Source: Bacteroidaceae bacterium
Lineage (GTDB): Bacteria; Bacteroidota; Bacteroidia; Bacteroidales; Bacteroidaceae
DNA: 64,000 nt
Assembly: GCA_024401115.1 (NCBI GenBank)
Contig: JAKSLP010000010.1
Location: 1 to 64,000, forward strand
Direction: 5' to 3'
Below the pieces are notes generated by a model that made no database searches, was not told the DNA's origin, and worked only from the letters and a program-made list of their open reading frames with translations. Of this stretch, positions 1 to 64,000 are shown piece after piece. Every line of letters starts with the position of its first letter. Position 1 is the first letter of the stretch. Made by a program: the position numbers and the translations under genes.

Positions 1-1635
1 TTTAAGTATGCTCCTATGTTCCAGACGGGCAAGGACACTACTGAGTATCGCCTTTTGACCAAGGAAGGTGTTACTGTAAGCGAATTTGAAGGCAAGAAAA
101 TTGTAAAAGTAAGCAAGGAAGCCCTGACCCTGTTGGCTCAGGAGTGTTTCCACGATGTAGAGTTCAAGCTGCGTCGTGAGCACAACCTGCAGGTGGCTAA
201 GATTCTGACCGATCCTGAGGCTTCTGAGAACGATAAGTATGTAGCTCTGCAGTTCCTGCGCAATGCAGAGACCGCAGCTAAGGGCATCCTGCCATTCTGC
301 CAAGATACAGGTACCGCTATTATCCACGGTGAGAAGGGTCAGCAGATTTGGACCGGCTTTGAGGATGAGGAGGCACTGAGCAAGGGTGTATTCAATACCT
401 TTACCCAGGACAACCTGCGTTACTCTCAGAACGCTCCTCTGAACATGTACGATGAGGTGAATACCAAGTGCAACTTGCCAGCTCAGATTGATATTGAGGC
501 TGTAGAGGGTGCTGAGTACCGTTTCATCTGCGTAGCTAAGGGTGGTGGCTCTGCTAACAAGACTTATTTCTACCCAATGACTAAGGCATTGATCCAGAAC
601 GAGGGTACATTGCTGCCTTGGTTGGTAGAGGAAATCAAGCACTTCGGTACTGCTGCTTGTCCTCCATACCACATCTGTGTGGTTATTGGTGGTACTTCTG
701 CAGAGAAGAACTTGCTGACCGTTAAGTTGGGTTCTATCAAGTATTATGATAACCTGCCAACTACCGGTGATGAGACCGGTCGCGCATTCCGTGATCTGGA
801 CTTGGAGGAGAAGTTGCTGAAGGAAGTTTACCGCATCGGTCTGGGTGCACAGTTCGGTGGTAAATATCTGGCTCACGATATTCGTGTTATCCGCTTGCCA
901 CGTCATGGTGCTTCTCTGCCAGTAGGTATGGGCGTAAGCTGCTCTGCTGACCGTAACATCAAGGCAAAGATCAACGAGGATGGTATTTGGATTGAAAAGA
1001 TGGATGAGAATCCAACAGAGTTGATTCCTGAGGAATTACGTAACCCAGGTGAGGGTACTAAGGGTATCGAGGTTGATCTGAATCAGGGTATCGACGCTGT
1101 TCGTAAGGAACTGTCTAAGTATCCAGTTTCTACCCGTGTCAACCTGAAGGGTACTATCATTGTAGCTCGTGATATCGCTCACGCTAAACTGAAGGCTCGT
1201 CTGGATGCAGGTGAGGGTATGCCTCAGTACTTCAAGGATTATCCAGTATTGTATGCTGGTCCTGCTAAGACTCCAGAAGGCTATCCATGTGGTTCTATGG
1301 GCCCAACTACAGCAGGCCGTATGGACCCATATGTTGATGAGTTCCAGGCTAATGGCGGCTCTTTGGTTATGATTGCCAAGGGCAACCGTGCACAGTGTGT
1401 TACCGATGCTTGTAAGAAGCATGGTGGTTTCTATCTGGGTACTATCGGTGGTGTTGCTGCTGTTCTGTCACAGACCTCTATCAAGAGCATTGAGTGCGTT
1501 GAGTTCCCAGAATTGGGTATGGAGGCTGTATGGAAGATTGAGGTAGAGGACTTCCCTGCATTCATCCTGGTAGATGATAAGGGCAACGACTTCTTCAAGC
1601 AGTTGAAGCCTTGCGAGGGTTGTACTATTTTATAA
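1..1635 (+). CDS. fum: Class I fumarate hydratase (5' end cut by window)
   Basis: Oxygen-sensitive iron-sulfur fumarase interconverting fumarate and malate in the cytosol; in anaerobic Bacteroidales it works in the reductive branch toward succinate. The frame is open from base 1 (FKYAP precedes the first Met at base 16), and family members start with a similar FKY segment, so the true start lies upstream. Counting from the Met at 16, [10 protein letters not shown] near residue 91-100 holds a cluster cysteine (Cys95), CSADRN lies near residue 312, and the C-terminal dehydratase half contains [10 protein letters not shown]. The protein ends in the cysteine pair CEGC. Strongly biased codons suggest high expression. 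It is followed by a hairpin and frr. Confidence 0.95.
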
Positions 1636-1649
1636 TTGGTCAAATACAA

Positions 1650-1683
1650 GCTTGTCATCCTGATTTTGATTGGGATGACAGGC
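1650..1683 (+). other. Intercistronic hairpin between fumarase and frr
   Basis: GCTTGTCATCC (1650-1660) can pair with GGATGACAGGC (1673-1683) with one G-T pair and a 12-base loop. No T-run follows, so this is not a standard intrinsic terminator; it may be an mRNA-stabilising or processing hairpin. The role is inference. Confidence 0.5.
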
Positions 1684-1699
1684 CTAATCTTCAATAAAT

Positions 1700-2260
1700 A
1701 TGAAGGAAGTAAAAGAAATTATCGGTGAGGCTGAGGAGGCTATGGAGATGGCTATTATGTATTTGGATGAGCAGTTTGCCCACATCCGTGCAGGTAAGGC
1801 TAATGTCCGTATTCTGGATGGCATCCGCGTGAACTCTTATGGTTCTATGGTGCCAATTAACAATGTGGCAGCTGTTACCACCCCTGATGCCCGCACTATC
1901 GCCATTAAGCCTTGGGACAAGAGCATGTTTCGTGCCATTGAGAAGGCCATAATGGATTCAGAGGTGGGTATTACCCCTGAGAACAATGGTGAAATTATCC
2001 GCTTGGGTATACCTCCATTGACCGAGGAACGTCGTAAGTCATTGGCTAAGCAGTGTGCTAAGGAAATGGAAACTGCTAAGGTCAGCATCCGTAATGCCCG
2101 TCGTGACGGATTGAATGAATTGAAGAAATCTCAAAAAGACGGTTTGCCAGAGGATGCAGAGAAGGACGGTGAAGCTAAGTTGCAGAAGGTTCACGACAAG
2201 TTCGTAAAGAAGGTCGAGGACATGATGGCAGCTAAGGAAAAGGAAATCATGACCGTTTAA
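1700..2260 (+). CDS. frr: Ribosome recycling factor
   Basis: Splits the post-termination ribosome together with EF-G so that subunits can be reused. The 186-residue length is exactly that of the family. The coiled-coil start, the [13 protein letters not shown] segment (about residues 31-43), PPLTEERRK near residue 106 and the C-terminal [12 protein letters not shown] are typical. The stop codon overlaps the rsgA start by one base (TAATG), suggesting translational coupling of two ribosome-maturation functions. Codon usage is strongly biased, as expected for a translation factor. Confidence 0.97.
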
Positions 2261-3198
2261 TGCGAGGATTGGTAATTAAAAATACTGGAAGCTGGTATCA
2301 GGTGCTGACCGATGAGGGCAACACTGTGGATTGCAAGATCAAGGGTAACTTCCGGTTGAAAGGAATACGTAGCACCAACCCGGTGGCGGTTGGTGACTAC
2401 GTTTCCATTGTAATGAATGAGGAAGGCACTGCCTTCATCACCGAAATAGAGGACCGGAAAAACTATATTATCCGGAAATCGACAAACTTAAGCAAACAGA
2501 GCCATATCATTGCTGCAAATGTGGATATGGTGTTATTAGTGGTCACAGTGGCACGTCCAGAAACTTCGACGACATTTATCGACCGTTTCTTGGCAGGAGC
2601 AGAGGCTTATAGAATTCCTGTGACTTTATTATTTAATAAGGTAGATACCTTATCTGATGAAGAAAAGGTTCTACTGGATGGTTTGATGCATCTGTATACG
2701 GTTATCGGATATCCCTGCTATGCTATCTCGGCATTGAAGGATGAGGGATTGCAACCGGTACGTGAGTTGCTGAGCGGAAAGACAATATTGCTGAGTGGCA
2801 ATTCCGGAGTGGGAAAGTCGACATTCATCAATGCCATCTTACCGCATCTGGAATTACGTACGGCAGAAATCTCTGATATTCACCAGACAGGCATGCATAC
2901 CACAACGTTTAGTGCCATGTATCCGTTGGAAGATGGAGGCTGGCTGATTGACACCCCGGGAATCAAAGGATTTGGAACCTTTGATATGGAGGAAGAGGAA
3001 GTTGGACATTATTTTAAAGAGATCTTTAAATTCTCAGCTGAGTGTAAATATAATAATTGCACGCATACCCACGAACCGGGTTGTGCTGTGCGTAGGGCCG
3101 TAGAAGACCATTATATCAGTTTGTCCCGATATACTTCATACCTGAGTATGTTGGAAGATAAGGAAGAAGGAAAGTATCGGTCCGGAATGAAAAGATAA
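2260..3198 (+). CDS. rsgA: Ribosome small-subunit GTPase RsgA
   Basis: Circularly permuted GTPase that acts in late 30S maturation. An N-terminal OB-fold (about residues 1-75) is followed by the G4 motif NKVD (near residue 126) before the P-loop [10 protein letters not shown] (near residue 180), the permuted order that defines the family. DTPG (G3) lies near residue 231, and a C-terminal zinc finger has the pattern [14 protein letters not shown]. The 312-residue length is normal. The start overlaps the frr stop by one base; the downstream AraC-type gene begins 5 bases after the stop. Confidence 0.96.
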
Positions 3199-3203
3199 GT
3201 CTT

Positions 3204-4424
3204 ATGAATCTAGTATTGAAGTTTCTGGTATTGTTGCCAATTTTAATGTGCATGGCAGCTGCTTATGTTGTTTACCGGCAGAAGGAAAAAGACTTGCCCC
3301 AGTATCTGTTTGTCGCACTGACACTTTCTGGAGCTGTTTACTATTCCTTGATTTCACTGCAAACCTTCTTAGGCATGAAGAATGCCGTGTGGGTGCTCAG
3401 TGAATGTGCAACTATGGTGGTGGCTCCAATGATTTTTCCGCTGACCATCATGTTCCTTTATTCATTATATTACCAGACTCGATTAAGTTGGAGAGCCGGA
3501 TTACTGTTCCTGCCTGTGATAGTGTTCAGTTCGGTGGCTGGCACATTGAATGTGCTGCTTTATCCTCAAGTGGGGACTTTTCTAGCTGTTATGGAGTTGT
3601 CACAGGATAATCCAGAGTTGTATTTACAGCCTGTTTACCGTCTGCATGTATGGGTGTGCCAATATATTTATCCGGTTCTGATCTTAGCCTATACTGCAGG
3701 TATTCTGTGGCGCGGTATTACAATCTTGACCAATACCGGTTTTAGTTCGGATGAGTTGAAGGGGTTCCTTTCTAGAGGAGAGAGAATTCCTATGCTACAT
3801 ATTTTCAGCGCCATCTTACTGTGCGTTTTTTCTGTTTTGCTGGTTCATGTACTTGTCGGTGAACAATATCTGTTGAACACGCCTATTGTGGCAGGCCTGT
3901 TTGCTGTCGTTGAGGCTGCGCTGATTCTGATTCTGGCATTAGCTGGTCGTAAACTGGACCAGCAGGGTGGTTGTACAATTCAGGATTTGAAATGGGGCTC
4001 TACTTCACGTGAACTCACTCCTGGTCAGCCAAGCTCGGATGAGAGTAGTGTACAGTTGAGTTCCGAGGATCTCCGAATGATGGAGATGAAGCAGTCTTTG
4101 GAGAAACTGATGCTGGAGAAGAAAATCTTCTTAAATGTGGATTTGACGATTGATAGCCTGGCTGCTGAGCTCTGTTCCAACCGCCTTTATTTGTCACGTT
4201 TGATTAATGCCGAGTATGGCTCAAACTTCCGTGAGTATTTGAATCGCTATAGGGTAGAATATTCACAACAGTATATGTTGCAGAACCCCGATGCTAATCA
4301 GGATGTTGTAGCTACATCCTGTGGTTTCATGAGTGCTCAGGCATTCAACAAGAAATTCAAGGAGATTGTAGGAGTGACTCCAAAGGCATGGAGTGTGATG
4401 AAGGGACGTGAGACTATTATTTAG
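3204..4424 (+). CDS. Membrane-anchored AraC-family transcriptional regulator
   Basis: A 406-residue protein with about seven hydrophobic segments in the first 250 residues, a polar linker rich in Ser/Gln (about 255-290), and a C-terminal AraC-type double helix-turn-helix (about 300-400; TIDSLAAELCSNRLYLSRLI and the second-helix region GFMSAQAFNKKFKEIVGVTP). Related proteins in Bacteroides and Prevotella pair an integral membrane N-terminus with a cytosolic DNA-binding tail, so a signal sensed in the membrane may control DNA binding directly. Neither ligand nor targets can be read from sequence. It sits in the middle of a housekeeping gene run, 5 bases after rsgA. Confidence 0.88.
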   Translation: MNLVLKFLVLLPILMCMAAAYVVYRQKEKDLPQYLFVALTLSGAVYYSLISLQTFLGMKNAVWVLSECATMVVAPMIFPLTIMFLYSLYYQTRLSWRAGLLFLPVIVFSSVAGTLNVLLYPQVGTFLAVMELSQDNPELYLQPVYRLHVWVCQYIYPVLILAYTAGILWRGITILTNTGFSSDELKGFLSRGERIPMLHIFSAILLCVFSVLLVHVLVGEQYLLNTPIVAGLFAVVEAALILILALAGRKLDQQGGCTIQDLKWGSTSRELTPGQPSSDESSVQLSSEDLRMMEMKQSLEKLMLEKKIFLNVDLTIDSLAAELCSNRLYLSRLINAEYGSNFREYLNRYRVEYSQQYMLQNPDANQDVVATSCGFMSAQAFNKKFKEIVGVTPKAWSVMKGRETII

Positions 4425-4438
4425 GTGTAGATTTCTTT

Positions 4439-4804
4439 ATGGCACTGCATAATGAGTTGGGCAAAGATGGAGAAGATCTGGCTGCAGAATACTTAATTGA
4501 GCATGGATACCGTATCCGCCATCGCAACTGGAGATGCGGGAAAAAAGAACTGGATATTGTTGCCCAGAAAGATGGGGTGATTGTATTCGTAGAGGTAAAG
4601 ACACGAAGCAATGACAGATTTGGCTCGCCTGTGGAATCAGTAACCGAACAGAAAATGCGGCGTCTGATGAATGCTGCCAATACATATGTGAATTGTTATA
4701 ATTTGGATTTCCCTGTGAGATTTGACATTCTGTCAATTGTGGGAGTTTCATCCGACAGACAACTGATACACATTGAAGATGCTTTTTCTTCTCCTGTCTG
4801 GTGA
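4439..4804 (+). CDS. YraN family protein (UPF0102), nuclease-like fold
   Basis: Small 121-residue protein of the UPF0102 family, whose fold is that of PD-(D/E)XK nucleases. The signature is visible: GEDLAAEYLIEHGYRI near residue 10, then ELDIVAQ near residue 37 and VFVEVKTRS near residue 50, supplying the D...ExK acidic/lysine triad. Function is not established in this family; DNA processing or repair is the usual suggestion. It lies 14 bases after the AraC-type gene and 17 before birA. Confidence 0.88.
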   Translation: MALHNELGKDGEDLAAEYLIEHGYRIRHRNWRCGKKELDIVAQKDGVIVFVEVKTRSNDRFGSPVESVTEQKMRRLMNAANTYVNCYNLDFPVRFDILSIVGVSSDRQLIHIEDAFSSPVW

Positions 4805-4821
4805 ATTGTTTATGAGATAAT

Positions 4822-5568
4822 ATGGATTATTCTTGGTTAGAATATATACCGTTGGTAGAGACAGATTCTACCAATTCGCAGGCTAAACTGCTGGCAGGCG
4901 ATAAAGAAATAACTGTAGTCAGCGCTGAATTTCAGACAAAAGGTCGCGGACAGATAGGGAACACTTGGGAGAGCGAGAGCGGGCAGAACTTGCTGTTCAG
5001 TATCTATCTCCATCCTAATTGTGTACTCGCCAGTGAGCAGTTTATACTTTCGCAAGCCATATCTTTGGCCATACAGCAGACACTGGCTGATGTTTTGGAT
5101 GTGGATGTAAAGATTAAGTGGCCTAATGATATCTATTGGAGAGACAAGAAAATCTGTGGCATCTTAATTGAGAACATGCTGACAGGAAAGAAAATTGAAA
5201 CTACAACAATAGGTGTGGGGCTGAACGTAAACCAAACCGTTTTCAAGAGCAATGCTCCCAACCCTGTTTCCATGAAGCAGATAAGAGGGCATGATTTTGA
5301 TAGAAAGAGCATTCTTGAAATGATTGTAATCTGCTTTTACAAGTATTTGAATCTGATAAAGCAGTCCAATAAAGAACCTATCGTTTCTTGCTATTTCGAG
5401 CAATTGTTCCGTAGGGATGGTTTTTATCCTTACCGGGATGAAAACGGAGAGTTCAATGCCAGAATCATGAATGTGGAACCTTTGGGACACCTGATTTTGC
5501 TGGATGAACAGGGCGAAAAACGGAAATATGCGTTCAAGGAAGTGGAATATTTAATAAATAAAAAATAA
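4822..5568 (+). CDS. birA: Biotin--[acetyl-CoA-carboxylase] ligase, class I
   Basis: Attaches biotin to the lysine of biotin-carboxyl-carrier domains through biotinyl-AMP. The adenylate-binding loop GRGQIGNTWE is at residues 41-50, and KWPNDIYW with KICGILIE at about residues 99-117 supplies the catalytic lysine region. At 248 residues it lacks the N-terminal helix-turn-helix of the E. coli enzyme, so it is a class I ligase without repressor function. It is followed after 5 bases by pyrH and is probably cotranscribed with it. Confidence 0.94.
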   Translation: MDYSWLEYIPLVETDSTNSQAKLLAGDKEITVVSAEFQTKGRGQIGNTWESESGQNLLFSIYLHPNCVLASEQFILSQAISLAIQQTLADVLDVDVKIKWPNDIYWRDKKICGILIENMLTGKKIETTTIGVGLNVNQTVFKSNAPNPVSMKQIRGHDFDRKSILEMIVICFYKYLNLIKQSNKEPIVSCYFEQLFRRDGFYPYRDENGEFNARIMNVEPLGHLILLDEQGEKRKYAFKEVEYLINKK

Positions 5569-5573
5569 ATATT

Positions 5574-6284
5574 ATGCCAAAATTTAATAGAATATTATTG
5601 AAACTGAGCGGCGAAAGCTTGATGGGCGCTCAGAAATATGGTATTGACGTGAACCGTCTGAATGAGTATGCTGCACAGATTAAGGAAGTACACGATATGG
5701 GTGTTCAGATTGGTATCGTCATTGGCGGTGGTAACATCTTCCGTGGCTTGAGCGGTGCAGGAAAGGGCTTCGACCGTGTCAAGGGTGATCAAATGGGTAT
5801 GTGTGCTACAGTCATCAACTCTTTGGGATTGAGTAGTGCATTGGGCGCTATCGGCTGTAAGAGCCGTGTGCTGACAGCTATCCGCATGGAACCTATTGGC
5901 GAGTTTTATACCAAATGGAAAGCTATTGAGGCAATGGAAAATGGTGAGGTTGTTATTATGAGCGCAGGAACTGGCAACCCTTATTTCACCACTGATACAG
6001 GCTCTTCATTGCGCGGTATTGAAATTGAGGCTGACGTGATGCTGAAGGGTACACGTGTGGACGGAATCTATACTGCAGACCCAGAGAAGGATCCTACCGC
6101 AACCAAATTCAGTGAGATTACTTATGATGAAATTTACAATAAGGGATTGAAGGTAATGGATTTGACCGCCACAACTATGTGCAAGGAGAACAATTTGCCT
6201 ATCTATGTGTTTAATATGGATATCGTGGGCAACTTGAAGAAAGTAATGGATGGTGAGGATATCGGAACTTTAGTACACCTTTAA
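5574..6284 (+). CDS. pyrH: UMP kinase
   Basis: Phosphorylates UMP to UDP in pyrimidine nucleotide synthesis; belongs to the amino-acid-kinase fold, not the NMP-kinase fold. The phosphate-binding KLSGESLMG lies at residues 9-17, GGGNIFRG near residues 51-58, and the nucleotide-contacting GTGNPYFTTD near residue 140. The 236-residue length matches the family. It is the last gene of the plus-strand run starting at the fumarase gene and is followed by a strong hairpin terminator. Biased codons suggest good expression. Confidence 0.96.
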   Translation: MPKFNRILLKLSGESLMGAQKYGIDVNRLNEYAAQIKEVHDMGVQIGIVIGGGNIFRGLSGAGKGFDRVKGDQMGMCATVINSLGLSSALGAIGCKSRVLTAIRMEPIGEFYTKWKAIEAMENGEVVIMSAGTGNPYFTTDTGSSLRGIEIEADVMLKGTRVDGIYTADPEKDPTATKFSEITYDEIYNKGLKVMDLTATTMCKENNLPIYVFNMDIVGNLKKVMDGEDIGTLVHL

Positions 6285-6304
6285 TCACCAGTTTCCTTTA
6301 TAAG

Positions 6305-6350
6305 AAAATCCTCATTCATTGTTTGGTACAGTGAATGAGGATTTTTGTTT
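6305..6350. terminator. Terminator between pyrH and tadA
   Basis: A 13-bp perfect stem (AAATCCTCATTCA at 6306-6318 with its complement at 6332-6344) and a T-rich tail. It lies between convergent genes; the tadA stop codon starts at 6350, at the end of the tail. An A-run on the left flank lets it work in both directions. Confidence 0.88.
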
Positions 6351-6781
6351 TATCGTCTAGAGCGAAAAAAACGGCGCATTAAGTCTGCGGCTTCTTCAGC
6401 CAAAACGCCTGTTACAACAGAGGTCTTGGGATGTAGAGCTTTTGGTGCATAGTTGCGATAGCCTCTTTTATCATCACAGGCACCATAAACCAATCGTCCC
6501 AACTGAGACCATCCCAAAGCTCCAGCGCACATAACACAAGGTTCTACTGTTACATAGAGTGTGCAGTCATTCAGATATTTGCCTCCTAGAGTGTTTGCTG
6601 CGGCTGTTATCACCTGCATTTCAGCATGGGCCGTCACATCTGTCAGTGTCTCGGTAAGATTGAAACTGCGTGCGATAATTTGGTTATGGCATACCACAAT
6701 AGCTCCAATAGGAATCTCGCCTTTATCGAAGGCTTTTTTTGCCTCTTCCAGTGCTTGTTTCATGAAGTAATTGTCGTCCAT
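6350..6781 (-). CDS. tadA: tRNA-specific adenosine deaminase
   Basis: Zinc deaminase that converts wobble adenosine-34 of tRNA-Arg(ACG) to inosine. The zinc site is complete: HAE at residues 52-54 (His52, catalytic Glu54) and PCVMC at 81-85 (Cys82, Cys85). At 143 residues with the RRFFRSRR basic tail typical of TadA it fits better than cytidine or guanine deaminases of the same superfamily. It lies 6 bases downstream of the DUF4834 gene. Confidence 0.9.
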   Translation of the reverse strand: MDDNYFMKQALEEAKKAFDKGEIPIGAIVVCHNQIIARSFNLTETLTDVTAHAEMQVITAAANTLGGKYLNDCTLYVTVEPCVMCAGALGWSQLGRLVYGACDDKRGYRNYAPKALHPKTSVVTGVLAEEAADLMRRFFRSRR

Positions 6782-6787
6782 GATCTG

Positions 6788-7090
6788 TCAGTCTTTGATT
6801 TCCTCAAATTCAACATACTCACCTTCGTCGTCTCCGTAAACAGGCTTTTTGTTTGTGACTGAGGATGTTGTAGATTGATTTTGACCTTGAGATTGGTTTT
6901 GACTCTGATCCTGGAATGGTCCGTTAGAACCGTGAGGGAAGGGTTGCCCCATCCTCATACTGATGAACCTTTCAATGGGAAGATGGATTCCAAATATGGA
7001 TAATACTTTCTGTATCAGCAATAAACCAAATGCCAATACAAAAAAGAACAGTAATATAACGCCTCCGAACAGACAGCCAAATGCACCCAT
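6788..7090 (-). CDS. DUF4834 family membrane protein
   Basis: A 100-residue protein with one strong N-terminal membrane segment (about residues 5-28), then a polar tail that is rich in Gln/Ser/Asn and ends in acidic residues (DDEGEYVEFEEIKD). This architecture matches DUF4834 proteins of Bacteroidales. No catalytic motif is visible and the function is unknown. It sits 2 bases after pssA, so a link to membrane lipid synthesis is possible from context only. Confidence 0.75.
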   Translation of the reverse strand: MGAFGCLFGGVILLFFFVLAFGLLLIQKVLSIFGIHLPIERFISMRMGQPFPHGSNGPFQDQSQNQSQGQNQSTTSSVTNKKPVYGDDEGEYVEFEEIKD

Positions 7091-7092
7091 GA

Positions 7093-7809
7093 TTACTTAT
7101 TCTGGGTAAAAGCAGACAGTACCAGATACCAAACGATGGAAGCTGCGATGCCGCTAACCCCCAAGATGGCAAGTAAAATGACGCAAACTGCGACAAAAAT
7201 GTATTTAATCTTATTGTTCTGCCATGACAAATCCTTAAATTTCAGGGCAAACATTGGAAATTCAGCAACCAGAAAATAGCAGAATACAAACACACCTGCT
7301 AACAAGACTAATCCCCAATAGTTTGCTGCTGAAGAATAGAATACTGGCTGATATGCCACTATTAGCGATGCCCAGAATAAGGCATTTGCTGGTGTCGGCA
7401 AACCAATGAAAGAAGTAGTTTGACGTGTGTCCAAGTTAAATTTAGCCAAACGTAGGGCGGAGAATGCAGCCAATAAGAATGCTAAATATGGTATAAAGTA
7501 GCTGGCTACTCCCAAGAACTCGGGATATTGGACATATTTACATGAGCAAACAGCAAAAACCATAGATGCGGGAGCAACTCCAAAAGTCACAACATCTGCC
7601 AAGGAATCCAATTCTTTGCCAATTCCATTGGATACATGAAGAGCTCTAGCTGTCAATCCGTCAAAGAAATCAAAAATAGCTCCAATGATGATAAGTAGAA
7701 GAGCCATGCTATAATGTTCACGAAGAGCGTATGCAATTGCAATACATCCAGAAATCAGGTTGCAGCAAGTAATTGCATTTGGAATATGCTTAGTAATAGA
7801 ATTTGCCAT
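7093..7809 (-). CDS. pssA: CDP-diacylglycerol--serine O-phosphatidyltransferase
   Basis: Makes phosphatidylserine from CDP-diacylglycerol and serine in the inner membrane. The CDP-alcohol phosphotransferase signature is complete: DG at 50-51, AR at 54-55, Gly64, Asp68 and Asp72. Several membrane segments follow over the 238 residues. The start codon overlaps the psd stop by one base at 7809, so the two steps of phosphatidylethanolamine synthesis are translationally linked. Confidence 0.95.
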   Translation of the reverse strand: MANSITKHIPNAITCCNLISGCIAIAYALREHYSMALLLIIIGAIFDFFDGLTARALHVSNGIGKELDSLADVVTFGVAPASMVFAVCSCKYVQYPEFLGVASYFIPYLAFLLAAFSALRLAKFNLDTRQTTSFIGLPTPANALFWASLIVAYQPVFYSSAANYWGLVLLAGVFVFCYFLVAEFPMFALKFKDLSWQNNKIKYIFVAVCVILLAILGVSGIAASIVWYLVLSAFTQNK

Positions 7810-8501
7810 TATACATTTTTTAATTTAGCAATAATTGTTTGATTGCCAGTTGTTCGTTGTCCCATTGTAACGTTGACCTCAGTACCCAAAGGCAGATAAA
7901 CATCCACACGGCTTCCTAACTTAATGAAGCCCATATGTTCATCGATAAAACACTCTTCTCCTTCCTTGGCATAAGTAACAATGCGACGTGCCATGGCTCC
8001 GGCAATCTGGCGTGCCATGACTTCGATGCCTTCTGGAGTCTTAATAACCACCATTGAACGCTCATTCTCTGTACTTGCCTTTGGAAGCCAAGCAGCCTTG
8101 AAACGTCCGTTTTGATGAGAAACTTTTGTTACCACACCATCACATGGAAACCAGTTGGCATGAACGTTTGTAATGCTCATGAAGATGGATATCATAAGAC
8201 GGCGGTCGTGGAAATATTCGTATTCATCCACCTCTTCAATAACAACAATGTGACCGTCAGCTGGTGCCACAATGATTCCTGTGGTATCATCTTCGTTAAA
8301 TCGTCTGATTGGGCATTGAAAGAAATTGACCAGAAGTAAATAGATGATAATGCAAACCAAACATACAGCAATGAATACATTTTGTGGAAACAGAAAATAT
8401 ATGAGCGTGTTTAATACCGCTAATCCACAAAACGAGTAGATCAGTGTATGCGTACCCTCATGATGTAATCTAATTTTCTTTAATTTTTTCAGTCTCCCCA
8501 T
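7809..8501 (-). CDS. psd: Phosphatidylserine decarboxylase (proenzyme)
   Basis: Pyruvoyl enzyme converting phosphatidylserine to phosphatidylethanolamine. At 230 residues it is of the short PSD-A type. Two hydrophobic segments occupy residues 18-60, and [13 protein letters not shown] is at about 78-90. The self-cleavage motif LGSRVD has Gly196-Ser197, the serine becoming the pyruvoyl group. A well-formed promoter lies just upstream. It is the first gene of the psd-pssA-DUF4834-tadA run. Confidence 0.95.
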
Positions 8502-8524
8502 TGCTTAAAACTGGTTACATCGTG

Positions 8525-8556
8525 CAAAGATAGACGTTATTTGATAAATAAACAAA
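8525..8556 (-). promoter_or_regulatory. Promoter of the psd operon
   Basis: On the minus strand TTTG (8556-8553), 20 bases, then TATCTTTG (8532-8525). This is a full match to the Bacteroidota sigma-ABfr consensus TTTG-N19-21-TAnnTTTG. The predicted start of transcription is about 17 bases before the psd start codon. Confidence 0.8.
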
Positions 8557-8624
8557 GATTTTTTTGTAAATGTGTTTAATTGGGAATTGTTTGCGGTTAC
8601 AATCTGAACTTTTTGGGCGTGTGC

Positions 8625-8655
8625 TTTGAATGTTCGGCAGAATGAGTTACCTTTG
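8625..8655 (+). promoter_or_regulatory. Promoter of dnaE
   Basis: TTTG at 8625-8628, a 19-base spacer and TACCTTTG at 8648-8655 match the Bacteroidota consensus completely. The expected transcription start is about 12-14 bases before the dnaE ATG at 8675, giving a very short leader. Confidence 0.8.
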
Positions 8656-8674
8656 AAGCAAAATTGATTGCTGA

Positions 8675-11600
8675 ATGGAAGACTTTATACATCTGCACGT
8701 ACATACACAATTTTCATTGTTGGACGGTCAGGCCTCAATTCCGAATCTGGTGGATAAAGCCATCAAGGACGGCAAGAGGGGCATGGCTGTTACAGATCAT
8801 GGTAACATGATGGGTATTAAAGATTTTTTTGACGTTACCAACAAGAAGAACGGTGCAGTCAAGGGGCAGATAAAGGATCTGAAGAAGAAACTTAAAACTG
8901 CAGAAACAGAAGAAGAGAAAGAAGCTATATCATCAGAGATTGCCGAAGCTCAAAAGAAATTGTTTATACCTATTTTTGGCTGTGAGGTATATTGTGCACG
9001 CCGTTCACTTTACCGAAAAGATAAGGGAGTGGATCAGGATAAGAGCGGTTGGCATCTTATTCTTTTGGCAAAGAATGAAACCGGATATCACAATCTTATT
9101 AAGATTGTCTCAAAAGCATGGACCGAAGGCTTTTATATGAGACCCAGGACGGATAAAAACGAATTGGAGAAATATCATGAGGGCCTGATTGTTTGTTCTG
9201 CATGTATAGGTGGAGAGGTGCCTAAAAAAATCCTCGCAGGTAAAATAGAAGAAGCCGAGGAGGCAATCCGTTGGTTCAAAGGTATTTGGGGAGATGATTA
9301 TTACCTCGAGATTCAGCGACATAAGGCAACTGTAGAACGGGCAAACCATGAAACCTATCCTTTGCAAGTTATTGCAAATGAAAAAATTTTGGAACTGGCA
9401 AAGAAGTATTCGGTTAAGGTGGTATGTACGAACGATGTGCATTTTGTCGATGAAGAAAATGCTGAAGCTCACGATCGTTTGATTTGTTTGTCGACCGGTA
9501 AGGATTTGGATGATCCAAAGCGAATGCTTTATACTAAGCAGGAGTGGTTTAAAACAAAAGCAGAGATGAATGCTTTGTTTGCCGATGTCCCCGAATCTTT
9601 GTCCAACACCATTGAGATCCTCAATAAAATTGAAACATATGACATCGAGCATGCTCCAATTATGCCTAATTTTGAGATTCCAAAAGAATTTGGAACCGAG
9701 GAGGAATATCGTCAGCGACTGACAGAGAAAGACCTGTTTGATGAATTTACCCAAGATGAGAATGGTAATGTAGTCTTAAGCCAGGAGGATGCAGAGTCAA
9801 AAATAAAGAAACTAGGGGGATACGACAAGCTATATCGTATCAAATTTGAAGCAGATTATTTGAAGAAACTGGCATTGGAAGGTGCCAAGCGCCGTTATGG
9901 TGATCCTCTGACTCCGGAAGTGGCGGAGCGAATTAAATTTGAGTTGCATATTATGAAAACCATGGGTTTTCCTGGTTATTTCTTGATAGTGCAAGACTTT
10001 ATTAACGCAGCCCGTAAAGATTTGGGAGTAAGTGTGGGTCCTGGTCGTGGATCGGCAGCTGGAAGTGCTGTGGCTTATTGTTTGGGTATTACACAAATTG
10101 ATCCTATTCAGTATGACCTTCTGTTTGAGCGTTTTTTGAATCCCGACCGTATCTCTTTGCCTGATATCGATGTGGATTTTGATGATGATGGCCGAGGAAA
10201 GGTGCTGAGATGGGTTACTGACAAATATGGAGCAGAAAAGGTGGCGCACATTATTACTTATGGTACCATGGCCACCAAGTCTGCAATTAAGGATGTGGCT
10301 CGTGTCCAGAAACTGCCATTGCAAATGTCGAATGAACTGTGTAAACTGGTTCCCGACAAGATCCCTGATAAGAAACTGAATCTGGCTAATGCCATTGCAT
10401 TCGTTCCGGAATTGCAGAAGGCAGAGGCATCACCTGACGAGAATGTGCGTAATACATTGAAATACGCAAAAATGCTAGAAGGTAATGTGCGTAATACAGG
10501 TGTACATGCTTGTGGTACCATCATTTGTCGTGACGATATTACCGACTGGGTACCCGTTTCTACTGCCGATGATAAGGAAACTGGAGAAAAGGTATGCGTA
10601 ACTCAGTACGATGGTCATGTGATTGAGTCTACTGGATTGATTAAGATGGACTTTTTGGGCTTGAAGACCCTGTCCATTCTGAAGGAGGCTGTGGAGAACA
10701 TCCGATTGAGTCTTGGAATTGATTTGGACTTAGATGAGATTGATATCAATGATCCACTTACGTATCAGTTGTATTGCGACGGAAAGACCATAGGAACCTT
10801 CCAGTTCGAGTCTACCGGAATGCAGAAGTATCTGCGTGAATTGCAACCTAGTACATTTGAGGATTTGATTGCGATGAATGCTCTGTATCGTCCGGGACCT
10901 ATGGATTATATCCCTGATTTCATTGCCCGAAAACAAGGCCTTAAGCCCATTGAATATGATATCCCGTGCATGGAGAAGTACCTGAAGGATACTTACGGAA
11001 TTACGGTTTATCAGGAGCAGGTGATGCTTCTATCCCGTCAATTGGCTGATTTTACACGTGGCGAAAGTGATGCTTTACGTAAAGCCATGGGTAAGAAGAA
11101 AAAGGATATTGTTGATGCGATGAAACCCAAATTTGTCAATGGCGGCGTAAAGAACGGTTATGATGCCAAGACTTTGGAAAAGATTTGGGCAGACTGGGAA
11201 AAATTTGCATCGTATGCATTCAATAAAAGCCATGCGACCTGTTACTCATGGGTCGCATACCAGACAGCTTACCTGAAGGCCAATTATCCATCTCAATATA
11301 TGGCAGCAGTAATGAGTCGAAACAAGACGGATATTACTGAAATCACTAAACTCATGGACGAGTGCAAAACCATGAATATCCGTACTTTAGGACCGGATTT
11401 GAATGAGTCGTACATGAACTTTGGTGTCAATCATAAGGGCGAAATCCGTTTCGGACTTGCTGCTATTAAGGGAGTGGGAGAATCGGCAGTTCAGGCGATT
11501 CTTACGGAACGAAGCACCAATGGCTTGTTCTCTGATATCTACAATTTTGTAGAGCGCATAAATTTGGCTGCATGTAACAAGAAAAACATGGAGTGTCTGG

Positions 11601-12454
11601 CTCTCGCCGGTGCATTTGACAGCTTTGGATTGACACGTGAACAATATGTCACTCCTAATATAAAAGGTGAAACGTTCTTGGATCTGTTGGTAACCTATGG
11701 CGGCAAATTCCAACAAGATAAACTGATGAATGCCAATTCGCTGTTCGGGGATTTGGAGCCTGTTGACGTGGATCATCCAAAACCTTGGCCTTGCGAGAAT
11801 TGGACCGATTTAGAGCGCCTGAATCAAGAACGCGACTTGGTGGGAATTTACCTTTCAGCACATCCGCTTGATGACTATTCGGTCATTTTAAATAATGTTT
11901 GCAATACCCGAATGCCCGAGTTGGCTGATAAGGCAAATCTTGCGTTACGTGACCCTGTGACTATGGGAGGTATCGTTGTGGAGTCTGTTGAAAAACAAAC
12001 CAAACGAGGATTGCCGATGGGAGTGGTGAAGATTGAGGATTATGAAGGAGTTGGAGAACTGGTTCTGTTTGGGGAAGAATGGGCAAACTGGAAGGGCATT
12101 TTTAGTAAAAATAATACCCTGTTTGTGACTGCAAAGTGTGAACAGCACCCTTATCATCCTGATACCTATGCTCTGAAAATTCAGAATGTGGAATTTTTAA
12201 GTGAAGTCAAATCACAAAAAATAGAGAAATTGACAGTGACGGCAGATATGAATTGCTTCACTGAAAAGTTTGTGACAGAGCTGTCTTCATTATTGTTGAG
12301 TAATCCAGGAAATGCGGAACTTTGTTTTAACGTGAAGGATGACCAAGACCAGTCCTATGTACTTTTGACATCGCCAAATGTCCGTATTTCTGTTAATTCT
12401 GAACTTTTGGACTTCATAAAATCCGTTCCAAGCATGGATTTTACTATAAATTAA
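8675..12454 (+). CDS. dnaE: DNA polymerase III subunit alpha
   Basis: Catalytic subunit of the replicative polymerase. The N-terminal PHP domain begins with HLHVHTQFSLLDG (about residues 6-18). The polymerase active site is PDIDVDFDDD with Asp497 and Asp499 as catalytic metal ligands, preceded by GPGRGSAAGSAVAY near residue 453. Tandem helix-hairpin-helix and OB-fold regions follow in the last third. The 1259-residue length is normal for Bacteroidota DnaE. It has its own promoter and is transcribed divergently from psd. Confidence 0.98.
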   Translation: MEDFIHLHVHTQFSLLDGQASIPNLVDKAIKDGKRGMAVTDHGNMMGIKDFFDVTNKKNGAVKGQIKDLKKKLKTAETEEEKEAISSEIAEAQKKLFIPIFGCEVYCARRSLYRKDKGVDQDKSGWHLILLAKNETGYHNLIKIVSKAWTEGFYMRPRTDKNELEKYHEGLIVCSACIGGEVPKKILAGKIEEAEEAIRWFKGIWGDDYYLEIQRHKATVERANHETYPLQVIANEKILELAKKYSVKVVCTNDVHFVDEENAEAHDRLICLSTGKDLDDPKRMLYTKQEWFKTKAEMNALFADVPESLSNTIEILNKIETYDIEHAPIMPNFEIPKEFGTEEEYRQRLTEKDLFDEFTQDENGNVVLSQEDAESKIKKLGGYDKLYRIKFEADYLKKLALEGAKRRYGDPLTPEVAERIKFELHIMKTMGFPGYFLIVQDFINAARKDLGVSVGPGRGSAAGSAVAYCLGITQIDPIQYDLLFERFLNPDRISLPDIDVDFDDDGRGKVLRWVTDKYGAEKVAHIITYGTMATKSAIKDVARVQKLPLQMSNELCKLVPDKIPDKKLNLANAIAFVPELQKAEASPDENVRNTLKYAKMLEGNVRNTGVHACGTIICRDDITDWVPVSTADDKETGEKVCVTQYDGHVIESTGLIKMDFLGLKTLSILKEAVENIRLSLGIDLDLDEIDINDPLTYQLYCDGKTIGTFQFESTGMQKYLRELQPSTFEDLIAMNALYRPGPMDYIPDFIARKQGLKPIEYDIPCMEKYLKDTYGITVYQEQVMLLSRQLADFTRGESDALRKAMGKKKKDIVDAMKPKFVNGGVKNGYDAKTLEKIWADWEKFASYAFNKSHATCYSWVAYQTAYLKANYPSQYMAAVMSRNKTDITEITKLMDECKTMNIRTLGPDLNESYMNFGVNHKGEIRFGLAAIKGVGESAVQAILTERSTNGLFSDIYNFVERINLAACNKKNMECLALAGAFDSFGLTREQYVTPNIKGETFLDLLVTYGGKFQQDKLMNANSLFGDLEPVDVDHPKPWPCENWTDLERLNQERDLVGIYLSAHPLDDYSVILNNVCNTRMPELADKANLALRDPVTMGGIVVESVEKQTKRGLPMGVVKIEDYEGVGELVLFGEEWANWKGIFSKNNTLFVTAKCEQHPYHPDTYALKIQNVEFLSEVKSQKIEKLTVTADMNCFTEKFVTELSSLLLSNPGNAELCFNVKDDQDQSYVLLTSPNVRISVNSELLDFIKSVPSMDFTIN

Positions 12455-12474
12455 TGATGAAAAATAGTTAATGT

Positions 12475-12506
12475 TTTGCGGAATAGCATTCTTTGCAGTA
12501 AATTTG
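12475..12506 (+). promoter_or_regulatory. Promoter of trxA
   Basis: TTTG at 12475-12478, 20 bases, then TAAATTTG at 12499-12506, a full consensus match. The trxA ATG is at 12540, giving a leader of about 25-30 bases. Confidence 0.8.
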
Positions 12507-12539
12507 CATCTTAAATTATAAATATAATTTTGTAAAGAT

Positions 12540-12854
12540 ATGGCATTACAGATTACCGATCAGAATTTTGAGGAGTTGGCTTCGCAGGGTAAGCCAATGG
12601 TTTTGGACTTTTGGGCAACATGGTGTGGCCCATGTAAGAAAATCGGTCCTTTTATCGAGGCTTTGGCAACAGAGTATGATGGCCAGGCTATCGTTGGTAA
12701 GGTTGACATTGAGGAAAACGACGACCTGGTGGCTCGTTTCGGTGTAAGAAATGTGCCTACCGTATTGTTCGTTAAGAATGGTGAGGTTGTAGATAAGAAC
12801 GTAGGTGCTGCAGCAAAAGCAGTATTCGAGGAAAAACTGAAAGCTATATTGTAA
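12540..12854 (+). CDS. trxA: Thioredoxin
   Basis: Small cytosolic disulfide reductase. The active site WCGPC has Cys29 and Cys32, the cis-proline region is VRNVPTVLFV (about residues 72-81), and the 104-residue length is standard. There is no signal peptide, so it is the cytoplasmic form. It is followed after 3 bases by a small acidic protein gene and very likely cotranscribed. Confidence 0.97.
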   Translation: MALQITDQNFEELASQGKPMVLDFWATWCGPCKKIGPFIEALATEYDGQAIVGKVDIEENDDLVARFGVRNVPTVLFVKNGEVVDKNVGAAAKAVFEEKLKAIL

Positions 12855-12857
12855 TTT

Positions 12858-13178
12858 ATGGCTGCATCAAACGATGATATCTTCCTGAATGAGGCAGAAG
12901 ATGATATCAAGACATTGGAATATGTTAAGAATTATCTTCCTGCCGATTTGAAGGATAAATTTGACGATGCGACACTGCAGTACTTCCTTGATGTTATATG
13001 GGAGTATTATTGTGACACATTCGGAGATACCGATGAGGAAATAGAAATAGACACAGAAGCTGTGGCAGCCCATGTTGCCAAGGTTGCAAAGAAAGAAGGT
13101 CAGGGAGTCTTTGATCCGGAAGAAATCTTATTTGTAGTCTTGGGCGAGTTGGAATATGCTGAAAGCCTGGAGGACTAA
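12858..13178 (+). CDS. Small acidic conserved hypothetical protein
   Basis: I do not recognise a characterised family. The 106 residues are very acidic (many Asp/Glu), predicted mostly helical, with no cysteine pair, signal peptide or membrane segment; the single Cys is near residue 52. Starting 3 bases after trxA and ending at a strong terminator, it is probably translated from the trxA transcript. Similar short acidic proteins seem widespread in Bacteroidales, but no role can be assigned. Confidence 0.75.
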   Translation: MAASNDDIFLNEAEDDIKTLEYVKNYLPADLKDKFDDATLQYFLDVIWEYYCDTFGDTDEEIEIDTEAVAAHVAKVAKKEGQGVFDPEEILFVVLGELEYAESLED

Positions 13179-13220
13179 AATTCAATGCCATTCTAATTGA
13201 AAGGAATGGCATTGAATTTT
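13177..13220. terminator. Bidirectional terminator between trxA operon and aroB
   Basis: A 17-bp perfect stem (13177-13193 with 13204-13220) with a 10-base loop, flanked by A-run and T-run so that it serves both strands. It sits between convergent genes. Confidence 0.9.
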
Positions 13221-13223
13221 ATA

Positions 13224-14276
13224 TTAGCACTCTCTGAAGAAATCAAGCATTTCAAATATTTCTTTTTGGGTAGCTGTCTGGTTAATACGAATGTCTCCAA
13301 TTTCCCCTAGTAGGGTGAAATTAATAATTCCTGATGAGTTTTTCTTATCGTGAGTCATGAATTCGTATAGTGTGTCGTATTGTTTGCAGTTGATTTGCAT
13401 TTTCCCGTAGTTGTCTTTAATGAACTGTACGGTTTGATGCATCTTATCGCTAGGGAATCCGGCTTTTTGTACAGACAGATAAAGTTCACAAATGCATCCC
13501 CAGGCCACTGCATATCCATGTAGAACAGGTTTGCCGGTGGATAAAGCAAGACTTTCAAGTGCATGGCCAACCGTATGGCCAAGGTTCAGTGCTTTTCGGA
13601 TGCCTTGCTCATATGGGTCCAGTGAAACGATTTTTTCTTTGATGCCGACGCTGTGGGCTACTAATTCCTGCAGTTTGATGTAGTCGATATCTGCTAAGTT
13701 GAATCGGATGAGTTCTGCCCAGTGTTTAGTGTCGCTGATAAGTCCATGCTTTAACATTTCGGCATAACCGCTGCAATTGTTTGCCTGGTCCAGCGTGCGG
13801 AGAAATTGTGTGCAAAGAAGTACAGACGAAGAAGGATTGAAAACTCCAATCTCGTTTTTTAGTCCATTGAAATTAATGCCAGTTTTTCCACCCACTGCTG
13901 CATCGACCATAGAGAGAAGTGTTGTTGGTATATTAATATAGGAGATACCTCGTTTAAATGTGGAGGCTGCGAATCCGCCTAGATCGGTAACCATACCTCC
14001 TCCAAGGTTAAGTAGAAGTGATTTACGGCTTCCGCCTTTTGAACTCAACTCTTGCCAGACGTGTGCCAACGACTCCAATGTTTTATTGGCATCGCTACTG
14101 CCGATTGTGATGAGGGTGGCATTCTCCATAAATGGATATGATGATAGTATGGGCCAACACAAATTTAAGGTGGTGTTGTCTGTTAATACGAAGAGTTTGT
14201 CATGAGGAACTGCTTCTATTGCATTTCGCAAATCATTCTCGAGGGATGATACGACTATGATCTGTTGCTTATTCAT
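13224..14276 (-). CDS. aroB: 3-dehydroquinate synthase
   Basis: Second step of the shikimate pathway, converting DAHP to 3-dehydroquinate with NAD and a metal ion. LNLGGGMVTDLGGFAA at about residues 88-103 is the NAD-binding signature. KRGISYINIPTTLLSMVDA and GGKTGINF (about 109-136) carry substrate contacts, and the metal-ligand histidine is in NLGHTVGHALE (about 231-241). The 350-residue length is usual. It stands alone, with its own promoter box upstream and a shared terminator downstream. Confidence 0.96.
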   Translation of the reverse strand: MNKQQIIVVSSLENDLRNAIEAVPHDKLFVLTDNTTLNLCWPILSSYPFMENATLITIGSSDANKTLESLAHVWQELSSKGGSRKSLLLNLGGGMVTDLGGFAASTFKRGISYINIPTTLLSMVDAAVGGKTGINFNGLKNEIGVFNPSSSVLLCTQFLRTLDQANNCSGYAEMLKHGLISDTKHWAELIRFNLADIDYIKLQELVAHSVGIKEKIVSLDPYEQGIRKALNLGHTVGHALESLALSTGKPVLHGYAVAWGCICELYLSVQKAGFPSDKMHQTVQFIKDNYGKMQINCKQYDTLYEFMTHDKKNSSGIINFTLLGEIGDIRINQTATQKEIFEMLDFFREC

Positions 14277-14295
14277 GTTGTAATGATTTTGTTAG

Positions 14296-14303
14296 CAAAG
14301 ATA
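14296..14303 (-). promoter_or_regulatory. -7 box of the aroB promoter
   Basis: TATCTTTG on the minus strand, 20 bases before the aroB start codon, matches TAnnTTTG. No clear TTTG -33 element is seen at the expected distance. Confidence 0.55.
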
Positions 14304-14465
14304 GTGTAAGTTTGGGTAAGTAGAGTATAAAAACAGAATTATTAAATGAAAAAGGGCAAAATCTACCGATGGATCCTTTTTTTTCATCGATTATTCACAT
14401 TAAACCTTTGTGGAGGTTTGGCATCTTAATTTTAGAGTGAAAAATAAAAAGGTAAATAGATTCAT

Positions 14466-17400
14466 ATGATTAGAAAAAAACTAATGTTGCTAATTATGTC
14501 TCTGATGGTGACTACTGCATTTGCTCAGCGAGTCACTGTATCGGGACGTGTGACTGAGACTGATGGTAAGACTCCTATTGAACAGGCTACAGTGCAAATC
14601 TTATCGTTGCCGGATAGTACCTATATTAATGGATGTGTGACCAATCCCAAGGGTAATTTTACATTACCAGCGGTAAGACCTGGCCAGTATGCCATCAAAT
14701 TCTCTTTTGTTGGTTATATGTCGAAAGTTCAGAGCGTGAATCTGACTCGAAACAAAACTCAGGTAAATTTAGGCACAGTAACTCTGGCTGATGATGCAGT
14801 GATGTTGAAGGAAGCTGTTGTAGTGGCACAGGCGGCTCAGGTGGAAGTTATTGCGGATACTATTCAGTACAATGCTTCTGCTTATCGTGTGCCAGAAGGA
14901 TCTGCTTTAGAGGAACTTGTGAAAAAGATTCCAGGCGCAGAAGTTTCAGAAGATGGTAAGATTACCTTGAACGGTAAGGATATTACCAAAATCTTGGTAA
15001 ATGGTAAGGAATTCTTCTCTGACGATCCTAATGTGGCCATGAAGAATCTGACTGTGGATATGGTGGATAAAATCAAGGCATATGATAAGAAGAGTGATCA
15101 GGCACGAGTTACCGGAATTGATGATGGTGAAGAGGAAGCTGTATTGGATTTGACCATGAAGAAAGGTCAGAATCAGGGCGTCTTTGCCAATGTTACTGGG
15201 GGCTTGGGTACCAAGGACCGTTGGATGGGACAGGCCAACGTGAACCGTTTCTCAGATCATAACCAGTTCTCTGTAATGGCAAATTTAAATAATACCAATG
15301 ATATGGGCTTCCCAGGCGGTGGCGGTGGATTCCGAATGGGTGGTAATAATGGATTGACTACCCGTAAGATGGTTGGTGCAAACTTTGCCATGGAAACCAA
15401 GAAACTGGAAATGGGTGGTAACATTCGTTTCAATTACACCAAAAATGATGTGCAAAGTATAGGTTCCAGTATTAATAACCAGATGGAAAACTATTCAAAC
15501 AACCGTTCTGCACGTTTGTCTAAGTCGCAAAGTATTAATTTTGATTACCGCTTGGAGTGGAAACCAACCACTAGTGATAACCTGATATTCCGCCCACGCG
15601 CTTCGTATAGTAAAAATGATAATACAAACAACAGCTATTCAACATCATCTAAGGTAAATCCTGAGGATGAGCCATCATTGTTGGCTGAGATCAAAGAATT
15701 TCTGAACGGTTCAGGCATCAGTGTTCTTCAGGCTTTGCCAGAACAGCAGCGTTTAAATTTGATTAATGCCCAGATGTCTCAGTCTCTGTCTAATAGCAAG
15801 AATACAAATGTGTCTGGTGAATTGCAGTATAATCACAAGTTCGGTGATAGCGGACGTAATCTGACCTTCCGACTGACTGCAGGTTATACTGACGGTAGCA
15901 GTGAGAGTTTCTCGAATACGGATCAATGGCTGTTCCAGTATGGTGATTCTGCTTCACATGTACGTCGCTATACTGATACTCCATCTAAGAATTACAACTA
16001 TTCCGGCCGACTAACCTATAGCGAGCCGATAGCCAAGGGTGTGTACCTGCAGCTCAGCTATCAGTATACACACCGATTTAGTAAGAATGACCAAAATACC
16101 TATGATTGGCGAAACCAATTAGATCTGTTGGATAATCCAATAGGATTCTTGCCAAGCAATTATTTGTCATTCAGAGACCCTAGCCAAAGTAAATATGTGG
16201 AGAATAATTTCAACGATCATAACGTGGGCTTGACTCTGCGTGTTAACCAGCCAAAGTGGCAGTTGAATGCGGGTGCAATGTGGCGTCCACAGCACACTCA
16301 GACTTATTATCAGCAGGGTGCAGAGATGACCCATTTGGAGTCTTTCTCACATAACTACTATAATTTGGCTCCAACCATTGACTATCGCTATAACTTTTCA
16401 AAGCAGACCCGTTTGCGTGTCCAGTGGCGTAGCAATGCATCTCAGCCAAGTGTGTCTAACATGATTCCTATAATTAACAACTCGAATCCGTTGAATGTTT
16501 CCGGTGGTAACCCTGAATTGGAACCATCATATAGCAACAACATTAGTGCGATGTTCAACACCTTCATCCCATCGAGCCAGACTAGTATCATGACTAATAT
16601 TAATTACCGCAGCACTAGCAACAGCGTTAGTAATATGACCGTCAATAATAAGATGACTGGTGGCACAGTGTCAATGCCAAAGAACATTGATGGCAACTGG
16701 AATGCTATGGGTATGTTTGTCTTTAACACCGCATTTAAGGATAAACGCTTTACTGTAGGATCATTCTCAAACGTGTCATTCAACAATATGGCTTCCTATT
16801 TTAGCAATGCGTCTAGCAGCGAGGAAGCTCAAAGTATGATACGTGTTGATAATTTCCAACATTTCCTGGAGGATTTTAGAAACCTTAAGGCTGAAAAGAA
16901 CATTACCAAGAATACCAGCTTGAGTGAAAGATTGAACTTCGCATTCCGTACAGACCTGTTTGATGTGGGTATTAATGGTAGCATTCAGTACAGCAACGTA
17001 ACCAATCAGTTGCAGCCAAAGAGTAATGCAAGAACTTACAATTATTCTTATGGTATCAATGGTAATTTGAACTTGCCTTGGAGCATGTCTATCTCTACAG
17101 ACTTGACTAATAGTAGCCGTCGTGGTTATAATGATGCTTCTTACAATACCAATGAGTTATTGTGGAATGTTCAGGTATCTCAGCGTTTCTTGAAGGGCAA
17201 GGCCGCTACTCTGACTCTGCAAATTTATGATATTCTGCGTCAGCAGACCAACTTCTCTCGTAGTGTTATCGGAACGGGATGGTCAGATACAGAATACAAT
17301 GCCATTAACAGCTATGCAATGCTGAAGTTCTCTTACCGTTTGAACTTGTTGGGCAGTAAGGATATGCGTGACAGAATGCGTGGCCGTATGGGCGGTCCTG

Positions 17401-17471
17401 GTGGCTTTGGCGGTCCTGGTGGCTTTGGTGGTCCTGGTGGTGGTAGAGGATTTGGCGGAGGTCGTCCTTAA
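14466..17471 (+). CDS. Outer-membrane beta-barrel protein with carboxypeptidase-like N-terminal domain
   Basis: A 1001-residue protein with a signal peptide (residues 1-20, ending AFAQ), a carboxypeptidase-regulatory-like/CarbopepD_reg domain (about 21-115), a TonB-receptor plug-like region (about 125-230, with ILVNGKEFFSDDP), and a long beta-barrel of the type seen in TonB-dependent receptor relatives of Bacteroidota (OMP_b-brl_3). Gly-rich loops occur near residue 280. After the last probable strand (LKFSYRLNLLG) there is an extra Arg/Gly-rich tail with repeated GGPGGF. There is no adjacent SusD partner, so glycan uptake is not supported; the substrate is unknown. No convincing promoter box is visible upstream. 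Confidence 0.85.
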   Translation: MIRKKLMLLIMSLMVTTAFAQRVTVSGRVTETDGKTPIEQATVQILSLPDSTYINGCVTNPKGNFTLPAVRPGQYAIKFSFVGYMSKVQSVNLTRNKTQVNLGTVTLADDAVMLKEAVVVAQAAQVEVIADTIQYNASAYRVPEGSALEELVKKIPGAEVSEDGKITLNGKDITKILVNGKEFFSDDPNVAMKNLTVDMVDKIKAYDKKSDQARVTGIDDGEEEAVLDLTMKKGQNQGVFANVTGGLGTKDRWMGQANVNRFSDHNQFSVMANLNNTNDMGFPGGGGGFRMGGNNGLTTRKMVGANFAMETKKLEMGGNIRFNYTKNDVQSIGSSINNQMENYSNNRSARLSKSQSINFDYRLEWKPTTSDNLIFRPRASYSKNDNTNNSYSTSSKVNPEDEPSLLAEIKEFLNGSGISVLQALPEQQRLNLINAQMSQSLSNSKNTNVSGELQYNHKFGDSGRNLTFRLTAGYTDGSSESFSNTDQWLFQYGDSASHVRRYTDTPSKNYNYSGRLTYSEPIAKGVYLQLSYQYTHRFSKNDQNTYDWRNQLDLLDNPIGFLPSNYLSFRDPSQSKYVENNFNDHNVGLTLRVNQPKWQLNAGAMWRPQHTQTYYQQGAEMTHLESFSHNYYNLAPTIDYRYNFSKQTRLRVQWRSNASQPSVSNMIPIINNSNPLNVSGGNPELEPSYSNNISAMFNTFIPSSQTSIMTNINYRSTSNSVSNMTVNNKMTGGTVSMPKNIDGNWNAMGMFVFNTAFKDKRFTVGSFSNVSFNNMASYFSNASSSEEAQSMIRVDNFQHFLEDFRNLKAEKNITKNTSLSERLNFAFRTDLFDVGINGSIQYSNVTNQLQPKSNARTYNYSYGINGNLNLPWSMSISTDLTNSSRRGYNDASYNTNELLWNVQVSQRFLKGKAATLTLQIYDILRQQTNFSRSVIGTGWSDTEYNAINSYAMLKFSYRLNLLGSKDMRDRMRGRMGGPGGFGGPGGFGGPGGGRGFGGGRP
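17391..17441 (+). repeat. 18-bp in-frame tandem repeat encoding GGPGGF
   Basis: About 2.8 copies of an 18-base unit (17391-17408, 17409-17426, partial 17427-17441) at the 3' end of the barrel gene. Copies differ at single third positions, consistent with slippage-prone expansion. Confidence 0.8.
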
Positions 17472-17480
17472 TTAATGATA

Positions 17481-17520
17481 AACGAAGAAGGCGCATATTC
17501 AATCATGCGCCTTCTTCGTT
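17481..17520. terminator. Hairpin between barrel gene and helicase gene
   Basis: A 16-bp perfect stem (AACGAAGAAGGCGCAT at 17481-17496 with 17505-17520) and an 8-base loop. Its right arm encodes the last codons of the convergent helicase gene, whose stop is at 17503-17505. T-runs are short, so efficiency as an intrinsic terminator is uncertain. Confidence 0.7.
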
Positions 17521-18924
17521 TAATGGCCAATTGACCAGAAATAATTTTTCAGTTGCCCGGGTAAAAGCGGTATATAGCCAATGAAAATAATCGGGCGAAA
17601 GTAACTCATCTGCCATATACCCTTGGTCAATATAAACATGTGCCCATTGTCCACCCTGACTTTTGTGACATGTCAATGCATAGGCATATTTCAGCTGGAT
17701 GGCATTGTAATACGGATCAGAACGTAGTGCCTTAAACAACTCCTTTTTGTTAGTTATGTGCTCGTAATCCTCCATGATCCTATTGAATAGAAGCTCATTG
17801 TCTGATGGACTTAACGCTGGAGATTCATTTTGTAAGGTGTTCAGCAAAACTGTGGCTTCTATTTCGATGTCGTTGAAGTCCGGGAATACCAATTGAACAT
17901 CGGCGAAATCAAATCCATACATCTCACGTATATTCCGAACTCGGCGAATAACAGCGATGTCTCCATTTGCAATAAAATCTATCTCTTTAATTTTCTCTGT
18001 CCAGTAATAATTGTTTTTAGCGATGATTACTCTGTCACCGCTACATAATATGTTCTCCCGATCAAGGACTTGAAACCGAATTCCGTTATTGTACGTATTT
18101 GCCATTTTGTTGCTTCTGCACACTACAACGGTATCATCTTCACCGACTTTGTAATAACTGTTGTTAAGTGATTCGATTAATTCAGTTCCAGCAAGTCTGC
18201 AGATATCCGAAAAACCGAAGAATTTGATTTTAGGCATCGTAAAACAGGTTCCAGTTTGCAACATGTTGCGTATGGCTGTGGCATTGTATAATATGCCAGA
18301 CTCTGAAGATTGTCTTACTACTTGAGTGATTTCTTCATTAATGACAGTTAGCCCTAAACACCTTAGAGCATCAGTAGACAATGCCGGGCAGTCCTCTTCA
18401 CCGATAGGAGGCAACTGAGCGGTATCTCCAATGAGTATGAGCTTGCAATTTTCACCTTGGAGAACAAAACTAATAAGATCATTCAATAGTTTGCCTGTCC
18501 CGAATTTATTACCGGAAAGCCCATTGTTGCCAATCATTGAGGCCTCGTCAACAAAAAAGATGGTGTTGGGATATTTGTTGAAATTGATATCAAAATCTCC
18601 ATTAAAAGATGTTGATGAGCTTTCTCTGTAAATTCGCTTATGTATGGTATAAGAAGGGTAGTTCGCATAGCTTGAGAAGACTTTTGCAGCTCTTCCTGTA
18701 GGAGCTAAAAGCATAACCTTTTGCTTCAATTCTATTAAGGTTTTTACGATGGAAGCAACAAGTGTAGTCTTGCCGGTTCCAGCATATCCTTTTAAGACAA
18801 AAACCTGAAATGGTTCTGTGGAAAAGATATAATCGGATATAGAATTAAGCACTTTTTCTTGCTGAAAAGTTGGTTGGAAGCCAAATTTTTCTTTAATTTG
18901 CTGCTTGAAATAGGTCTTTATCAT
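17503..18924 (-). CDS. RecD-like ATP-dependent DNA helicase (superfamily 1B)
   Basis: A 473-residue helicase with Walker A GYAGTGKTT (residues 46-54), Walker B FFVDEAS (Asp125-Glu126), IGDTAQLPP (motif III region) and the C-terminal UvrD_C_2-type motif TCHKSQGGQW. It lacks the long N-terminal domains of RecD/RecD2, so it matches the short AAA_30 plus UvrD-C2 helicases common in Bacteroidota. A role in DNA repair or replication restart is inferred from the family only. The final codons lie inside the hairpin shared with the barrel gene. Confidence 0.88.
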   Translation of the reverse strand: MIKTYFKQQIKEKFGFQPTFQQEKVLNSISDYIFSTEPFQVFVLKGYAGTGKTTLVASIVKTLIELKQKVMLLAPTGRAAKVFSSYANYPSYTIHKRIYRESSSTSFNGDFDINFNKYPNTIFFVDEASMIGNNGLSGNKFGTGKLLNDLISFVLQGENCKLILIGDTAQLPPIGEEDCPALSTDALRCLGLTVINEEITQVVRQSSESGILYNATAIRNMLQTGTCFTMPKIKFFGFSDICRLAGTELIESLNNSYYKVGEDDTVVVCRSNKMANTYNNGIRFQVLDRENILCSGDRVIIAKNNYYWTEKIKEIDFIANGDIAVIRRVRNIREMYGFDFADVQLVFPDFNDIEIEATVLLNTLQNESPALSPSDNELLFNRIMEDYEHITNKKELFKALRSDPYYNAIQLKYAYALTCHKSQGGQWAHVYIDQGYMADELLSPDYFHWLYTAFTRATEKLFLVNWPLNEEGA

Positions 18925-18976
18925 GACTGCACAATAAAAAGTGAAAAAAAAGTTCGGTTATTCGACATAAAAGTCT

Positions 18977-18984
18977 TATTTTTG
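18977..18984 (+). promoter_or_regulatory. -7 box for the 19022 gene
   Basis: TATTTTTG matches TAnnTTTG; an imperfect -33 element (TTCG near 18952) is about 21 bases upstream. The leader would be roughly 30 bases. Confidence 0.6.
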
Positions 18985-19021
18985 CGGTACGAATATAAAC
19001 AATAAATTTTAAATACGTATT

Positions 19022-19696
19022 ATGAAATCTTTAATTAATGCAATTTTGGTGGTTTGCGGCCTTGGTTTGCTGTACGTATGTTACAGCATCATTATGGACC
19101 CAATTAACTTCCAGAACGAGAGAGACGTTCGCGAGAAAGCAATTATCGCTCGTCTGATTGACATCCGTAAGGCACAGGTTGAGTATCGTACCCAGCATCA
19201 GGGTAAGTACACTGACAACTTCGATTCTTTGATCGCTTTTGTTAAGACTGGTCAGTTGCCTTTCATCAGCAAGGTTGGTGTATTGAGCGATGAGCAGCTG
19301 GAGGCTGGTTTGACCGAGGCTAAGGCTATTGCTATTGTTCGTAGCGGTAATGCTGAAGAAATTGCAAAGAATGGTCTGCAGAATTTCCGTCGTGATACCA
19401 TTTGGAGAAGCGTATTGGATACTATCTATGGCCCAGGTTTCAACGTAGATTCTATTCGCTATATTCCTTTCAGCGGTGGCAAGCAGTTTGAGATGGCTGT
19501 TCGCAGCGATACCACTGATAAGGGTCAGCCTCTGAACTTGTTCCAGGCACAGGCAGCTTATGATACTTATCTGTCAGACCTGAATCATCAGGAGTTGGTT
19601 AACTTGAAGGATACTCAGGAGAAGTTAGGCAAGTATGTAGGTCTTCGCGTAGGCGATATCGAGACTCCTAATAACAATGCTGGTAACTGGGAGTAA
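19022..19696 (+). CDS. Uncharacterised membrane-anchored protein, pilin-like N-terminal layout
   Basis: I know no characterised function for this 224-residue protein. Residues 5-24 form one hydrophobic segment, followed by a charged helix (about 33-60) with the pattern KAQVEYRTQHQGKYTDNFD. That pattern recalls the helix after the membrane segment in pseudopilins, though no prepilin-peptidase site is present. The remainder is soluble, probably outside the membrane. Codon usage is as biased as in the fumarase, TonB and ExbB genes, unlike the AT-rich genes that follow, suggesting abundance. The end overlaps the DUF3822 gene by 20 bases. Confidence 0.8.
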   Translation: MKSLINAILVVCGLGLLYVCYSIIMDPINFQNERDVREKAIIARLIDIRKAQVEYRTQHQGKYTDNFDSLIAFVKTGQLPFISKVGVLSDEQLEAGLTEAKAIAIVRSGNAEEIAKNGLQNFRRDTIWRSVLDTIYGPGFNVDSIRYIPFSGGKQFEMAVRSDTTDKGQPLNLFQAQAAYDTYLSDLNHQELVNLKDTQEKLGKYVGLRVGDIETPNNNAGNWE

Positions 19697-20495
19697 TTAT
19701 AACCTAAATAATAGTTTATCCATCCGTATTAGTACGGATGGATTTTCTTTTTCTGCTTTTTTGCCACACGAGTCTCAAAACAGATTCCAACATATTTCAT
19801 ACTCAATTAATCCGGATATATCGGTGGCTGCAAATCTAAAGGATGCTTTGGCGACTTTAGACATTGTCCGGAAAAAATACCATAGCATTCAGGTCTTGAT
19901 TGACAGTCCGTGCTGCCATATTCCTTTTGATGGTTTTGAGGAAGACAGAGTAGCTGACATCTTTAGCTATTGCTATCCGACAGAACAAGGGAAACGTGTG
20001 TTGTACAATATTCTCTCCCGTTGTAATGCTGTGGTTCTTTTTTGCATAGAGAAGAATGTACATCAACTGCTGGTGGATAATTTCCCAAATGCACATTTTT
20101 ATTCTATAGAGACCCCTATCATGGAACATTTGGTAGGAAAATCCAGCGCAAGAGATACGCAAAAGATGTTTGCTGTCTTTTATCCACACAAAATGTTGAC
20201 TTTAGTTGCGGCAGGTGGAAAAATATCGTATGTGAACAGCTTTTCTGCTGCAAGCAGTAATGATTATGTTTATTTTTTGCTTCATGCATGGAAGTCGCAG
20301 GGCTTAAATCAGTTTACAGATGAGATGCATATTGTTGGTGACTTTCCTCAGAAAAATGAACTGATGAATGAATTAAGGCGATATGTTCGGCAGATTTATC
20401 AAATTGTTCCATCGGCAGAGTTTAATCGTTCTGAGGTGTCTACATTCCCACAGTTGCCATATGATTTGGTGACTCTTCTTTCCATTTCTTTATAA
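19677..20495 (+). CDS. DUF3822 family protein, possibly actin-like fold
   Basis: A 272-residue protein without signal peptide or membrane segment, matching DUF3822 proteins found beside rsmD in Bacteroidota. The arrangement of short beta-hairpins at the start (LSIRISTDGFSFSAF), the central LTLVAAGGKISYVNSF and the late HIVGDFPQKNEL is reminiscent of the actin-like fold of PilM/GspL, but this is inference by eye. The start at 19677 lies inside the previous gene (20-base overlap, different frame); I see no better downstream start. It is followed by rsmD after 10 bases. Confidence 0.75.
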   Translation: MLVTGSNYNLNNSLSIRISTDGFSFSAFLPHESQNRFQHISYSINPDISVAANLKDALATLDIVRKKYHSIQVLIDSPCCHIPFDGFEEDRVADIFSYCYPTEQGKRVLYNILSRCNAVVLFCIEKNVHQLLVDNFPNAHFYSIETPIMEHLVGKSSARDTQKMFAVFYPHKMLTLVAAGGKISYVNSFSAASSNDYVYFLLHAWKSQGLNQFTDEMHIVGDFPQKNELMNELRRYVRQIYQIVPSAEFNRSEVSTFPQLPYDLVTLLSISL

Positions 20496-20505
20496 TAAAA
20501 TTTGC

Positions 20506-21048
20506 ATGCGTGTAATTTCTGGTATTTATAAGCGTAAGCGTTTTGATGTACCTCGTTCTTTTAAAGCGAGGCCAACTACAGACTTTGCAAAAGAAAATCT
20601 TTTTAATGTTCTCAATGCCTATTTTGATTTTGAAGACGACAATGTTCAAGCTTTAGACCTTTTTGCCGGTACAGGCAGTATAAGCATTGAATTGGTTAGC
20701 AGAGGCTGTGAAAGGGTGGTGGCTGTGGAAAGGGATAGGCAACACTTTGCTTTTATAAAGAAGGTAATGGAGGATGTTAAGACAGACCGGTGTTTCCCGA
20801 TTTGTGGTGATGTCTTCAAATTTATCTCTAAAACATCTGAAAAATTTGATTTCATTTTTGCAGATCCACCTTATGCTTTGAAGGAGTTAGGAACGATACC
20901 TGATTTAATATTCCATTTTGATTTATTAAAGGAAGATGGATTGTTTGTCCTAGAACATGGAAAAGACTATAGTTTTGCGGATCATCCTTGTTTTGAGGAA
21001 CATCGCGAATATGGAAGCGTGAATTTTTCTTTCTTTAGAAGAAAATAA
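20506..21048 (+). CDS. rsmD: 16S rRNA (guanine(966)-N(2))-methyltransferase
   Basis: Methylates G966 of 16S rRNA using S-adenosylmethionine. The SAM site ALDLFAGTGSISIEL is at about residues 49-63 and the catalytic DPPY is at residues 120-123. The N-terminal IYKRKRFDVP and RPTTDFAKENLFN are typical for the family, as is the 180-residue length. Last gene of the three-gene run, ending at a terminator shared with alaS. Confidence 0.94.
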   Translation: MRVISGIYKRKRFDVPRSFKARPTTDFAKENLFNVLNAYFDFEDDNVQALDLFAGTGSISIELVSRGCERVVAVERDRQHFAFIKKVMEDVKTDRCFPICGDVFKFISKTSEKFDFIFADPPYALKELGTIPDLIFHFDLLKEDGLFVLEHGKDYSFADHPCFEEHREYGSVNFSFFRRK

Positions 21049-21080
21049 AAGGTGGAGATAAAACCTCCACCTTTTTAATT
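21047..21080. terminator. Bidirectional terminator between rsmD and alaS
   Basis: An 11-bp stem (AAAAGGTGGAG at 21047-21057 with 21065-21075), a 7-base loop, and A- and T-runs on the two sides. It sits between convergent genes. Confidence 0.88.
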
Positions 21081-21083
21081 TTA

Positions 21084-23702
21084 TTAAAAGACTAATTCTT
21101 CAAGTTTATCGACAGCTTGCTTCAATCCCTCAGGATTCTTGCCGCCTGCTGTAGCAAAATGAGGTTGGCCACCGCCACCACCTTGAATCAGTTTGGCAGC
21201 TTCACGAATCATCTTACCGGCATTTAAGCCCTTCTCCTGAACTAAATTGTCGCTAATCATCACAGTCAAGGCTGGCTTGCCATTTTCCAGACTGCCTGCC
21301 AGGAACAGGAAATTGTCAGTAAGCTCACCTCTAAGCTGGAATGCTATATCTTTAATTGCAGCAGCTGGTAGTGGGAATACACCCTTGATTAACTTGATTC
21401 CGTCTTTCTCAACTATTTCGTTGCGCATCTTCTCCTTAAGGCGGGCAACTTGCTCTTTCTGTGCCTCTTCAACCTTTTTCTTCAAGTCTGCATTCTCTTC
21501 AATCGCTTTGCGGATAGCTGCACGAAGGTCTGGCATGTTGTTGAACATTCCGGCAATCTCACGAATCATGTCCTGAGTGTCATCCATCATCTTCTCAACC
21601 TTTTCGCCTGTTACAGCCTCAATACGGCGTACACCAGCAGCAACACTACTTTCAGAGATGATTCGAACCATACCGATATTACCGGTTGAAGAAGTGTGGC
21701 AACCGCCACAGAACTCAACAGAATCACCAAACTGAACAACGCGAACTTTATCGCCATACTTTTCACCAAACAAAGCAATAGCACCTAATTCCTTTGCTTT
21801 CTCGATAGGGTAGTCGCGGTATTCGGTAAGTGGGATGTTCTGACGAATCTTCTCATTTACGAAATGTTCTACCTGACGAATTTCTTCGTCTGTAACCTTC
21901 TGGAAGTGAGAGAAGTCAAAACGCAAACTGTCAGGGGTAACCAAGGAACCTTTCTGCTCAACATGTGTGCCTAATACTGCACGTAAAGCCTGATCTAACA
22001 GGTGAGTACAAGAGTGATTACACTCGCTTGCACGACGGCTGTCTGTATCCACGCATGCCATAAATTCTGCTTCTGGATGCTCTGGCAACTTGGTTGCTAA
22101 ATGAATAGGCAAATTGTTCTCCTTCTTGGTGTCAATGATGTCAATGGTCTCAAATTCACTGCAAATTACACCACGGTCACCGACCTGACCACCACTTTCT
22201 GCATAGAATGGGGTTGTATCCAATACAATCTGGAACAGAGTTTTGTTCTTCTGTGTAACCTTGCGGTAACGTAAGATATGACAGGTATATTCTGTATAGT
22301 CGTAACCCACAAACTGAGTTTCGCCCTCTTGAAGAACAACCCAGTCGCCAGTTTCAACGGCAGCTGCATTACGTGCACGTGCTTTCTGTTTCTGCATCTC
22401 CACGTCGAATTCTCTCTCATCGACCGTCATTCCGTTTTCACGGCAAATCAGTTCTGTCAAATCCAATGGGAAACCAAAGGTGTCATATAGGGTAAATGCC
22501 TCTGCACCGGAAATCTCGGTCTTTCCTGCTGCTTTAGTGTCTGAAATGACTTTCTCCAACAATCGGATACCTGTTTCCAATGTGCGCAGGAAGGCATCCT
22601 CTTCCTCTTTCATTACTTTGCAAATCAACTCACGCTGAGCTTCCAGTTCTGGATAAGCATCGCCCATGCTTTCAATCAGAGTAGGCAACAGCTTGTACAT
22701 AAATGCCTGCTTCTGTCCTAGGAATGTGTAACCGTAACGTACAGCACGACGAAGGATTCGGCGGATAACATAGCCGGCCTTTGCATTACTTGGCAACTGA
22801 CCGTCAGTAATAGCAAATGCAATGGTGCGAACATGGTCTGCAATAACGCGCATTGCAATGTCCTGTTTTTCATCAGAACCATAGGTGGTACCTGCCATTT
22901 GGCCAATAGCCTTCAATAAAGGCTGGAAAACATCCGTATCGTAGTTGGAAGTCTTACCCTGCAATGTGCGTACCAAACGCTCAAATCCCATACCGGTGTC
23001 AATAACCTTTGCTGGCAGTGATTCCAAACTGTGATCTGCCTTGCGGTTGTATTGCATAAATACCAGGTTCCAGATTTCAATAACCTGAGGATGATCTTTG
23101 TTTACCAACTGTGCACCTGGAATCTGAGCTTTTTCTTCCTCAGAACGTGAATCTACGTGAATCTCTGAGCAAGGACCGCAAGGACCGGTATCACCCATTT
23201 CCCAGAAGTTATCATGCTTGTTTCCATTGATGATGTGGTCTTTTGGCAAGAACTGCTCCCAAATTGCTGCTGCTTCATTGTCGCGTTCCAGACCTTCTTC
23301 TGAAGACCCCTCAAATACTGTGGCATACAAATCTTTTGGATCCAGTTTTAATACATCTACAAGATACTCCCATGCCCAGCTAATGGCCTCTTTTTTGAAA
23401 TAATCTCCAAAAGACCAGTTTCCCAGCATTTCAAACATGGTATGGTGATAAGTGTCATGACCTACTTCTTCCAAGTCATTATGCTTTCCGCTCACACGCA
23501 GACACTTTTGAGAATCGGCAACACGCTTGCTCTGTGCTGGACGATTACCCAGGATGATGTCTTTAAATTGATTCATACCTGCATTGGTAAACATCAGTGT
23601 TGGGTCGTCTTTGACAACCATAGGTGCTGATGGTACGATGAGGTGTTCTTTAGATGCAAAAAAACTCTTATACGAGTCTCTTATCTCTTTAGCAGTCATC
23701 AT
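21084..23702 (-). CDS. alaS: Alanyl-tRNA synthetase
   Basis: Charges tRNA-Ala and edits mischarged serine and glycine. Class II core at the N-terminus ([15 protein letters not shown] near residue 33), editing-domain zinc ligands in [10 protein letters not shown] (HxxxH) and [12 protein letters not shown] (CxxxH), and the C-terminal [14 protein letters not shown] of the C-Ala/DHHA1 domain. The 872-residue length is normal. A -7 box lies 40 bases upstream, interleaved with the promoter of the divergent M23 peptidase gene. Confidence 0.98.
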
Positions 23703-23737
23703 ATTTTTATGTATTCTAGTTAATATTCAAGAAAAGT

Positions 23738-23769
23738 TTTGCAAAGATACTCAGTTTTCACTACTTTTG
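23738..23769 (+). promoter_or_regulatory. Promoter of the M23 peptidase gene
   Basis: TTTG at 23738-23741, exactly 20 bases, then TACTTTTG at 23762-23769: a complete consensus match. Predicted leader about 50 bases. Confidence 0.78.
23742..23749 (-). promoter_or_regulatory. -7 box of the alaS promoter
   Basis: TATCTTTG on the minus strand. No good -33 element is visible. It lies inside the spacer of the divergent plus-strand promoter. Confidence 0.6.
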
Positions 23770-23827
23770 CCTTAAAATTGGGTAAAAATGTTGATTTTTA
23801 CCTGTTGGTTTCAGAAAAGAAATAAGG

Positions 23828-24781
23828 ATGCATAAGATTTACTATCAGTATAATGAAGAAAAAAGTTGTTATGAGCGTGTTTATCCTACGCTTTTGCAGC
23901 GTACAATAGGACTATTAAAGGGGGCTTTAAAAAGAACAGCAATGATGTTGGTTGTCATTGTTGCTGCTTTGTGGGTCTATGATACATATTGGATAGAATA
24001 CCGTAACAGGAGACAGAAATCGTCACTAATTGAGAAGTGTCAGGAGTTAGAGGTTCAGCTAACTAAAGCCTATCAAGTGACAGCTAAACTTTCTGAACGT
24101 GACAGAAATCTGTATCGAGTTATGGTACAGGCAGAACCTGTGGATGATGATTTTTTGAATGTCAACTCTACAGAACTAAAGGATTCAACGGATGAGGCCA
24201 TCATCTCGTCGATAGAGAAAAGGGTTTCAAACCTTCAGAAGAGAATGGTGCTTCTTAGTGAATCCTATGATGAGATTGGCACAATGTATGCTAATCAGGG
24301 TGAAAAATGGCAGTGTATCCCTTCAATCAGGCCTATTAGAAGTACAGACCTGGTTCAATTCTCCTCTGGTTATGGGTTGAGATTAGACCCAATAACGGGT
24401 GAAGCAAAAATGCATAATGGATTGGACTTCGTGGCTCCTCAAGGTCGTGATGTGTTGGCCACAGGTGCCGGAACTGTTTCTTTTGCAGATTGGAGAGAGA
24501 GCTTTGGCTATACTGTTGTTATTGATCATGGGTTTGGATACGAGACGTTGTACGCCCACCAAGAGAAGTTATTGGTGAAAAAAGGACAGAGCGTTCGAAG
24601 GGGAGATATAATAGGCTTGGTTGGTTCTACTGGTAGAAGCACGGGGCCTCATTTACATTATGAGGTGCATTTGCAAGGAAGAACGGTAAATCCTATTCAT
24701 TTCTTCTCTAAGGAACTTACTCCTTATCAATACGATAATTTATTGCGCGAGAGTGCATATAGAGCCGGAACACTAGACTAA
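23828..24781 (+). CDS. M23 family metallopeptidase (membrane-anchored)
   Basis: Peptidoglycan-directed endopeptidase of the LytM/M23 family. Residues 1-36 are cytoplasmic, 38-54 form a single membrane anchor, then a coiled-coil region (about 60-150), and the peptidase domain at about 175-295. Zinc ligands are all present: His196 and Asp200 in HNGLD, His277 in HLH, with His275 as the second catalytic histidine, so it should be active rather than an EnvC/NlpD-type activator. The coiled coil suggests partner binding at the division or growth machinery; this is inference. Followed after 11 bases by a MerR regulator. Confidence 0.92.
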   Translation: MHKIYYQYNEEKSCYERVYPTLLQRTIGLLKGALKRTAMMLVVIVAALWVYDTYWIEYRNRRQKSSLIEKCQELEVQLTKAYQVTAKLSERDRNLYRVMVQAEPVDDDFLNVNSTELKDSTDEAIISSIEKRVSNLQKRMVLLSESYDEIGTMYANQGEKWQCIPSIRPIRSTDLVQFSSGYGLRLDPITGEAKMHNGLDFVAPQGRDVLATGAGTVSFADWRESFGYTVVIDHGFGYETLYAHQEKLLVKKGQSVRRGDIIGLVGSTGRSTGPHLHYEVHLQGRTVNPIHFFSKELTPYQYDNLLRESAYRAGTLD

Positions 24782-24792
24782 ACACTTATAAA

Positions 24793-25140
24793 ATGCCATA
24801 TAATCCAGACAAACAGATCAAACTGTATTATAATATCAGTGAGGTCGCAGAGATGATAGGTGTAACAGAAACATTGTTACGCTATTGGGAGAAGGAATTT
24901 AAAAATATCCACCCTAGAAAGTCCTCCCGTAATGTACGTCAGTACACAAAAGAAGACATCGAGCAAGTCCGTAAAGTGTACCATTTGGTTAAAGAGAAGG
25001 GCTTGACCTTAGAGGGTGCCCGTCTTGCGCTTAAAAATGGCAAGGACGGCTCTTCGCAGGCTGCTGAGGTTATTGACCGGTTGCAGTTGCTTCGTGAAGA
25101 ACTGGTGAGTATCCGTAAAGAGTTGGATGGAATTGTTTAA
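24793..25140 (+). CDS. MerR family transcriptional regulator
   Basis: A 115-residue protein with a MerR-type winged helix at residues 10-75 (YYNISEVAEMIGVTETLLRY with YTKEDIEQVRKVYHLV). A short coiled-coil tail (about 93-112) probably mediates dimerisation. No C-terminal effector domain or metal-binding cysteines are present, so ligand and targets are unknown. Bacteroidota commonly carry this short form next to an M23 peptidase. Its stop is 5 bases from the convergent relA/spoT stop, with no clear hairpin between them. Confidence 0.9.
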   Translation: MPYNPDKQIKLYYNISEVAEMIGVTETLLRYWEKEFKNIHPRKSSRNVRQYTKEDIEQVRKVYHLVKEKGLTLEGARLALKNGKDGSSQAAEVIDRLQLLREELVSIRKELDGIV

Positions 25141-25145
25141 GGCTG

Positions 25146-27410
25146 TCACTCAATACGTGCCACGGTGGTAAGGCCTGGGACTTTCTGAAGGTTCCGCTTA
25201 ATGGTTTTTATATCCTCAACATCGTGGACGTAAAGGAGGATGTCTCCCTCAAAAATGCCATCATTAACCTCAATTGTCAACTTATGGATATTTACATCCA
25301 ATTCTTTGGATAAGATGCCGGTAACGTCACTAAGCATTCCTATTCTGTCTATTCCCTTCAAGGATAACTGTGCAAGGAATGTCAACTGACGGTGAGTATC
25401 CCAATAAGCAGCAACAATGCGTGTGCCCAAGCTGGCTTTAAGTTTTGCGGCGATAGGACACTGTCTTTTATGGATAACAACACGATTGTTGTCATCAACA
25501 AATCCCAAGACATCATCTCCGGGGATTGGGTGGCAACAATCTGCTATGATATAATGGTTTTGAAGCGTATCCTCATTCAACGTGATAGGCTTCTTTGTGT
25601 CAATTTTCTCAATAGGAGCAAATCCTTTCTCTTCCGCTTCTTTCTGCTTTTTCTTATTCTTTCCGTTCAAGCCAAAAGGTAAGGATAGCAATTTTTTCCA
25701 ATTGGTAGAATTTGCTGAAACTCGTTCTTTAATGGCATCAATATCATTGGTGCCTAATTCGAAAATTTTCTTTCCAATGGCTTGGAATAAGGCTTCCTTG
25801 TCGGAGAGATTGTGAAATTTAACAAGTTTGTCTATATTCTCAGAGGTTTCCTCCAGTTTGTTTGCTTCCAGGAATTCAATCAGTGTTTCCTCGCCATTTT
25901 TTTGGTATTCACGCAGTTCTCTGCGAAGTATAGCTGTAATCTTAGCTTTTGCTTTTGCCGTTGTTGCAAAATCAATCCAGTTTGGTTGTACTCTTTGTGA
26001 TTTGGACGTTAGAATTTCCACCTGATCGCCACTTTGGAGCTTATGGCTGATTGGTACCAGCTTATGATTTACCTTTGCGCCAATGCAGTGGCTACCTAAA
26101 AAGGTATGGATAGAGAAGGCAAAGTCCAGAGCTGTACAGTTTTGGGGAAGCATCTTCAACTCACCCTTTGGCGTAAAGACAAAGATTTCAGAAGCGTATA
26201 GATTCAGTTTGATGGTTTCCAGAAAATCCATGGCATTAGGTTGAGGATCATCCAGAATCTCCTTGATAGTCATCAGCCATTTATCCAATTCGCCCTCGTC
26301 ATTGTTGTCATCGCCCTCTTTATATTTCCAATGAGCAGCAAAACCCTGTTCTGCAATATCGTCCATATGGCGACTCCTAATTTGCACTTCAATCCATTCG
26401 CCCTTTTTGCTCATCAGGGTAACATGCAGCGCCTGATAACCATTTGCCTTTGGGTGGTTAATCCAGTCGCGCATTCTTTCTGGATGTGCCTCGTAGATTT
26501 GAGATAATTGGATGTAAATATTAAAGCAATCGGTTAACTCTGTATTTGTATCTAATGGGTCGTAAATGATTCGAACGGCCAAAATATCATAAATTTCTTC
26601 AAATGGAATATGCTTGGTTTGCATTTTATTCCAAATGGAATATGGCGATTTTACACGTTGCTTAATTTCGTAGTTAATACCCATCTGATCCAATTTCTTT
26701 CGAATTGGAGCTGTAAATTCGTCAAACAAGACATCGCGTTCAGCCTCGGTTTGAGCCAGTTTGTTTTGAATCTGTTGGAATTCCTCAGGATGCTCGTATT
26801 TAAAACTGAGGTTCTCTAACTCTGTCTTTATCTTGTTGAGTCCCAGTCTGTGAGCTAATGGAGCATAGATGTATAAAGTCTCTCCTGCAATCTTGAACTG
26901 CTTACTTGGTATCATTGAGCCTAAAGTCCGCATATTATGCAGGCGGTCGGCCATCTTGATTAGGATGACACGGATGTCCTCGCTCATGGTTAGCAGAAGT
27001 TTCTTAAAATTCTCTGCCTGAGCTGATGCGTGATCACCAAAAATACCACCGGATATTTTGGTTAGTCCATCGACAATCATCGCAATTTTAGGGCCAAAGA
27101 TATTTTCTATATCTTCAACGGTATAATCCGTATCTTCCACCACGTCATGTAAAAGTGCAGCACAAATAGAGGTGGAGCCCAATCCAATCTCTTCGCTGAC
27201 AATTTGAGCAACAGCAATAGGATGCATGATGTATGGTTCGCCAGAGCGGCGTCTAACTCCTTTGTGAGCTTGACGTGCAAAATTATAGGCTTTGACAATC
27301 AAATCCTTTTTCTTGCGATGCTTGGAATGCAGATAAGTATTAAGAAGATGCTGAAAAGCCTCTTCTACCATCTGCTCATCTGCAGAATTATCATACAGTT
27401 GCTCATTCAT
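25146..27410 (-). CDS. Bifunctional (p)ppGpp synthetase/hydrolase (RelA/SpoT)
   Basis: Stringent-response enzyme. The N-terminal HD hydrolase domain is intact (His63, and HD at 88-89 in LLHDVVEDTD), the synthetase domain carries NHPKANGYQALH (near residue 330), and TGS, helical and C-terminal ACT domains follow over 754 residues. The presence of both catalytic sites suggests a bifunctional Rel rather than a RelA-only enzyme. It is the last gene of the minus-strand run from parA, 5 bases after the transglycosylase gene. Confidence 0.95.
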   Translation of the reverse strand: MNEQLYDNSADEQMVEEAFQHLLNTYLHSKHRKKKDLIVKAYNFARQAHKGVRRRSGEPYIMHPIAVAQIVSEEIGLGSTSICAALLHDVVEDTDYTVEDIENIFGPKIAMIVDGLTKISGGIFGDHASAQAENFKKLLLTMSEDIRVILIKMADRLHNMRTLGSMIPSKQFKIAGETLYIYAPLAHRLGLNKIKTELENLSFKYEHPEEFQQIQNKLAQTEAERDVLFDEFTAPIRKKLDQMGINYEIKQRVKSPYSIWNKMQTKHIPFEEIYDILAVRIIYDPLDTNTELTDCFNIYIQLSQIYEAHPERMRDWINHPKANGYQALHVTLMSKKGEWIEVQIRSRHMDDIAEQGFAAHWKYKEGDDNNDEGELDKWLMTIKEILDDPQPNAMDFLETIKLNLYASEIFVFTPKGELKMLPQNCTALDFAFSIHTFLGSHCIGAKVNHKLVPISHKLQSGDQVEILTSKSQRVQPNWIDFATTAKAKAKITAILRRELREYQKNGEETLIEFLEANKLEETSENIDKLVKFHNLSDKEALFQAIGKKIFELGTNDIDAIKERVSANSTNWKKLLSLPFGLNGKNKKKQKEAEEKGFAPIEKIDTKKPITLNEDTLQNHYIIADCCHPIPGDDVLGFVDDNNRVVIHKRQCPIAAKLKASLGTRIVAAYWDTHRQLTFLAQLSLKGIDRIGMLSDVTGILSKELDVNIHKLTIEVNDGIFEGDILLYVHDVEDIKTIKRNLQKVPGLTTVARIE

Positions 27411-27415
27411 ACCTG

Positions 27416-28735
27416 TTACTTCACGCGAATGGTTTTTCCTACTTGGATGTTAGTTCCTTTAATGCCGTTAAGTTGCTGCAATTTTGCTACAGTCGTATGG
27501 TTTCTACTTGCGATAGCTCCTAATGTATCACCTTTCTTGATGGTATATTTAGTGCCACCGGCTGAGACATTACCAGCTGAATTACCCTTGCTCTTGTTGT
27601 TCTTAGCATTTTTGCTGTTTTTAGGGCTCGCCACAGTTTGTACTTCAACCACTCTTCTCTTACTTTGCAGATCACTCAGTCTATGCTCATAAATAGTGTC
27701 TTGCTGACTGATGAAAGAGCCAATGGCGCTTGATGGGAGTCTCAACGTACAAGGTTTTGTCTCTCCTGGAATCAGATTTGTGCGGTATTGTGGATTGAGT
27801 GCTTCTATCTCACTCATACTGATATCGCATAATTCAGAAATCTGCTCCATATATAAATCTCTTGTAATTTGAATGGTGTCAGTCTGGGCTGGGAGTCTGG
27901 ACTCGTATGGGCAGATGTTATGATCGCAGTAATAATTCATAATATAATTTGCTGCGATGTAAGAAGGCACATAGCCTCGGGTTTCCTGAGGTAGATAGTT
28001 GTAGATTTTCCAATAATCCATGACGTCACCTGCACGATGGATTGCCTTGTTTACATTTCCTGGTCCACAGTTGTAAGCAGCAATGACCAGATGCCAGTCT
28101 CCAAAGATGGCATAAAGATCTTTTAAGTAGCGTGCTGCGGCATAGGAAGATTTGATGGGGTCTCTTCTCTCGTCAATCAAACTGTTCACTTCCAGACCAT
28201 ATTGCTTGCCTGTTGTCAGCATAAATTGCCATAATCCAGCAGCTCCCACTCTAGATGTTGCCTTAGGATTCAGTGCCGACTCTATGACTGGCAGGTATTT
28301 CAACTCCAAAGGGAGTCCGTTGGTTTCCAAGGCTTCCTCAAATATTGGCATATAGAAATTATTGGCAGCCAGCATAAATGATACAGACTTACGCAAGCGT
28401 CCACTATACATGTCAATGAATTTTTGAACAACTTCGTTGTGGGGCATCTCAATTACTGTTGGCATCCGGTGCAATCGGTTAATGTACACGTCTGTCTCGA
28501 AGAATGGGTTTTCATCCTTCATGTGGCACTCTTCCTCCTGGTCAAGATAGGTTTTAGAATACCATTCAGCCAAAAGTCCGTCAATGTCAGCTATGATGTT
28601 TTCTGGAATATAAATTACCTCATTCGCTCCTAGGGCTTTGTCGAATACAGTAATTGTATCTTGTGCCAAAGCTGTTTGACTGAGAAAACCAACTAAACAT
28701 GCGACCAGCATGTATTTCAACTTGTTCATGTTCAT
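27416..28735 (-). CDS. Membrane-bound lytic murein transglycosylase with LysM domain (MltD-like)
   Basis: Cleaves peptidoglycan glycan strands. A signal peptide (residues 1-24, TALAQ) has no lipobox cysteine, so it is probably periplasmic rather than a lipoprotein. The SLT goose-type domain (about 140-260) has catalytic Glu152 in VIESALNPKA and GAAGLWQFM. One LysM repeat is at the C-terminus (about 395-438, YTIKKGDTLGAIA...). The linker before it is rich in Asn/Lys/Ser. It is 5 bases from the DUF5683 gene. Confidence 0.92.
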   Translation of the reverse strand: MNMNKLKYMLVACLVGFLSQTALAQDTITVFDKALGANEVIYIPENIIADIDGLLAEWYSKTYLDQEEECHMKDENPFFETDVYINRLHRMPTVIEMPHNEVVQKFIDMYSGRLRKSVSFMLAANNFYMPIFEEALETNGLPLELKYLPVIESALNPKATSRVGAAGLWQFMLTTGKQYGLEVNSLIDERRDPIKSSYAAARYLKDLYAIFGDWHLVIAAYNCGPGNVNKAIHRAGDVMDYWKIYNYLPQETRGYVPSYIAANYIMNYYCDHNICPYESRLPAQTDTIQITRDLYMEQISELCDISMSEIEALNPQYRTNLIPGETKPCTLRLPSSAIGSFISQQDTIYEHRLSDLQSKRRVVEVQTVASPKNSKNAKNNKSKGNSAGNVSAGGTKYTIKKGDTLGAIASRNHTTVAKLQQLNGIKGTNIQVGKTIRVK

Positions 28736-28740
28736 TTTGT

Positions 28741-29448
28741 CTAGAATTTTAAACTACATTGCAGTCCATACGAATTACTCCGTACAAATGAATATTTAGA
28801 ATCGCTTGAGCCATTGATAATGGCGGGCTCAATCTTCAAACTCAATTCTTCATTGATGTCAAAAGATGAAAGTTCTGCATCAACATAGGCATCAATGACA
28901 GATAGCAGATAAACTCCGATAAAACAAAACATACTCATGTCTCTGTATCTACGGTAGTAATCTTTCTTCTTTTTCAGAATTTCCTGTAATCTGCTCATGT
29001 TTGAGCTGCTGATTGTTGTACCATAAGGCAAGAAATCCTTATAACTATCCGTATTTGGATCATCGTCCATAATGTCCAAATAAGCCTGACTGTAATCCTT
29101 GTACATGGTGTTGTTCCAACTTAATGCATAGGCACAGCCCATAAAACCTCCATAGACAATGGGAAGTTTCCAGTATTTGCGGTTGTAAATCTGTCCGCCA
29201 CCAGGGATAACCAGTGCAAGCCACATCGCTTTCTTTGGATTGGGTCTCCAACGGTCTAACGAAAGTTGTACGGGCTTTATACTGGCTAAGGAATCCGGAA
29301 GAGAAATTTGGATAGACTCTTCGGATGGTATGGTGTCATTTTTTGATTCGTTGATTATTTGAGCATGCATTCTGCTGCTTGATAGCCAAAAGCTAAAAAG
29401 CAGTAAAAATGAGAGACGTAATATCAGCGAAATATTTTTCAAATTCAA
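28741..29448 (-). CDS. DUF5683 domain-containing protein
   Basis: A 235-residue protein with an N-terminal signal-like segment (about residues 9-28) and further hydrophobic stretches near residues 76-110 and 172-188. The segment PGGGQIYNRKYWKLPI is typical of DUF5683 proteins, which lie downstream of parAB in Bacteroidales. No function is known. The start overlaps the parB stop by 4 bases. Confidence 0.8.
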   Translation of the reverse strand: MNLKNISLILRLSFLLLFSFWLSSSRMHAQIINESKNDTIPSEESIQISLPDSLASIKPVQLSLDRWRPNPKKAMWLALVIPGGGQIYNRKYWKLPIVYGGFMGCAYALSWNNTMYKDYSQAYLDIMDDDPNTDSYKDFLPYGTTISSSNMSRLQEILKKKKDYYRRYRDMSMFCFIGVYLLSVIDAYVDAELSSFDINEELSLKIEPAIINGSSDSKYSFVRSNSYGLQCSLKF

Positions 29449-30341
29449 TTCTTCTTTATTTGGTCCAATAATTCAATCATCCGTTCCAATTCCTCTTCAT
29501 TAGAGAATGGAAGGATAATCTTTCCTTTTCCTTTGTCGGAATAGGTCATTTGTACTTTTGTCTTGAATAGATCACCCAAATGCTTTTTCAGCGCGTTGTA
29601 TTCCTCAGGCAATTTAGTGGACGTGGACTTTCCCTTTTTCTCATTTAAAGATGGTGAGTCCTCCTCGTTGAAATTCTTGACCAGTTCTTCAACCTTTCTA
29701 ACAGAATATGCGTTTTTCTGAATCTCTTCGAACAACTTGATCTGTGCTTTAGGGTTTTCCAGACCTACCAATGCTCTTGCATGTCCCATGTCGATATCCT
29801 TGTTCTGAAGAGCAACCTGAATAGGAGCGGGAAGACGCAGAAGGCGCAGATAATTGGCGATTGTTGTGCGCTTCTTTCCAACACGGGTACTTAATTGCTC
29901 CTGGGTAAGATTATATTGGTCAATGAGGTTCTGATAGGCTAAGGCAATTTCCAGAGAATTCAAGTCTTCACGCTGAATGTTTTCAATCAACGCCATCTCC
30001 ATCATATTCTCGTCGTCAGCAGTGCGTATGTACGCTGGAACTTTGTTGAGGCCTGCTATCTGGGATGCTCTGAAACGGCGTTCTCCTGCAATAATCTGAT
30101 AAGCCTGATCGGTGATCTTTCGCAATGTGATAGGTTGGATAATTCCAATCTCTTTAATGGAATCAGCCAACTCCTGCAATGCTTCAGAATTAAACTCCCT
30201 ACGTGGCTGGTTGGGATTAACCTGAACCAGATTAATGTCGATTTCATGAATCGATGAAGAACCTTCTGTCTGAACTTCTTCTGTAGAAATAAGGGCGTCC
30301 AGGCCCCTACCTAATGCACTGTATTTTTTGTGTATTGCCAT
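29445..30341 (-). CDS. parB: Chromosome partitioning protein ParB
   Basis: CTP-dependent DNA-binding clamp that loads at parS sites for chromosome segregation. The N-terminal ParB/Spo0J nuclease-like domain has the GERRFRA box (near residue 92) and ENIQREDLN (near residue 120). A helix-turn-helix follows (LTQEQLSTRVGKKRTTIANY, about 145-165), then a C-terminal dimerisation helix. Length 298 is normal. The gene lies 3 bases after parA. Confidence 0.96.
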   Translation of the reverse strand: MAIHKKYSALGRGLDALISTEEVQTEGSSSIHEIDINLVQVNPNQPRREFNSEALQELADSIKEIGIIQPITLRKITDQAYQIIAGERRFRASQIAGLNKVPAYIRTADDENMMEMALIENIQREDLNSLEIALAYQNLIDQYNLTQEQLSTRVGKKRTTIANYLRLLRLPAPIQVALQNKDIDMGHARALVGLENPKAQIKLFEEIQKNAYSVRKVEELVKNFNEEDSPSLNEKKGKSTSTKLPEEYNALKKHLGDLFKTKVQMTYSDKGKGKIILPFSNEEELERMIELLDQIKKN

Positions 30342-30344
30342 GGC

Positions 30345-31109
30345 TTAAACGTTCTTCTGGATGATTTCCTGTGCTAATGCCAAGTGATTCTTGGCTCCGG
30401 TAGAATCAGCGTCATACAAGATGACTGGTAATCCGTGGCTCGGAGCTTCGCTAAGTTTTACATTACGCTGAATGACCGTATTGAATACTAGTTCCTGGAA
30501 ATGGCGCTTGACTTCATCATAAATCTGATTGGCCAGTCTGAGTCGTGAATCATACATGGTCAGAAGGAAACCCTCGATGGTCAGGCTAGGATTCAGTTTA
30601 GCTTTGATGATTTTTATAGTGTTCAACAACTTACTGATACCCTCAAGTGCAAAGTACTCACATTGAACAGGAATAATTACAGAATCAGCAGCTGTTAATG
30701 CATTCACGGTAATCAGTCCCAGAGAAGGTGAGCAATCAATTAGGATATAGTCATAATCATCCTTTACCGGAGCAAGGAGATTGCGTAATACCTTTTCTCT
30801 GTTGGGCAGGTTCAGCATTTCAATTTCAGCACCTACCAGATCGATGTGGGATGAAATGATATCCAGTCCTTCAATGTCTGTAGTGTAGATAGCCTCTCTG
30901 ATGTCTGTCTGGTTAATCAGACATTCATAGATGGAATATTCCACTTGCTGGATGTCTACTCCCAATCCGGATGATGCATTAGCCTGAGGATCAGCATCGA
31001 TGAGGAGAACTTTTTTCTCATATGTGGCCAAAGAGGCTGCCAAATTCATGGAGGTTGTTGTTTTTCCTACACCTCCCTTTTGGTTTGCCAGTGCTATAAT
31101 TTTACCCAT
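30345..31109 (-). CDS. parA: Chromosome partitioning ATPase ParA
   Basis: Deviant Walker-type ATPase that moves ParB-parS complexes. The deviant P-loop QKGGVGKTTT is at residues 9-18, LLIDADPQANAS near residue 36 and ILIDCSPSLG near residue 123. The 254-residue length is typical for chromosomal (Soj-like) ParA without an N-terminal DNA-binding extension. First gene of the parA-parB-DUF5683-mltD-rel run. A TATATTTG box lies only 5 bases before the start codon. Confidence 0.97.
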   Translation of the reverse strand: MGKIIALANQKGGVGKTTTSMNLAASLATYEKKVLLIDADPQANASSGLGVDIQQVEYSIYECLINQTDIREAIYTTDIEGLDIISSHIDLVGAEIEMLNLPNREKVLRNLLAPVKDDYDYILIDCSPSLGLITVNALTAADSVIIPVQCEYFALEGISKLLNTIKIIKAKLNPSLTIEGFLLTMYDSRLRLANQIYDEVKRHFQELVFNTVIQRNVKLSEAPSHGLPVILYDADSTGAKNHLALAQEIIQKNV

Positions 31110-31113
31110 TTTT

Positions 31114-31121
31114 CAAATATA
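31114..31121 (-). promoter_or_regulatory. Possible -7 box directly before parA
   Basis: TATATTTG on the minus strand matches TAnnTTTG, but no TTTG is found at the right distance and the predicted transcription start would fall at about the parA ATG (leaderless). Confidence 0.35.
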
Positions 31122-31296
31122 AATATAATTCCGTTACAAAGAAACGGATATTTTTTCAGTTAGGCATGTGTCAAAACGTCAAAAGAATTATTCTTGTTGA
31201 TAAATAAAACCTCATGTTAATAACATGCCATGCTTATATTGGTACAAAGATACGGATTTTACCCTATAAAATCGGCGTTTTCTGCTATTTTTTAGT

Positions 31297-31304
31297 TACT
31301 TTTG
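31297..31304 (+). promoter_or_regulatory. -7 box of the surE-lpxB operon
   Basis: TACTTTTG matches TAnnTTTG. The implied transcription start near 31311 excludes Met codons upstream of 31316 and decides the surE start. Confidence 0.6.
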
Positions 31305-31324
31305 CACATCGTAACATGAATAAT

Positions 31325-32089
31325 ATGCAAGATAAGCGCCCATTAATACTAATTTCCAATGATGATGGCTATTTGGCTGGAGGAATATGCCAATTGACGG
31401 AAATGTTAAGACCTTTGGCCGACATCATAGTGTTTGCTCCTGATTCAGGACGGTCAGGTGCAAGTATGTCTATAACTTCATCTCATCCGATTAAGGTTAT
31501 ACCGGTTCGTGAAGAGAGTGGACTTGCTGTTTTTTCATGCACAGGTTCTCCTGTCGATTGCGTAAAACTGGCGCTTGACTCTTTTGTTCCTCGCACGCCG
31601 GATTTGGTGGTGAGCGGTATAAATCATGGGGACAACTCAGGCGTGAATGTCCATTATTCCGGAACAATGGGAGCTGCCATTGAGGGCTGTCTGAAGAATA
31701 TTCCTTCTATTGCTTTTTCTTCATATAATGTCGACAAAAATGCTGATTTTTCTTCCTATTCGGAAGTCGTTATAAAAATTTGTAAAAATGTGATTGAAAG
31801 CGGTTTGCCTAAGGGTACGTGCTTGAATGTGAACTTCCCTGTTTCTTCGGATTTTAAAGGAGTACGGGTCTGTCGTCAGGACGAGGGACAATGGATTGGC
31901 GAGTGGGAAGTGACCTGCAGGAAAAATGGTGAAAAGCATTATTGGCTATCTGGTAATTATGTGTCAGATGTTCCAAACGACACGACAACAGACAGGTGGG
32001 CTCTTGACCATGGATATGTTTCCATAACTCCCACAAAAATTGACATGACGGATTATCAGGTAATGAAAAATATCTCTGATTGGTTTTAA
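31325..32089 (+). CDS. surE: 5'/3'-nucleotidase SurE
   Basis: Metal-dependent phosphatase acting on nucleoside monophosphates. The active-site ISNDDG is at residues 10-15 (metal ligands Asp13, Asp14), GRSGASMS near residue 40 and SGINHGDNSG near residue 95. The frame is open back to 31214, but MQDKRPLILISNDDG aligns with other Bacteroidales SurE starts and the promoter box at 31297-31304 places the transcript start just upstream; the in-frame ATG at 31316 is an alternative. Length 254. Followed after 3 bases by lpxB. Confidence 0.93.
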   Translation: MQDKRPLILISNDDGYLAGGICQLTEMLRPLADIIVFAPDSGRSGASMSITSSHPIKVIPVREESGLAVFSCTGSPVDCVKLALDSFVPRTPDLVVSGINHGDNSGVNVHYSGTMGAAIEGCLKNIPSIAFSSYNVDKNADFSSYSEVVIKICKNVIESGLPKGTCLNVNFPVSSDFKGVRVCRQDEGQWIGEWEVTCRKNGEKHYWLSGNYVSDVPNDTTTDRWALDHGYVSITPTKIDMTDYQVMKNISDWF

Positions 32090-32092
32090 CAC

Positions 32093-33226
32093 ATGAAATA
32101 TTATTTGATTGCGGGAGAAGCTTCCGGTGATTTGCATGCGTCGAATCTGATGCGTGCACTAGCCCAAAAAGATGCAGGTGCAGAGTTCCGTTTTTTTGGC
32201 GGAGACTTGATGAGTGCGGTTGGCGGTACTTGTGTCATGCACTATAAGAATATGGCGTACATGGGGTTTATTCCTGTGCTTTTGCACTTGCGCACTATTT
32301 TCAGGAATATGCGTTTATGTAAGGGCGATATCCTGCAATGGCATCCGGATGTTGTGGTACTTATTGATTATCCGGGCTTCAATTTGGATATCGCTGCCTA
32401 TGTTCATAAATTGGGTGTTCCGGTATATTATTATATCTCTCCAAAAATTTGGGCATGGAAGGAATATCGCATCAAAAACATCAAACGTGATGTGGATGAA
32501 TTGTTCTCCATCTTGCCGTTCGAGATTCAGTTTTTCCAAAAGCATCAGTATCCTATTCATTATGTGGGCAATCCTTGTGTGGATGCTGTGGATGCGTTCC
32601 GTAAAAGTCACCCTTTTGATCGGAATTCTTTTTTGCGTGAAAACCAGTTGGAGAATAAACCTATCATTGCCTTGTTGGCAGGAAGTCGCAAGCAGGAAAT
32701 AAAGGATAACTTGCCAAAAATGCTCAAGGCCGTAAAATCGCTGGATGGATATCAGTTTGTTCTTGCAGGTGCTCCAAGTATTTCTTTAGATTATTATCAG
32801 CCATTTATGGAATCCAGTGAGGTGAAGATCCTATTTGGTAAAACATACGAAATCCTTCAGTATGCCGAGGCTGCTTTGGTTACTTCCGGTACAGCTACAC
32901 TTGAAACGGCTTTGTTCCGTGTACCTCAGGTGGTGTGTTACGAAACTCCATTGAAGAAGATTATAGGCTATCTTCGTAAAAAGGTTTTAAAGGTAAAGTA
33001 CATTTCCCTGGTAAATCTGATAGCTGATAAGGAGGTCGTTGCCGAATTGGTAGCCGATTCCATGACTGTTTCAAATATCCGTACCCATTTAGAGGGTATA
33101 ATTGAAGGCGGTGCAAACCGTACTGCCATGTTGGCAGAATATGACCGGATGCTGCAGATCTTAGGACCTGCAGGTGCATCGGAAAAAGCTGCTGATGAAA
33201 TGATTCGTTGTTTAAAACAGCATTAA
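32093..33226 (+). CDS. lpxB: Lipid-A-disaccharide synthase
   Basis: Glycosyltransferase family 19 enzyme that joins UDP-diacylglucosamine and lipid X to form the lipid A disaccharide at the inner face of the cytoplasmic membrane. The start YLIAGEASGDLHASNL, VVLIDYPGFNLDIA, YYISPKIWAWKEYR and LLAGSRKQEI are family signatures, and length 377 is typical. Its 3' end overlaps the convergent cdsA gene by 15 bases, with no terminator visible between them. Confidence 0.96.
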   Translation: MKYYLIAGEASGDLHASNLMRALAQKDAGAEFRFFGGDLMSAVGGTCVMHYKNMAYMGFIPVLLHLRTIFRNMRLCKGDILQWHPDVVVLIDYPGFNLDIAAYVHKLGVPVYYYISPKIWAWKEYRIKNIKRDVDELFSILPFEIQFFQKHQYPIHYVGNPCVDAVDAFRKSHPFDRNSFLRENQLENKPIIALLAGSRKQEIKDNLPKMLKAVKSLDGYQFVLAGAPSISLDYYQPFMESSEVKILFGKTYEILQYAEAALVTSGTATLETALFRVPQVVCYETPLKKIIGYLRKKVLKVKYISLVNLIADKEVVAELVADSMTVSNIRTHLEGIIEGGANRTAMLAEYDRMLQILGPAGASEKAADEMIRCLKQH

Positions 33227-34060
33227 AGTGTAAAAGTACACAATGGCAGCCATGATAGCCATTAATGCGCTATCAAAACGGTCCAAAATACCACCGTGTC
33301 CTGGAAGGATGTTTCCGGAGTCTTTGATGCCCAATTTACGCTTGAAGAGTGATTCCACCAAATCGCCCCAGGTTCCGAAGATAACTACTACGGCTCCCAG
33401 ACCCATGCAGGCAAATTCTTGCAAGCCAATCCATGGTGCAATCAGATAAGCCACAATCAATGTCAGAATGCATCCACCAATAGAACCTTCCCATGTCTTC
33501 TTTGGAGAAATACGTGGGAAAAGTTTGTGCTTGCCAAATGTCATACCAGAAAGATATGCACCGGTGTCGTTACACCAGATAAAAACAAACAGTGCCAATG
33601 GAACACCCCAACTGTATACAACGTGCAGGTTCTCTACATTGAAAAATGCCAGAAGATTCAGTAATGAGAAGGGGAGTGCCACATAAATCTGTGATAGCAT
33701 TGAATATGCCCATGTATGTATGGGGTCCTCATGCTTCATATAGAGTTCTCTGATCAGGAGATACAAAAGCACAACGAGATAAGGAATGAAAACAGCACCA
33801 CTTCCGAATGCTGTATTCAATTCTGCGAATGCGGTATGAGTAAAAAAGGCCAGAAACAGATAGGCACCACCTAATGCACAAATCGGTTTATTTACATCTA
33901 CTCCCTCTTTCTCATTAACAAGGCCGCAGAATTCCCATACGCCCAAGGCTGTAATTACGGTAAATAATCCAGCGAAGGTATATTCGCTATATACAATACA
34001 TCCTACTAGTACACAAACGAAAATGGCACCGGTAAGTGTTCTCTTGATAAAATTATTCAT
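33212..34060 (-). CDS. cdsA: Phosphatidate cytidylyltransferase
   Basis: Makes CDP-diacylglycerol, the substrate of the pssA product encoded elsewhere in this window. An integral membrane protein of 282 residues with about eight hydrophobic segments. The CTP-transferase signature near the C-terminus is GDLVESLFKRKLGIKDSGN followed by LPGHGGILDRFDS. Last gene of rsfS-ftsH-cdsA, 9 bases after ftsH. The stop overlaps lpxB. Confidence 0.95.
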   Translation of the reverse strand: MNNFIKRTLTGAIFVCVLVGCIVYSEYTFAGLFTVITALGVWEFCGLVNEKEGVDVNKPICALGGAYLFLAFFTHTAFAELNTAFGSGAVFIPYLVVLLYLLIRELYMKHEDPIHTWAYSMLSQIYVALPFSLLNLLAFFNVENLHVVYSWGVPLALFVFIWCNDTGAYLSGMTFGKHKLFPRISPKKTWEGSIGGCILTLIVAYLIAPWIGLQEFACMGLGAVVVIFGTWGDLVESLFKRKLGIKDSGNILPGHGGILDRFDSALMAIMAAIVYFYTLMLF

Positions 34061-34069
34061 AGTGTTAGT

Positions 34070-36064
34070 TTAAGCTTCTTCATTTGTTGGAGTTTCTGTT
34101 TCCTCGGATTCTTCTGCTTGAGCTTTTGCCTCTGCCAATAATTTGGTATCCTTCTCCAAAATTTCTTCAGAACGTGATGCCCATGGGCGCTTTCCGAAGA
34201 TGTTCTCCACATCCTCGGCAAAGATTACCTCACGGTCTACCAGCAGTTGTGCCAGTGCGGCATGTCCCTCTTTGTGTTCTGTCAGCAATGCCTTTGCGCG
34301 CTGGTATTGCTCTGCAATCAGTTTCTGTACTTCTTCGTCAATCAGCTTGGCTGTTTCTTCGCTGTATGGCTTAGTGAAACCGTACTCTTCGTTGTTGTAA
34401 TAGCAGATGTTAGGAAGACGGTCGCTCATACCCGCATAAGCCACCATGGCGTAAGCTTGTTTGGTCACGCGCTCCAGATCATTCATCGCACCGGTAGAAA
34501 TCTGACCGATGAAAAGTTCCTCTGCTGCACGTCCGCCCAAAGTTGAGCACATCTCATCCAACATGGCTTCCTTGGTGGTCAGCTGTCTTTCTTCTGGCAT
34601 ATACCAAGCAGCACCCAAAGCACGGCCTCTTGGAACAATGGTTACTTTAATCAGCGGATTCGCATATTCCAGGAACCACGAAATGGTGGCATGTCCTGCT
34701 TCGTGAAGGGCAATGGAACGCTTCTCCTGTGCAGTCAAAATTTTTGTCTTCTTTTCCAATCCACCGATGATGCGGTCTACTGCATCCAGAAAATCTTGTT
34801 TTCCGACAAATGATTTTCCATGACGTGCAGCAATCAGCGCAGCCTCGTTGCAGACATTGGCAATATCAGCACCCGAGAATCCTGGAGTTTGGCGGGACAG
34901 GGTTTCTACATCTACTGTGTTGTCAATCTTGATGGGACGCAAATGAACCCCAAAGATGTCCTTTCGCTCATTCAGGTCAGGCAAATCGACATGAATCTGG
35001 CGGTCGAAACGTCCGGCACGCAACAGGGCTTTGTCTAGAATATCCACACGGTTGGTTGCCGCCATAATGATGACGCCGCTGTTTGTGCCGAAACCATCCA
35101 TTTCGGTAAGTAACTGGTTCAGTGTGCTTTCGCGCTCGTCATTTCCGCCCATTGCAGCATTCTTGCTACGTGCACGGCCTATGGCATCAATTTCGTCTAT
35201 AAAGATGATACAAGGCGCTTTCTCCTTGGCCTGACGGAACAAGTCACGAACACGCGATGCACCAACACCGACAAACATTTCTACAAAGTCAGAGCCTGAT
35301 AACGAGAAGAATGGAACGTCAGCTTCACCGGCAACGGCTTTAGCCAATAACGTTTTTCCGGTTCCCGGAGGGCCAACTAACAATGCGCCCTTTGGAATCT
35401 TACCTCCCAACTCGGTATACTTATCTGGCTTCTTAAGAAAATCTACAATTTCCTGAACCTCTTCCTTGGCACCTTCCTGGCCGGCGACATCCTTGAATGT
35501 GATTTTGTCGGTGGTCTTGTCGTCTTTATCTATCAACTTAGCCTTAGAGCGACCTACGTTGAAAATACCAGAAGAACCGCCAATATTGCTTCCCACTCCA
35601 CGGAACATGAAAGAGAGAAGGAAGAAGAACAGGATCAGTGGACCGATATTCCACAGCAAACTGGTAAGGAAGTTGCTGTCATGCTCAAAATTGAGAGAAC
35701 CGTTAAAATGACCTTCCTGAGTTTGCTGTTCAATGTATTGCTCCAGGTTCTCAAGGGAACCATAGTTGACCACTACGAATGGTTGAGTGCCTACGGTTTG
35801 GGCATCAGCTTTAAATACGTCCCGGATGTGAGCTGCGGTCACATACATGCGCAGTGAACCGGCATCCCTATTGCCGGTTACGACAATCATGCTGGCATAT
35901 CCTTGCTCTACGTACGACTTGAACTCCGAGTATGTAGCATTCTTGCTGCTGCTGTCCTCCTGGCTGGTAAAGAATAAAACGCCCAGGATGACAATCAGTC
36001 CCATGTATATCCAGTTCAGGTTAATACGGAAACCTGATGGTTTTTTCTTGTTGTTTTCCTCCAT
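34070..36064 (-). CDS. ftsH: ATP-dependent zinc metalloprotease FtsH
   Basis: Membrane-anchored AAA protease for quality control of membrane and regulatory proteins. Two membrane segments (about 15-29 and 132-150) flank the periplasmic domain. The AAA domain has [13 protein letters not shown] (near residue 230) and FIDEIDAIG. The M41 protease has the zinc site HEAGH (near residue 453). Length 664 is typical; the Glu/Thr-rich tail is low complexity. It lies 9 bases after rsfS. Confidence 0.97.
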
Positions 36065-36073
36065 GCTGAAGTG

Positions 36074-36433
36074 TTAGTCTAAATTAGGAATCAGTTTAAG
36101 CGGAGCGTCTGCCCACAGGTTCTCCAAATTGTAATATGCACGTTGCTCTGGCAAAAAGCAGTGAACCATGACATCTACATAATCCATTGCTACCCATTCT
36201 GCATTTCTCATGCCATCCAGAGCTACCGGCCTCTCGTGTAAATCGCGATCAGCCATTTCGGCAACGGATTTGACGATGGCTTCCAAATGGCTGGGGGAAT
36301 TACCCTCGCAAATGATAAAATAACTGCAAATGGCATCATCTATAGCGGTCAAGTCTGCCACTACAATGTCCCTTCCTTTTTTTTCTTGAACTCCGTCTAT
36401 TATTTTTTGAACTAGTGTTTCCGTTCTACTCAT
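36074..36433 (-). CDS. rsfS: Ribosomal silencing factor RsfS
   Basis: Binds ribosomal protein uL14 and blocks subunit joining when nutrients are limiting. The 119 residues contain DAICSYFIICEGNSPSH (about 34-50) and MDYVDVMVHCFLPEQRAYYNLENLW (given here only as the family region near residue 82). The frame is open to 36460, but the -7 box at 36458-36465 makes that upstream Met untranscribed, and MSRTETLVQKI matches family starts, so I place the start at 36433. First gene of the ftsH operon. Confidence 0.93.
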   Translation of the reverse strand: MSRTETLVQKIIDGVQEKKGRDIVVADLTAIDDAICSYFIICEGNSPSHLEAIVKSVAEMADRDLHERPVALDGMRNAEWVAMDYVDVMVHCFLPEQRAYYNLENLWADAPLKLIPNLD

Positions 36434-36457
36434 TCTTCTGTTTTTGCAAATAATAAG

Positions 36458-36465
36458 CAAAGATA
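36458..36465 (-). promoter_or_regulatory. -7 box of the rsfS-ftsH-cdsA operon
   Basis: TATCTTTG on the minus strand, about 24 bases before the rsfS start chosen here. No clear -33 element. Confidence 0.6.
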
Positions 36466-36577
36466 CTTGTTTTTTTTAGAATGGGCTGAGAATAGGGGAG
36501 GTTTTCATGTTTTTTTAGAAATATATAAGGTAGTAAACGCAAAAATAAAGAAAAAGGCGAAAAAAACCAAGGAAATG

Positions 36578-36608
36578 TTTGTAAGTACAAAAAAAAGCCG
36601 TACCTTTG
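36578..36608 (+). promoter_or_regulatory. Promoter of tRNA-Gln
   Basis: TTTG at 36578-36581, 19 bases, TACCTTTG at 36601-36608: complete Bacteroidota consensus. The tRNA starts 31 bases after the -7 box. Confidence 0.82.
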
Positions 36609-36639
36609 CATCGCTTTAAAGAAATAAAGCGAATGACAT

Positions 36640-36710
36640 TGGGATATGGTGTAATGGTAACACTACAGATTCTGGTCCTGTCATTCCAGGTTCGAATCCT
36701 GGTATCCCAA
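36640..36710 (+). tRNA. tRNA-Gln (anticodon CTG)
   Basis: A 71-base cloverleaf: acceptor TGGGATA/TATCCCA (7 bp, U1-A72 as in glutamine tRNAs), D arm GTGT/ACAC, anticodon loop TTCTGGT giving CTG, T arm CCAGG/CCTGG with TTCGAAT loop, discriminator A. The 3' CCA is not encoded. The closing pair of the anticodon stem is A31-C39, a mismatch. It has its own promoter and terminator. Confidence 0.95.
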
Positions 36711-36718
36711 CTATTAAG

Positions 36719-36753
36719 GAGTTTCAGATTTTATCTGAGACTCTTTTTTTTTG
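36719..36753 (+). terminator. Terminator of tRNA-Gln
   Basis: An 11-bp stem (36719-36729 with 36733-36743, one G-T pair), a 3-base loop and a run of about nine T. Confidence 0.9.
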
Positions 36754-36787
36754 TTACTGCGTGTGGTGGTTACTGCTACCTCATGAG

Positions 36788-36820
36788 AAAAAGGACTTGC
36801 CAAGTGGCAAGCCCTTTTTG
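36788..36820 (-). terminator. Terminator of pepD
   Basis: A 14-position stem (36788-36801 with 36806-36819, one A-C mismatch) with a 4-base loop; on the minus strand it ends in a T-run. It lies 8 bases after the pepD stop. Confidence 0.82.
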
Positions 36821-36827
36821 CATAATC

Positions 36828-38288
36828 TTATTTCAAAGGAATCTGTTCCAAAGTTGCCTTCAGGAAACTCCAATACTTTTCAACAGAAGGAATGTAGCAA
36901 CGCTCCTGTGGGGTGTGGGGACTTCTCAGGGTAGGACCGAATGATACCATGTCCAGATCCGGCATTACTGAGCTGATAATTCCACATTCCAAGCCTGCAT
37001 GAACAACCTGAACCTTGCAAGGTGTGCCGAATTGCTTCTCGTAACTCTTTTTCATGGCGTTCACGATAGGAGATGCTGTATTTGGCTGCCAACCGTTGTA
37101 GCTGCCGCTCATCTCAACCTTCATGCCTGCCATGCTGAAGCAGCATTCCAGAGAGGTGCTCAAGTATTCCTTCATGCTTTCGCTTGAACTACGTACCAAA
37201 ATGCAGATCTTAGCCTTTCCACCTTCAATGTCGATAATGGCCAGGTTGCTGGAAGTCTCAACAATATTTGGAATAGTAGGAATGTAACGCATTACTCCGT
37301 TGCGGCATGCATAGATGGCGTCAACCAGGTTGTCCTGAATTTCTTCTGGAACCTGCATTGCAGGCAACTCACATTCTTCTGCGATAAACTCGAAACCGTT
37401 GGTCTCCACGTCCTTGAATTCCTCAAAGAATTCTTTCTTGCAGTAGGCTACCAGATCCAGCAAGTCTTCCTTGTTCTCTGCAGGAATAGCCAAGACTACT
37501 GAACATTGGCGAGGAATAGCATTACGCATGTTGCCGCCATGCCAGCTAACCAGACGTGCATCGTCATCGGTGATGGCTGCACGGACAAAACGTGCCATCA
37601 GCTTGTTGGCATTGGCGCGTCCCTCGCAAATTTCCAAACCGGAATGACCACCCAGTAAACCGCTGATTGACACCTTGATGGCAATGTCTGTTTTCTCTGT
37701 TTCAACCTCCTTGTATTCCAAGGATGCCTCTACATCCACACCACCAGCGCAACCGATAATCAACTCGCCTTCATCCTCGGTATCCAGATTCAGCAGGATA
37801 GTGCCTTCCAATTCTCCGGCTTTCAGGCCCATGGCACCAAACATGCCTGTCTCTTCATCAGCTGTAATCAGGGCCTCCAGAGGACCGTGCTTGATGTCTG
37901 TTGATTCCATGATGGCCATGATGGATGCGATGCCAATACCATCGTCAGCACCCAGGGTGGTGTTGTTTGCTTTCAGCCAGTCACCGTCAACCACAGTCGT
38001 GATAGGGTCATTGATGAAATCATGGTTGCTGTTTTCACCTTTCTGAGGCACCATGTCCATGTGAGCCTGCAGAATGGCTGTCTGCAAGTTTTCCATTCCT
38101 GGAGTTGCAGGCTTTTTCATGATAATGTTACCTGCTTCATCCATAAATGCTTCCACACCGGTTTTCTTTGCCCAATCCAGCAGGAATTTCTGAATCTTTT
38201 CCAAATGACCGGATGGACGTGGAACTTGAGTAAGGAGATCAAAGTTCTCGAAAATGACTTTTGGAGCCAAATCTTTAATAGTACTCAT
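36828..38288 (-). CDS. pepD: Aminoacyl-histidine dipeptidase (M20 family, PepD)
   Basis: Cytosolic zinc dipeptidase of the M20C group that cleaves Xaa-His and other dipeptides. Metal-site regions are visible: QAHMDMVPQ (near residue 70-78), GADDGIGIA (near 114-122) and ALITADEETGMFGAMGL (near 138-156). The C-terminal PHTPQERCYI carries the last metal histidine. Length 486 is normal for PepD. It lies 5 bases after the flippase-like gene and has its own terminator. Confidence 0.95.
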   Translation of the reverse strand: MSTIKDLAPKVIFENFDLLTQVPRPSGHLEKIQKFLLDWAKKTGVEAFMDEAGNIIMKKPATPGMENLQTAILQAHMDMVPQKGENSNHDFINDPITTVVDGDWLKANNTTLGADDGIGIASIMAIMESTDIKHGPLEALITADEETGMFGAMGLKAGELEGTILLNLDTEDEGELIIGCAGGVDVEASLEYKEVETEKTDIAIKVSISGLLGGHSGLEICEGRANANKLMARFVRAAITDDDARLVSWHGGNMRNAIPRQCSVVLAIPAENKEDLLDLVAYCKKEFFEEFKDVETNGFEFIAEECELPAMQVPEEIQDNLVDAIYACRNGVMRYIPTIPNIVETSSNLAIIDIEGGKAKICILVRSSSESMKEYLSTSLECCFSMAGMKVEMSGSYNGWQPNTASPIVNAMKKSYEKQFGTPCKVQVVHAGLECGIISSVMPDLDMVSFGPTLRSPHTPQERCYIPSVEKYWSFLKATLEQIPLK

Positions 38289-38293
38289 ATCTT

Positions 38294-39292
38294 TTATTGT
38301 TTAAATTGTAAATCCATTTTCTTTTCCAGGGAGAGGGACAGCAATCCCCAAATGCCTAGCACGATAATCAGGAGGGTTTGGATGGCGTGCACCAGCAATG
38401 CGAAAATTTCGGCATCCGATTGACCTACTCCATAGAGCATGAGCATGGTGATTACTGCAAAATGCCAGGGACCTGCCCCGTTTGGTGTGGGCACTACAAC
38501 CGCAAGGCTGCCTACAGCAAATAAAACCAAACCTGCTATGAATCCGAGTTGGCTGGTAAATCCGAACGCGAAAAAAGTAAGGTAGAAATGAAGGATATAA
38601 CTGATCCATATGCCCGCTGTGTACAAGATAAACAGAGGCATATTCTTTACTTTTCTCAAGGAGAATATACCCTCGAAAACATTGTTGAGCAATTTCTTGA
38701 CCCGGGTGAAAAGTGCCATTCGATGGATAATGTAAGTGCCTGCGATTAATATGGCTACAGCACTGATTGCCAAAATGGTAAGGTGTTTGTTCCCCAATTT
38801 CTCAATGACACTCTCCATGTCGGTTCCTGTCTCTTTGAAGAAGAAATTGAACACAGCCATCTGTGAAATGAGTGTAAGTCCGGTAATCAGCAAAACGCAT
38901 AGGGAGTCGATGATACGCTCTGTGACCACCGTTCCTAAGGATTTGGAAAATAAAACTCCGTCGTATTGTTTCAGAATGCCGCAACGGGAAACCTCACCGA
39001 CACGCGGTATCAGAAGATTGGCTGCATAGGATACAAAAATGGAATTGACGCAATGCTTTGTGGTGGGATGTTCCCCTAAAGGTTCCAGGGTTTGCTTCCA
39101 TCTCCAGCCTCTGAACATCTGTGCCAGGATTCCGAAGGGAATGGAAAGTCCCATCCACCACCAATCCATCTGATGCCACAAAACATCACTAACCTGTGAA
39201 AAGTCAAAATCACGATAGGTCCACCATAGGATTATCGCCCCTAACACCAGGGGAAAAACCACTTTTATGATATCGTTTATAAGCCTTTTCAA
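38294..39292 (-). CDS. Flippase-like integral membrane protein (UPF0104/LPG synthase transmembrane family), TTG start
   Basis: About 332 residues with eight or so membrane segments, matching the lysylphosphatidylglycerol-synthase transmembrane region / UPF0104 family, which includes lipid flippases. The synthase catalytic domain is absent. The frame is open to 39499, but that region overlaps rsmA and its promoter and does not look like family sequence; the only Met in it is at 39499. TTG at 39292 gives a start (M)KRLINDIIKVVFPLVLG that fits homologues and lies 18 bases after the predicted transcript start. The transported lipid is unknown. Followed by pepD. Confidence 0.8.
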   Translation of the reverse strand: MKRLINDIIKVVFPLVLGAIILWWTYRDFDFSQVSDVLWHQMDWWWMGLSIPFGILAQMFRGWRWKQTLEPLGEHPTTKHCVNSIFVSYAANLLIPRVGEVSRCGILKQYDGVLFSKSLGTVVTERIIDSLCVLLITGLTLISQMAVFNFFFKETGTDMESVIEKLGNKHLTILAISAVAILIAGTYIIHRMALFTRVKKLLNNVFEGIFSLRKVKNMPLFILYTAGIWISYILHFYLTFFAFGFTSQLGFIAGLVLFAVGSLAVVVPTPNGAGPWHFAVITMLMLYGVGQSDAEIFALLVHAIQTLLIIVLGIWGLLSLSLEKKMDLQFKQ

Positions 39293-39302
39293 TTTTTTTT
39301 TA

Positions 39303-39310
39303 TACTTTTG
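39303..39310 (+). promoter_or_regulatory. -7 box of rsmA
   Basis: TACTTTTG on the plus strand, 31 bases before the rsmA ATG; no clear -33 element. Only 6 bases separate it from the opposing -7 box. Confidence 0.6.
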
Positions 39311-39316
39311 CTTTCG

Positions 39317-39324
39317 CAAAGATA
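39317..39324 (-). promoter_or_regulatory. -7 box of the flippase-pepD operon
   Basis: TATCTTTG on the minus strand. It overlaps the expected initiation point of the opposite rsmA promoter. Confidence 0.6.
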
Positions 39325-39341
39325 CGTAAATTAATTGAGTG

Positions 39342-40148
39342 ATGCCATTAGTAAAGCCAAAAAAGTTTTTGGGACAGCATTTCCTGAAAGACTTGAAAAT
39401 AGCTAAAGATATAGCAGATACAGTGGACGTGGATCCCAACCTGCCCGTTCTGGAGGTAGGTCCGGGTATGGGTGTAATGACCCAATTCCTGTTGACCAAG
39501 GACCGCCCGTTAAAGGTGGTAGAGATTGATTTTGAGTCGGTTGCATATCTGCGTGAACATTATCCGGCATTGGAGGAGAACATCATTGAAGATGATTTTC
39601 TGAAGATGAAACTGGATCGACTTTTCGACGGAAATCCTTTTATCCTGACGGGAAATTATCCTTACAATATATCCAGCCAGATCTTTTTTAAGATGCTGGA
39701 ATATAAGAACCAGATACCTTATTGTACCGGCATGATACAGAAGGAGGTTGCCGAGCGTATGGCGGCAGGACCCGGCAGTAAGACTTATGGAATCCTGAGT
39801 GTACTGATACAGGCTTGGTATAAGGTGGATTATCTGTTTACCGTTCATGAGAATGTGTTCAACCCTCCGCCAAAAGTCAAGAGTGCCGTAATCCGGATGA
39901 CCCGAAACGAGACAACGGACCTGGGTTGTGATGAGAAGCTGTTCAAGCAAGTAGTGAAAACCACCTTTAATCAGCGCAGAAAGACGCTTAGAAACTCGAT
40001 AAAGCCAATTCTGGGCAAGGAGAGTGAGCTGCTGGCTTTGGAAATTATGAATAAAAGGCCGGAGCAGCTGAGTGTACAGCAATTTGTGGACTTGACAAAT
40101 CTGGTAGAAAAAGACCTTGAGAAGCAAAAGATAGGCGCACAGGCTTAA
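39342..40148 (+). CDS. rsmA: 16S rRNA (adenine(1518)-N(6)/adenine(1519)-N(6))-dimethyltransferase
   Basis: Dimethylates two adjacent adenines near the 3' end of 16S rRNA. The start MPLVKPKKFLGQHFLKD is the conserved N-terminus; an in-frame GTG directly before the ATG is possible but less likely. SAM site LEVGPGMGVMTQFL near residues 37-50, catalytic NYPYNISSQ near residue 107. Length 268 is normal. A promoter box lies 31 bases upstream. Confidence 0.95.
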   Translation: MPLVKPKKFLGQHFLKDLKIAKDIADTVDVDPNLPVLEVGPGMGVMTQFLLTKDRPLKVVEIDFESVAYLREHYPALEENIIEDDFLKMKLDRLFDGNPFILTGNYPYNISSQIFFKMLEYKNQIPYCTGMIQKEVAERMAAGPGSKTYGILSVLIQAWYKVDYLFTVHENVFNPPPKVKSAVIRMTRNETTDLGCDEKLFKQVVKTTFNQRRKTLRNSIKPILGKESELLALEIMNKRPEQLSVQQFVDLTNLVEKDLEKQKIGAQA

Positions 40149-40187
40149 TTTTTTGATTTTTGTTTAGGTCATACCGCTAAAAAGGTC

Positions 40188-40195
40188 TATCTTTG
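40188..40195 (+). promoter_or_regulatory. -7 box of the DUF349 gene
   Basis: TATCTTTG; a weak TTTA element 21 bases upstream. The ATG is about 40 bases downstream. Confidence 0.5.
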
Positions 40196-40235
40196 TCAAG
40201 TTAATCTATATACCAAATTAAACATATTTTGAAAG

Positions 40236-41966
40236 ATGGAGGCTAACGAATCCAATGAGATTAAGCACACAGTGTACAGCAACAAACATGCTGTCGTAGA
40301 GCGTCTCACAGAAATCGTACAGAATGGAGAAGCCATTGATAAATCAGAACTGGATTTTCTGAAACAGGTATTTTACAAACTGCACTTCGCAGATTTGGAA
40401 AAAGCCAGAAAAGAATATAGTGAACAGGGCGGCGATGCTGCAACATTTATTGTTCCTGCCGATGAGGATGAACTGGCGTTTAAGGCACAGTTCAGCTTGA
40501 TTAGGGAACGCCGTGCTGCCCAGCTTCAGGAACAGGAGGCTATGCGTCAGGAAAACTATGCCAAGAAGTTGGCTATCGTTGAGCGCATAAAGGCCTTGCT
40601 TAATAACCCTGAAGAGGCCAATCAGGCTTATAATGAGGTAAAGGAACTTCAGCAGCAGTGGAAGGAAATAGGCTGTGTTCCACCTGAGAAGGCCAATGAT
40701 TTGTGGAAGAGCTACCAGCTGTTTGTGGAGGAATACTATGATATTCTGAAGATAAACAACGAGTTCCGCGAATATGACTTCAAAAAGAATCTGGAAATTA
40801 AGACCCGTTTGTGCGAGGCAGCCGAGAAACTGGCTGAAGCCGAGGATGTTATTTCTGCATCCCAGCAGTTGCAGCAGTTGCATCAGGATTTCCGCGATTG
40901 CGGTCCTGTAGCACCGGAATTGCGTGAGGAAATCTGGAAACGTTTCAAGGATGCTTCTACCATAGTAAACAAGCGCCACCAGCAGCATTTTGAGGATATC
41001 AAGGCAAATGAGGAGAAGAATCTGGCTCAGAAGGCAGCTATTTGCGAGAAGTTGGAGAGCATTGATTTGGCTTCTTTGAATACTGCTGCTCTTTGGAACG
41101 AGATGTCTCAGAAAGTATTGGCCCTGCAGGCAGAATGGAAGACTATCGGTTTCGCTCCTCAGAAATCTAACGTTAAGATCTTTGAGCGTTTCCGTGAGGC
41201 ATGCGATAATTTCTTCACCACCAAATCTGCATTCTTTAAGGATCTGAAGGATTCCCAGTTGGAAAACCTGAAGAAAAAGATTGCGCTGTGTGAGAAGGCT
41301 GAGGCTTTGAAGGACAGCACAGAGTGGAAGAAGACCAGTGAACTCATCGCCCAGTTGCAGAAGGAGTGGAAATCTGTAGGTGCTGTTGCACGAAAGGATT
41401 CTGATGAGGTCTGGAAGCGCTTTATGGCTGCTTGCGATGCTTTCTTTGAGAACAGAAACAAGGTGCTGAGTGCTCAGCGTTCAGAAGAGAGTGATAACCT
41501 GAAGAAGAAAAAAGAGATTATTGCCCGTCTGCAGGCCTTGAAGGCTGAAGCATCGAACAATGTACAGGCTGTTCGTGATATGATCAAGGAATGGAACGAA
41601 ACCGGACATGTGCCTTTCAAGGAGAAGGATAAACTGCATGAGGAGTTCCATGGTTTGGTGGATGATTTGTTCAAGGCTGTAAATCAGAGCAATGGCAAGA
41701 AGCGCCTGAACAAGTTTAAGGAAAATCTGAAGGAAAAGGTTTCTGGCAACAATCTGGGACGTGAGCGTGACCGTTTGGTGCGTTTGTATGAAACCATGAA
41801 GAATGATTTGAAGACCTACGAGAACAACTTAGGTTTCCTGACACTGACCAGCAAGAAAGGCAATAGCCTGATTAATGAAATTAACCGCAAGGTTGAGAAA
41901 CTGAAGGAGGAAATAGAAATGACTGCTCAGAAAATCAAGGCGATTGACGAGCAATCCAAGCAGTAA
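40236..41966 (+). CDS. DUF349 domain-containing protein with five repeats
   Basis: A 576-residue cytosolic protein, almost all helical and charged. Five DUF349-like units can be seen by their recurring W/F...G...P pattern: LQQQWKEIGCVPP, LHQDFRDCGPVAP, LQAEWKTIGFAPQ, LQKEWKSVGAVAR and MIKEWNETGHVPF. The C-terminal 80 residues look like a coiled coil. Function is unknown; DUF349 proteins are widespread in Bacteroidota. Codon usage is moderately to strongly biased, so the protein is probably not rare. It has its own promoter box. Confidence 0.88.
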   Translation: MEANESNEIKHTVYSNKHAVVERLTEIVQNGEAIDKSELDFLKQVFYKLHFADLEKARKEYSEQGGDAATFIVPADEDELAFKAQFSLIRERRAAQLQEQEAMRQENYAKKLAIVERIKALLNNPEEANQAYNEVKELQQQWKEIGCVPPEKANDLWKSYQLFVEEYYDILKINNEFREYDFKKNLEIKTRLCEAAEKLAEAEDVISASQQLQQLHQDFRDCGPVAPELREEIWKRFKDASTIVNKRHQQHFEDIKANEEKNLAQKAAICEKLESIDLASLNTAALWNEMSQKVLALQAEWKTIGFAPQKSNVKIFERFREACDNFFTTKSAFFKDLKDSQLENLKKKIALCEKAEALKDSTEWKKTSELIAQLQKEWKSVGAVARKDSDEVWKRFMAACDAFFENRNKVLSAQRSEESDNLKKKKEIIARLQALKAEASNNVQAVRDMIKEWNETGHVPFKEKDKLHEEFHGLVDDLFKAVNQSNGKKRLNKFKENLKEKVSGNNLGRERDRLVRLYETMKNDLKTYENNLGFLTLTSKKGNSLINEINRKVEKLKEEIEMTAQKIKAIDEQSKQ

Positions 41967-42028
41967 ATCCTACTTCATAGATGAGAGGGTTCCATCATAA
42001 TAGATGACCTCGCTCGTTCATCAGTAGT

Positions 42029-42114
42029 GACCACCGGTAGGTATAGCTGAATGCACAGCGGCAATCTTGTGGATTCAGGTGTTGAGGCATGGTTAACTTC
42101 CTTACCGGATGGTT
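42029..42114 (+). ncRNA. Possible structured RNA element
   Basis: An outer stem pairs CCACCGGTA (42031-42039) with TACCGGATGG (42103-42112), with one bulged A, extendable by two weak pairs. Inside it CTGAATGCACA (42047-42057) pairs with TGTGGATTCAG (42068-42078) with one G-G mismatch and a 10-base loop. No known family was recognised and the strand of function is unknown, so this is a candidate only. Confidence 0.3.
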
Positions 42115-42134
42115 TTATTGTCAAGGAATGAAGA

Positions 42135-42169
42135 CTAACATCTAACAACTAACATCTAACATCTAACAA
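42135..42169 (+). repeat. Five tandem CTAACAT/CTAACAA heptamers
   Basis: Exactly five 7-base units in the order T, A, T, T, A at the last position. The segment 42142-42154 (ctaacaactaaca) recurs in inverted form at 42304-42316. Confidence 0.85.
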
Positions 42170-42303
42170 ATAGAATATTTGTGCAGTTTAGGGAAAAAGT
42201 GGCGGGAGTTTTAATACCTATATATATACTATATTAAATAACTTCTCTATTTTAGTGACTTTTTAATGTCATTCTTCTCCCTTAGTGGCTCGCTTATTTA
42301 TTT

Positions 42304-42316
42304 TGTTAGTTGTTAG
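42304..42316 (-). repeat. Inverted copy of the heptamer repeat
   Basis: tgttagttgttag is the exact reverse complement of 42142-42154, so a 13-bp inverted repeat encloses about 150 bases of AT-rich DNA. Confidence 0.75.
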
Positions 42317-42357
42317 TTTTGTTATTGAAACACCCCTATATTCAAAGTTTGTTATCC

Positions 42358-45300
42358 ATGAAACAGTTGCTTTTATTCATATTTTGTCTGCTAGTGGCCT
42401 TGCCAATGTCTGCACAAAACTATGAAAGACAATGGAAAAAGGTTGAACAGGCGATGAGGGATGATCAGCCAAGAACCGTGGTTTCGGAGTCGAGACGACT
42501 GTATGAGATGGCTGAACAGCATAACAATTTGCCTCAGATGCTGCGTGCATATCTAACATTTTTGCAGTATCGTGGGGAGCTTTCTCCTGATAGTATTGCT
42601 ATAGATAAGGCAAAATTGGTGCAATGGCAGCAGCAAACTGCGGATGTTGTTGACCGCTCGCTGCTGAGTTTTGTCTTGGGTGTGAATGAAACCGAAGATT
42701 CCCTAATCTACCATTATTTCTGCGAATCTCTTGGTGTAGATGTCCCAGATGGTGATAAAATTGCCAATGAATTAGCCCAAAAGAAGACTTTAGATTATCT
42801 TCCTTTGTTAGAATTGGGCAAGGACAGTGAGGTGTTTCATCACGATATGCTTTCATTCCTGCGAATGTTAGCCTTGGAACAGGTGCCATATCGGGTGCGT
42901 GGCAAACTGAACGCCAAGGTGTATCAGCGTGATGAGGCTTTCTATCGGGCAAAGAATGATGTTGTGGCTGCTGTCCGTGTGGCATTGGAAGGATGGGAGA
43001 ACGGTTGCTCGTCCTATCATTCCGTGGATGAGATGATTCAGCGGTATGGTAATGTGGATGATTTGATCATACAAAAGGCCTTGGAGCTATCATCTTATGG
43101 AAATGAGCGGGAAACGCTGGGAGAACTCCGTAATTTGACCGTGCGTTATCCAAAACACCGGTTGATTGGCAGAGTGTTTGATAAGATTAGCCAGATTATT
43201 CATCCTCATTTGTATGTTCCTGCATTTAATCGTGCTTTGTATCCGGGTGAAATGCTGGAACTGAAGATGGAATCGGGTAATGTGCAGCAGGTTGAGGTAC
43301 ATTGGTACCAATTGCCCGACATACCTCATTTGCCTACAGCTCATCTCACTGCCGATGACCGTGAACTCAAGAACTTGAAAAAATCCGGGCACTTAGTGGA
43401 TTCCCGCCCGTTTACACTAACCGATCAATCCTTTGTAACCCGGACAGATACACTACATATCCAAGCCCCTGTTGGTATCGGCTATTATATAATAGAAATG
43501 GTTCCTACCCGGTGTGACGAGTATCCGGAGGAAAAGGCAGAACCGGAATTAAGACTTGTTAATGTAACCCGACTGATGCCTTATGTGGTACCGGTAAACG
43601 AAACAATGGGCGAATTTTGGGCTTTGGATCGCCAGAGTGGCCATCCTGTTCCGGGTGTTCTGGTTAAGGTGCTGAAGCAGGAGGACGAGACATTTAAAAC
43701 GCTTTTGCAAGGAAAAACCGGTGATTCCGGAAATGTGCAGTTGGAGCAATGGAGTAAGGGACAATACCTGCTTCTGACTAAGGACCAGGACAGAACCTTG
43801 ATGCAACTGTCGCGCAGAAGCTATAAGGGGTACAGGAATCAGATAAACGGTGAACTCAAGAAGCAGTTGTTTACTGACCGTTCTCTGTATCGCCCGGGGC
43901 AGGAGGTGCAATTCTCGCTGATGGTTTATTCCCAAACGGGAGACGAGGTCCTGGTGTCGGCAGGTGAGGAACTGACGGTTCAACTGTTCGAGCCTCATTC
44001 GTATAAGGCATTAAAGGAAGTGACGGTAAAAACTGATGATTTTGGTGTTGCTTCTGGCACTTTCACGCTTCCTGAACATGGAAAAACCGGTGAATATAGC
44101 TTGAATATTAAGAATGGCAACCGGCTTTATTTCAGAGTGGAAGAGTATAAACGCCCAACTTTCGAAGTGACTTGGCAACCTATTGAAGGGGAATATGCAT
44201 TGGGTGACACCGTTACTGTTTCCGGTAGGGCAATGAGTTATGCCGGCATGCCTGTATCCATGGCACAGGTGATTGTGAAAAAAACGTTCCGGTTGATGCG
44301 CTGGTGGAATATGGAAGCCCAAAACCACATAGCAACGGACACCCTGTTTACCGATAATGAAGGCCGTTTCTCTGCCAATGTTGTTTTGAAACTTCCCGAA
44401 TCTCATGGAGAAGATTGGGGAATGATGGGTTGCTTTGCCCGATTTGTCCTGGATGCAACGGTGACCTCACCTGCCGGTGAATCTCATGATGCAGAACAAC
44501 TTATAACAGTCAGTCGGAACCGTTTCAATTTGTCCTTGAACTATTCCGGCAAGGAATGTAAGGAGAATCCTTCCAAATGGAAAGTCAATTTATATAATTC
44601 AGCCGGACAGCCTTTGGAGCAGGTGGCTAGAATGAGCATCCATTCCAAATCTTCGAATCAGTTGGTCTGGGAGAATGAGGTCTATTCCAATAAAGAATTC
44701 AAGGTGGATGTCATGGATAAGTTGCCTTCTGGAAATTATGTGATAACGGTTGCCTATGATACGCTGAAAATGGATTATCCGTTCAAGTTGTTCTCTTTGA
44801 CGGATAAGGTCCCTGTGGACGACATCCCGCTTTGGGTTTATGCCAAAGATAATAAGATGAAGGTGGGTGAGCCATTAAATGTTCAGTATGGTACTTCACT
44901 AAGTGATGCATTCCTGCAATTGAATGTTTATGATAGCAAGGAACGTATATATCATGAGGAAAGAGTCTTCTCGAACGAATTGACTTTGTGGCAAATCCCT
45001 TGTAAGAATACTTGGGGCGATGCTGTAAAACTGGTGTTTACGGTAGTGAAGGATGGACAGGTACATCAGCAGGAAGTACGCTTTGAGCTGGAGGCACCGG
45101 ACAAGGAACTACAGGCAGAATGGACCAGTTTCCGTGATTATCTTTTGCCTGGGCAACAGGAGACCTGGACATTGAGGATTATGAAGAATGGCAAGCCTGT
45201 GGCAGCAAATCTGATGGCTACTATCTACGATGAGTCTCTGGATGCCATCTATCAGAACAATTGGAATTTCCATTTGAATTTCCCTCGTTCGTCATCTTCC

Positions 45301-47733
45301 TTCCAACCTTATCACTCGGCAATGCGGATAGGTTATTCCGTTCAGTTTAATGGCATATATAATAAGGAATGGCATTTTCCTGAGTTTGACCGCTGGTCAG
45401 ATAAGATCAGTATGAGGTTTGGCGGACGCTATGGGCTTTTTAGAGGAGATAGAGTCATGACCCGGATGGCAGCCAAGAACATGATGGTGGAGAGCCCTAT
45501 GATGTTGGATGCTGCAGTTGTGACGGAAGAAGCAGCTGTGGCTGAGGCCGCGCCGGAGGAGGAACCCAAAATGGAAATGCGTTCCAACTTCCAGGAAACA
45601 GCTTTTTTCATGCCGGTGTTGCGTACCGATAAGGATGGAACAGCTACGATTCAGTTCACCTTGCCGGAATCGCTGACGCGCTGGCATCTGATGGGATTTG
45701 CCCATACCCGGGAGGTCGATTATACTATGATTCAAAATCATGCAACTGCCCGTAAACTGATGATGGTGCAACCGCAATTGCCTCGTTTCTTACGCGTTGG
45801 CGACAAAGCAATGTTTGTGGCTACTGTGCAGAACCTTAGTGAAACAGACCTTAAGGGAACATTATATTTGGAAGTAACCGACAGTACGTTAAGCTCGATA
45901 GTGCTGAAGAAGAATGTGGCCTTCGAGGTTCCCGCCAACGGTTCAAGGGCGCTGAGTTTCCCTTATCAGGTGAAGGATTTGGGACCTTCTGTCGTTTGTA
46001 AGTTCTATGCCAAGGCAGGAAATTATTCAGATGGAGAACAGCATCTGTTGCCTGTCCTCTCTGATAAGGTATGGCTTACAGAATCCCGTGCTGTGTATCT
46101 TAACGATGAGAAAAAACAGATTGACTTATCCGGAATGATGCATGGAGGTGAATGGTGGAACTTGTCTTCTACCATGACGGTGGAGTCTATTCATAATCCG
46201 CTGTGGGTGGTTATGGAGTCATTAGAGGCCTTGCGCAAGCCATGCACCAACAATGCCGTGGACTTGGCTTCGGCTTATTATGCTACAGCCATCGGAAAGA
46301 TGCTGGTGGACAAATATCCGGCTCTGGTTGAACAAAAGGGATTCCAGGTAGAAGATGGTGCAGCAGAGACCTGGTTGAAGCAACTTCAGGAACTGCAAGG
46401 TGCCGATGGTGGATTCAGTTGGTTTAAGGGCATGACTTCATCACCTTATATAACTAGAATGGTTGTCGAACCGTTCGTCCGCTTGCATGTACTGGGTGTG
46501 CCTTATCTGGATAAAGACCGCTATGAGTTGCTGATAGGTAAAGCTATGGCATATCTGGATGCTCAGGCTTTGATTACTTACAAGCAGATGCAGAAGTGGG
46601 AAAAAGAAAACAAGGAGAAGTTGCCTCTTAGTGAAAATACACTGCACTACCTGTACATCCACTCTTTACTGCCGCATGGATTGGGTAAAGACGGACGTGA
46701 GGCTTTGGACTTTTTCTTGGATCGCTTGCCGATAGGCTTGAATGCAGGTAATCTCTATGATAAGGCGTTGGCTTGTGTGGTGTTTGCCAAAAATGGTAAG
46801 ACGAAGGATGCCGCCAAGCAGATGCAATCCCTTCTGGAATATACCGTTTATAGTGAAGAACTGGGTCGCTACTATGACACCCGACGCTCAATGGTGAGCT
46901 GGAGGAATTACCGTATGCCGGTACAGACATTGCTGATGGAAGCACTGGGCTTGGTGAATGAGGAGAGTGTAAAGGCTGACCCTGATAAACCGGCTTTGGC
47001 TACTGCCCGTATTCGTAGAGAACTGACCCAATGGCTCATTAATCAGCGAAGAACTCAAATATGGGAGAATTCGTCAACCGTCATGGATGCTCTGTATTCC
47101 TTGTTGCTGGCTCCTAAATCAGAACTGGCAATTAAGGGCTCCGATAAACTGTACACTAAGTCGGTCGTTTCATCTAAGCTTTCTCCTAAAATGCCGAAAG
47201 AGTGGGTGGTCAGACGTAACTCGGAACAAAGCGATTCACCAATGAGTTGGGTAAGTGTTTCGATGACCTCGTCAGTGCCGTTGGATAGGGTTCAAGCGGA
47301 TGCAGCTCATTCGGGATTGAAACTCAAGAGAATGTTCTTGGTGGAATCGGTGGAAGGTGGAAGATTACGTTATAAACCGGCAAATTTGAGTGAACTGAAG
47401 GCCGGAGATAAACTGATTTCCAGAATTGTGCTTTCTGCCGACCGTGACTTTGATTTTGTGGAGGTCCGCTCCAACAGGGCATCATGCTTGGAGCCTGTCA
47501 GACAATTGTCGGGTTATCTGTGGCATGGAGGAATAGGATCCTATTATTCCGTTAAAGATTCAGAATCAAGTTTCTACATCGACCGTCTTCCTAAGGGTGA
47601 GTACGAGTTGAATGAGGAATTGTACATTACTCATGCAGGAACATATCAGGTGGGATTAACATCCGTTGCTGGAGTTTATTGCCCTGAATTTTCAGATCAT
47701 ACAGAGTCAATGAATGTTACAGTAAAAGAATAA
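42358..47733 (+). CDS. Alpha-2-macroglobulin family protein lacking the thioester motif
   Basis: A 1791-residue secreted protein. The ATG at 42358 is chosen because it begins a clear signal peptide (MKQLLLFIFCLLVALPMSAQ); the frame is open to an earlier ATG at 42310. There is no lipobox, so it should be soluble in the periplasm. An MG2-type domain (LFTDRSLYRPGQEVQFSL, near residue 510) and the A2M domain (FFMPVLRTDKDGTATIQFTL, near residue 1085) are clear, followed by an alpha-helical thioester-type domain. Where CxEQ is expected the sequence reads KPCTNNAV (Cys1296), so the reactive thioester cannot form. It probably traps or binds proteases or acts structurally. No PBP1C gene is adjacent; a phytase-like gene follows after 5 bases. 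Confidence 0.88.
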   Translation: MKQLLLFIFCLLVALPMSAQNYERQWKKVEQAMRDDQPRTVVSESRRLYEMAEQHNNLPQMLRAYLTFLQYRGELSPDSIAIDKAKLVQWQQQTADVVDRSLLSFVLGVNETEDSLIYHYFCESLGVDVPDGDKIANELAQKKTLDYLPLLELGKDSEVFHHDMLSFLRMLALEQVPYRVRGKLNAKVYQRDEAFYRAKNDVVAAVRVALEGWENGCSSYHSVDEMIQRYGNVDDLIIQKALELSSYGNERETLGELRNLTVRYPKHRLIGRVFDKISQIIHPHLYVPAFNRALYPGEMLELKMESGNVQQVEVHWYQLPDIPHLPTAHLTADDRELKNLKKSGHLVDSRPFTLTDQSFVTRTDTLHIQAPVGIGYYIIEMVPTRCDEYPEEKAEPELRLVNVTRLMPYVVPVNETMGEFWALDRQSGHPVPGVLVKVLKQEDETFKTLLQGKTGDSGNVQLEQWSKGQYLLLTKDQDRTLMQLSRRSYKGYRNQINGELKKQLFTDRSLYRPGQEVQFSLMVYSQTGDEVLVSAGEELTVQLFEPHSYKALKEVTVKTDDFGVASGTFTLPEHGKTGEYSLNIKNGNRLYFRVEEYKRPTFEVTWQPIEGEYALGDTVTVSGRAMSYAGMPVSMAQVIVKKTFRLMRWWNMEAQNHIATDTLFTDNEGRFSANVVLKLPESHGEDWGMMGCFARFVLDATVTSPAGESHDAEQLITVSRNRFNLSLNYSGKECKENPSKWKVNLYNSAGQPLEQVARMSIHSKSSNQLVWENEVYSNKEFKVDVMDKLPSGNYVITVAYDTLKMDYPFKLFSLTDKVPVDDIPLWVYAKDNKMKVGEPLNVQYGTSLSDAFLQLNVYDSKERIYHEERVFSNELTLWQIPCKNTWGDAVKLVFTVVKDGQVHQQEVRFELEAPDKELQAEWTSFRDYLLPGQQETWTLRIMKNGKPVAANLMATIYDESLDAIYQNNWNFHLNFPRSSSSFQPYHSAMRIGYSVQFNGIYNKEWHFPEFDRWSDKISMRFGGRYGLFRGDRVMTRMAAKNMMVESPMMLDAAVVTEEAAVAEAAPEEEPKMEMRSNFQETAFFMPVLRTDKDGTATIQFTLPESLTRWHLMGFAHTREVDYTMIQNHATARKLMMVQPQLPRFLRVGDKAMFVATVQNLSETDLKGTLYLEVTDSTLSSIVLKKNVAFEVPANGSRALSFPYQVKDLGPSVVCKFYAKAGNYSDGEQHLLPVLSDKVWLTESRAVYLNDEKKQIDLSGMMHGGEWWNLSSTMTVESIHNPLWVVMESLEALRKPCTNNAVDLASAYYATAIGKMLVDKYPALVEQKGFQVEDGAAETWLKQLQELQGADGGFSWFKGMTSSPYITRMVVEPFVRLHVLGVPYLDKDRYELLIGKAMAYLDAQALITYKQMQKWEKENKEKLPLSENTLHYLYIHSLLPHGLGKDGREALDFFLDRLPIGLNAGNLYDKALACVVFAKNGKTKDAAKQMQSLLEYTVYSEELGRYYDTRRSMVSWRNYRMPVQTLLMEALGLVNEESVKADPDKPALATARIRRELTQWLINQRRTQIWENSSTVMDALYSLLLAPKSELAIKGSDKLYTKSVVSSKLSPKMPKEWVVRRNSEQSDSPMSWVSVSMTSSVPLDRVQADAAHSGLKLKRMFLVESVEGGRLRYKPANLSELKAGDKLISRIVLSADRDFDFVEVRSNRASCLEPVRQLSGYLWHGGIGSYYSVKDSESSFYIDRLPKGEYELNEELYITHAGTYQVGLTSVAGVYCPEFSDHTESMNVTVKE

Positions 47734-47738
47734 AGAAA

Positions 47739-48935
47739 ATGAAAAAGATAATCATCATATTGGCTGCTTTCCTGTTTTGCCAAGGTGCATCTTTGGCACA
47801 GGATGACCGGAGAGAAAAGGATAAGGAGATACTAAACCTATTTTTTCAGTATCTGGGAGCTGCGCAGATTGACGATTTGAAGGTGGACAGCAATGCTCTT
47901 GATTCTGTGCGATGGGAATCGACGCCTGTCGGCGCAATGAAGCTGTTGCGTCAGGAAAACATGGGCAAATGGAAAGTCAAAGCCGGAGATTATAGTGGAA
48001 TTGTCTGGCTTGGTGAAAAGAACTATGCGGTGGTCAGTGATAAGGAACGAACCGATGGGTACATTCCGTTTATTATCGACATCAATTTGGACAACGGTAA
48101 GTTGGAGAGTGTACGCAGATTTGACAAGATTCAGGGAAATCCTCGTCCCCGTTATGGATTAGGAGGCCAGTACACCGTTCGTGATTGTGAGGGTATTGCC
48201 TATTTCCCTGTCAATAATTCTTTCTTCATTGCCGGTGAGGGCGACCAACGGATTCTGGAATACGATGCGTATGGTGTACCTACAGGAAGAGAACTGGCTG
48301 TGCCGAGCGAATTCGGATTGGATAAGATACATAAGAACTATGGCTTTGAATCGTTGACCTATTCACCTGAAAACCATAAATTTTGGAGTACTACGGAATC
48401 GCAGTTGAAAGAGGATGGCGAAGCTGCCGGCCCTGAAAATCCGCAGGTTCACAATATCCTAAGGCTTCAGTCGTATGGAGATGACTTGCAGCCAAAGGAA
48501 CAATATGCTTACCAGATGGATTTGTGCCAAGCCAAGGACCGCAAGACAATTTATGCGTATGGTGTTTCCGAAATGCTGGCATTGCCTGATGGCCGTTTGT
48601 TGGTCATGGAGCGTGAGTTCTATGTCACTGAACGGTATGCTGGCAGTTATGTGCAGCATAAACTATATCTGGTTAATCCCAATGAAGGGGTTCCTGTGAC
48701 ATTTGAGGAGAAAGGCGACCAATTGGTGAGCAAAGCCTTAAAGAAGGAATTGGTGACAAAATTTAAAACTGAATTGAATTTGAATCGCATGAATTTAGCC
48801 AATTTCGAGGGAATGTGTTTAGGCCCCAAACTCAATGATGGCCGTCAAACCCTATTGCTAATCAGTGATTCTCAGCATAATCATGGCAATTCTGCGTTTC
48901 ATTTAAAGGATTATTTACGAGTGCTAATCTTTTGA
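47739..48935 (+). CDS. Secreted esterase-like/phytase-like beta-propeller protein
   Basis: A 398-residue protein with a signal peptide (residues 1-20, ASLAQ) and a domain resembling the 'esterase-like activity of phytase' family (PF13449 type). YSGIVWLGEKNYAVVSDKE near residue 83, DCEGIAYFP near residue 149, GFESLTYSP near residue 204 and NFEGMCLGP near residue 352 are the characteristic E-G and G-I strands of the propeller. The acidic residues in those motifs could bind calcium, but substrate and activity are unproven. Cotranscription with the macroglobulin-like gene is likely from the 5-base gap. Confidence 0.8.
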   Translation: MKKIIIILAAFLFCQGASLAQDDRREKDKEILNLFFQYLGAAQIDDLKVDSNALDSVRWESTPVGAMKLLRQENMGKWKVKAGDYSGIVWLGEKNYAVVSDKERTDGYIPFIIDINLDNGKLESVRRFDKIQGNPRPRYGLGGQYTVRDCEGIAYFPVNNSFFIAGEGDQRILEYDAYGVPTGRELAVPSEFGLDKIHKNYGFESLTYSPENHKFWSTTESQLKEDGEAAGPENPQVHNILRLQSYGDDLQPKEQYAYQMDLCQAKDRKTIYAYGVSEMLALPDGRLLVMEREFYVTERYAGSYVQHKLYLVNPNEGVPVTFEEKGDQLVSKALKKELVTKFKTELNLNRMNLANFEGMCLGPKLNDGRQTLLLISDSQHNHGNSAFHLKDYLRVLIF

Positions 48936-48951
48936 AATTAAAATAAGAAGG

Positions 48952-48983
48952 TTTGGCTGAGTGTATGAATTTGCCTATATTTG
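48952..48983 (+). promoter_or_regulatory. Promoter of the DUF1573 gene
   Basis: TTTG at 48952-48955, 20 bases, TATATTTG at 48976-48983: full consensus. The ATG at 49005 leaves a leader of about 15 bases. Confidence 0.8.
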
Positions 48984-49004
48984 CAACTCAGTTAATAGAA
49001 ATCT

Positions 49005-50060
49005 ATGAAAAGAACCATTATATTTTCTCTCTTTCTTGCCTGGCTAATAGCCTTGTCCGCACAACCGCAAATGATATTTGACAAACAGGTGAGCAGCTTG
49101 GGGTCAATTCTGTGGGCTAATCCTGCGTCTTCAACTTTCAAGGTGACTAATGTTGGTAATGAGCCTCTTGAAATCCGTGATGTAAAGACTTCTTGTGCCT
49201 GTACTGTTGCCGATTGGACCAAAAGTCCTATTCAGCCGGGACAGAGTGGAACGATTATGGCCGTATTTGATGCCAAGGCCTTAGGTCATTTCTATAAGGA
49301 GGTGGAAATATACAGTAATGTTGCAGATGAACCTGTTTATCTTCAGATGGAAGGTAAGGTTGTGGCTTCGGGTGACGAGGTGACAAATACCGTGGGCTAC
49401 GAGATAGAAATGGGAGATGTAAAATTGAACAAGGATGCTTTGTTCTTTAGTGGTGTGAACCGCGGAGAAGAGCCGGTGGAGGAACTCCTCATTTTGAATA
49501 CGAGCCGTGCAGCATTCGAGCCGGTGCTTATGCATGTGCCTGACTATCTTGAAGTAACTGCTATTCCAAAACGTATAGCAGCTGGAAGAAATGGAAAATT
49601 GCGCATCAAATTGTTGAGCGATAAATTGCACGATACAGGCTTGACACAGACATCTGTTTATTTATCCCGTTTCTTCGGTGATAAGGTAAGTGTGGACAAT
49701 GAGTTGAATGTCATGGTAATGCTCGCTCCGGAAAATAAGAATGTGGAGGGAGCCGCTTCTCCTGTAATGGAACTCTCATCCAAGGAGATTTCTTTGGGTT
49801 TGAAGAACAAACCTAAAGGAAAGACTACCGTCCTCATAAAGAATACCGGTCGTGGAGTGCTTAACATTGACAGATTGCAGGTGTTCAGCTCTGCTGTGAG
49901 TGTAAATATCCCACGTAAACAGGTGGGTCCTGGTGAGATCATAAAGATGAAGATTGCCATAGACAAGACAAAATTAACAGGAGGAAGACAGCCGAGAGTT
50001 TTGATCGTCTCAAACGATCCGGAAAGACCGGCTGAAATGATAACGATAAAATTGGATTAA
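49005..50060 (+). CDS. DUF1573 domain-containing secreted protein
   Basis: A 351-residue protein with a signal peptide (about residues 1-19) and a DUF1573 domain near the N-terminus (FKVTNVGNEPLEIRDVKTSC, with ASCAC-like SCACT near residue 64-68), an immunoglobulin-like fold resembling ASPM/SPD-2/Hydin domains. Two further beta-sandwich units probably follow (about 120-230 and 245-350). Function is unknown; such proteins are very common in Bacteroidota envelopes. It is separated from meaB by 2 bases. Confidence 0.88.
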   Translation: MKRTIIFSLFLAWLIALSAQPQMIFDKQVSSLGSILWANPASSTFKVTNVGNEPLEIRDVKTSCACTVADWTKSPIQPGQSGTIMAVFDAKALGHFYKEVEIYSNVADEPVYLQMEGKVVASGDEVTNTVGYEIEMGDVKLNKDALFFSGVNRGEEPVEELLILNTSRAAFEPVLMHVPDYLEVTAIPKRIAAGRNGKLRIKLLSDKLHDTGLTQTSVYLSRFFGDKVSVDNELNVMVMLAPENKNVEGAASPVMELSSKEISLGLKNKPKGKTTVLIKNTGRGVLNIDRLQVFSSAVSVNIPRKQVGPGEIIKMKIAIDKTKLTGGRQPRVLIVSNDPERPAEMITIKLD

Positions 50061-50062
50061 TT

Positions 50063-51163
50063 ATGGAACATCCAGAAAATGACGAGGCATACAAGGGGTT
50101 GGTAGTGAATGCCGGAATTGAGCACCCCTCATCGGTTAATCCATATTTAAAGGCAAGAAAGCGCCCTCAGCGTCAGGCACTTTCGGTTAATGACTATGTG
50201 GATGGTATTGTTAAGGGCGATACCGTAACATTAAGCCGTGCGGTTACTCTGATAGAGAGTGTACTGCCCGAGCATCAGGTTTTGGCGCAGGAGGTAATCG
50301 AGAAGTGTCTGCCTTATTCGGGAAATTCTGTTAGAATAGGTATCAGCGGTGTTCCCGGAGCAGGAAAGAGTACCTCTATAGACGTGTTTGGTACTCATGT
50401 CCTGGAAGAATATGGAGGTAAATTGGCAGTTTTGGCCATCGACCCAAGCAGTGAGAGAACCAAGGGTAGTATTCTGGGTGATAAGACACGAATGGAGAAA
50501 CTGTCCGTACATCCCAAATCTTTTATTCGCCCTAGTCCTTCGGCAGGTTCGTTAGGTGGTGTGGCCAGAAAGACCCGTGAAACCATTATCCTTTGTGAGG
50601 CAGCCGGATACGATAAGATTTTCGTTGAAACAGTAGGTGTGGGACAGAGTGAAACTGCCGTTCATTCCATGGTAGACTTCTTCCTGTTGCTACAGGTGGC
50701 TGGTACCGGTGATGAATTGCAGGGTATCAAGCGAGGCATCATGGAAATGGCAGACGGCATTGTAATCAATAAGTGTGACGGTGACAATGTGCAGCGTTCA
50801 CAGATGGCAGCAGCTCATTTCCGTAATGCTCTGCATTTATTCCCAATGCCAGACAGCGGTTGGAGCCCTAAGGTACTGACTTATTCCGGTTTTTATGGAT
50901 TGGGCATTAAGGAAATCTGGGAGATGATCTATCAGTATATAGATTTTGTGAAGCACAATGGCTATTTTGACTATCGCCGCAATGAACAGAGTAAATATTG
51001 GATGTACGAAACTATCAATGAGCATCTTAAAAATAGTTTCTATCAGAATCCTAAAGTAGAGGAGATGCTGGAGTTCAAGGAAAATCAGGTCTTGCAGGGT
51101 GTCCAGACGTCTTTTGCTGCAGCCAAGCAACTTTTGGATGTGTATTACAGTACTTTGAAATAA
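50063..51163 (+). CDS. meaB: Methylmalonyl-CoA mutase-associated GTPase MeaB
   Basis: G-protein chaperone that gates cofactor loading and protects B12-dependent methylmalonyl-CoA mutase. P-loop GVPGAGKSTSID near residues 96-107, LAIDPSSERTKGSILGDKTRM near residue 130 (family region), FVETVGVGQSE near residue 190, and NKCDGDN (G4) near residue 235. Length 366 is typical. The mutase genes are not in this window. It forms a two-gene unit with the DUF1573 gene and ends at a terminator. Confidence 0.95.
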   Translation: MEHPENDEAYKGLVVNAGIEHPSSVNPYLKARKRPQRQALSVNDYVDGIVKGDTVTLSRAVTLIESVLPEHQVLAQEVIEKCLPYSGNSVRIGISGVPGAGKSTSIDVFGTHVLEEYGGKLAVLAIDPSSERTKGSILGDKTRMEKLSVHPKSFIRPSPSAGSLGGVARKTRETIILCEAAGYDKIFVETVGVGQSETAVHSMVDFFLLLQVAGTGDELQGIKRGIMEMADGIVINKCDGDNVQRSQMAAAHFRNALHLFPMPDSGWSPKVLTYSGFYGLGIKEIWEMIYQYIDFVKHNGYFDYRRNEQSKYWMYETINEHLKNSFYQNPKVEEMLEFKENQVLQGVQTSFAAAKQLLDVYYSTLK

Positions 51164-51167
51164 ATAC

Positions 51168-51201
51168 AAAAAGAGGCTCGCATATGCGAACCTCTTTTTT
51201 T
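51168..51201. terminator. Bidirectional terminator between meaB and pfkA
   Basis: A 15-16 position stem (51168-51182 with the matching right arm to about 51199, one mismatch) with A-run and T-run on its sides. Convergent genes flank it. Confidence 0.87.
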
Positions 51202-51211
51202 ATGTTTCTTA

Positions 51212-52192
51212 TCAGATGGACAAGTTGTGAAGGATTTCCATCAAGCTGTGATCGATAGGCTTCACGTTCCGGATTACCTTTGCAAATGGAACATAGACAA
51301 TCTGGTCATTCTTCAAACCAATCATGATGTTGCGCTGACCGTCCAGGATAGCGTCGATGCTGGCAACACCCATACGGCTGGCAATGATTCGGTCGTGAGC
51401 TGATGGCTGACCACCGCGAAGCAAGTGCCTCAAAATGGAAACACGTACATCCAATTCTGGGTAATCACGCTTTACACGCTCTGCATACTGCAAGGCACCA
51501 CCGGTTTCTTCTGTCTCGGCAACCAGTACGATACTGCTACCTTTAGCTTTCTTGAAACCATTCTGGATGTAGGTGCCAATCTGGTCCTCTTTTGCTTCTA
51601 TCTCAGGGATGATACACTCTTCGCAACCCGAAGCAATACCTCCATTCAAAGCCAGGAAGCCTGCTGCACTACCACCGCGAACCTCCACAAAGAACAGTCG
51701 CTGATGTGAAGTAGCAGTATCACGGATCTTATCAACAGCATCAATAATCGTGTTCAAGGCAGTGTCATAGCCAATGGTGGTATCGGTACCATAGATGTCA
51801 TTATCAATAGTACAAGGAATACCGATACAAGGAACATCAAACTCACGTGCAAAGATACGGGTACCGGTCATGGTTCCGTCACCTCCGATAACAATCAGGG
51901 CATCAATGCCTGCTGCCTTCATGTTCTCATACGCCATCTGGCGGCCTTCAGGAGTGGTGAAGTCTTTTGAAGGTGAGGTGCGTAAAATGGTACCACCCTG
52001 CTGGATGATATTGCTGACATTCTGAGTTTTAAATTCCACGATGTCTCCGTTAATCAAGCCTTTAAAACCTCTATAAACAGCCTTAACGGTAAAACCATTG
52101 TAGATTGCTGCACGGGTAACTGCACGTACCGCAGGGTTCATACCAGGAGCATCGCTACCTGATGTGATCAAACCTATACACTTAACTGCCAT
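51212..52192 (-). CDS. pfkA: 6-phosphofructokinase (ATP-type signature)
   Basis: Phosphorylates fructose 6-phosphate in glycolysis. [16 protein letters not shown] at residues 9-24, [12 protein letters not shown] near residue 103 and the catalytic region [14 protein letters not shown] near residue 127 are conserved. The glycine in GGDGT (rather than GGDD) indicates ATP as phosphate donor rather than pyrophosphate. Length 326 fits bacterial ATP-PfkA. Monocistronic, with its own -7 box and terminator. Confidence 0.95.
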
Positions 52193-52223
52193 ATTAATAT
52201 TATGATATGTTTTTCATTTTTTG

Positions 52224-52231
52224 CAAATATA
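52224..52231 (-). promoter_or_regulatory. -7 box of pfkA
   Basis: TATATTTG on the minus strand, about 31 bases before the start codon. No clear -33 element. Confidence 0.55.
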
Positions 52232-52279
52232 CAAAAAACGGGATTATCTCCGTTGCTTTTAGCGCTTTTTTTCTTAAAA

Positions 52280-53149
52280 TCATTGATTTTGGAGCTCCAA
52301 CGCTCTTTCCATACATGCTTCCATTAACCATTTAGGGGTAGATGTCGCTCCGCAAATACCTATAGTGAGCGCTTTTTCTATCCATTCTTTCTCAATCTCC
52401 TCCGGTTGGTCGATTAAGTGAGAATTGGGGTTGATTTGCTTACACTCATTAAACAGCACCTTTCCGTTTGAACTCTTCTTTCCGCAAACAAATAGAATGA
52501 GGTCATGCTTGGCTGCAAATGTCTGTATGTTAGGCATTCTGTTGGCAACTTGCCTACAGATGGTATCGTAATACTTAAACGAGAATTGAGGATTGGAATG
52601 AGAGTGAATGTAGTTGACTATTTCTCTGAAACCATCCAGTGATTTTGTGGTTTGTGAATATAGACAAATATCTTTACTTAAATCCAGATTTTTGGCTTCT
52701 TCCGGTGATTCGATGACAATGGCACTTCCTTGTGTCTGGCCAACTAAGCCTAACACCTCAGCATGACCATTCTTTCCGAAAATGACGATCTGTTTGTCCG
52801 GATTATCTTTCTTGTCATATTCCGCTTTAATGCGCTGTTGTAATTTCAATACAACGGGACATGTGGCATCAATGATCTCAATGTCATTCCTTTGGGCAAT
52901 GGCATAAGTCTCGGGTGGTTCACCATGTGCCCGTAACAAAACTTTGGCATGGTGCAACTGCTCGAATTCCTTGTGATCAATGGTGATTAAGCCAAGTTTG
53001 TGCAGCCTTTCACATTCCTGGCCGTTGTGCACAATGTCTCCCAGACAATACAATGTACCGCCCTTTGACAACTCGTCCTCTGCCTTTTGGATCGCTGTGG
53101 TTACACCAAAGCAAAATCCTGATCCACTGTCGATTTCAACCTGTTTCAT
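52280..53149 (-). CDS. ispH: 4-hydroxy-3-methylbut-2-enyl diphosphate reductase
   Basis: Last step of the MEP isoprenoid pathway, giving IPP and DMAPP with an iron-sulfur cluster. The three cluster cysteines are in GFCFGV (Cys13), DATCPVV (near residue 95) and GICGATSTP (near residue 270). Length 289 is typical. It overlaps the cmk stop by 4 bases (ATGA). Its products feed the prenyl synthase encoded 2 kb to the right on the other strand. Confidence 0.96.
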
Positions 53150-53835
53150 GAGTTGACAATCCTGTCAAATTGTTCTTTCAGCCAAATTTTCTGCTCAGCG
53201 ATGGTAAGGTTGCTGTTGTCCAAAAGAAGGGCATCGTCAGCCTTTCGCAAAGGACTTACTGCCCGGTTCATGTCAATGTTATCTCTTTCCTTTACATTTT
53301 GAAGGATTGACTCGAACGATGATTCCTGGCCTTTGGCTTTTAATTCGTCAAACCGTCTCTGAGCTCTTACCTCGGGTGATGCTGTCACGAAAATCTTCAG
53401 TTCGGCATCCGGGAAAACGGTTGTTCCGATGTCTCTGCCATCCATGACGATACCTTTGTCTTTTCCCATTTCCTGCTGTAGGCGTACCATGGCTTCGCGC
53501 ACAAATCCCAAAGCTGCGACAACACTGACATGAGAGGAAACCTCCATTGTCCGTATTTCATTCTCAACATTCTCCCCGTTTAAGTAAGTGATAGGGCGGG
53601 AGGTGTTCGGATCCAATTTAAAGGTTATTTTTATATTAGGTATGCGCTGCTCCAAATCGTCTTTTGCAATTTCACCGTTTAGGAACAGACCATTCCTCAA
53701 AGCATAAAGGGTTACTGCGCGATACATGGCACCGCTATCCACATAAATGTAACCTATTTCATGAGCCAAATCCTTGGCCATAGTGCTCTTGCCGCAGGAT
53801 GAAAATCCATCGATGGCTATTGTAATTTTTTTCAT
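53146..53835 (-). CDS. cmk: Cytidylate kinase
   Basis: Phosphorylates CMP and dCMP. The P-loop is [15 protein letters not shown] at residues 8-22, a Cys-containing variant usual in Bacteroidota. [11 protein letters not shown] (about 32-42) and [15 protein letters not shown] (near 138) are family motifs. Length 229 is typical. First gene of cmk-ispH, with a 4-base overlap between the two. Confidence 0.95.
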
Positions 53836-53896
53836 CTTTAACGATTGTTTTTATAGTTGTCTGAGGTATTGCTATGCCTCGTTTCTCATTCGACTT

Positions 53897-53904
53897 CAAA
53901 GATA
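53897..53904 (-). promoter_or_regulatory. -7 box of cmk-ispH
   Basis: TATCTTTG on the minus strand, about 61 bases before the cmk start. No clear -33 element. Confidence 0.55.
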
Positions 53905-54031
53905 CGCTGTTTTTTGTATTTTGAAGACCTTTTGGCCGTGTTTTACTACAAAAATCGACTAAAAATCGAAAAAAGTGAGACGTAAAGGAAAAAAAATGGT
54001 AGAAAACAATTCACGAAAGAAAAAAAAGTGC

Positions 54032-54039
54032 TACATTTG
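54032..54039 (+). promoter_or_regulatory. -7 box of tonB
   Basis: TACATTTG on the plus strand with an imperfect TTCA element about 19 bases upstream. Leader about 30 bases. Confidence 0.55.
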
Positions 54040-54077
54040 CCCGTACCAATGGAGAACATATAAAAATTAGTATAATT

Positions 54078-54812
54078 ATGGAAGAAAACAAGTCAGTAAA
54101 CCAGTCCTTGATGGAAGTCAAGAAATCGGAGAAGGCTGATCTGGAAAAAACCAGAGGAACAGGCTTCTTGATTGGATTGACCATCTCTTTGGGCTTAATG
54201 TTCGTGGGTTTCGCTTGGACACAGCGTGACAAGCAAATTGACCTGAGTGACATGGTATTGGATATTGTCACTGAGGAGGAAATCGTTCCTATTACCCAGC
54301 AGCAGGAGAAATTGCCACCTCCACCACCTGAGGCACCATCTGTAGTAGAGGAAATTAAGGTCGTTGATAACGATACCGAAGTTCAGGAGTCTACTATTGC
54401 TTCAACCGAGGAGACAAACCAGGCAGTTGAGGTTCCACCTGTAACTGTAAAGAAAGAAGAGCCTAAGGTAGTTGTAGAGGAAGTTGAGGACGAGCAGACC
54501 ATCTTCCAGGTTGTAGAGGAGCAGCCAGAGTTCCCTGGTGGTATGACCGCTTTGATGCAGTATCTGAGCAAGAGCATCAAGTATCCTACCATTTCTCAGG
54601 AGAACGGTGTTCAGGGTCGTGTAATCGTACAGTTCGTTGTAAACAAGGACGGTTCTATCGTGGATCCAGTTGTTGCACGTTCAGTTGACCCATATTTGGA
54701 TAAGGAGGCTATCCGCGTGGTAACATCCATGCCAAAGTGGAAGCCAGGTAAGCAGCGTGGTAAGGCAGTTCGTTGCCGCTTCACCTTGCCTGTAACCTTC
54801 AAACTTCAGTAA
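54078..54812 (+). CDS. tonB: Energy transducer TonB
   Basis: Transmits the proton-motive force from ExbB/ExbD to outer-membrane receptors. A cytoplasmic N-terminus (1-28), one membrane helix (about 29-46), an extended Pro/Glu/Val-rich periplasmic spacer with PPPPPEAP (about 76-83), and a C-terminal TonB domain (about 150-244) with PEFPGGMTALMQYLSKSIKY-type start and GRVIVQFVVNKDGSI. Length 244 is usual. Codon bias is strong. The exb genes lie about 2.8 kb to the right rather than adjacent. Confidence 0.95.
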   Translation: MEENKSVNQSLMEVKKSEKADLEKTRGTGFLIGLTISLGLMFVGFAWTQRDKQIDLSDMVLDIVTEEEIVPITQQQEKLPPPPPEAPSVVEEIKVVDNDTEVQESTIASTEETNQAVEVPPVTVKKEEPKVVVEEVEDEQTIFQVVEEQPEFPGGMTALMQYLSKSIKYPTISQENGVQGRVIVQFVVNKDGSIVDPVVARSVDPYLDKEAIRVVTSMPKWKPGKQRGKAVRCRFTLPVTFKLQ

Positions 54813-54828
54813 TTAATTTAAGACACAT

Positions 54829-54860
54829 AAAAAGAGGCTGCTTTGTGCAGCCTCTTTTGT
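54829..54860 (+). terminator. Terminator of tonB
   Basis: A 12-bp perfect stem (AAAAGAGGCTGC at 54830-54841 with 54847-54858), a 5-base loop and a short T-run. The next gene starts 17 bases later, so some read-through is likely needed unless an unseen promoter exists. Confidence 0.85.
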
Positions 54861-54875
54861 TAATACCCCATCCGG

Positions 54876-55850
54876 ATGTATACTCCAGCAGAATATCAGA
54901 AATTAGTCAATGATTTTTTGGCATCAATGCCATATGATAGAAAACCGACCAAACTGTATGAACCGGTTCAATATGAATTGTCTTTAGGCGGCAAACGTAT
55001 TCGTCCTGTGTTGATGCTGATGGCTTATCATTTGTTGAAGGATGACGTGGAAAGTATTCTTCCTGTCGCCATCGGCTTGGAAACCTATCATAATTATACG
55101 CTGGTGCATGACGATATCATGGATCATGCGGAAATGCGCAGAGGTAAGCCTACCGTTCATGTGAAGTGGGATGAGAATCAGGCGTTGCTGGCCAGTGAGG
55201 TGATGGTTTTGGCTTCTTATCAGGGCATCATGAAGGGAAATCCGGATTGCAGACACCGTTTGCTGGAGGTGTTCTCTGAAACTGCATTGGAAATCAGCGA
55301 AGGTCAGCAGTATGATATTGAATTTGAAACACGGGATGACGTTTCTGCTGATGAATACATCGAGATGATCCGCTTGAAAACTTCTGTCCTGTTGGCTTGC
55401 GCATTACAGATGGGTGCTATTCAGGGTGGAGCCACTGATGAGGATTGCGACTTGATCTATGAATTTGGTGTCAAGTTTGGTTTGGCATTCCAGTTGCAGG
55501 ACGATTTGTTGGATGTGTATGGCGATGCCAAGACATTTGGTAAAAACATTGGCGGCGATATTCTTTGCAACAAAAAAACATATATGCTCATTAATGCCCT
55601 GAACATGGCTGAAGGGCAGTTGGCTGAAGATTTGAAAAAGTGGATAGCGGCTACCGACTTTGACCCTAATGAGAAGATTATGGCGGTTACCTCCATCTAC
55701 GATCAGCTGGGCATAAAGAATATTTGTTTGGATAAAATTCGTGAATTCTATAGCCAGGCAAAAGCTGCATGGGAAAAGATGTCGTTCCCAGTGGAGAAAA
55801 AGCAGCTTTTGTGGGATTATGTTGAATCAATGTTATACCGTACTTTCTAA
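54876..55850 (+). CDS. Polyprenyl (isoprenyl) diphosphate synthase, probably short chain
   Basis: Trans-prenyltransferase condensing IPP with allylic diphosphates. The first aspartate-rich motif is DDIMD (Asp79, Asp80, Asp83) and the second is QLQDDLLDVYGD near residues 207-218. There is no two-residue insertion in the first motif, and a tyrosine sits five residues before it (Tyr74), which in archaeal-type enzymes limits the chain to about C20; product length is inference. Length 324. It uses products of the MEP pathway (ispH is nearby). Followed after 2 bases by a hypothetical gene. Confidence 0.92.
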   Translation: MYTPAEYQKLVNDFLASMPYDRKPTKLYEPVQYELSLGGKRIRPVLMLMAYHLLKDDVESILPVAIGLETYHNYTLVHDDIMDHAEMRRGKPTVHVKWDENQALLASEVMVLASYQGIMKGNPDCRHRLLEVFSETALEISEGQQYDIEFETRDDVSADEYIEMIRLKTSVLLACALQMGAIQGGATDEDCDLIYEFGVKFGLAFQLQDDLLDVYGDAKTFGKNIGGDILCNKKTYMLINALNMAEGQLAEDLKKWIAATDFDPNEKIMAVTSIYDQLGIKNICLDKIREFYSQAKAAWEKMSFPVEKKQLLWDYVESMLYRTF

Positions 55851-55852
55851 GT

Positions 55853-56563
55853 ATGCCCTATCGACGATTACCCAAAACCGACCAGGCACGTATCAAGGCT
55901 CTGAAAGCTGTTCTCGACAAGGAGGATGCTTTCAGCTCTGCTACACGTGTGTTGGAATGGAAGACCTTGTCTGATGTGCAGAATGTTTACGACAAATTCA
56001 TGAATGCATACCTATATTATAAGGGGTGCAAGAAAAATCAGGTGCGTCATTCAGGTGAGGGTGATCCATTGCGATCACGGGCATACATGTTCGTTTCTCA
56101 TTTTATCCAGGTCCTTAACCTGGCCATGATCAGAGGTGAGGTGAAGGAAAGCTATAAACCGATTTATGGCTTGAAGGAAGGTGATTATAGTCTTCCGGAA
56201 ATGACGTCCAACGAACAGTTGGTGCAGTGGGGTGAGCAGATTATTCGTGGAGAAAGGGAGCGTTTGAAAAAGGGCGGTATTGCTATCACCAACCCTTCGA
56301 TAGCCAAGGTACAAGTGCATTTCGATATTTTTAAGCAAGCTTATCTGCGCCAGAGGAGGTTGCAGGAATTGACAGGAAATGGCCTTTCCGGTGTCGCGGA
56401 GATTCGTCAGGAGGTTGATGACGTGCTGTTGTCTGTTTGGAATCAGGTTGAGGCAGCTTACGCTTCTCTCCCTCTGGTTGAACGATACCAGAAATGCAAA
56501 GCCTATGGCTTGATTTATTATTACCGCCGTCACGAAGAACCAATTGAGGGCATAGAATTATGA
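55853..56563 (+). CDS. Conserved hypothetical protein
   Basis: A 236-residue soluble protein, mainly helical, with no signal peptide, membrane segment or recognisable catalytic motif. The N-terminus MPYRRLPKTDQARIKAL is basic, and Arg/Lys-rich segments near residues 75-85 and 145-155 could bind nucleic acid, which is speculation. It begins 2 bases after the prenyl synthase gene and overlaps tatD by 4 bases, so it is cotranslated with both. I know only uncharacterised Bacteroidales relatives. Confidence 0.75.
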   Translation: MPYRRLPKTDQARIKALKAVLDKEDAFSSATRVLEWKTLSDVQNVYDKFMNAYLYYKGCKKNQVRHSGEGDPLRSRAYMFVSHFIQVLNLAMIRGEVKESYKPIYGLKEGDYSLPEMTSNEQLVQWGEQIIRGERERLKKGGIAITNPSIAKVQVHFDIFKQAYLRQRRLQELTGNGLSGVAEIRQEVDDVLLSVWNQVEAAYASLPLVERYQKCKAYGLIYYYRRHEEPIEGIEL

Positions 56564-57348
56564 GGATTATAGATACTCATTCACATATTTACCTTGAGGA
56601 ATTTGACGACGACCGTTTGGAGGTCGTAGCGCGAGCCAAGCAAGTGGGAGTGACTTCGGTGATTCTTCCCGCCATTGATTTGGTGACCCTCGACCGCTTG
56701 GAGGGAATGTGCCGTGAAAATCCTGGTTTCTGCTACCCTTTGATCGGATTGCACCCCGAGGAAGTCAAAGAGGATTTCCGTGAGGTTTTGCAATCGATGA
56801 AGAACCGTTTGGAGGCAAAAAATGCATCTTATATAGGTATAGGTGAAATTGGCTTGGATTTTTATTGGGATTCTACCTATCGTGAACAGCAACTTGAGGC
56901 TTTTGAAACCCAACTCCGATGGGCCGTGGAACTTCGGATGCCTGTGGTTATCCATTCCCGTAATGCCCACCGGGAGATTCTTGAAATCATGAATAAATTC
57001 AAGGGGCAGGGTTTGAAGGGAATCTTTCATTGTTTTTGTGGAACTAAGGAAGAGGCGTTGGATCTTCTCCAGTTCGAGGGTTTCTATTTAGGAATAGGTG
57101 GAGTGCTGACCTTTAAGAAATCAAAATTACCGGATGTTATCCGGGATATTCCACTTACACGGTTGCTGGTTGAAACCGATTCGCCTTATCTGGCCCCTGT
57201 TCCTCATCGCGGAAAACGCAATGAATCCTCCTTTGTCTATGACACCTTGTGTTGTTTGGCGGGGTGCTTGAATCTGCCTGTTGAAACCGTTGCAGAAGTG
57301 ACCACAAACAATGCGGAAGGTCTCTTTAACTTAGGTAAAATGGCATAA
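56560..57348 (+). CDS. TatD family hydrolase (deoxyribonuclease-like)
   Basis: Metal-dependent hydrolase of the TatD family, with 3'-5' exonuclease activity in characterised members. Metal ligands are all visible: His7 and His9 in DTHSHIY, Glu in GEIGLDFYW (near residue 92), His in PVVIHSRNA (near residue 130), His in FHCFCGT (near residue 155) and Asp in VETDSPYLAP (near residue 207). Length 262 is standard. ATGA overlap with the preceding gene; tRNA-Ser follows. Confidence 0.93.
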   Translation: MRIIDTHSHIYLEEFDDDRLEVVARAKQVGVTSVILPAIDLVTLDRLEGMCRENPGFCYPLIGLHPEEVKEDFREVLQSMKNRLEAKNASYIGIGEIGLDFYWDSTYREQQLEAFETQLRWAVELRMPVVIHSRNAHREILEIMNKFKGQGLKGIFHCFCGTKEEALDLLQFEGFYLGIGGVLTFKKSKLPDVIRDIPLTRLLVETDSPYLAPVPHRGKRNESSFVYDTLCCLAGCLNLPVETVAEVTTNNAEGLFNLGKMA

Positions 57349-57402
57349 AAAACCGAAAACTACGTTAAAAAACACTTATGGCGAAAAAAAACTCTTTTAG
57401 AG

Positions 57403-57434
57403 TTGGGTGGATAGCGAAAAAAAGAATATATTTG
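57403..57434 (+). promoter_or_regulatory. Promoter of tRNA-Ser
   Basis: TTG at 57403-57405, 21 bases, TATATTTG at 57427-57434. The tRNA begins about 50 bases after the predicted start point. Confidence 0.65.
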
Positions 57435-57491
57435 TGGAAAATTTGTGTGGAAGGTGCTGAAAGTGCCTTCAGATGGGACGAAGAACGGACA

Positions 57492-57579
57492 GGAGAGATG
57501 CTCGAGTGGCTGAAGAGGCACGCCTGGAAAGCGTGTAAACGTCAAAAGCGTTTCCGGGGTTCGAATCCCCGTCTCTCCG
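57492..57579 (+). tRNA. tRNA-Ser (anticodon GGA)
   Basis: An 88-base class II cloverleaf: acceptor GGAGAGA/TCTCTCC, anticodon stem CACGC/GCGTG with loop CTGGAAA (GGA), long variable arm AAACG/CGTTT, T arm CGGGG/CCCCG with TTCGAAT, discriminator G. No encoded CCA. No strong terminator follows before exbB at 57652. Confidence 0.96.
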
Positions 57580-57651
57580 CAGATTTGCTAAATTGAAAAT
57601 TTGAGAAAAATAATAGTAATAATTTATTAATTTTAAAAATTTAGACGTACA

Positions 57652-58470
57652 ATGAAAAAGATTTTTGCAATTGTTGCAATGATGGGTATGATGACCTTCG
57701 GTCTGACCCAGAATGTGATGGCACAGGACGAGGCTGCTGCTCCTGAATCTGAGGCTACAGAACAGGTAGAAGAGGCTGCTCCTGCACAGGAAGAGGCTGT
57801 TGCTGAGGAGGAGACTCCAGCAATCGAGGCAGGTGAGACTTCACTGCATCAGGAGTTGAAGACCAAGTTCATCGAGGGTGACGCTGGCTTTATGTCAATC
57901 GTTGCTGTCGCTTTGATCGTAGGTTTGGCTTTCTGTATCGAGCGTATTATTTACCTGAGCTTGGCTGACGTTAACGTTAAGAAGCTGATGGGTGCTTTGG
58001 AGGCTAAGTTGGCTGCTAAGGATATCGAGGGTGCAAAGAAGGTTTGCCGTGATTCTCGTGGTCCTGTAGCTTCTATCTGCTACCAGGGTTTGATGCACAT
58101 GGATGAGGGTCTGGATGTTGTTGAGCGTACCGTTACTTCTTACGGTGGTGTTCAGGCAGGTTACTTGGAGCGCAACTGCTCTTGGATCACTCTGTGTATC
58201 GCAATGGCTCCATCTTTGGGATTCTTGGGTACTGTAGTAGGTATGGTACAGGCATTCGATAAGATCCAGCAGGTTGGTGATATCAGCCCTACCGTTGTTG
58301 CAGGTGGTATGAAGGTGGCTTTGATTACTACTTTGTTCGGTATTATCGTTGCATTGATTCTGCAGTTCTTCTATAACTTCGTATTGTCAAAGATCGAGGC
58401 TATCACCAGCAACATGGAGGATTCTTCAATCTCTCTGCTGGATATGATCACCAAGGCAAAGTTGGCATAA
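57652..58470 (+). CDS. exbB: MotA/TolQ/ExbB proton channel family protein
   Basis: Proton-channel subunit of the TonB energising complex. Unlike E. coli ExbB it begins with a signal-like hydrophobic segment (residues 1-25, ending NVMAQ) followed by an acidic Ala/Glu-rich stretch (about 26-62), then the canonical three membrane segments (about 80-100, 180-200 and 220-245). The conserved region SLGFLGTVVGMVQAFDKI is present. The 272 residues are strongly codon-biased. First gene of exbB-membrane protein-exbD-exbD. Confidence 0.92.
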   Translation: MKKIFAIVAMMGMMTFGLTQNVMAQDEAAAPESEATEQVEEAAPAQEEAVAEEETPAIEAGETSLHQELKTKFIEGDAGFMSIVAVALIVGLAFCIERIIYLSLADVNVKKLMGALEAKLAAKDIEGAKKVCRDSRGPVASICYQGLMHMDEGLDVVERTVTSYGGVQAGYLERNCSWITLCIAMAPSLGFLGTVVGMVQAFDKIQQVGDISPTVVAGGMKVALITTLFGIIVALILQFFYNFVLSKIEAITSNMEDSSISLLDMITKAKLA

Positions 58471-58512
58471 TGTGAAACTGTTATAGTTGCGAACTAATTA
58501 ATCAATAAAACA

Positions 58513-58980
58513 ATGAAAATTCAGAAAATTTCTGCTAACGTTCTGTACGTATGCTTCGCCCTGATTGCAGTGGTGTTGGTACTGTTCTATTGCGTTGGCT
58601 TCGACAATATGTCTGATGACGGAGAGCACAACGCTCCTCAGTTCACCGAGGCATTGATGTTCCTGATGTACGGCTTGGCTGCAGCTACCGCATTGGTTAC
58701 TGTATGGAGCTTTGCATCTAGCTTGGGACATGGTGTAGATGATGCCAAGACTGGTGTTCCTGGTTCTAAGATTACTATTGCTACTGTTGTTATCCTGGCT
58801 GCAACTATTGGTGTAGGTTTCGCAGTTGGTTCTTCAGCTCCTGTAACCTTGACCGATGGTACTCAGGTTGGTGGTTTTACAAGCTTAGGCTCAGAGGCTA
58901 TCATTATCTGTATGTACTTGCTGGCAGTTATCGCTACTGTTGGTTTGATCGTAAGTTTGGCTGGTATCTTTAAAAAGTAA
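58513..58980 (+). CDS. Uncharacterised four-helix membrane protein in exb operon
   Basis: A 155-residue protein with four hydrophobic segments (about 9-28, 45-66, 83-105 and 127-151) and no recognised domain. Loops are short, and VGSSAPVTLTDGTQVGG between segments 3 and 4 is probably periplasmic. It sits between exbB (42 bases) and the first exbD (18 bases) and shares their strong codon bias, so it is probably made in comparable amounts and may be part of, or regulate, the ExbB/D complex. That role is inference from position only. Confidence 0.82.
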   Translation: MKIQKISANVLYVCFALIAVVLVLFYCVGFDNMSDDGEHNAPQFTEALMFLMYGLAAATALVTVWSFASSLGHGVDDAKTGVPGSKITIATVVILAATIGVGFAVGSSAPVTLTDGTQVGGFTSLGSEAIIICMYLLAVIATVGLIVSLAGIFKK

Positions 58981-58998
58981 TTAAGAAAGGAGAGAAAT

Positions 58999-59598
58999 AT
59001 GGCAAAGAAAAGAAAAGTGCCTGGTTTGAATACCAGTTCTACTGCTGATATCTCTTTCATCCTGCTCATCTTCTTCTTGATTACTACTTCAATGGATACT
59101 GATAGAGGTTTGGCACGTCAGTTGCCTCCTCCACCAGAAGAGAACGCTGAAGTAAAAGATATTATTGTTAAGGAGCGTAACATCTTGAATGTTCGTATGA
59201 ACTCAGCTGGTAACCTGATGTTGGAAAACATGGATGGTCAGCGTTTCATCAAACTGGATGAGTTGCGTGAGATTGTTAAGGAGTTCATTGAGAACCCTAA
59301 CAATTCCGATAACATGCCAGAGCTTCATGAAGAGAACATTCCTTATTTCGGTAAGGTAATGATTACAAAGAATCACGTAATCTCTGTGCAGAACGACCGT
59401 GGTACACCTTATAAGGTATACTTCTCAGTTCAGCACGAGTTGGTTGCAGCTTACAATGACTTGCGTGAGGCTGTTTCTAAGAAGCAGTTTGGTAAACCAT
59501 ACGCTTCTTTGACAGAGGATCAGCAGAAGGCTGTACGTGATTATTATCCTCAGAAGATTTCTGAGGCTGAACCTAAAAACTATGGAGGAAAGAAATAA
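58999..59598 (+). CDS. exbD: ExbD/TolR family protein (first copy)
   Basis: Periplasmic/membrane partner of ExbB. One membrane helix (about residues 17-35) includes the conserved proton-carrying Asp17 in TADISFILLIFFLI. The periplasmic domain is longer than usual (199 residues in total), with an Asn/Glu-rich insert near residues 95-112 and a basic tail. Its stop overlaps the start of the second exbD by one base (TAATG). Confidence 0.92.
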   Translation: MAKKRKVPGLNTSSTADISFILLIFFLITTSMDTDRGLARQLPPPPEENAEVKDIIVKERNILNVRMNSAGNLMLENMDGQRFIKLDELREIVKEFIENPNNSDNMPELHEENIPYFGKVMITKNHVISVQNDRGTPYKVYFSVQHELVAAYNDLREAVSKKQFGKPYASLTEDQQKAVRDYYPQKISEAEPKNYGGKK

Positions 59599-60068
59599 TG
59601 GGAAAGTTTAATGGTGGCGAGAAGAAAGGTATGCCTGAATTGAATACCAGTTCACTTCCTGACTTGATCTTCTCAATTCTGTTCTTCTTCATGATGGTAA
59701 CCTCTATGCGTGAGGTTTCTTTGAAGGTTCAGTTTAAGGTTCCTCAGGGACAGACAGCAGTTTTGGAGAAATTGGAAAAGAAGTCTTTGGTATCTTTCGT
59801 ATACATTGGCGCACCTACTAAGGAGTTCCAGGCAAAGATGGGTACTGAGAGCCGTATTCAGCTGAACGATAAGTTCGCTGAGCCAGATGAGGTTCAGGAT
59901 TACATTCAGCAGGAGCGTATGAACATGAGTGAGGCAGATCAGCCATTTATGAAGGTTTCTTTGAAGGCTGATGAGAATACTCAGATGGGTATCATCACTG
60001 ATGTTAAGCAGGCTTTGCGTAAGGCTTATGCTTTGAAGATTAACTATTCTGCACGTGGTGGTGAATAA
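59598..60068 (+). CDS. exbD: ExbD/TolR family protein (second copy)
   Basis: Second ExbD of the operon, 156 residues. The membrane helix (about 22-40) begins with the conserved Asp22 in SLPDLIFSILFFFMM, and the C-terminal DVKQALRKAYALKINYS matches the family. The two copies share the LNTSS...D start but differ strongly afterwards, so a heteromeric ExbD pair is likely; this is inference. Followed by a terminator. Confidence 0.92.
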   Translation: MGKFNGGEKKGMPELNTSSLPDLIFSILFFFMMVTSMREVSLKVQFKVPQGQTAVLEKLEKKSLVSFVYIGAPTKEFQAKMGTESRIQLNDKFAEPDEVQDYIQQERMNMSEADQPFMKVSLKADENTQMGIITDVKQALRKAYALKINYSARGGE

Positions 60069-60084
60069 TTAATTATCATATTAT

Positions 60085-60120
60085 AAAAAGGGCGGCTATA
60101 AAAAGCCGCCTTTTTTATTT
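60085..60120. terminator. Bidirectional terminator between exb operon and M64 peptidase gene
   Basis: A GC-rich 7-bp core (GGCGGCT at 60091-60097 with 60104-60110), extended by a G-T pair and five A-T pairs, with a T-run. The stop codon of the minus-strand peptidase gene lies at 60115-60117, inside the tail. Confidence 0.88.
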
Positions 60121-61401
60121 TGTATAAAAACTAATGATATTTTCAACTGCTGATGCACATACCGGACAGAAGTCGGGTGCTTCGTTGATTTTCATTCTGC
60201 ATTCTTCAACGGGTCGGTAAACGCCTTTTGAACTGTATCCTGCACCTTCATAAACACCAACCTTGGTGTAGATGTCTTCCGGTTTCTTAGTCGGTGTGGT
60301 CGGTATTTTGGTGTTGGCAGGTAACATGGTTTTCCATTTGCTGTCAAAGTCAACCAGCGTTGTAATGTTAGGTTCCCATGGCTCAATATCCTTAGGGTAG
60401 GTTGGTTCAAATTCGTCATCATAGAAATATTCGTCAGCTAATCCTACGAAACTGTGACCGAATTCGTGAGCAACTACCGGCTCAAAGCTTTTGTGATGCG
60501 CAGTGGTTAAGGTATAGCTGTTGTAGATTCCGCCGCCGCCATATTGCTCTGTGTTGGCCAGGATAATGATGTGCTCATAAGGTATTCCTGCCAGCAGGTT
60601 ATTCAGTTCCTTTAGATGTAGTGTGGTCAGGTAGCGTGCCGAATAGAATGTATTAAAGTGCGAGGAAACGGCTGTTGTTTTCCAATCCTTTTTTTGTGGA
60701 ATACTCACGCCACTTTCCTTCGACTCTGCAGCTACGGCTATGATGTTAAACTTGTCTTTATTGTCCTTGAAACCGCTGTGATTGAAAATGGAGTTCATTC
60801 CTCTTTCCACATCCTTATAGAAAATGTCCATTTCATCTTTGGTATAGCCTTCTGCAACAAATACCACATCGATGCAATCTTCAGGTTTGCCGTTATTCAG
60901 CATTACCTTGTATGGAGTGGTTTCTTTGAAACCTTTATGTGCTATTAACGCATCATTGGGGTCGACTGTATGTGTATATTCCGTCATCACCTCTCTGCGG
61001 TTGTTGAATAGCTTAACGTTTACAGTAACCGGTTCTTTGGGGAAGGGAATCTGGAAGCAGTTTTCAAAGGATTTCTGTGTCTGGGTGGCTTCCTCCTCAT
61101 TCAGCCATTCCTGAAACAGGGTAGAGAATGAGTGCTTGTAGATGATCTGTCCTGTAGCTTTATCCTTTACGATGATTTGACCGTTACCCTCCAAGGGTAA
61201 TTCTGCCAGTTTATGGCGTCTTCCTGCCCAATGAGGGGTCTTGTTTAGTTCATCGACATAGATGTGCTGAGATGAGTGATCTCCGGCAAAAATGTAATCC
61301 AGTCGCAGTGTGTTGTCCTCAAAATATTGGTCGAAATTTTGAGCTTGTGCTGCAGCGGTAATCATGCCACAGCATAAGAGAGATATTATTTTCTTTTCCA
61401 T
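60115..61401 (-). CDS. Secreted M64 family metallopeptidase
   Basis: A 428-residue protein with a signal peptide (about residues 1-20, AAAQA), an N-terminal M64_N-type beta domain (about 24-130) and a Peptidase_M64 domain. The zinc site is VAHEFGHSFVGLADEY (HExxH plus downstream acidic residue, near residue 311). The family includes the IgA peptidase of Clostridium ramosum; most Bacteroidota members are uncharacterised and substrate specificity cannot be read from sequence. A TAAATTTG box (61421-61428, minus strand) lies about 20 bases upstream. Confidence 0.9.
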   Translation of the reverse strand: MEKKIISLLCCGMITAAAQAQNFDQYFEDNTLRLDYIFAGDHSSQHIYVDELNKTPHWAGRRHKLAELPLEGNGQIIVKDKATGQIIYKHSFSTLFQEWLNEEEATQTQKSFENCFQIPFPKEPVTVNVKLFNNRREVMTEYTHTVDPNDALIAHKGFKETTPYKVMLNNGKPEDCIDVVFVAEGYTKDEMDIFYKDVERGMNSIFNHSGFKDNKDKFNIIAVAAESKESGVSIPQKKDWKTTAVSSHFNTFYSARYLTTLHLKELNNLLAGIPYEHIIILANTEQYGGGGIYNSYTLTTAHHKSFEPVVAHEFGHSFVGLADEYFYDDEFEPTYPKDIEPWEPNITTLVDFDSKWKTMLPANTKIPTTPTKKPEDIYTKVGVYEGAGYSSKGVYRPVEECRMKINEAPDFCPVCASAVENIISFYTK

Positions 61402-61420
61402 ATATAATAAATTGCATGTG

Positions 61421-61428
61421 CAAATTTA
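61421..61428 (-). promoter_or_regulatory. -7 box of the M64 peptidase gene
   Basis: TAAATTTG on the minus strand, 20 bases before the start codon; no clear -33 element. Confidence 0.5.
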
Positions 61429-61492
61429 CAAACAAATGGTGTGATTAGGTAAAAAAATGCAATTAAACGGGGCGGTATTGTGTTAATTTTAT

Positions 61493-61500
61493 TATCTTTG
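61493..61500 (+). promoter_or_regulatory. -7 box of the lrp-like gene
   Basis: TATCTTTG on the plus strand. The implied transcription start (about 61507) lies after the first in-frame ATG at 61480, which supports the start at 61522. Confidence 0.6.
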
Positions 61501-61521
61501 CGTTCGTATAAAAATAAAGTT

Positions 61522-61989
61522 ATGGAGCAATATCAGTTAGATGCATTAGATGTGCAGATCTTAAAGATGATCGCTGGTAATGCCCGTGTGCCATTTTTGG
61601 AGGTTGCGCGAGTGTGCAATGTTTCTGGTGCAGCTATTCATCAGCGTATTCAGAAGTTAATGAGCCAGGGTGTTATCAAGGGATCTGAGTATGTCTTGAA
61701 TCCAGAAAAAGTGGGTTATGAGACTTGTGCTTATGTGGGTTTGTTTTTGAGAAACCCGGAACAGTTTGACGAGGTTGTTCAGGAACTGGAGAAGATACCC
61801 GAGGTGGTGGAATGTCACTTCACAACAGGTAGCTATGACATGTTCTTGAAAATTTATGCCCGCAATAATCACCATTTGCTGAGCATCATTCATGATAAAC
61901 TGCAGCCATTGGGACTTTCACGCTCTGAAACCATCATTTCATTCCATGAAGCCATCAAGCGTCAGTTCCCAATTCTGCCAAACGATTAA
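61522..61989 (+). CDS. Lrp/AsnC family transcriptional regulator
   Basis: A 155-residue feast/famine regulator: N-terminal winged helix (about 5-62, LDALDVQILKMIAGNARVPF) and a C-terminal RAM/AsnC ligand domain (about 70-150). The frame is open to 61480, but MEQYQLDALDVQ is the usual start and the promoter box requires it. Ligand unknown, probably an amino acid. Its stop is directly adjacent to the convergent folA stop, and a hairpin inside folA can end its transcript. Confidence 0.92.
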   Translation: MEQYQLDALDVQILKMIAGNARVPFLEVARVCNVSGAAIHQRIQKLMSQGVIKGSEYVLNPEKVGYETCAYVGLFLRNPEQFDEVVQELEKIPEVVECHFTTGSYDMFLKIYARNNHHLLSIIHDKLQPLGLSRSETIISFHEAIKRQFPILPND

Positions 61990-62484
61990 TTAGATTCTTT
62001 CGTAGTTTACAAATGTATAGTTCTGCTGGTGTTTTTCATCAGCAGAATGTTTTTCTATAAACGTCTCTTTCCAAACGGATGGATCCACAACCGGGAAAAA
62101 GGCATCAGCTTGCGCTGGAGTGTCTTCTACCAGGGTGAGGCACAGCTCATCGGCAATGTCCATGCTTTGCTGATACACACTGTCACCGCCAATGATATAG
62201 ATATGCTCATCCGGCTGGCACGATTTCAGTGCATCCTCTAAAGAGGTGAAACACTCTGCGCCAGGCAACTGCAGTGCTGCATTACGTGACAGAACAACAT
62301 TTCTGCGATTAGGCAGCGCTCCCTTTGGAAACGACTCAAAGGTCTTTCTGCCCATCACAATGGTATGGCCAGTGGTCAGTGCCTTAAAACGCTTCAGGTC
62401 GTTTGGCAACCAATACAGCAACTTATTCTCAAAGCCGATAGCTCTGTTCTGGGCAACGGCAGCAATGACAGAAATCTTAGCCAT
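61990..62484 (-). CDS. folA: Dihydrofolate reductase
   Basis: Reduces dihydrofolate to tetrahydrofolate with NADPH. The start MAKISVIAAVAQNRAIGFENK is the conserved N-terminus (frame open to 62553, but that part overlaps thyA and is not family-like). LLYWLPNDLKRFK (about 24-36), GRKTFESFPKGALPNRRNV near residue 45 and YIIGGDSVYQQ near residue 96 complete the site. 164 residues. It lies 4 bases after thyA, the enzyme that produces its substrate. Confidence 0.95.
   Translation of the reverse strand: MAKISVIAAVAQNRAIGFENKLLYWLPNDLKRFKALTTGHTIVMGRKTFESFPKGALPNRRNVVLSRNAALQLPGAECFTSLEDALKSCQPDEHIYIIGGDSVYQQSMDIADELCLTLVEDTPAQADAFFPVVDPSVWKETFIEKHSADEKHQQNYTFVNYERI
62021..62054 (+). terminator. 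Probable terminator of the lrp-like gene, inside folA
   Basis: TTCTGCTGGTG (62021-62031) pairs with CATCAGCAGAA (62037-62047, one G-T pair) around a 5-base T loop, followed by TGTTTTTC on the plus strand. It lies 32 bases after the lrp-like stop and within the antisense folA coding sequence. Confidence 0.6.
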
Positions 62485-62488
62485 AGTT

Positions 62489-63286
62489 TTAGATAGATAC
62501 AGCTCCCTTGATGGCTGGCCATGGATCATAGCCCTCCAACTGGAAGTCCTCATATTTGAAATCGAAAATGCTCTTTACCTCTGGATTGATCTTCATCTTT
62601 GGCAGTGCTCTTGGCTCACGTGACAACTGCAGGTTTACCTGCTCCAGATGATTCAGGTAAATGTGGGTGTCACCGGTAGTATGCACAAACTCTCCTGGCT
62701 TCAATCCGGTAACCTGAGCCACCATCATCAGCAGAAGGGCATAGGATGCGATGTTGAACGGAACTCCCAGGAATGTATCAGCCGAGCGCTGGTACAGCTG
62801 AAGGCTCAGTTTGCCGTCAGCCACATAGAACTGGAAGAAACAATGGCATGGAGGCAGGGCCATCTGCTCAATCTGAGCCACGTTCCAGGAACAAACGATG
62901 ATTCTTCTGGAATTAGGGTTGTTCTTGATGGTTTCAATGGCTTGGGTCAGCTGGTCGATATGACCACCATTGTAATCCGGCCATGAACGCCACTGATAGC
63001 CGTAGATAGGACCTAATTCACCCGTCTCGTCATCGCCCCAGCCGTCCCAGATGTGAACGTTCTTCTCCTGCAGGGTATGCTTGTTGGTGTCACCTTTGAT
63101 GAACCATAATAATTCCTCAATAATTCCGCGCAAGAATACCTTCTTTGTGGTCAGCAATGGAAAGCCATCTTCCAGATTGAAATGCATCTGGTGGCCAAAG
63201 ATACTTTTGGTTCCGGTTCCTGTACGGTCGCCTTTTTCTACTCCTTCAGTTAGAATGCGGTTAACGAGATCAAGATATTGTTTCAT
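62489..63286 (-). CDS. thyA: Thymidylate synthase
   Basis: Methylates dUMP to dTMP, oxidising methylene-tetrahydrofolate to dihydrofolate. The start [33 protein letters not shown] (near residue 20), the catalytic cysteine in [12 protein letters not shown] (near residue 146) and [17 protein letters not shown] (near 168) are diagnostic. Length 265 is typical. Forms a two-gene unit with folA, with a strong promoter upstream. Confidence 0.97.
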
Positions 63287-63302
63287 GTGTTGTCTGTTTT
63301 GG

Positions 63303-63333
63303 TTGCAAATTTACAAAAATCAAACTATCTTTG
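63303..63333 (+). promoter_or_regulatory. Promoter of the RNA methyltransferase gene
   Basis: TTG at 63303-63305, 20 bases, TATCTTTG at 63326-63333 on the plus strand. It interleaves with the thyA promoter. Confidence 0.65.
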
Positions 63334-63337
63334 CAAA
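63306..63337 (-). promoter_or_regulatory. Promoter of thyA-folA
   Basis: On the minus strand TTTG (63337-63334), 20 bases, TAAATTTG (63313-63306): full consensus. Leader about 13-20 bases. Confidence 0.78.
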
Positions 63338-63356
63338 GAATTAAGAAATCAATTAG

Positions 63357-64000
63357 ATGGACTTACCTGTATCTTTCGTTGAAAGCACAAAAGCACTGTT
63401 GGGGGAAGACGAATATATGTCTTTCCAGAGCGCATTGATGACAGAGCCATCGGTCAGTGTGCGTGTCAACAGCCGGAAGGGCAGGTCTTTGCAGGTTGAT
63501 TCCTTTGCACCCGTTCCGTGGTGCCCCAATGCCTATTATCTGGAGAAACGCCCCTCGTTCACCTTTGACCCTCTTTTCCATGCCGGCACCTATTATGTGC
63601 AGGAGGCTTCGTCCATGTTCCTCTCCCAGGTGGTTCGCACTCATGTGGATAAGCCGGTTGTGGCATTGGATATGTGTGCGGCACCGGGCGGCAAAAGCAC
63701 CTTGCTCTGCGATAACCTGCCCGATGGTAGTTTGTTGGTTACCAATGAGTTTGTCCGTGCCCGTGCTCATGTGCTGGCCGAGAACATGACCAAATGGGGA
63801 AATCCTGATGTGATAGTGACCAGCAACGGTGCCGATGCCTTTGCGGAACTGGGTCAGACATTCGACTTCATTCTGGTGGATGCTCCCTGTTCCGGCGAGG
63901 GTATGTTCCGTAAGGACGAGGTGGCTGTTCAGGAATGGAGCACGGATAATGTATTTCAGTGTGTGGAGCGTCAGCGCATGATTCTGATGAATGTGTGGGA
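63357..64000 (+). CDS. RNA m5C methyltransferase, NOL1/NOP2/Sun family (3' end cut by window)
   Basis: The frame runs open from ATG at 63357 to the end of the window (214 complete codons). It begins MDLPVSFVESTKALLGEDEY, followed by SVRVNSRKG (about 33-41). The SAM motif is LDMCAAPGGKSTLL (about 114-127), and the catalytic motif is VDAPCSGEGMF (about 175-185), characteristic of RsmF/YebU-type rRNA cytosine methyltransferases. The second catalytic cysteine and the C-terminal domains are not visible. Base composition is more GC-rich than in neighbours. The 16S rRNA target is inference. Confidence 0.9.
   Translation, partial: MDLPVSFVESTKALLGEDEYMSFQSALMTEPSVSVRVNSRKGRSLQVDSFAPVPWCPNAYYLEKRPSFTFDPLFHAGTYYVQEASSMFLSQVVRTHVDKPVVALDMCAAPGGKSTLLCDNLPDGSLLVTNEFVRARAHVLAENMTKWGNPDVIVTSNGADAFAELGQTFDFILVDAPCSGEGMFRKDEVAVQEWSTDNVFQCVERQRMILMNVW

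Follow-up and report, generated by a model that had tools for sequence, protein, structure and literature searches.

The window (the whole 64,000-nucleotide stretch analyzed, from one contig of a Bacteroidaceae bacterium) carries a pair of overlapping genes encoding a 224-residue membrane protein, here called P224, and a DUF3822 protein:

17503 to 18924, minus strand: divergent RecD/PIF1-like helicase gene (AAA_30, E = 5.9e-21; UvrD_C_2, E = 1.8e-19), given as context
19022 to 19696, plus strand: P224, 224 aa, predicted leaderless pilin-like inner-membrane protein
19677 to 19696, plus strand: 20-nt overlap of the P224 and DUF3822 reading frames
19677 to 20495, plus strand: DUF3822 gene, 272 aa, cytoplasmic protein with a PilM/GspL-type actin-like fold and no D-x-G motif
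20506 to 21048, plus strand: rsmD-like methyltransferase gene, the usual downstream neighbor, given as context outside the pair

The preliminary description of this locus had proposed a translationally overlapping pair, and the two reading frames do share 20 nt. The second gene product matched PF12864 (E = 4.5e-52, Pfam); P224 matched no Pfam family and had no meaningful NCBIfam match. P224 has one N-terminal membrane helix (about residues 4 to 24), a conserved Pro27, and an amphipathic helix to about residue 59; beyond it lies a domain predicted to be periplasmic, in which the motif D(S/T)(A/I/L/V/M/T) occurs five times. The gene downstream of the pair is presumably rsmD-like, as judged by the sequence of that family. 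In B. theta, BT_3979 is described as a putative methyltransferase (PMC8931616); we considered BT_3979, which is mentioned in a glycoproteome paper, as a possible P224 and rejected it because it is the methyltransferase.

P224 was found in 41 of 61 genomes of its own family by single-sequence search and in 123 of 296 genomes of the phylum by profile search, which recovered DUF3822 in 77 of the same 296 (72 over the cutoff). A hand count over the 73 genomes of its own class gave P224 in 30 and DUF3822 in 72; the single genome missed by the DUF3822 profile has a weak Pfam match to this family in its locus L036 (E = 6.2e-4). Of the 73, 43 had DUF3822 but no P224 match, and no P224 ORF lay near DUF3822 in any of 20 sampled class loci of that kind. 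DUF3822 lies immediately 3′ of P224 in 48 of 52 first loci; a 286- to 322-aa ORF takes its place in the remaining 4 and in 18 of 20 deep-lineage loci (the two sets overlap), and the gene order is maintained from Bacteroidales to other classes. Thus, P224 is accompanied by DUF3822, but DUF3822 is independent of P224, which suggests a separate role for DUF3822 where P224 is missing. In the 20 loci without P224 (L053 to L072), DUF3822 directly precedes rsmD in 17 and a coaD-like gene in 3. A search of viral contigs found no relative. For alignment we used 38 P224 and 35 DUF3822 sequences from the loci in hand, omitting near-duplicates, and PilM-like sequences from 18 of the 20 deep-lineage loci, omitting L083 (no intact partner ORF by our filter) and L089 (next ORF unrelated).

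The PilM/GspL-type actin-like fold suspected for DUF3822 was confirmed, and it is in fact already on record. A profile of the 35 sequences matched Protein Data Bank (PDB) entry 3HRG (E = 1.3e-93), which is B. thetaiotaomicron BT_3980, titled as an actin-like ATPase fold and belonging to the same DUF3822 family as the window gene, with no family-level difference. In the excerpted text of PMC3984277, the one paper in which our literature search found 3HRG named, this structure is the next DALI match after N-BfpC for the type IVb pilus protein N-PilO2 (Z = 7.4), linking DUF3822 to the cytoplasmic domains of GspL, BfpC, and PilO2, which have the same actin-like fold. A model of the window protein built from six sequences (pLDDT 75.5) retrieved 3HRG first with Foldseek, then PilM (∼1e-9), FtsA (6e-8), and PulL (3.7e-6); VIA-align Z scores of 8.7 for FtsA, 8.2 for PilM, and 8.0 for MreB are tied and favor none of them.

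Sequence comparison supports descent of DUF3822 from PilM more specifically. When searched against the PDB, the PilM-like counterpart from the 18 deep-lineage loci matched four PilM entries (E = 3.3e-12, 1.3e-9, 9.4e-8, and 1.1e-7), with the next match at 0.9, and PilM_2 was found in 4 of the 18 (best E, 1.2e-9). DUF3822 itself is linked to PilM only through these counterparts, in which the similarity is direct: hhalign matched the DUF3822 and PilM-like profiles with a probability of 86.7 to 92.5 and a score of 47 to 54 over 112 to 120 columns, whereas none of 19 other profiles scored above 20.6 and none of 150 permutations above 18.8. Like PilM (2YCH, 5EOX, and 3JC8), the DUF3822 protein is soluble and encoded beside a bitopic membrane protein; unlike the PilM system, the pair includes no PilN, and no pilus motor was found in its own genome. 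PilM also differs in the D-x-G motif, a nucleotide-binding motif that occurred in none of the 35 DUF3822 or 18 PilM-like sequences (a count made with no positive control), which makes nucleotide use by DUF3822 doubtful. GspL and BfpC are fused to a membrane helix, unlike DUF3822. The GspL architecture, a cytoplasmic domain fused to a membrane helix and a periplasmic domain, is absent from the 272-aa DUF3822 protein, which ends after the actin-like domain. GspL of local clusters was rejected as the closest kin, there being no profile signal (scores of 14.5 for DUF3822 and 16.2 for the PilM-like family).

The likeness of P224 to pseudopilins required a set of Bacteroidota pilins for comparison. 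Since PF08334 had no match in 16 deep-lineage genomes, these were collected by leader motif: 33 leader-bearing pilin-like ORFs from 20 Bacteroidota PilC/GspF regions, of which eight form a family of 125-aa major pilins. At full length, P224 matched this family with an hhalign score of 30.1 to 30.2 and a probability of 39 to 45 (32.4 and 55 with a larger P224 set) and matched three leader-bearing minor pseudopilin families of the same clusters with scores of 27.8 to 33.9, whereas unrelated families scored at most 19.0. The match spans the membrane helix, the proline kink, and the helix end. With the membrane helices removed, the score was 20.0 to 26.8, and from the proline on, the alignment kept to the zero diagonal without gaps; unrelated families scored at most 16.3 against the pilin so trimmed, compared with 26.8 for P224. 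None of 300 column-permuted controls in each of four tests reached the observed score, although, because permuted columns lose the periodicity of the helix, comparison with real families is the more telling control. P224 thus has the pilin arrangement of an N-terminal membrane helix with a proline kink running into an amphipathic α1 helix, and the proline is conserved in 31 of 38 P224 sequences and 20 of 20 deep-lineage relatives. The latter matched the P224 profile with a probability of 99.9; three of the 20 touched T2SSG (best E, 0.0038; two weaker), and a PDB search with them reached GspG at E = 0.13; these matches are suggestive but not significant alone. A Bacteroidales-weighted P224 profile retrieved only chance matches from the PDB, and no pilin. 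These profile comparisons support descent of P224 from pilins, so the likeness noted in the preliminary description stood up to controls; on the other side, the pairwise probabilities are modest (39 to 55%), and an AF2 model from six close sequences was poor (pLDDT 44.7), too poor to show whether a pilin-type β-sheet head follows the helix.

P224 is nevertheless not an ordinary pilin. The class III prepilin leader motif was absent from all 38 P224 sequences and all 20 deep-lineage relatives (positive control, 8 of 8), and the column aligned to pilin Glu5 holds V, L, I, or S, never Glu. Prepilin peptidase (PF01478) was found in none of 16 P224-bearing Bacteroidia genomes, including the host genome, where we also found no T2SSF (PilC/GspF) and no convincing GspE/PilB, the sole T2SSE match being below the cutoff; that assembly is 87% complete, so absence there is weak evidence alone. 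T2SSE was strong in 2 of the 16 genomes, and the other matches were weak, all but one below the cutoff and that one borderline. T2SSF was found in 4 of 30 P224-bearing Bacteroidia genomes and is present in many deep-lineage genomes. The missing leader and Glu5, the lack of these genes in the host genome, and the usual retention of DUF3822 where P224 is lacking leave unsupported the earlier suggestion that the pair would be a minimal trans-envelope assembly. Compared with GspG and the major pilins of Bacteroidota type II secretion system (T2SS)-like clusters, P224 aligns in register at the membrane helix, the proline kink, the amphipathic helix, and the end motif, but it lacks the leader and Glu5 and has a longer C-terminal part. 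Mitochondrial T2SS GspG, as described in the excerpt of PMC10128026, is a pseudopilin whose system likewise has no prepilin peptidase; it differs from P224 in being cleaved from a long precursor and in having GspE and GspF, neither of which was seen in the host genome.

Among side observations, T2SSF occurred in 10 of 73 genomes of class Bacteroidia, and the search for PF01478 failed to find it even in two genomes with T2SSE, G163 and G286. Loci L105 to L128 hold Bacteroidota T2SS- or type IV pilus-like clusters that encode pilins with leaders as well as a GspL-PilN fusion and a GspM-like protein. According to the excerpted text of PMC6668835, Bacteroidetes T2SS-like systems are peculiar, and generic systems are defined by ATPase, platform, and major pilin; by that definition, a pair lacking all three would be passed over. 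In the literature searched, we found no paper naming DUF3822, PF12864, BT_3980, BT_3981 (presumably the gene upstream of BT_3980, from the gene order), or either of two UniProt accessions assigned by inference; a concept search was likewise empty, and no functional datum for the pair or for BT_3980 was found in print.

A further difference from pilins lies in the C-terminal domain. Noncytoplasmic proteins of Bacteroidota are O-glycosylated at D(S/T)(A/I/L/V/M/T), according to the excerpts of PMC12871550 and PMC10897501. The 38 P224 sequences contain 157 such motifs, compared to a shuffle mean of 23.8 and maximum of 39, and the 20 deep-lineage relatives contain 93 (13.8 expected; shuffle maximum, 23). 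The motif is thus about seven times over-represented in P224 but not in DUF3822, where it is at chance (26 versus 24.4), as it is in the PilM-like family (11 versus 14.1); P224 had the highest density among all families counted, and no motif occurred in the nine pilins of the family counted. The sites in the window protein, at residues 68, 125, 133, 143, and 163, are kept in 26, 34, 27, 23, and 13 of the 38 sequences, respectively. This excess argues for a periplasmic C-terminal domain and makes it probable that P224 carries several O-glycans, although D-S/T may instead have a structural role. The excess is new in this analysis, as is a ComEA-like gene found before the pair in deep-lineage loci (see below).

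Codon usage was compared among the 57 nonoverlapping window ORFs of at least 100 aa. The preferred-codon fraction of P224 was 0.89 (rank 3), a measure that is partly circular because the codon set was picked after the counts were inspected; its effective number of codons (Nc), 35.5 (4th lowest), is free of this circularity and gives the same picture. Bias was similarly strong (fraction and Nc) in ExbB-like (0.94 and 32.9), fumarase (0.91 and 34.1), and ExbD (0.88 and 35.0) genes and weak in the P224 neighbors DUF3822 (0.47 and 55.3), rsmD (0.37 and 46.9), and the helicase (0.34 and 59.3). The preliminary description had likened P224 to fumarase and ExbB among weakly biased neighbors, and this comparison bears it out, adding ExbD. 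Because ribosomal S12 was not found in the assembly (87% complete), there was no ribosomal reference set. Of 34 Bacteroidia pairs, 31 had a lower Nc in P224 than in the adjacent DUF3822 gene, so that, judging by codon usage, P224 is probably produced in larger amounts than its partner; Nc of P224 was lower than that of the PilM-like neighbor in 12 of 18 deep-lineage pairs. Elsewhere in the window (57652 to 60065), genes for an ExbB-like protein, an unknown 155-aa membrane protein, and ExbD-type proteins lie in a row and are, like P224, strongly biased; our domain scan of this row covered one ExbD only.

The kinship of both folds is fairly well supported, and the pair probably does something other than build an ordinary pilus, since the usual pilus motor parts were not found in such genomes. 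As a proposal for function, to which we give about an even chance, P224 and DUF3822 would derive from a type IV filament assembly platform, as a remnant or offshoot that has no motor. P224 would start approximately where a mature pilin starts, its first residues entering the membrane helix directly, followed by the pilin proline kink and a helix ending in the Y...G.Y stretch, with the C-terminal domain in the periplasm and probably bearing several O-glycans. DUF3822 would be the cytoplasmic actin-like partner, comparable to PilM or the GspL cytoplasmic domain and unlikely to use nucleotide. P224 may then outnumber DUF3822 and stay in the inner membrane as a nonextracted scaffold that DUF3822 recruits or organizes, perhaps in DNA handling at the envelope, which we suggest because some deep lineages have a ComEA-like gene in front of the pair. 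More tentatively, and with the odds against it, this could be a phylum-wide "anchored pilin" system, in which an abundant O-glycosylated pilin-stem protein, never cleaved or extruded, is organized by a cytoplasmic PilM-derived pseudo-actin and serves as a static or energy-free inner-membrane scaffold without motor, peptidase, or secretin.

P224 could instead be an unrelated single-pass membrane protein whose membrane helix and amphipathic helix resemble those of pilins by convergence, with DUF3822 a mere neighbor; the modest profile probability and the frequent occurrence of DUF3822 without P224 would fit. We consider this unlikely, given that the signal persists when the membrane helix is removed, with no gaps from the proline onward, that unrelated families reach at most 16.3 against 26.8 for P224 in that comparison, and that the same gene order recurs in Bacteroidales and in other classes. 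Alternatively, P224 might be not a pilin but the GspM/PilO/PilN-type bitopic partner of a PilM-like protein: the topology is alike, PilN is the solved partner of PilM (2YCH and 5EOU), and one of 20 deep-lineage members touched T2SSM (E = 0.085). However, hhalign against a GspM-like family (10 aligned Bacteroidota rows) gave scores of 15.7 to 15.8 and probabilities of 0.5 to 0.6, which is noise, compared with a score of 30 and probabilities of 39 to 45 for the pilin family. A GspM-type identity is unsupported in this comparison, which covered the GspM member of the three, and we hold this whole class of partner to be improbable.

DNA handling is hinted at by the ComEA-like neighbor: in at least 7 of 20 deep-lineage loci, a helix-hairpin-helix (HhH) gene lies directly upstream of P224, and all seven upstream proteins contain HHH_3 (E = 4.3e-17 or better) and are ComEA-like by length and domain. 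The pair might accordingly work alongside ComEA and ComEC in a DNA uptake machine that takes the place of the type IV pilus, which is absent from Bacteroidota such as Riemerella. The position of the ComEA-like gene directly 5′ of the pair favors this, as do HHH_3 proteins, including 250- to 390-aa ORFs with repeated HhH, in tested P224-bearing genomes, and the excerpt of PMC8459023 reports no pilus homologs in Riemerella, though it is competent. Yet no HhH gene adjoins the pair in the Bacteroidia loci inspected, HhH proteins occur in 16 of 16 genomes tested, so that their presence says little, and the excerpted account of the Riemerella transformation screen (3,000 mutants; PMC8459023) does not list a DUF3822 gene; such a machine seems to us a long shot. 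The motor-less, pilin-derived reading, if true, would mean that a type IV filament module survived loss of polymerization. It would give a testable identity to two uncharacterized Bacteroidota families, P224 and DUF3822, and put a name to an abundant inner-membrane glycoprotein of gut Bacteroidota as a candidate component of the envelope or of DNA handling.

P224 also occurs in variant forms, among them short relatives of 150 aa in deep-lineage loci such as L082 and L091. Three members of family f9 (L029:955-1764, L035:1486-2295, and L051:934-1758) have an extra insert of about 60 to 100 residues before the C-terminal part; that of L051 weakly matched Biotin_lipoyl (E = 0.0054) and the HlyD barrel-sandwich domain (E = 0.03), and those of L029 and L035 had no match in the domain scan. 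In some genomes of the Flavobacteria-like family f5 (L027, L030, L037, L040, L043, L044, and L047), P224 has a conserved N-terminal extension in which a positively charged loop accompanies what looks like an additional membrane helix.
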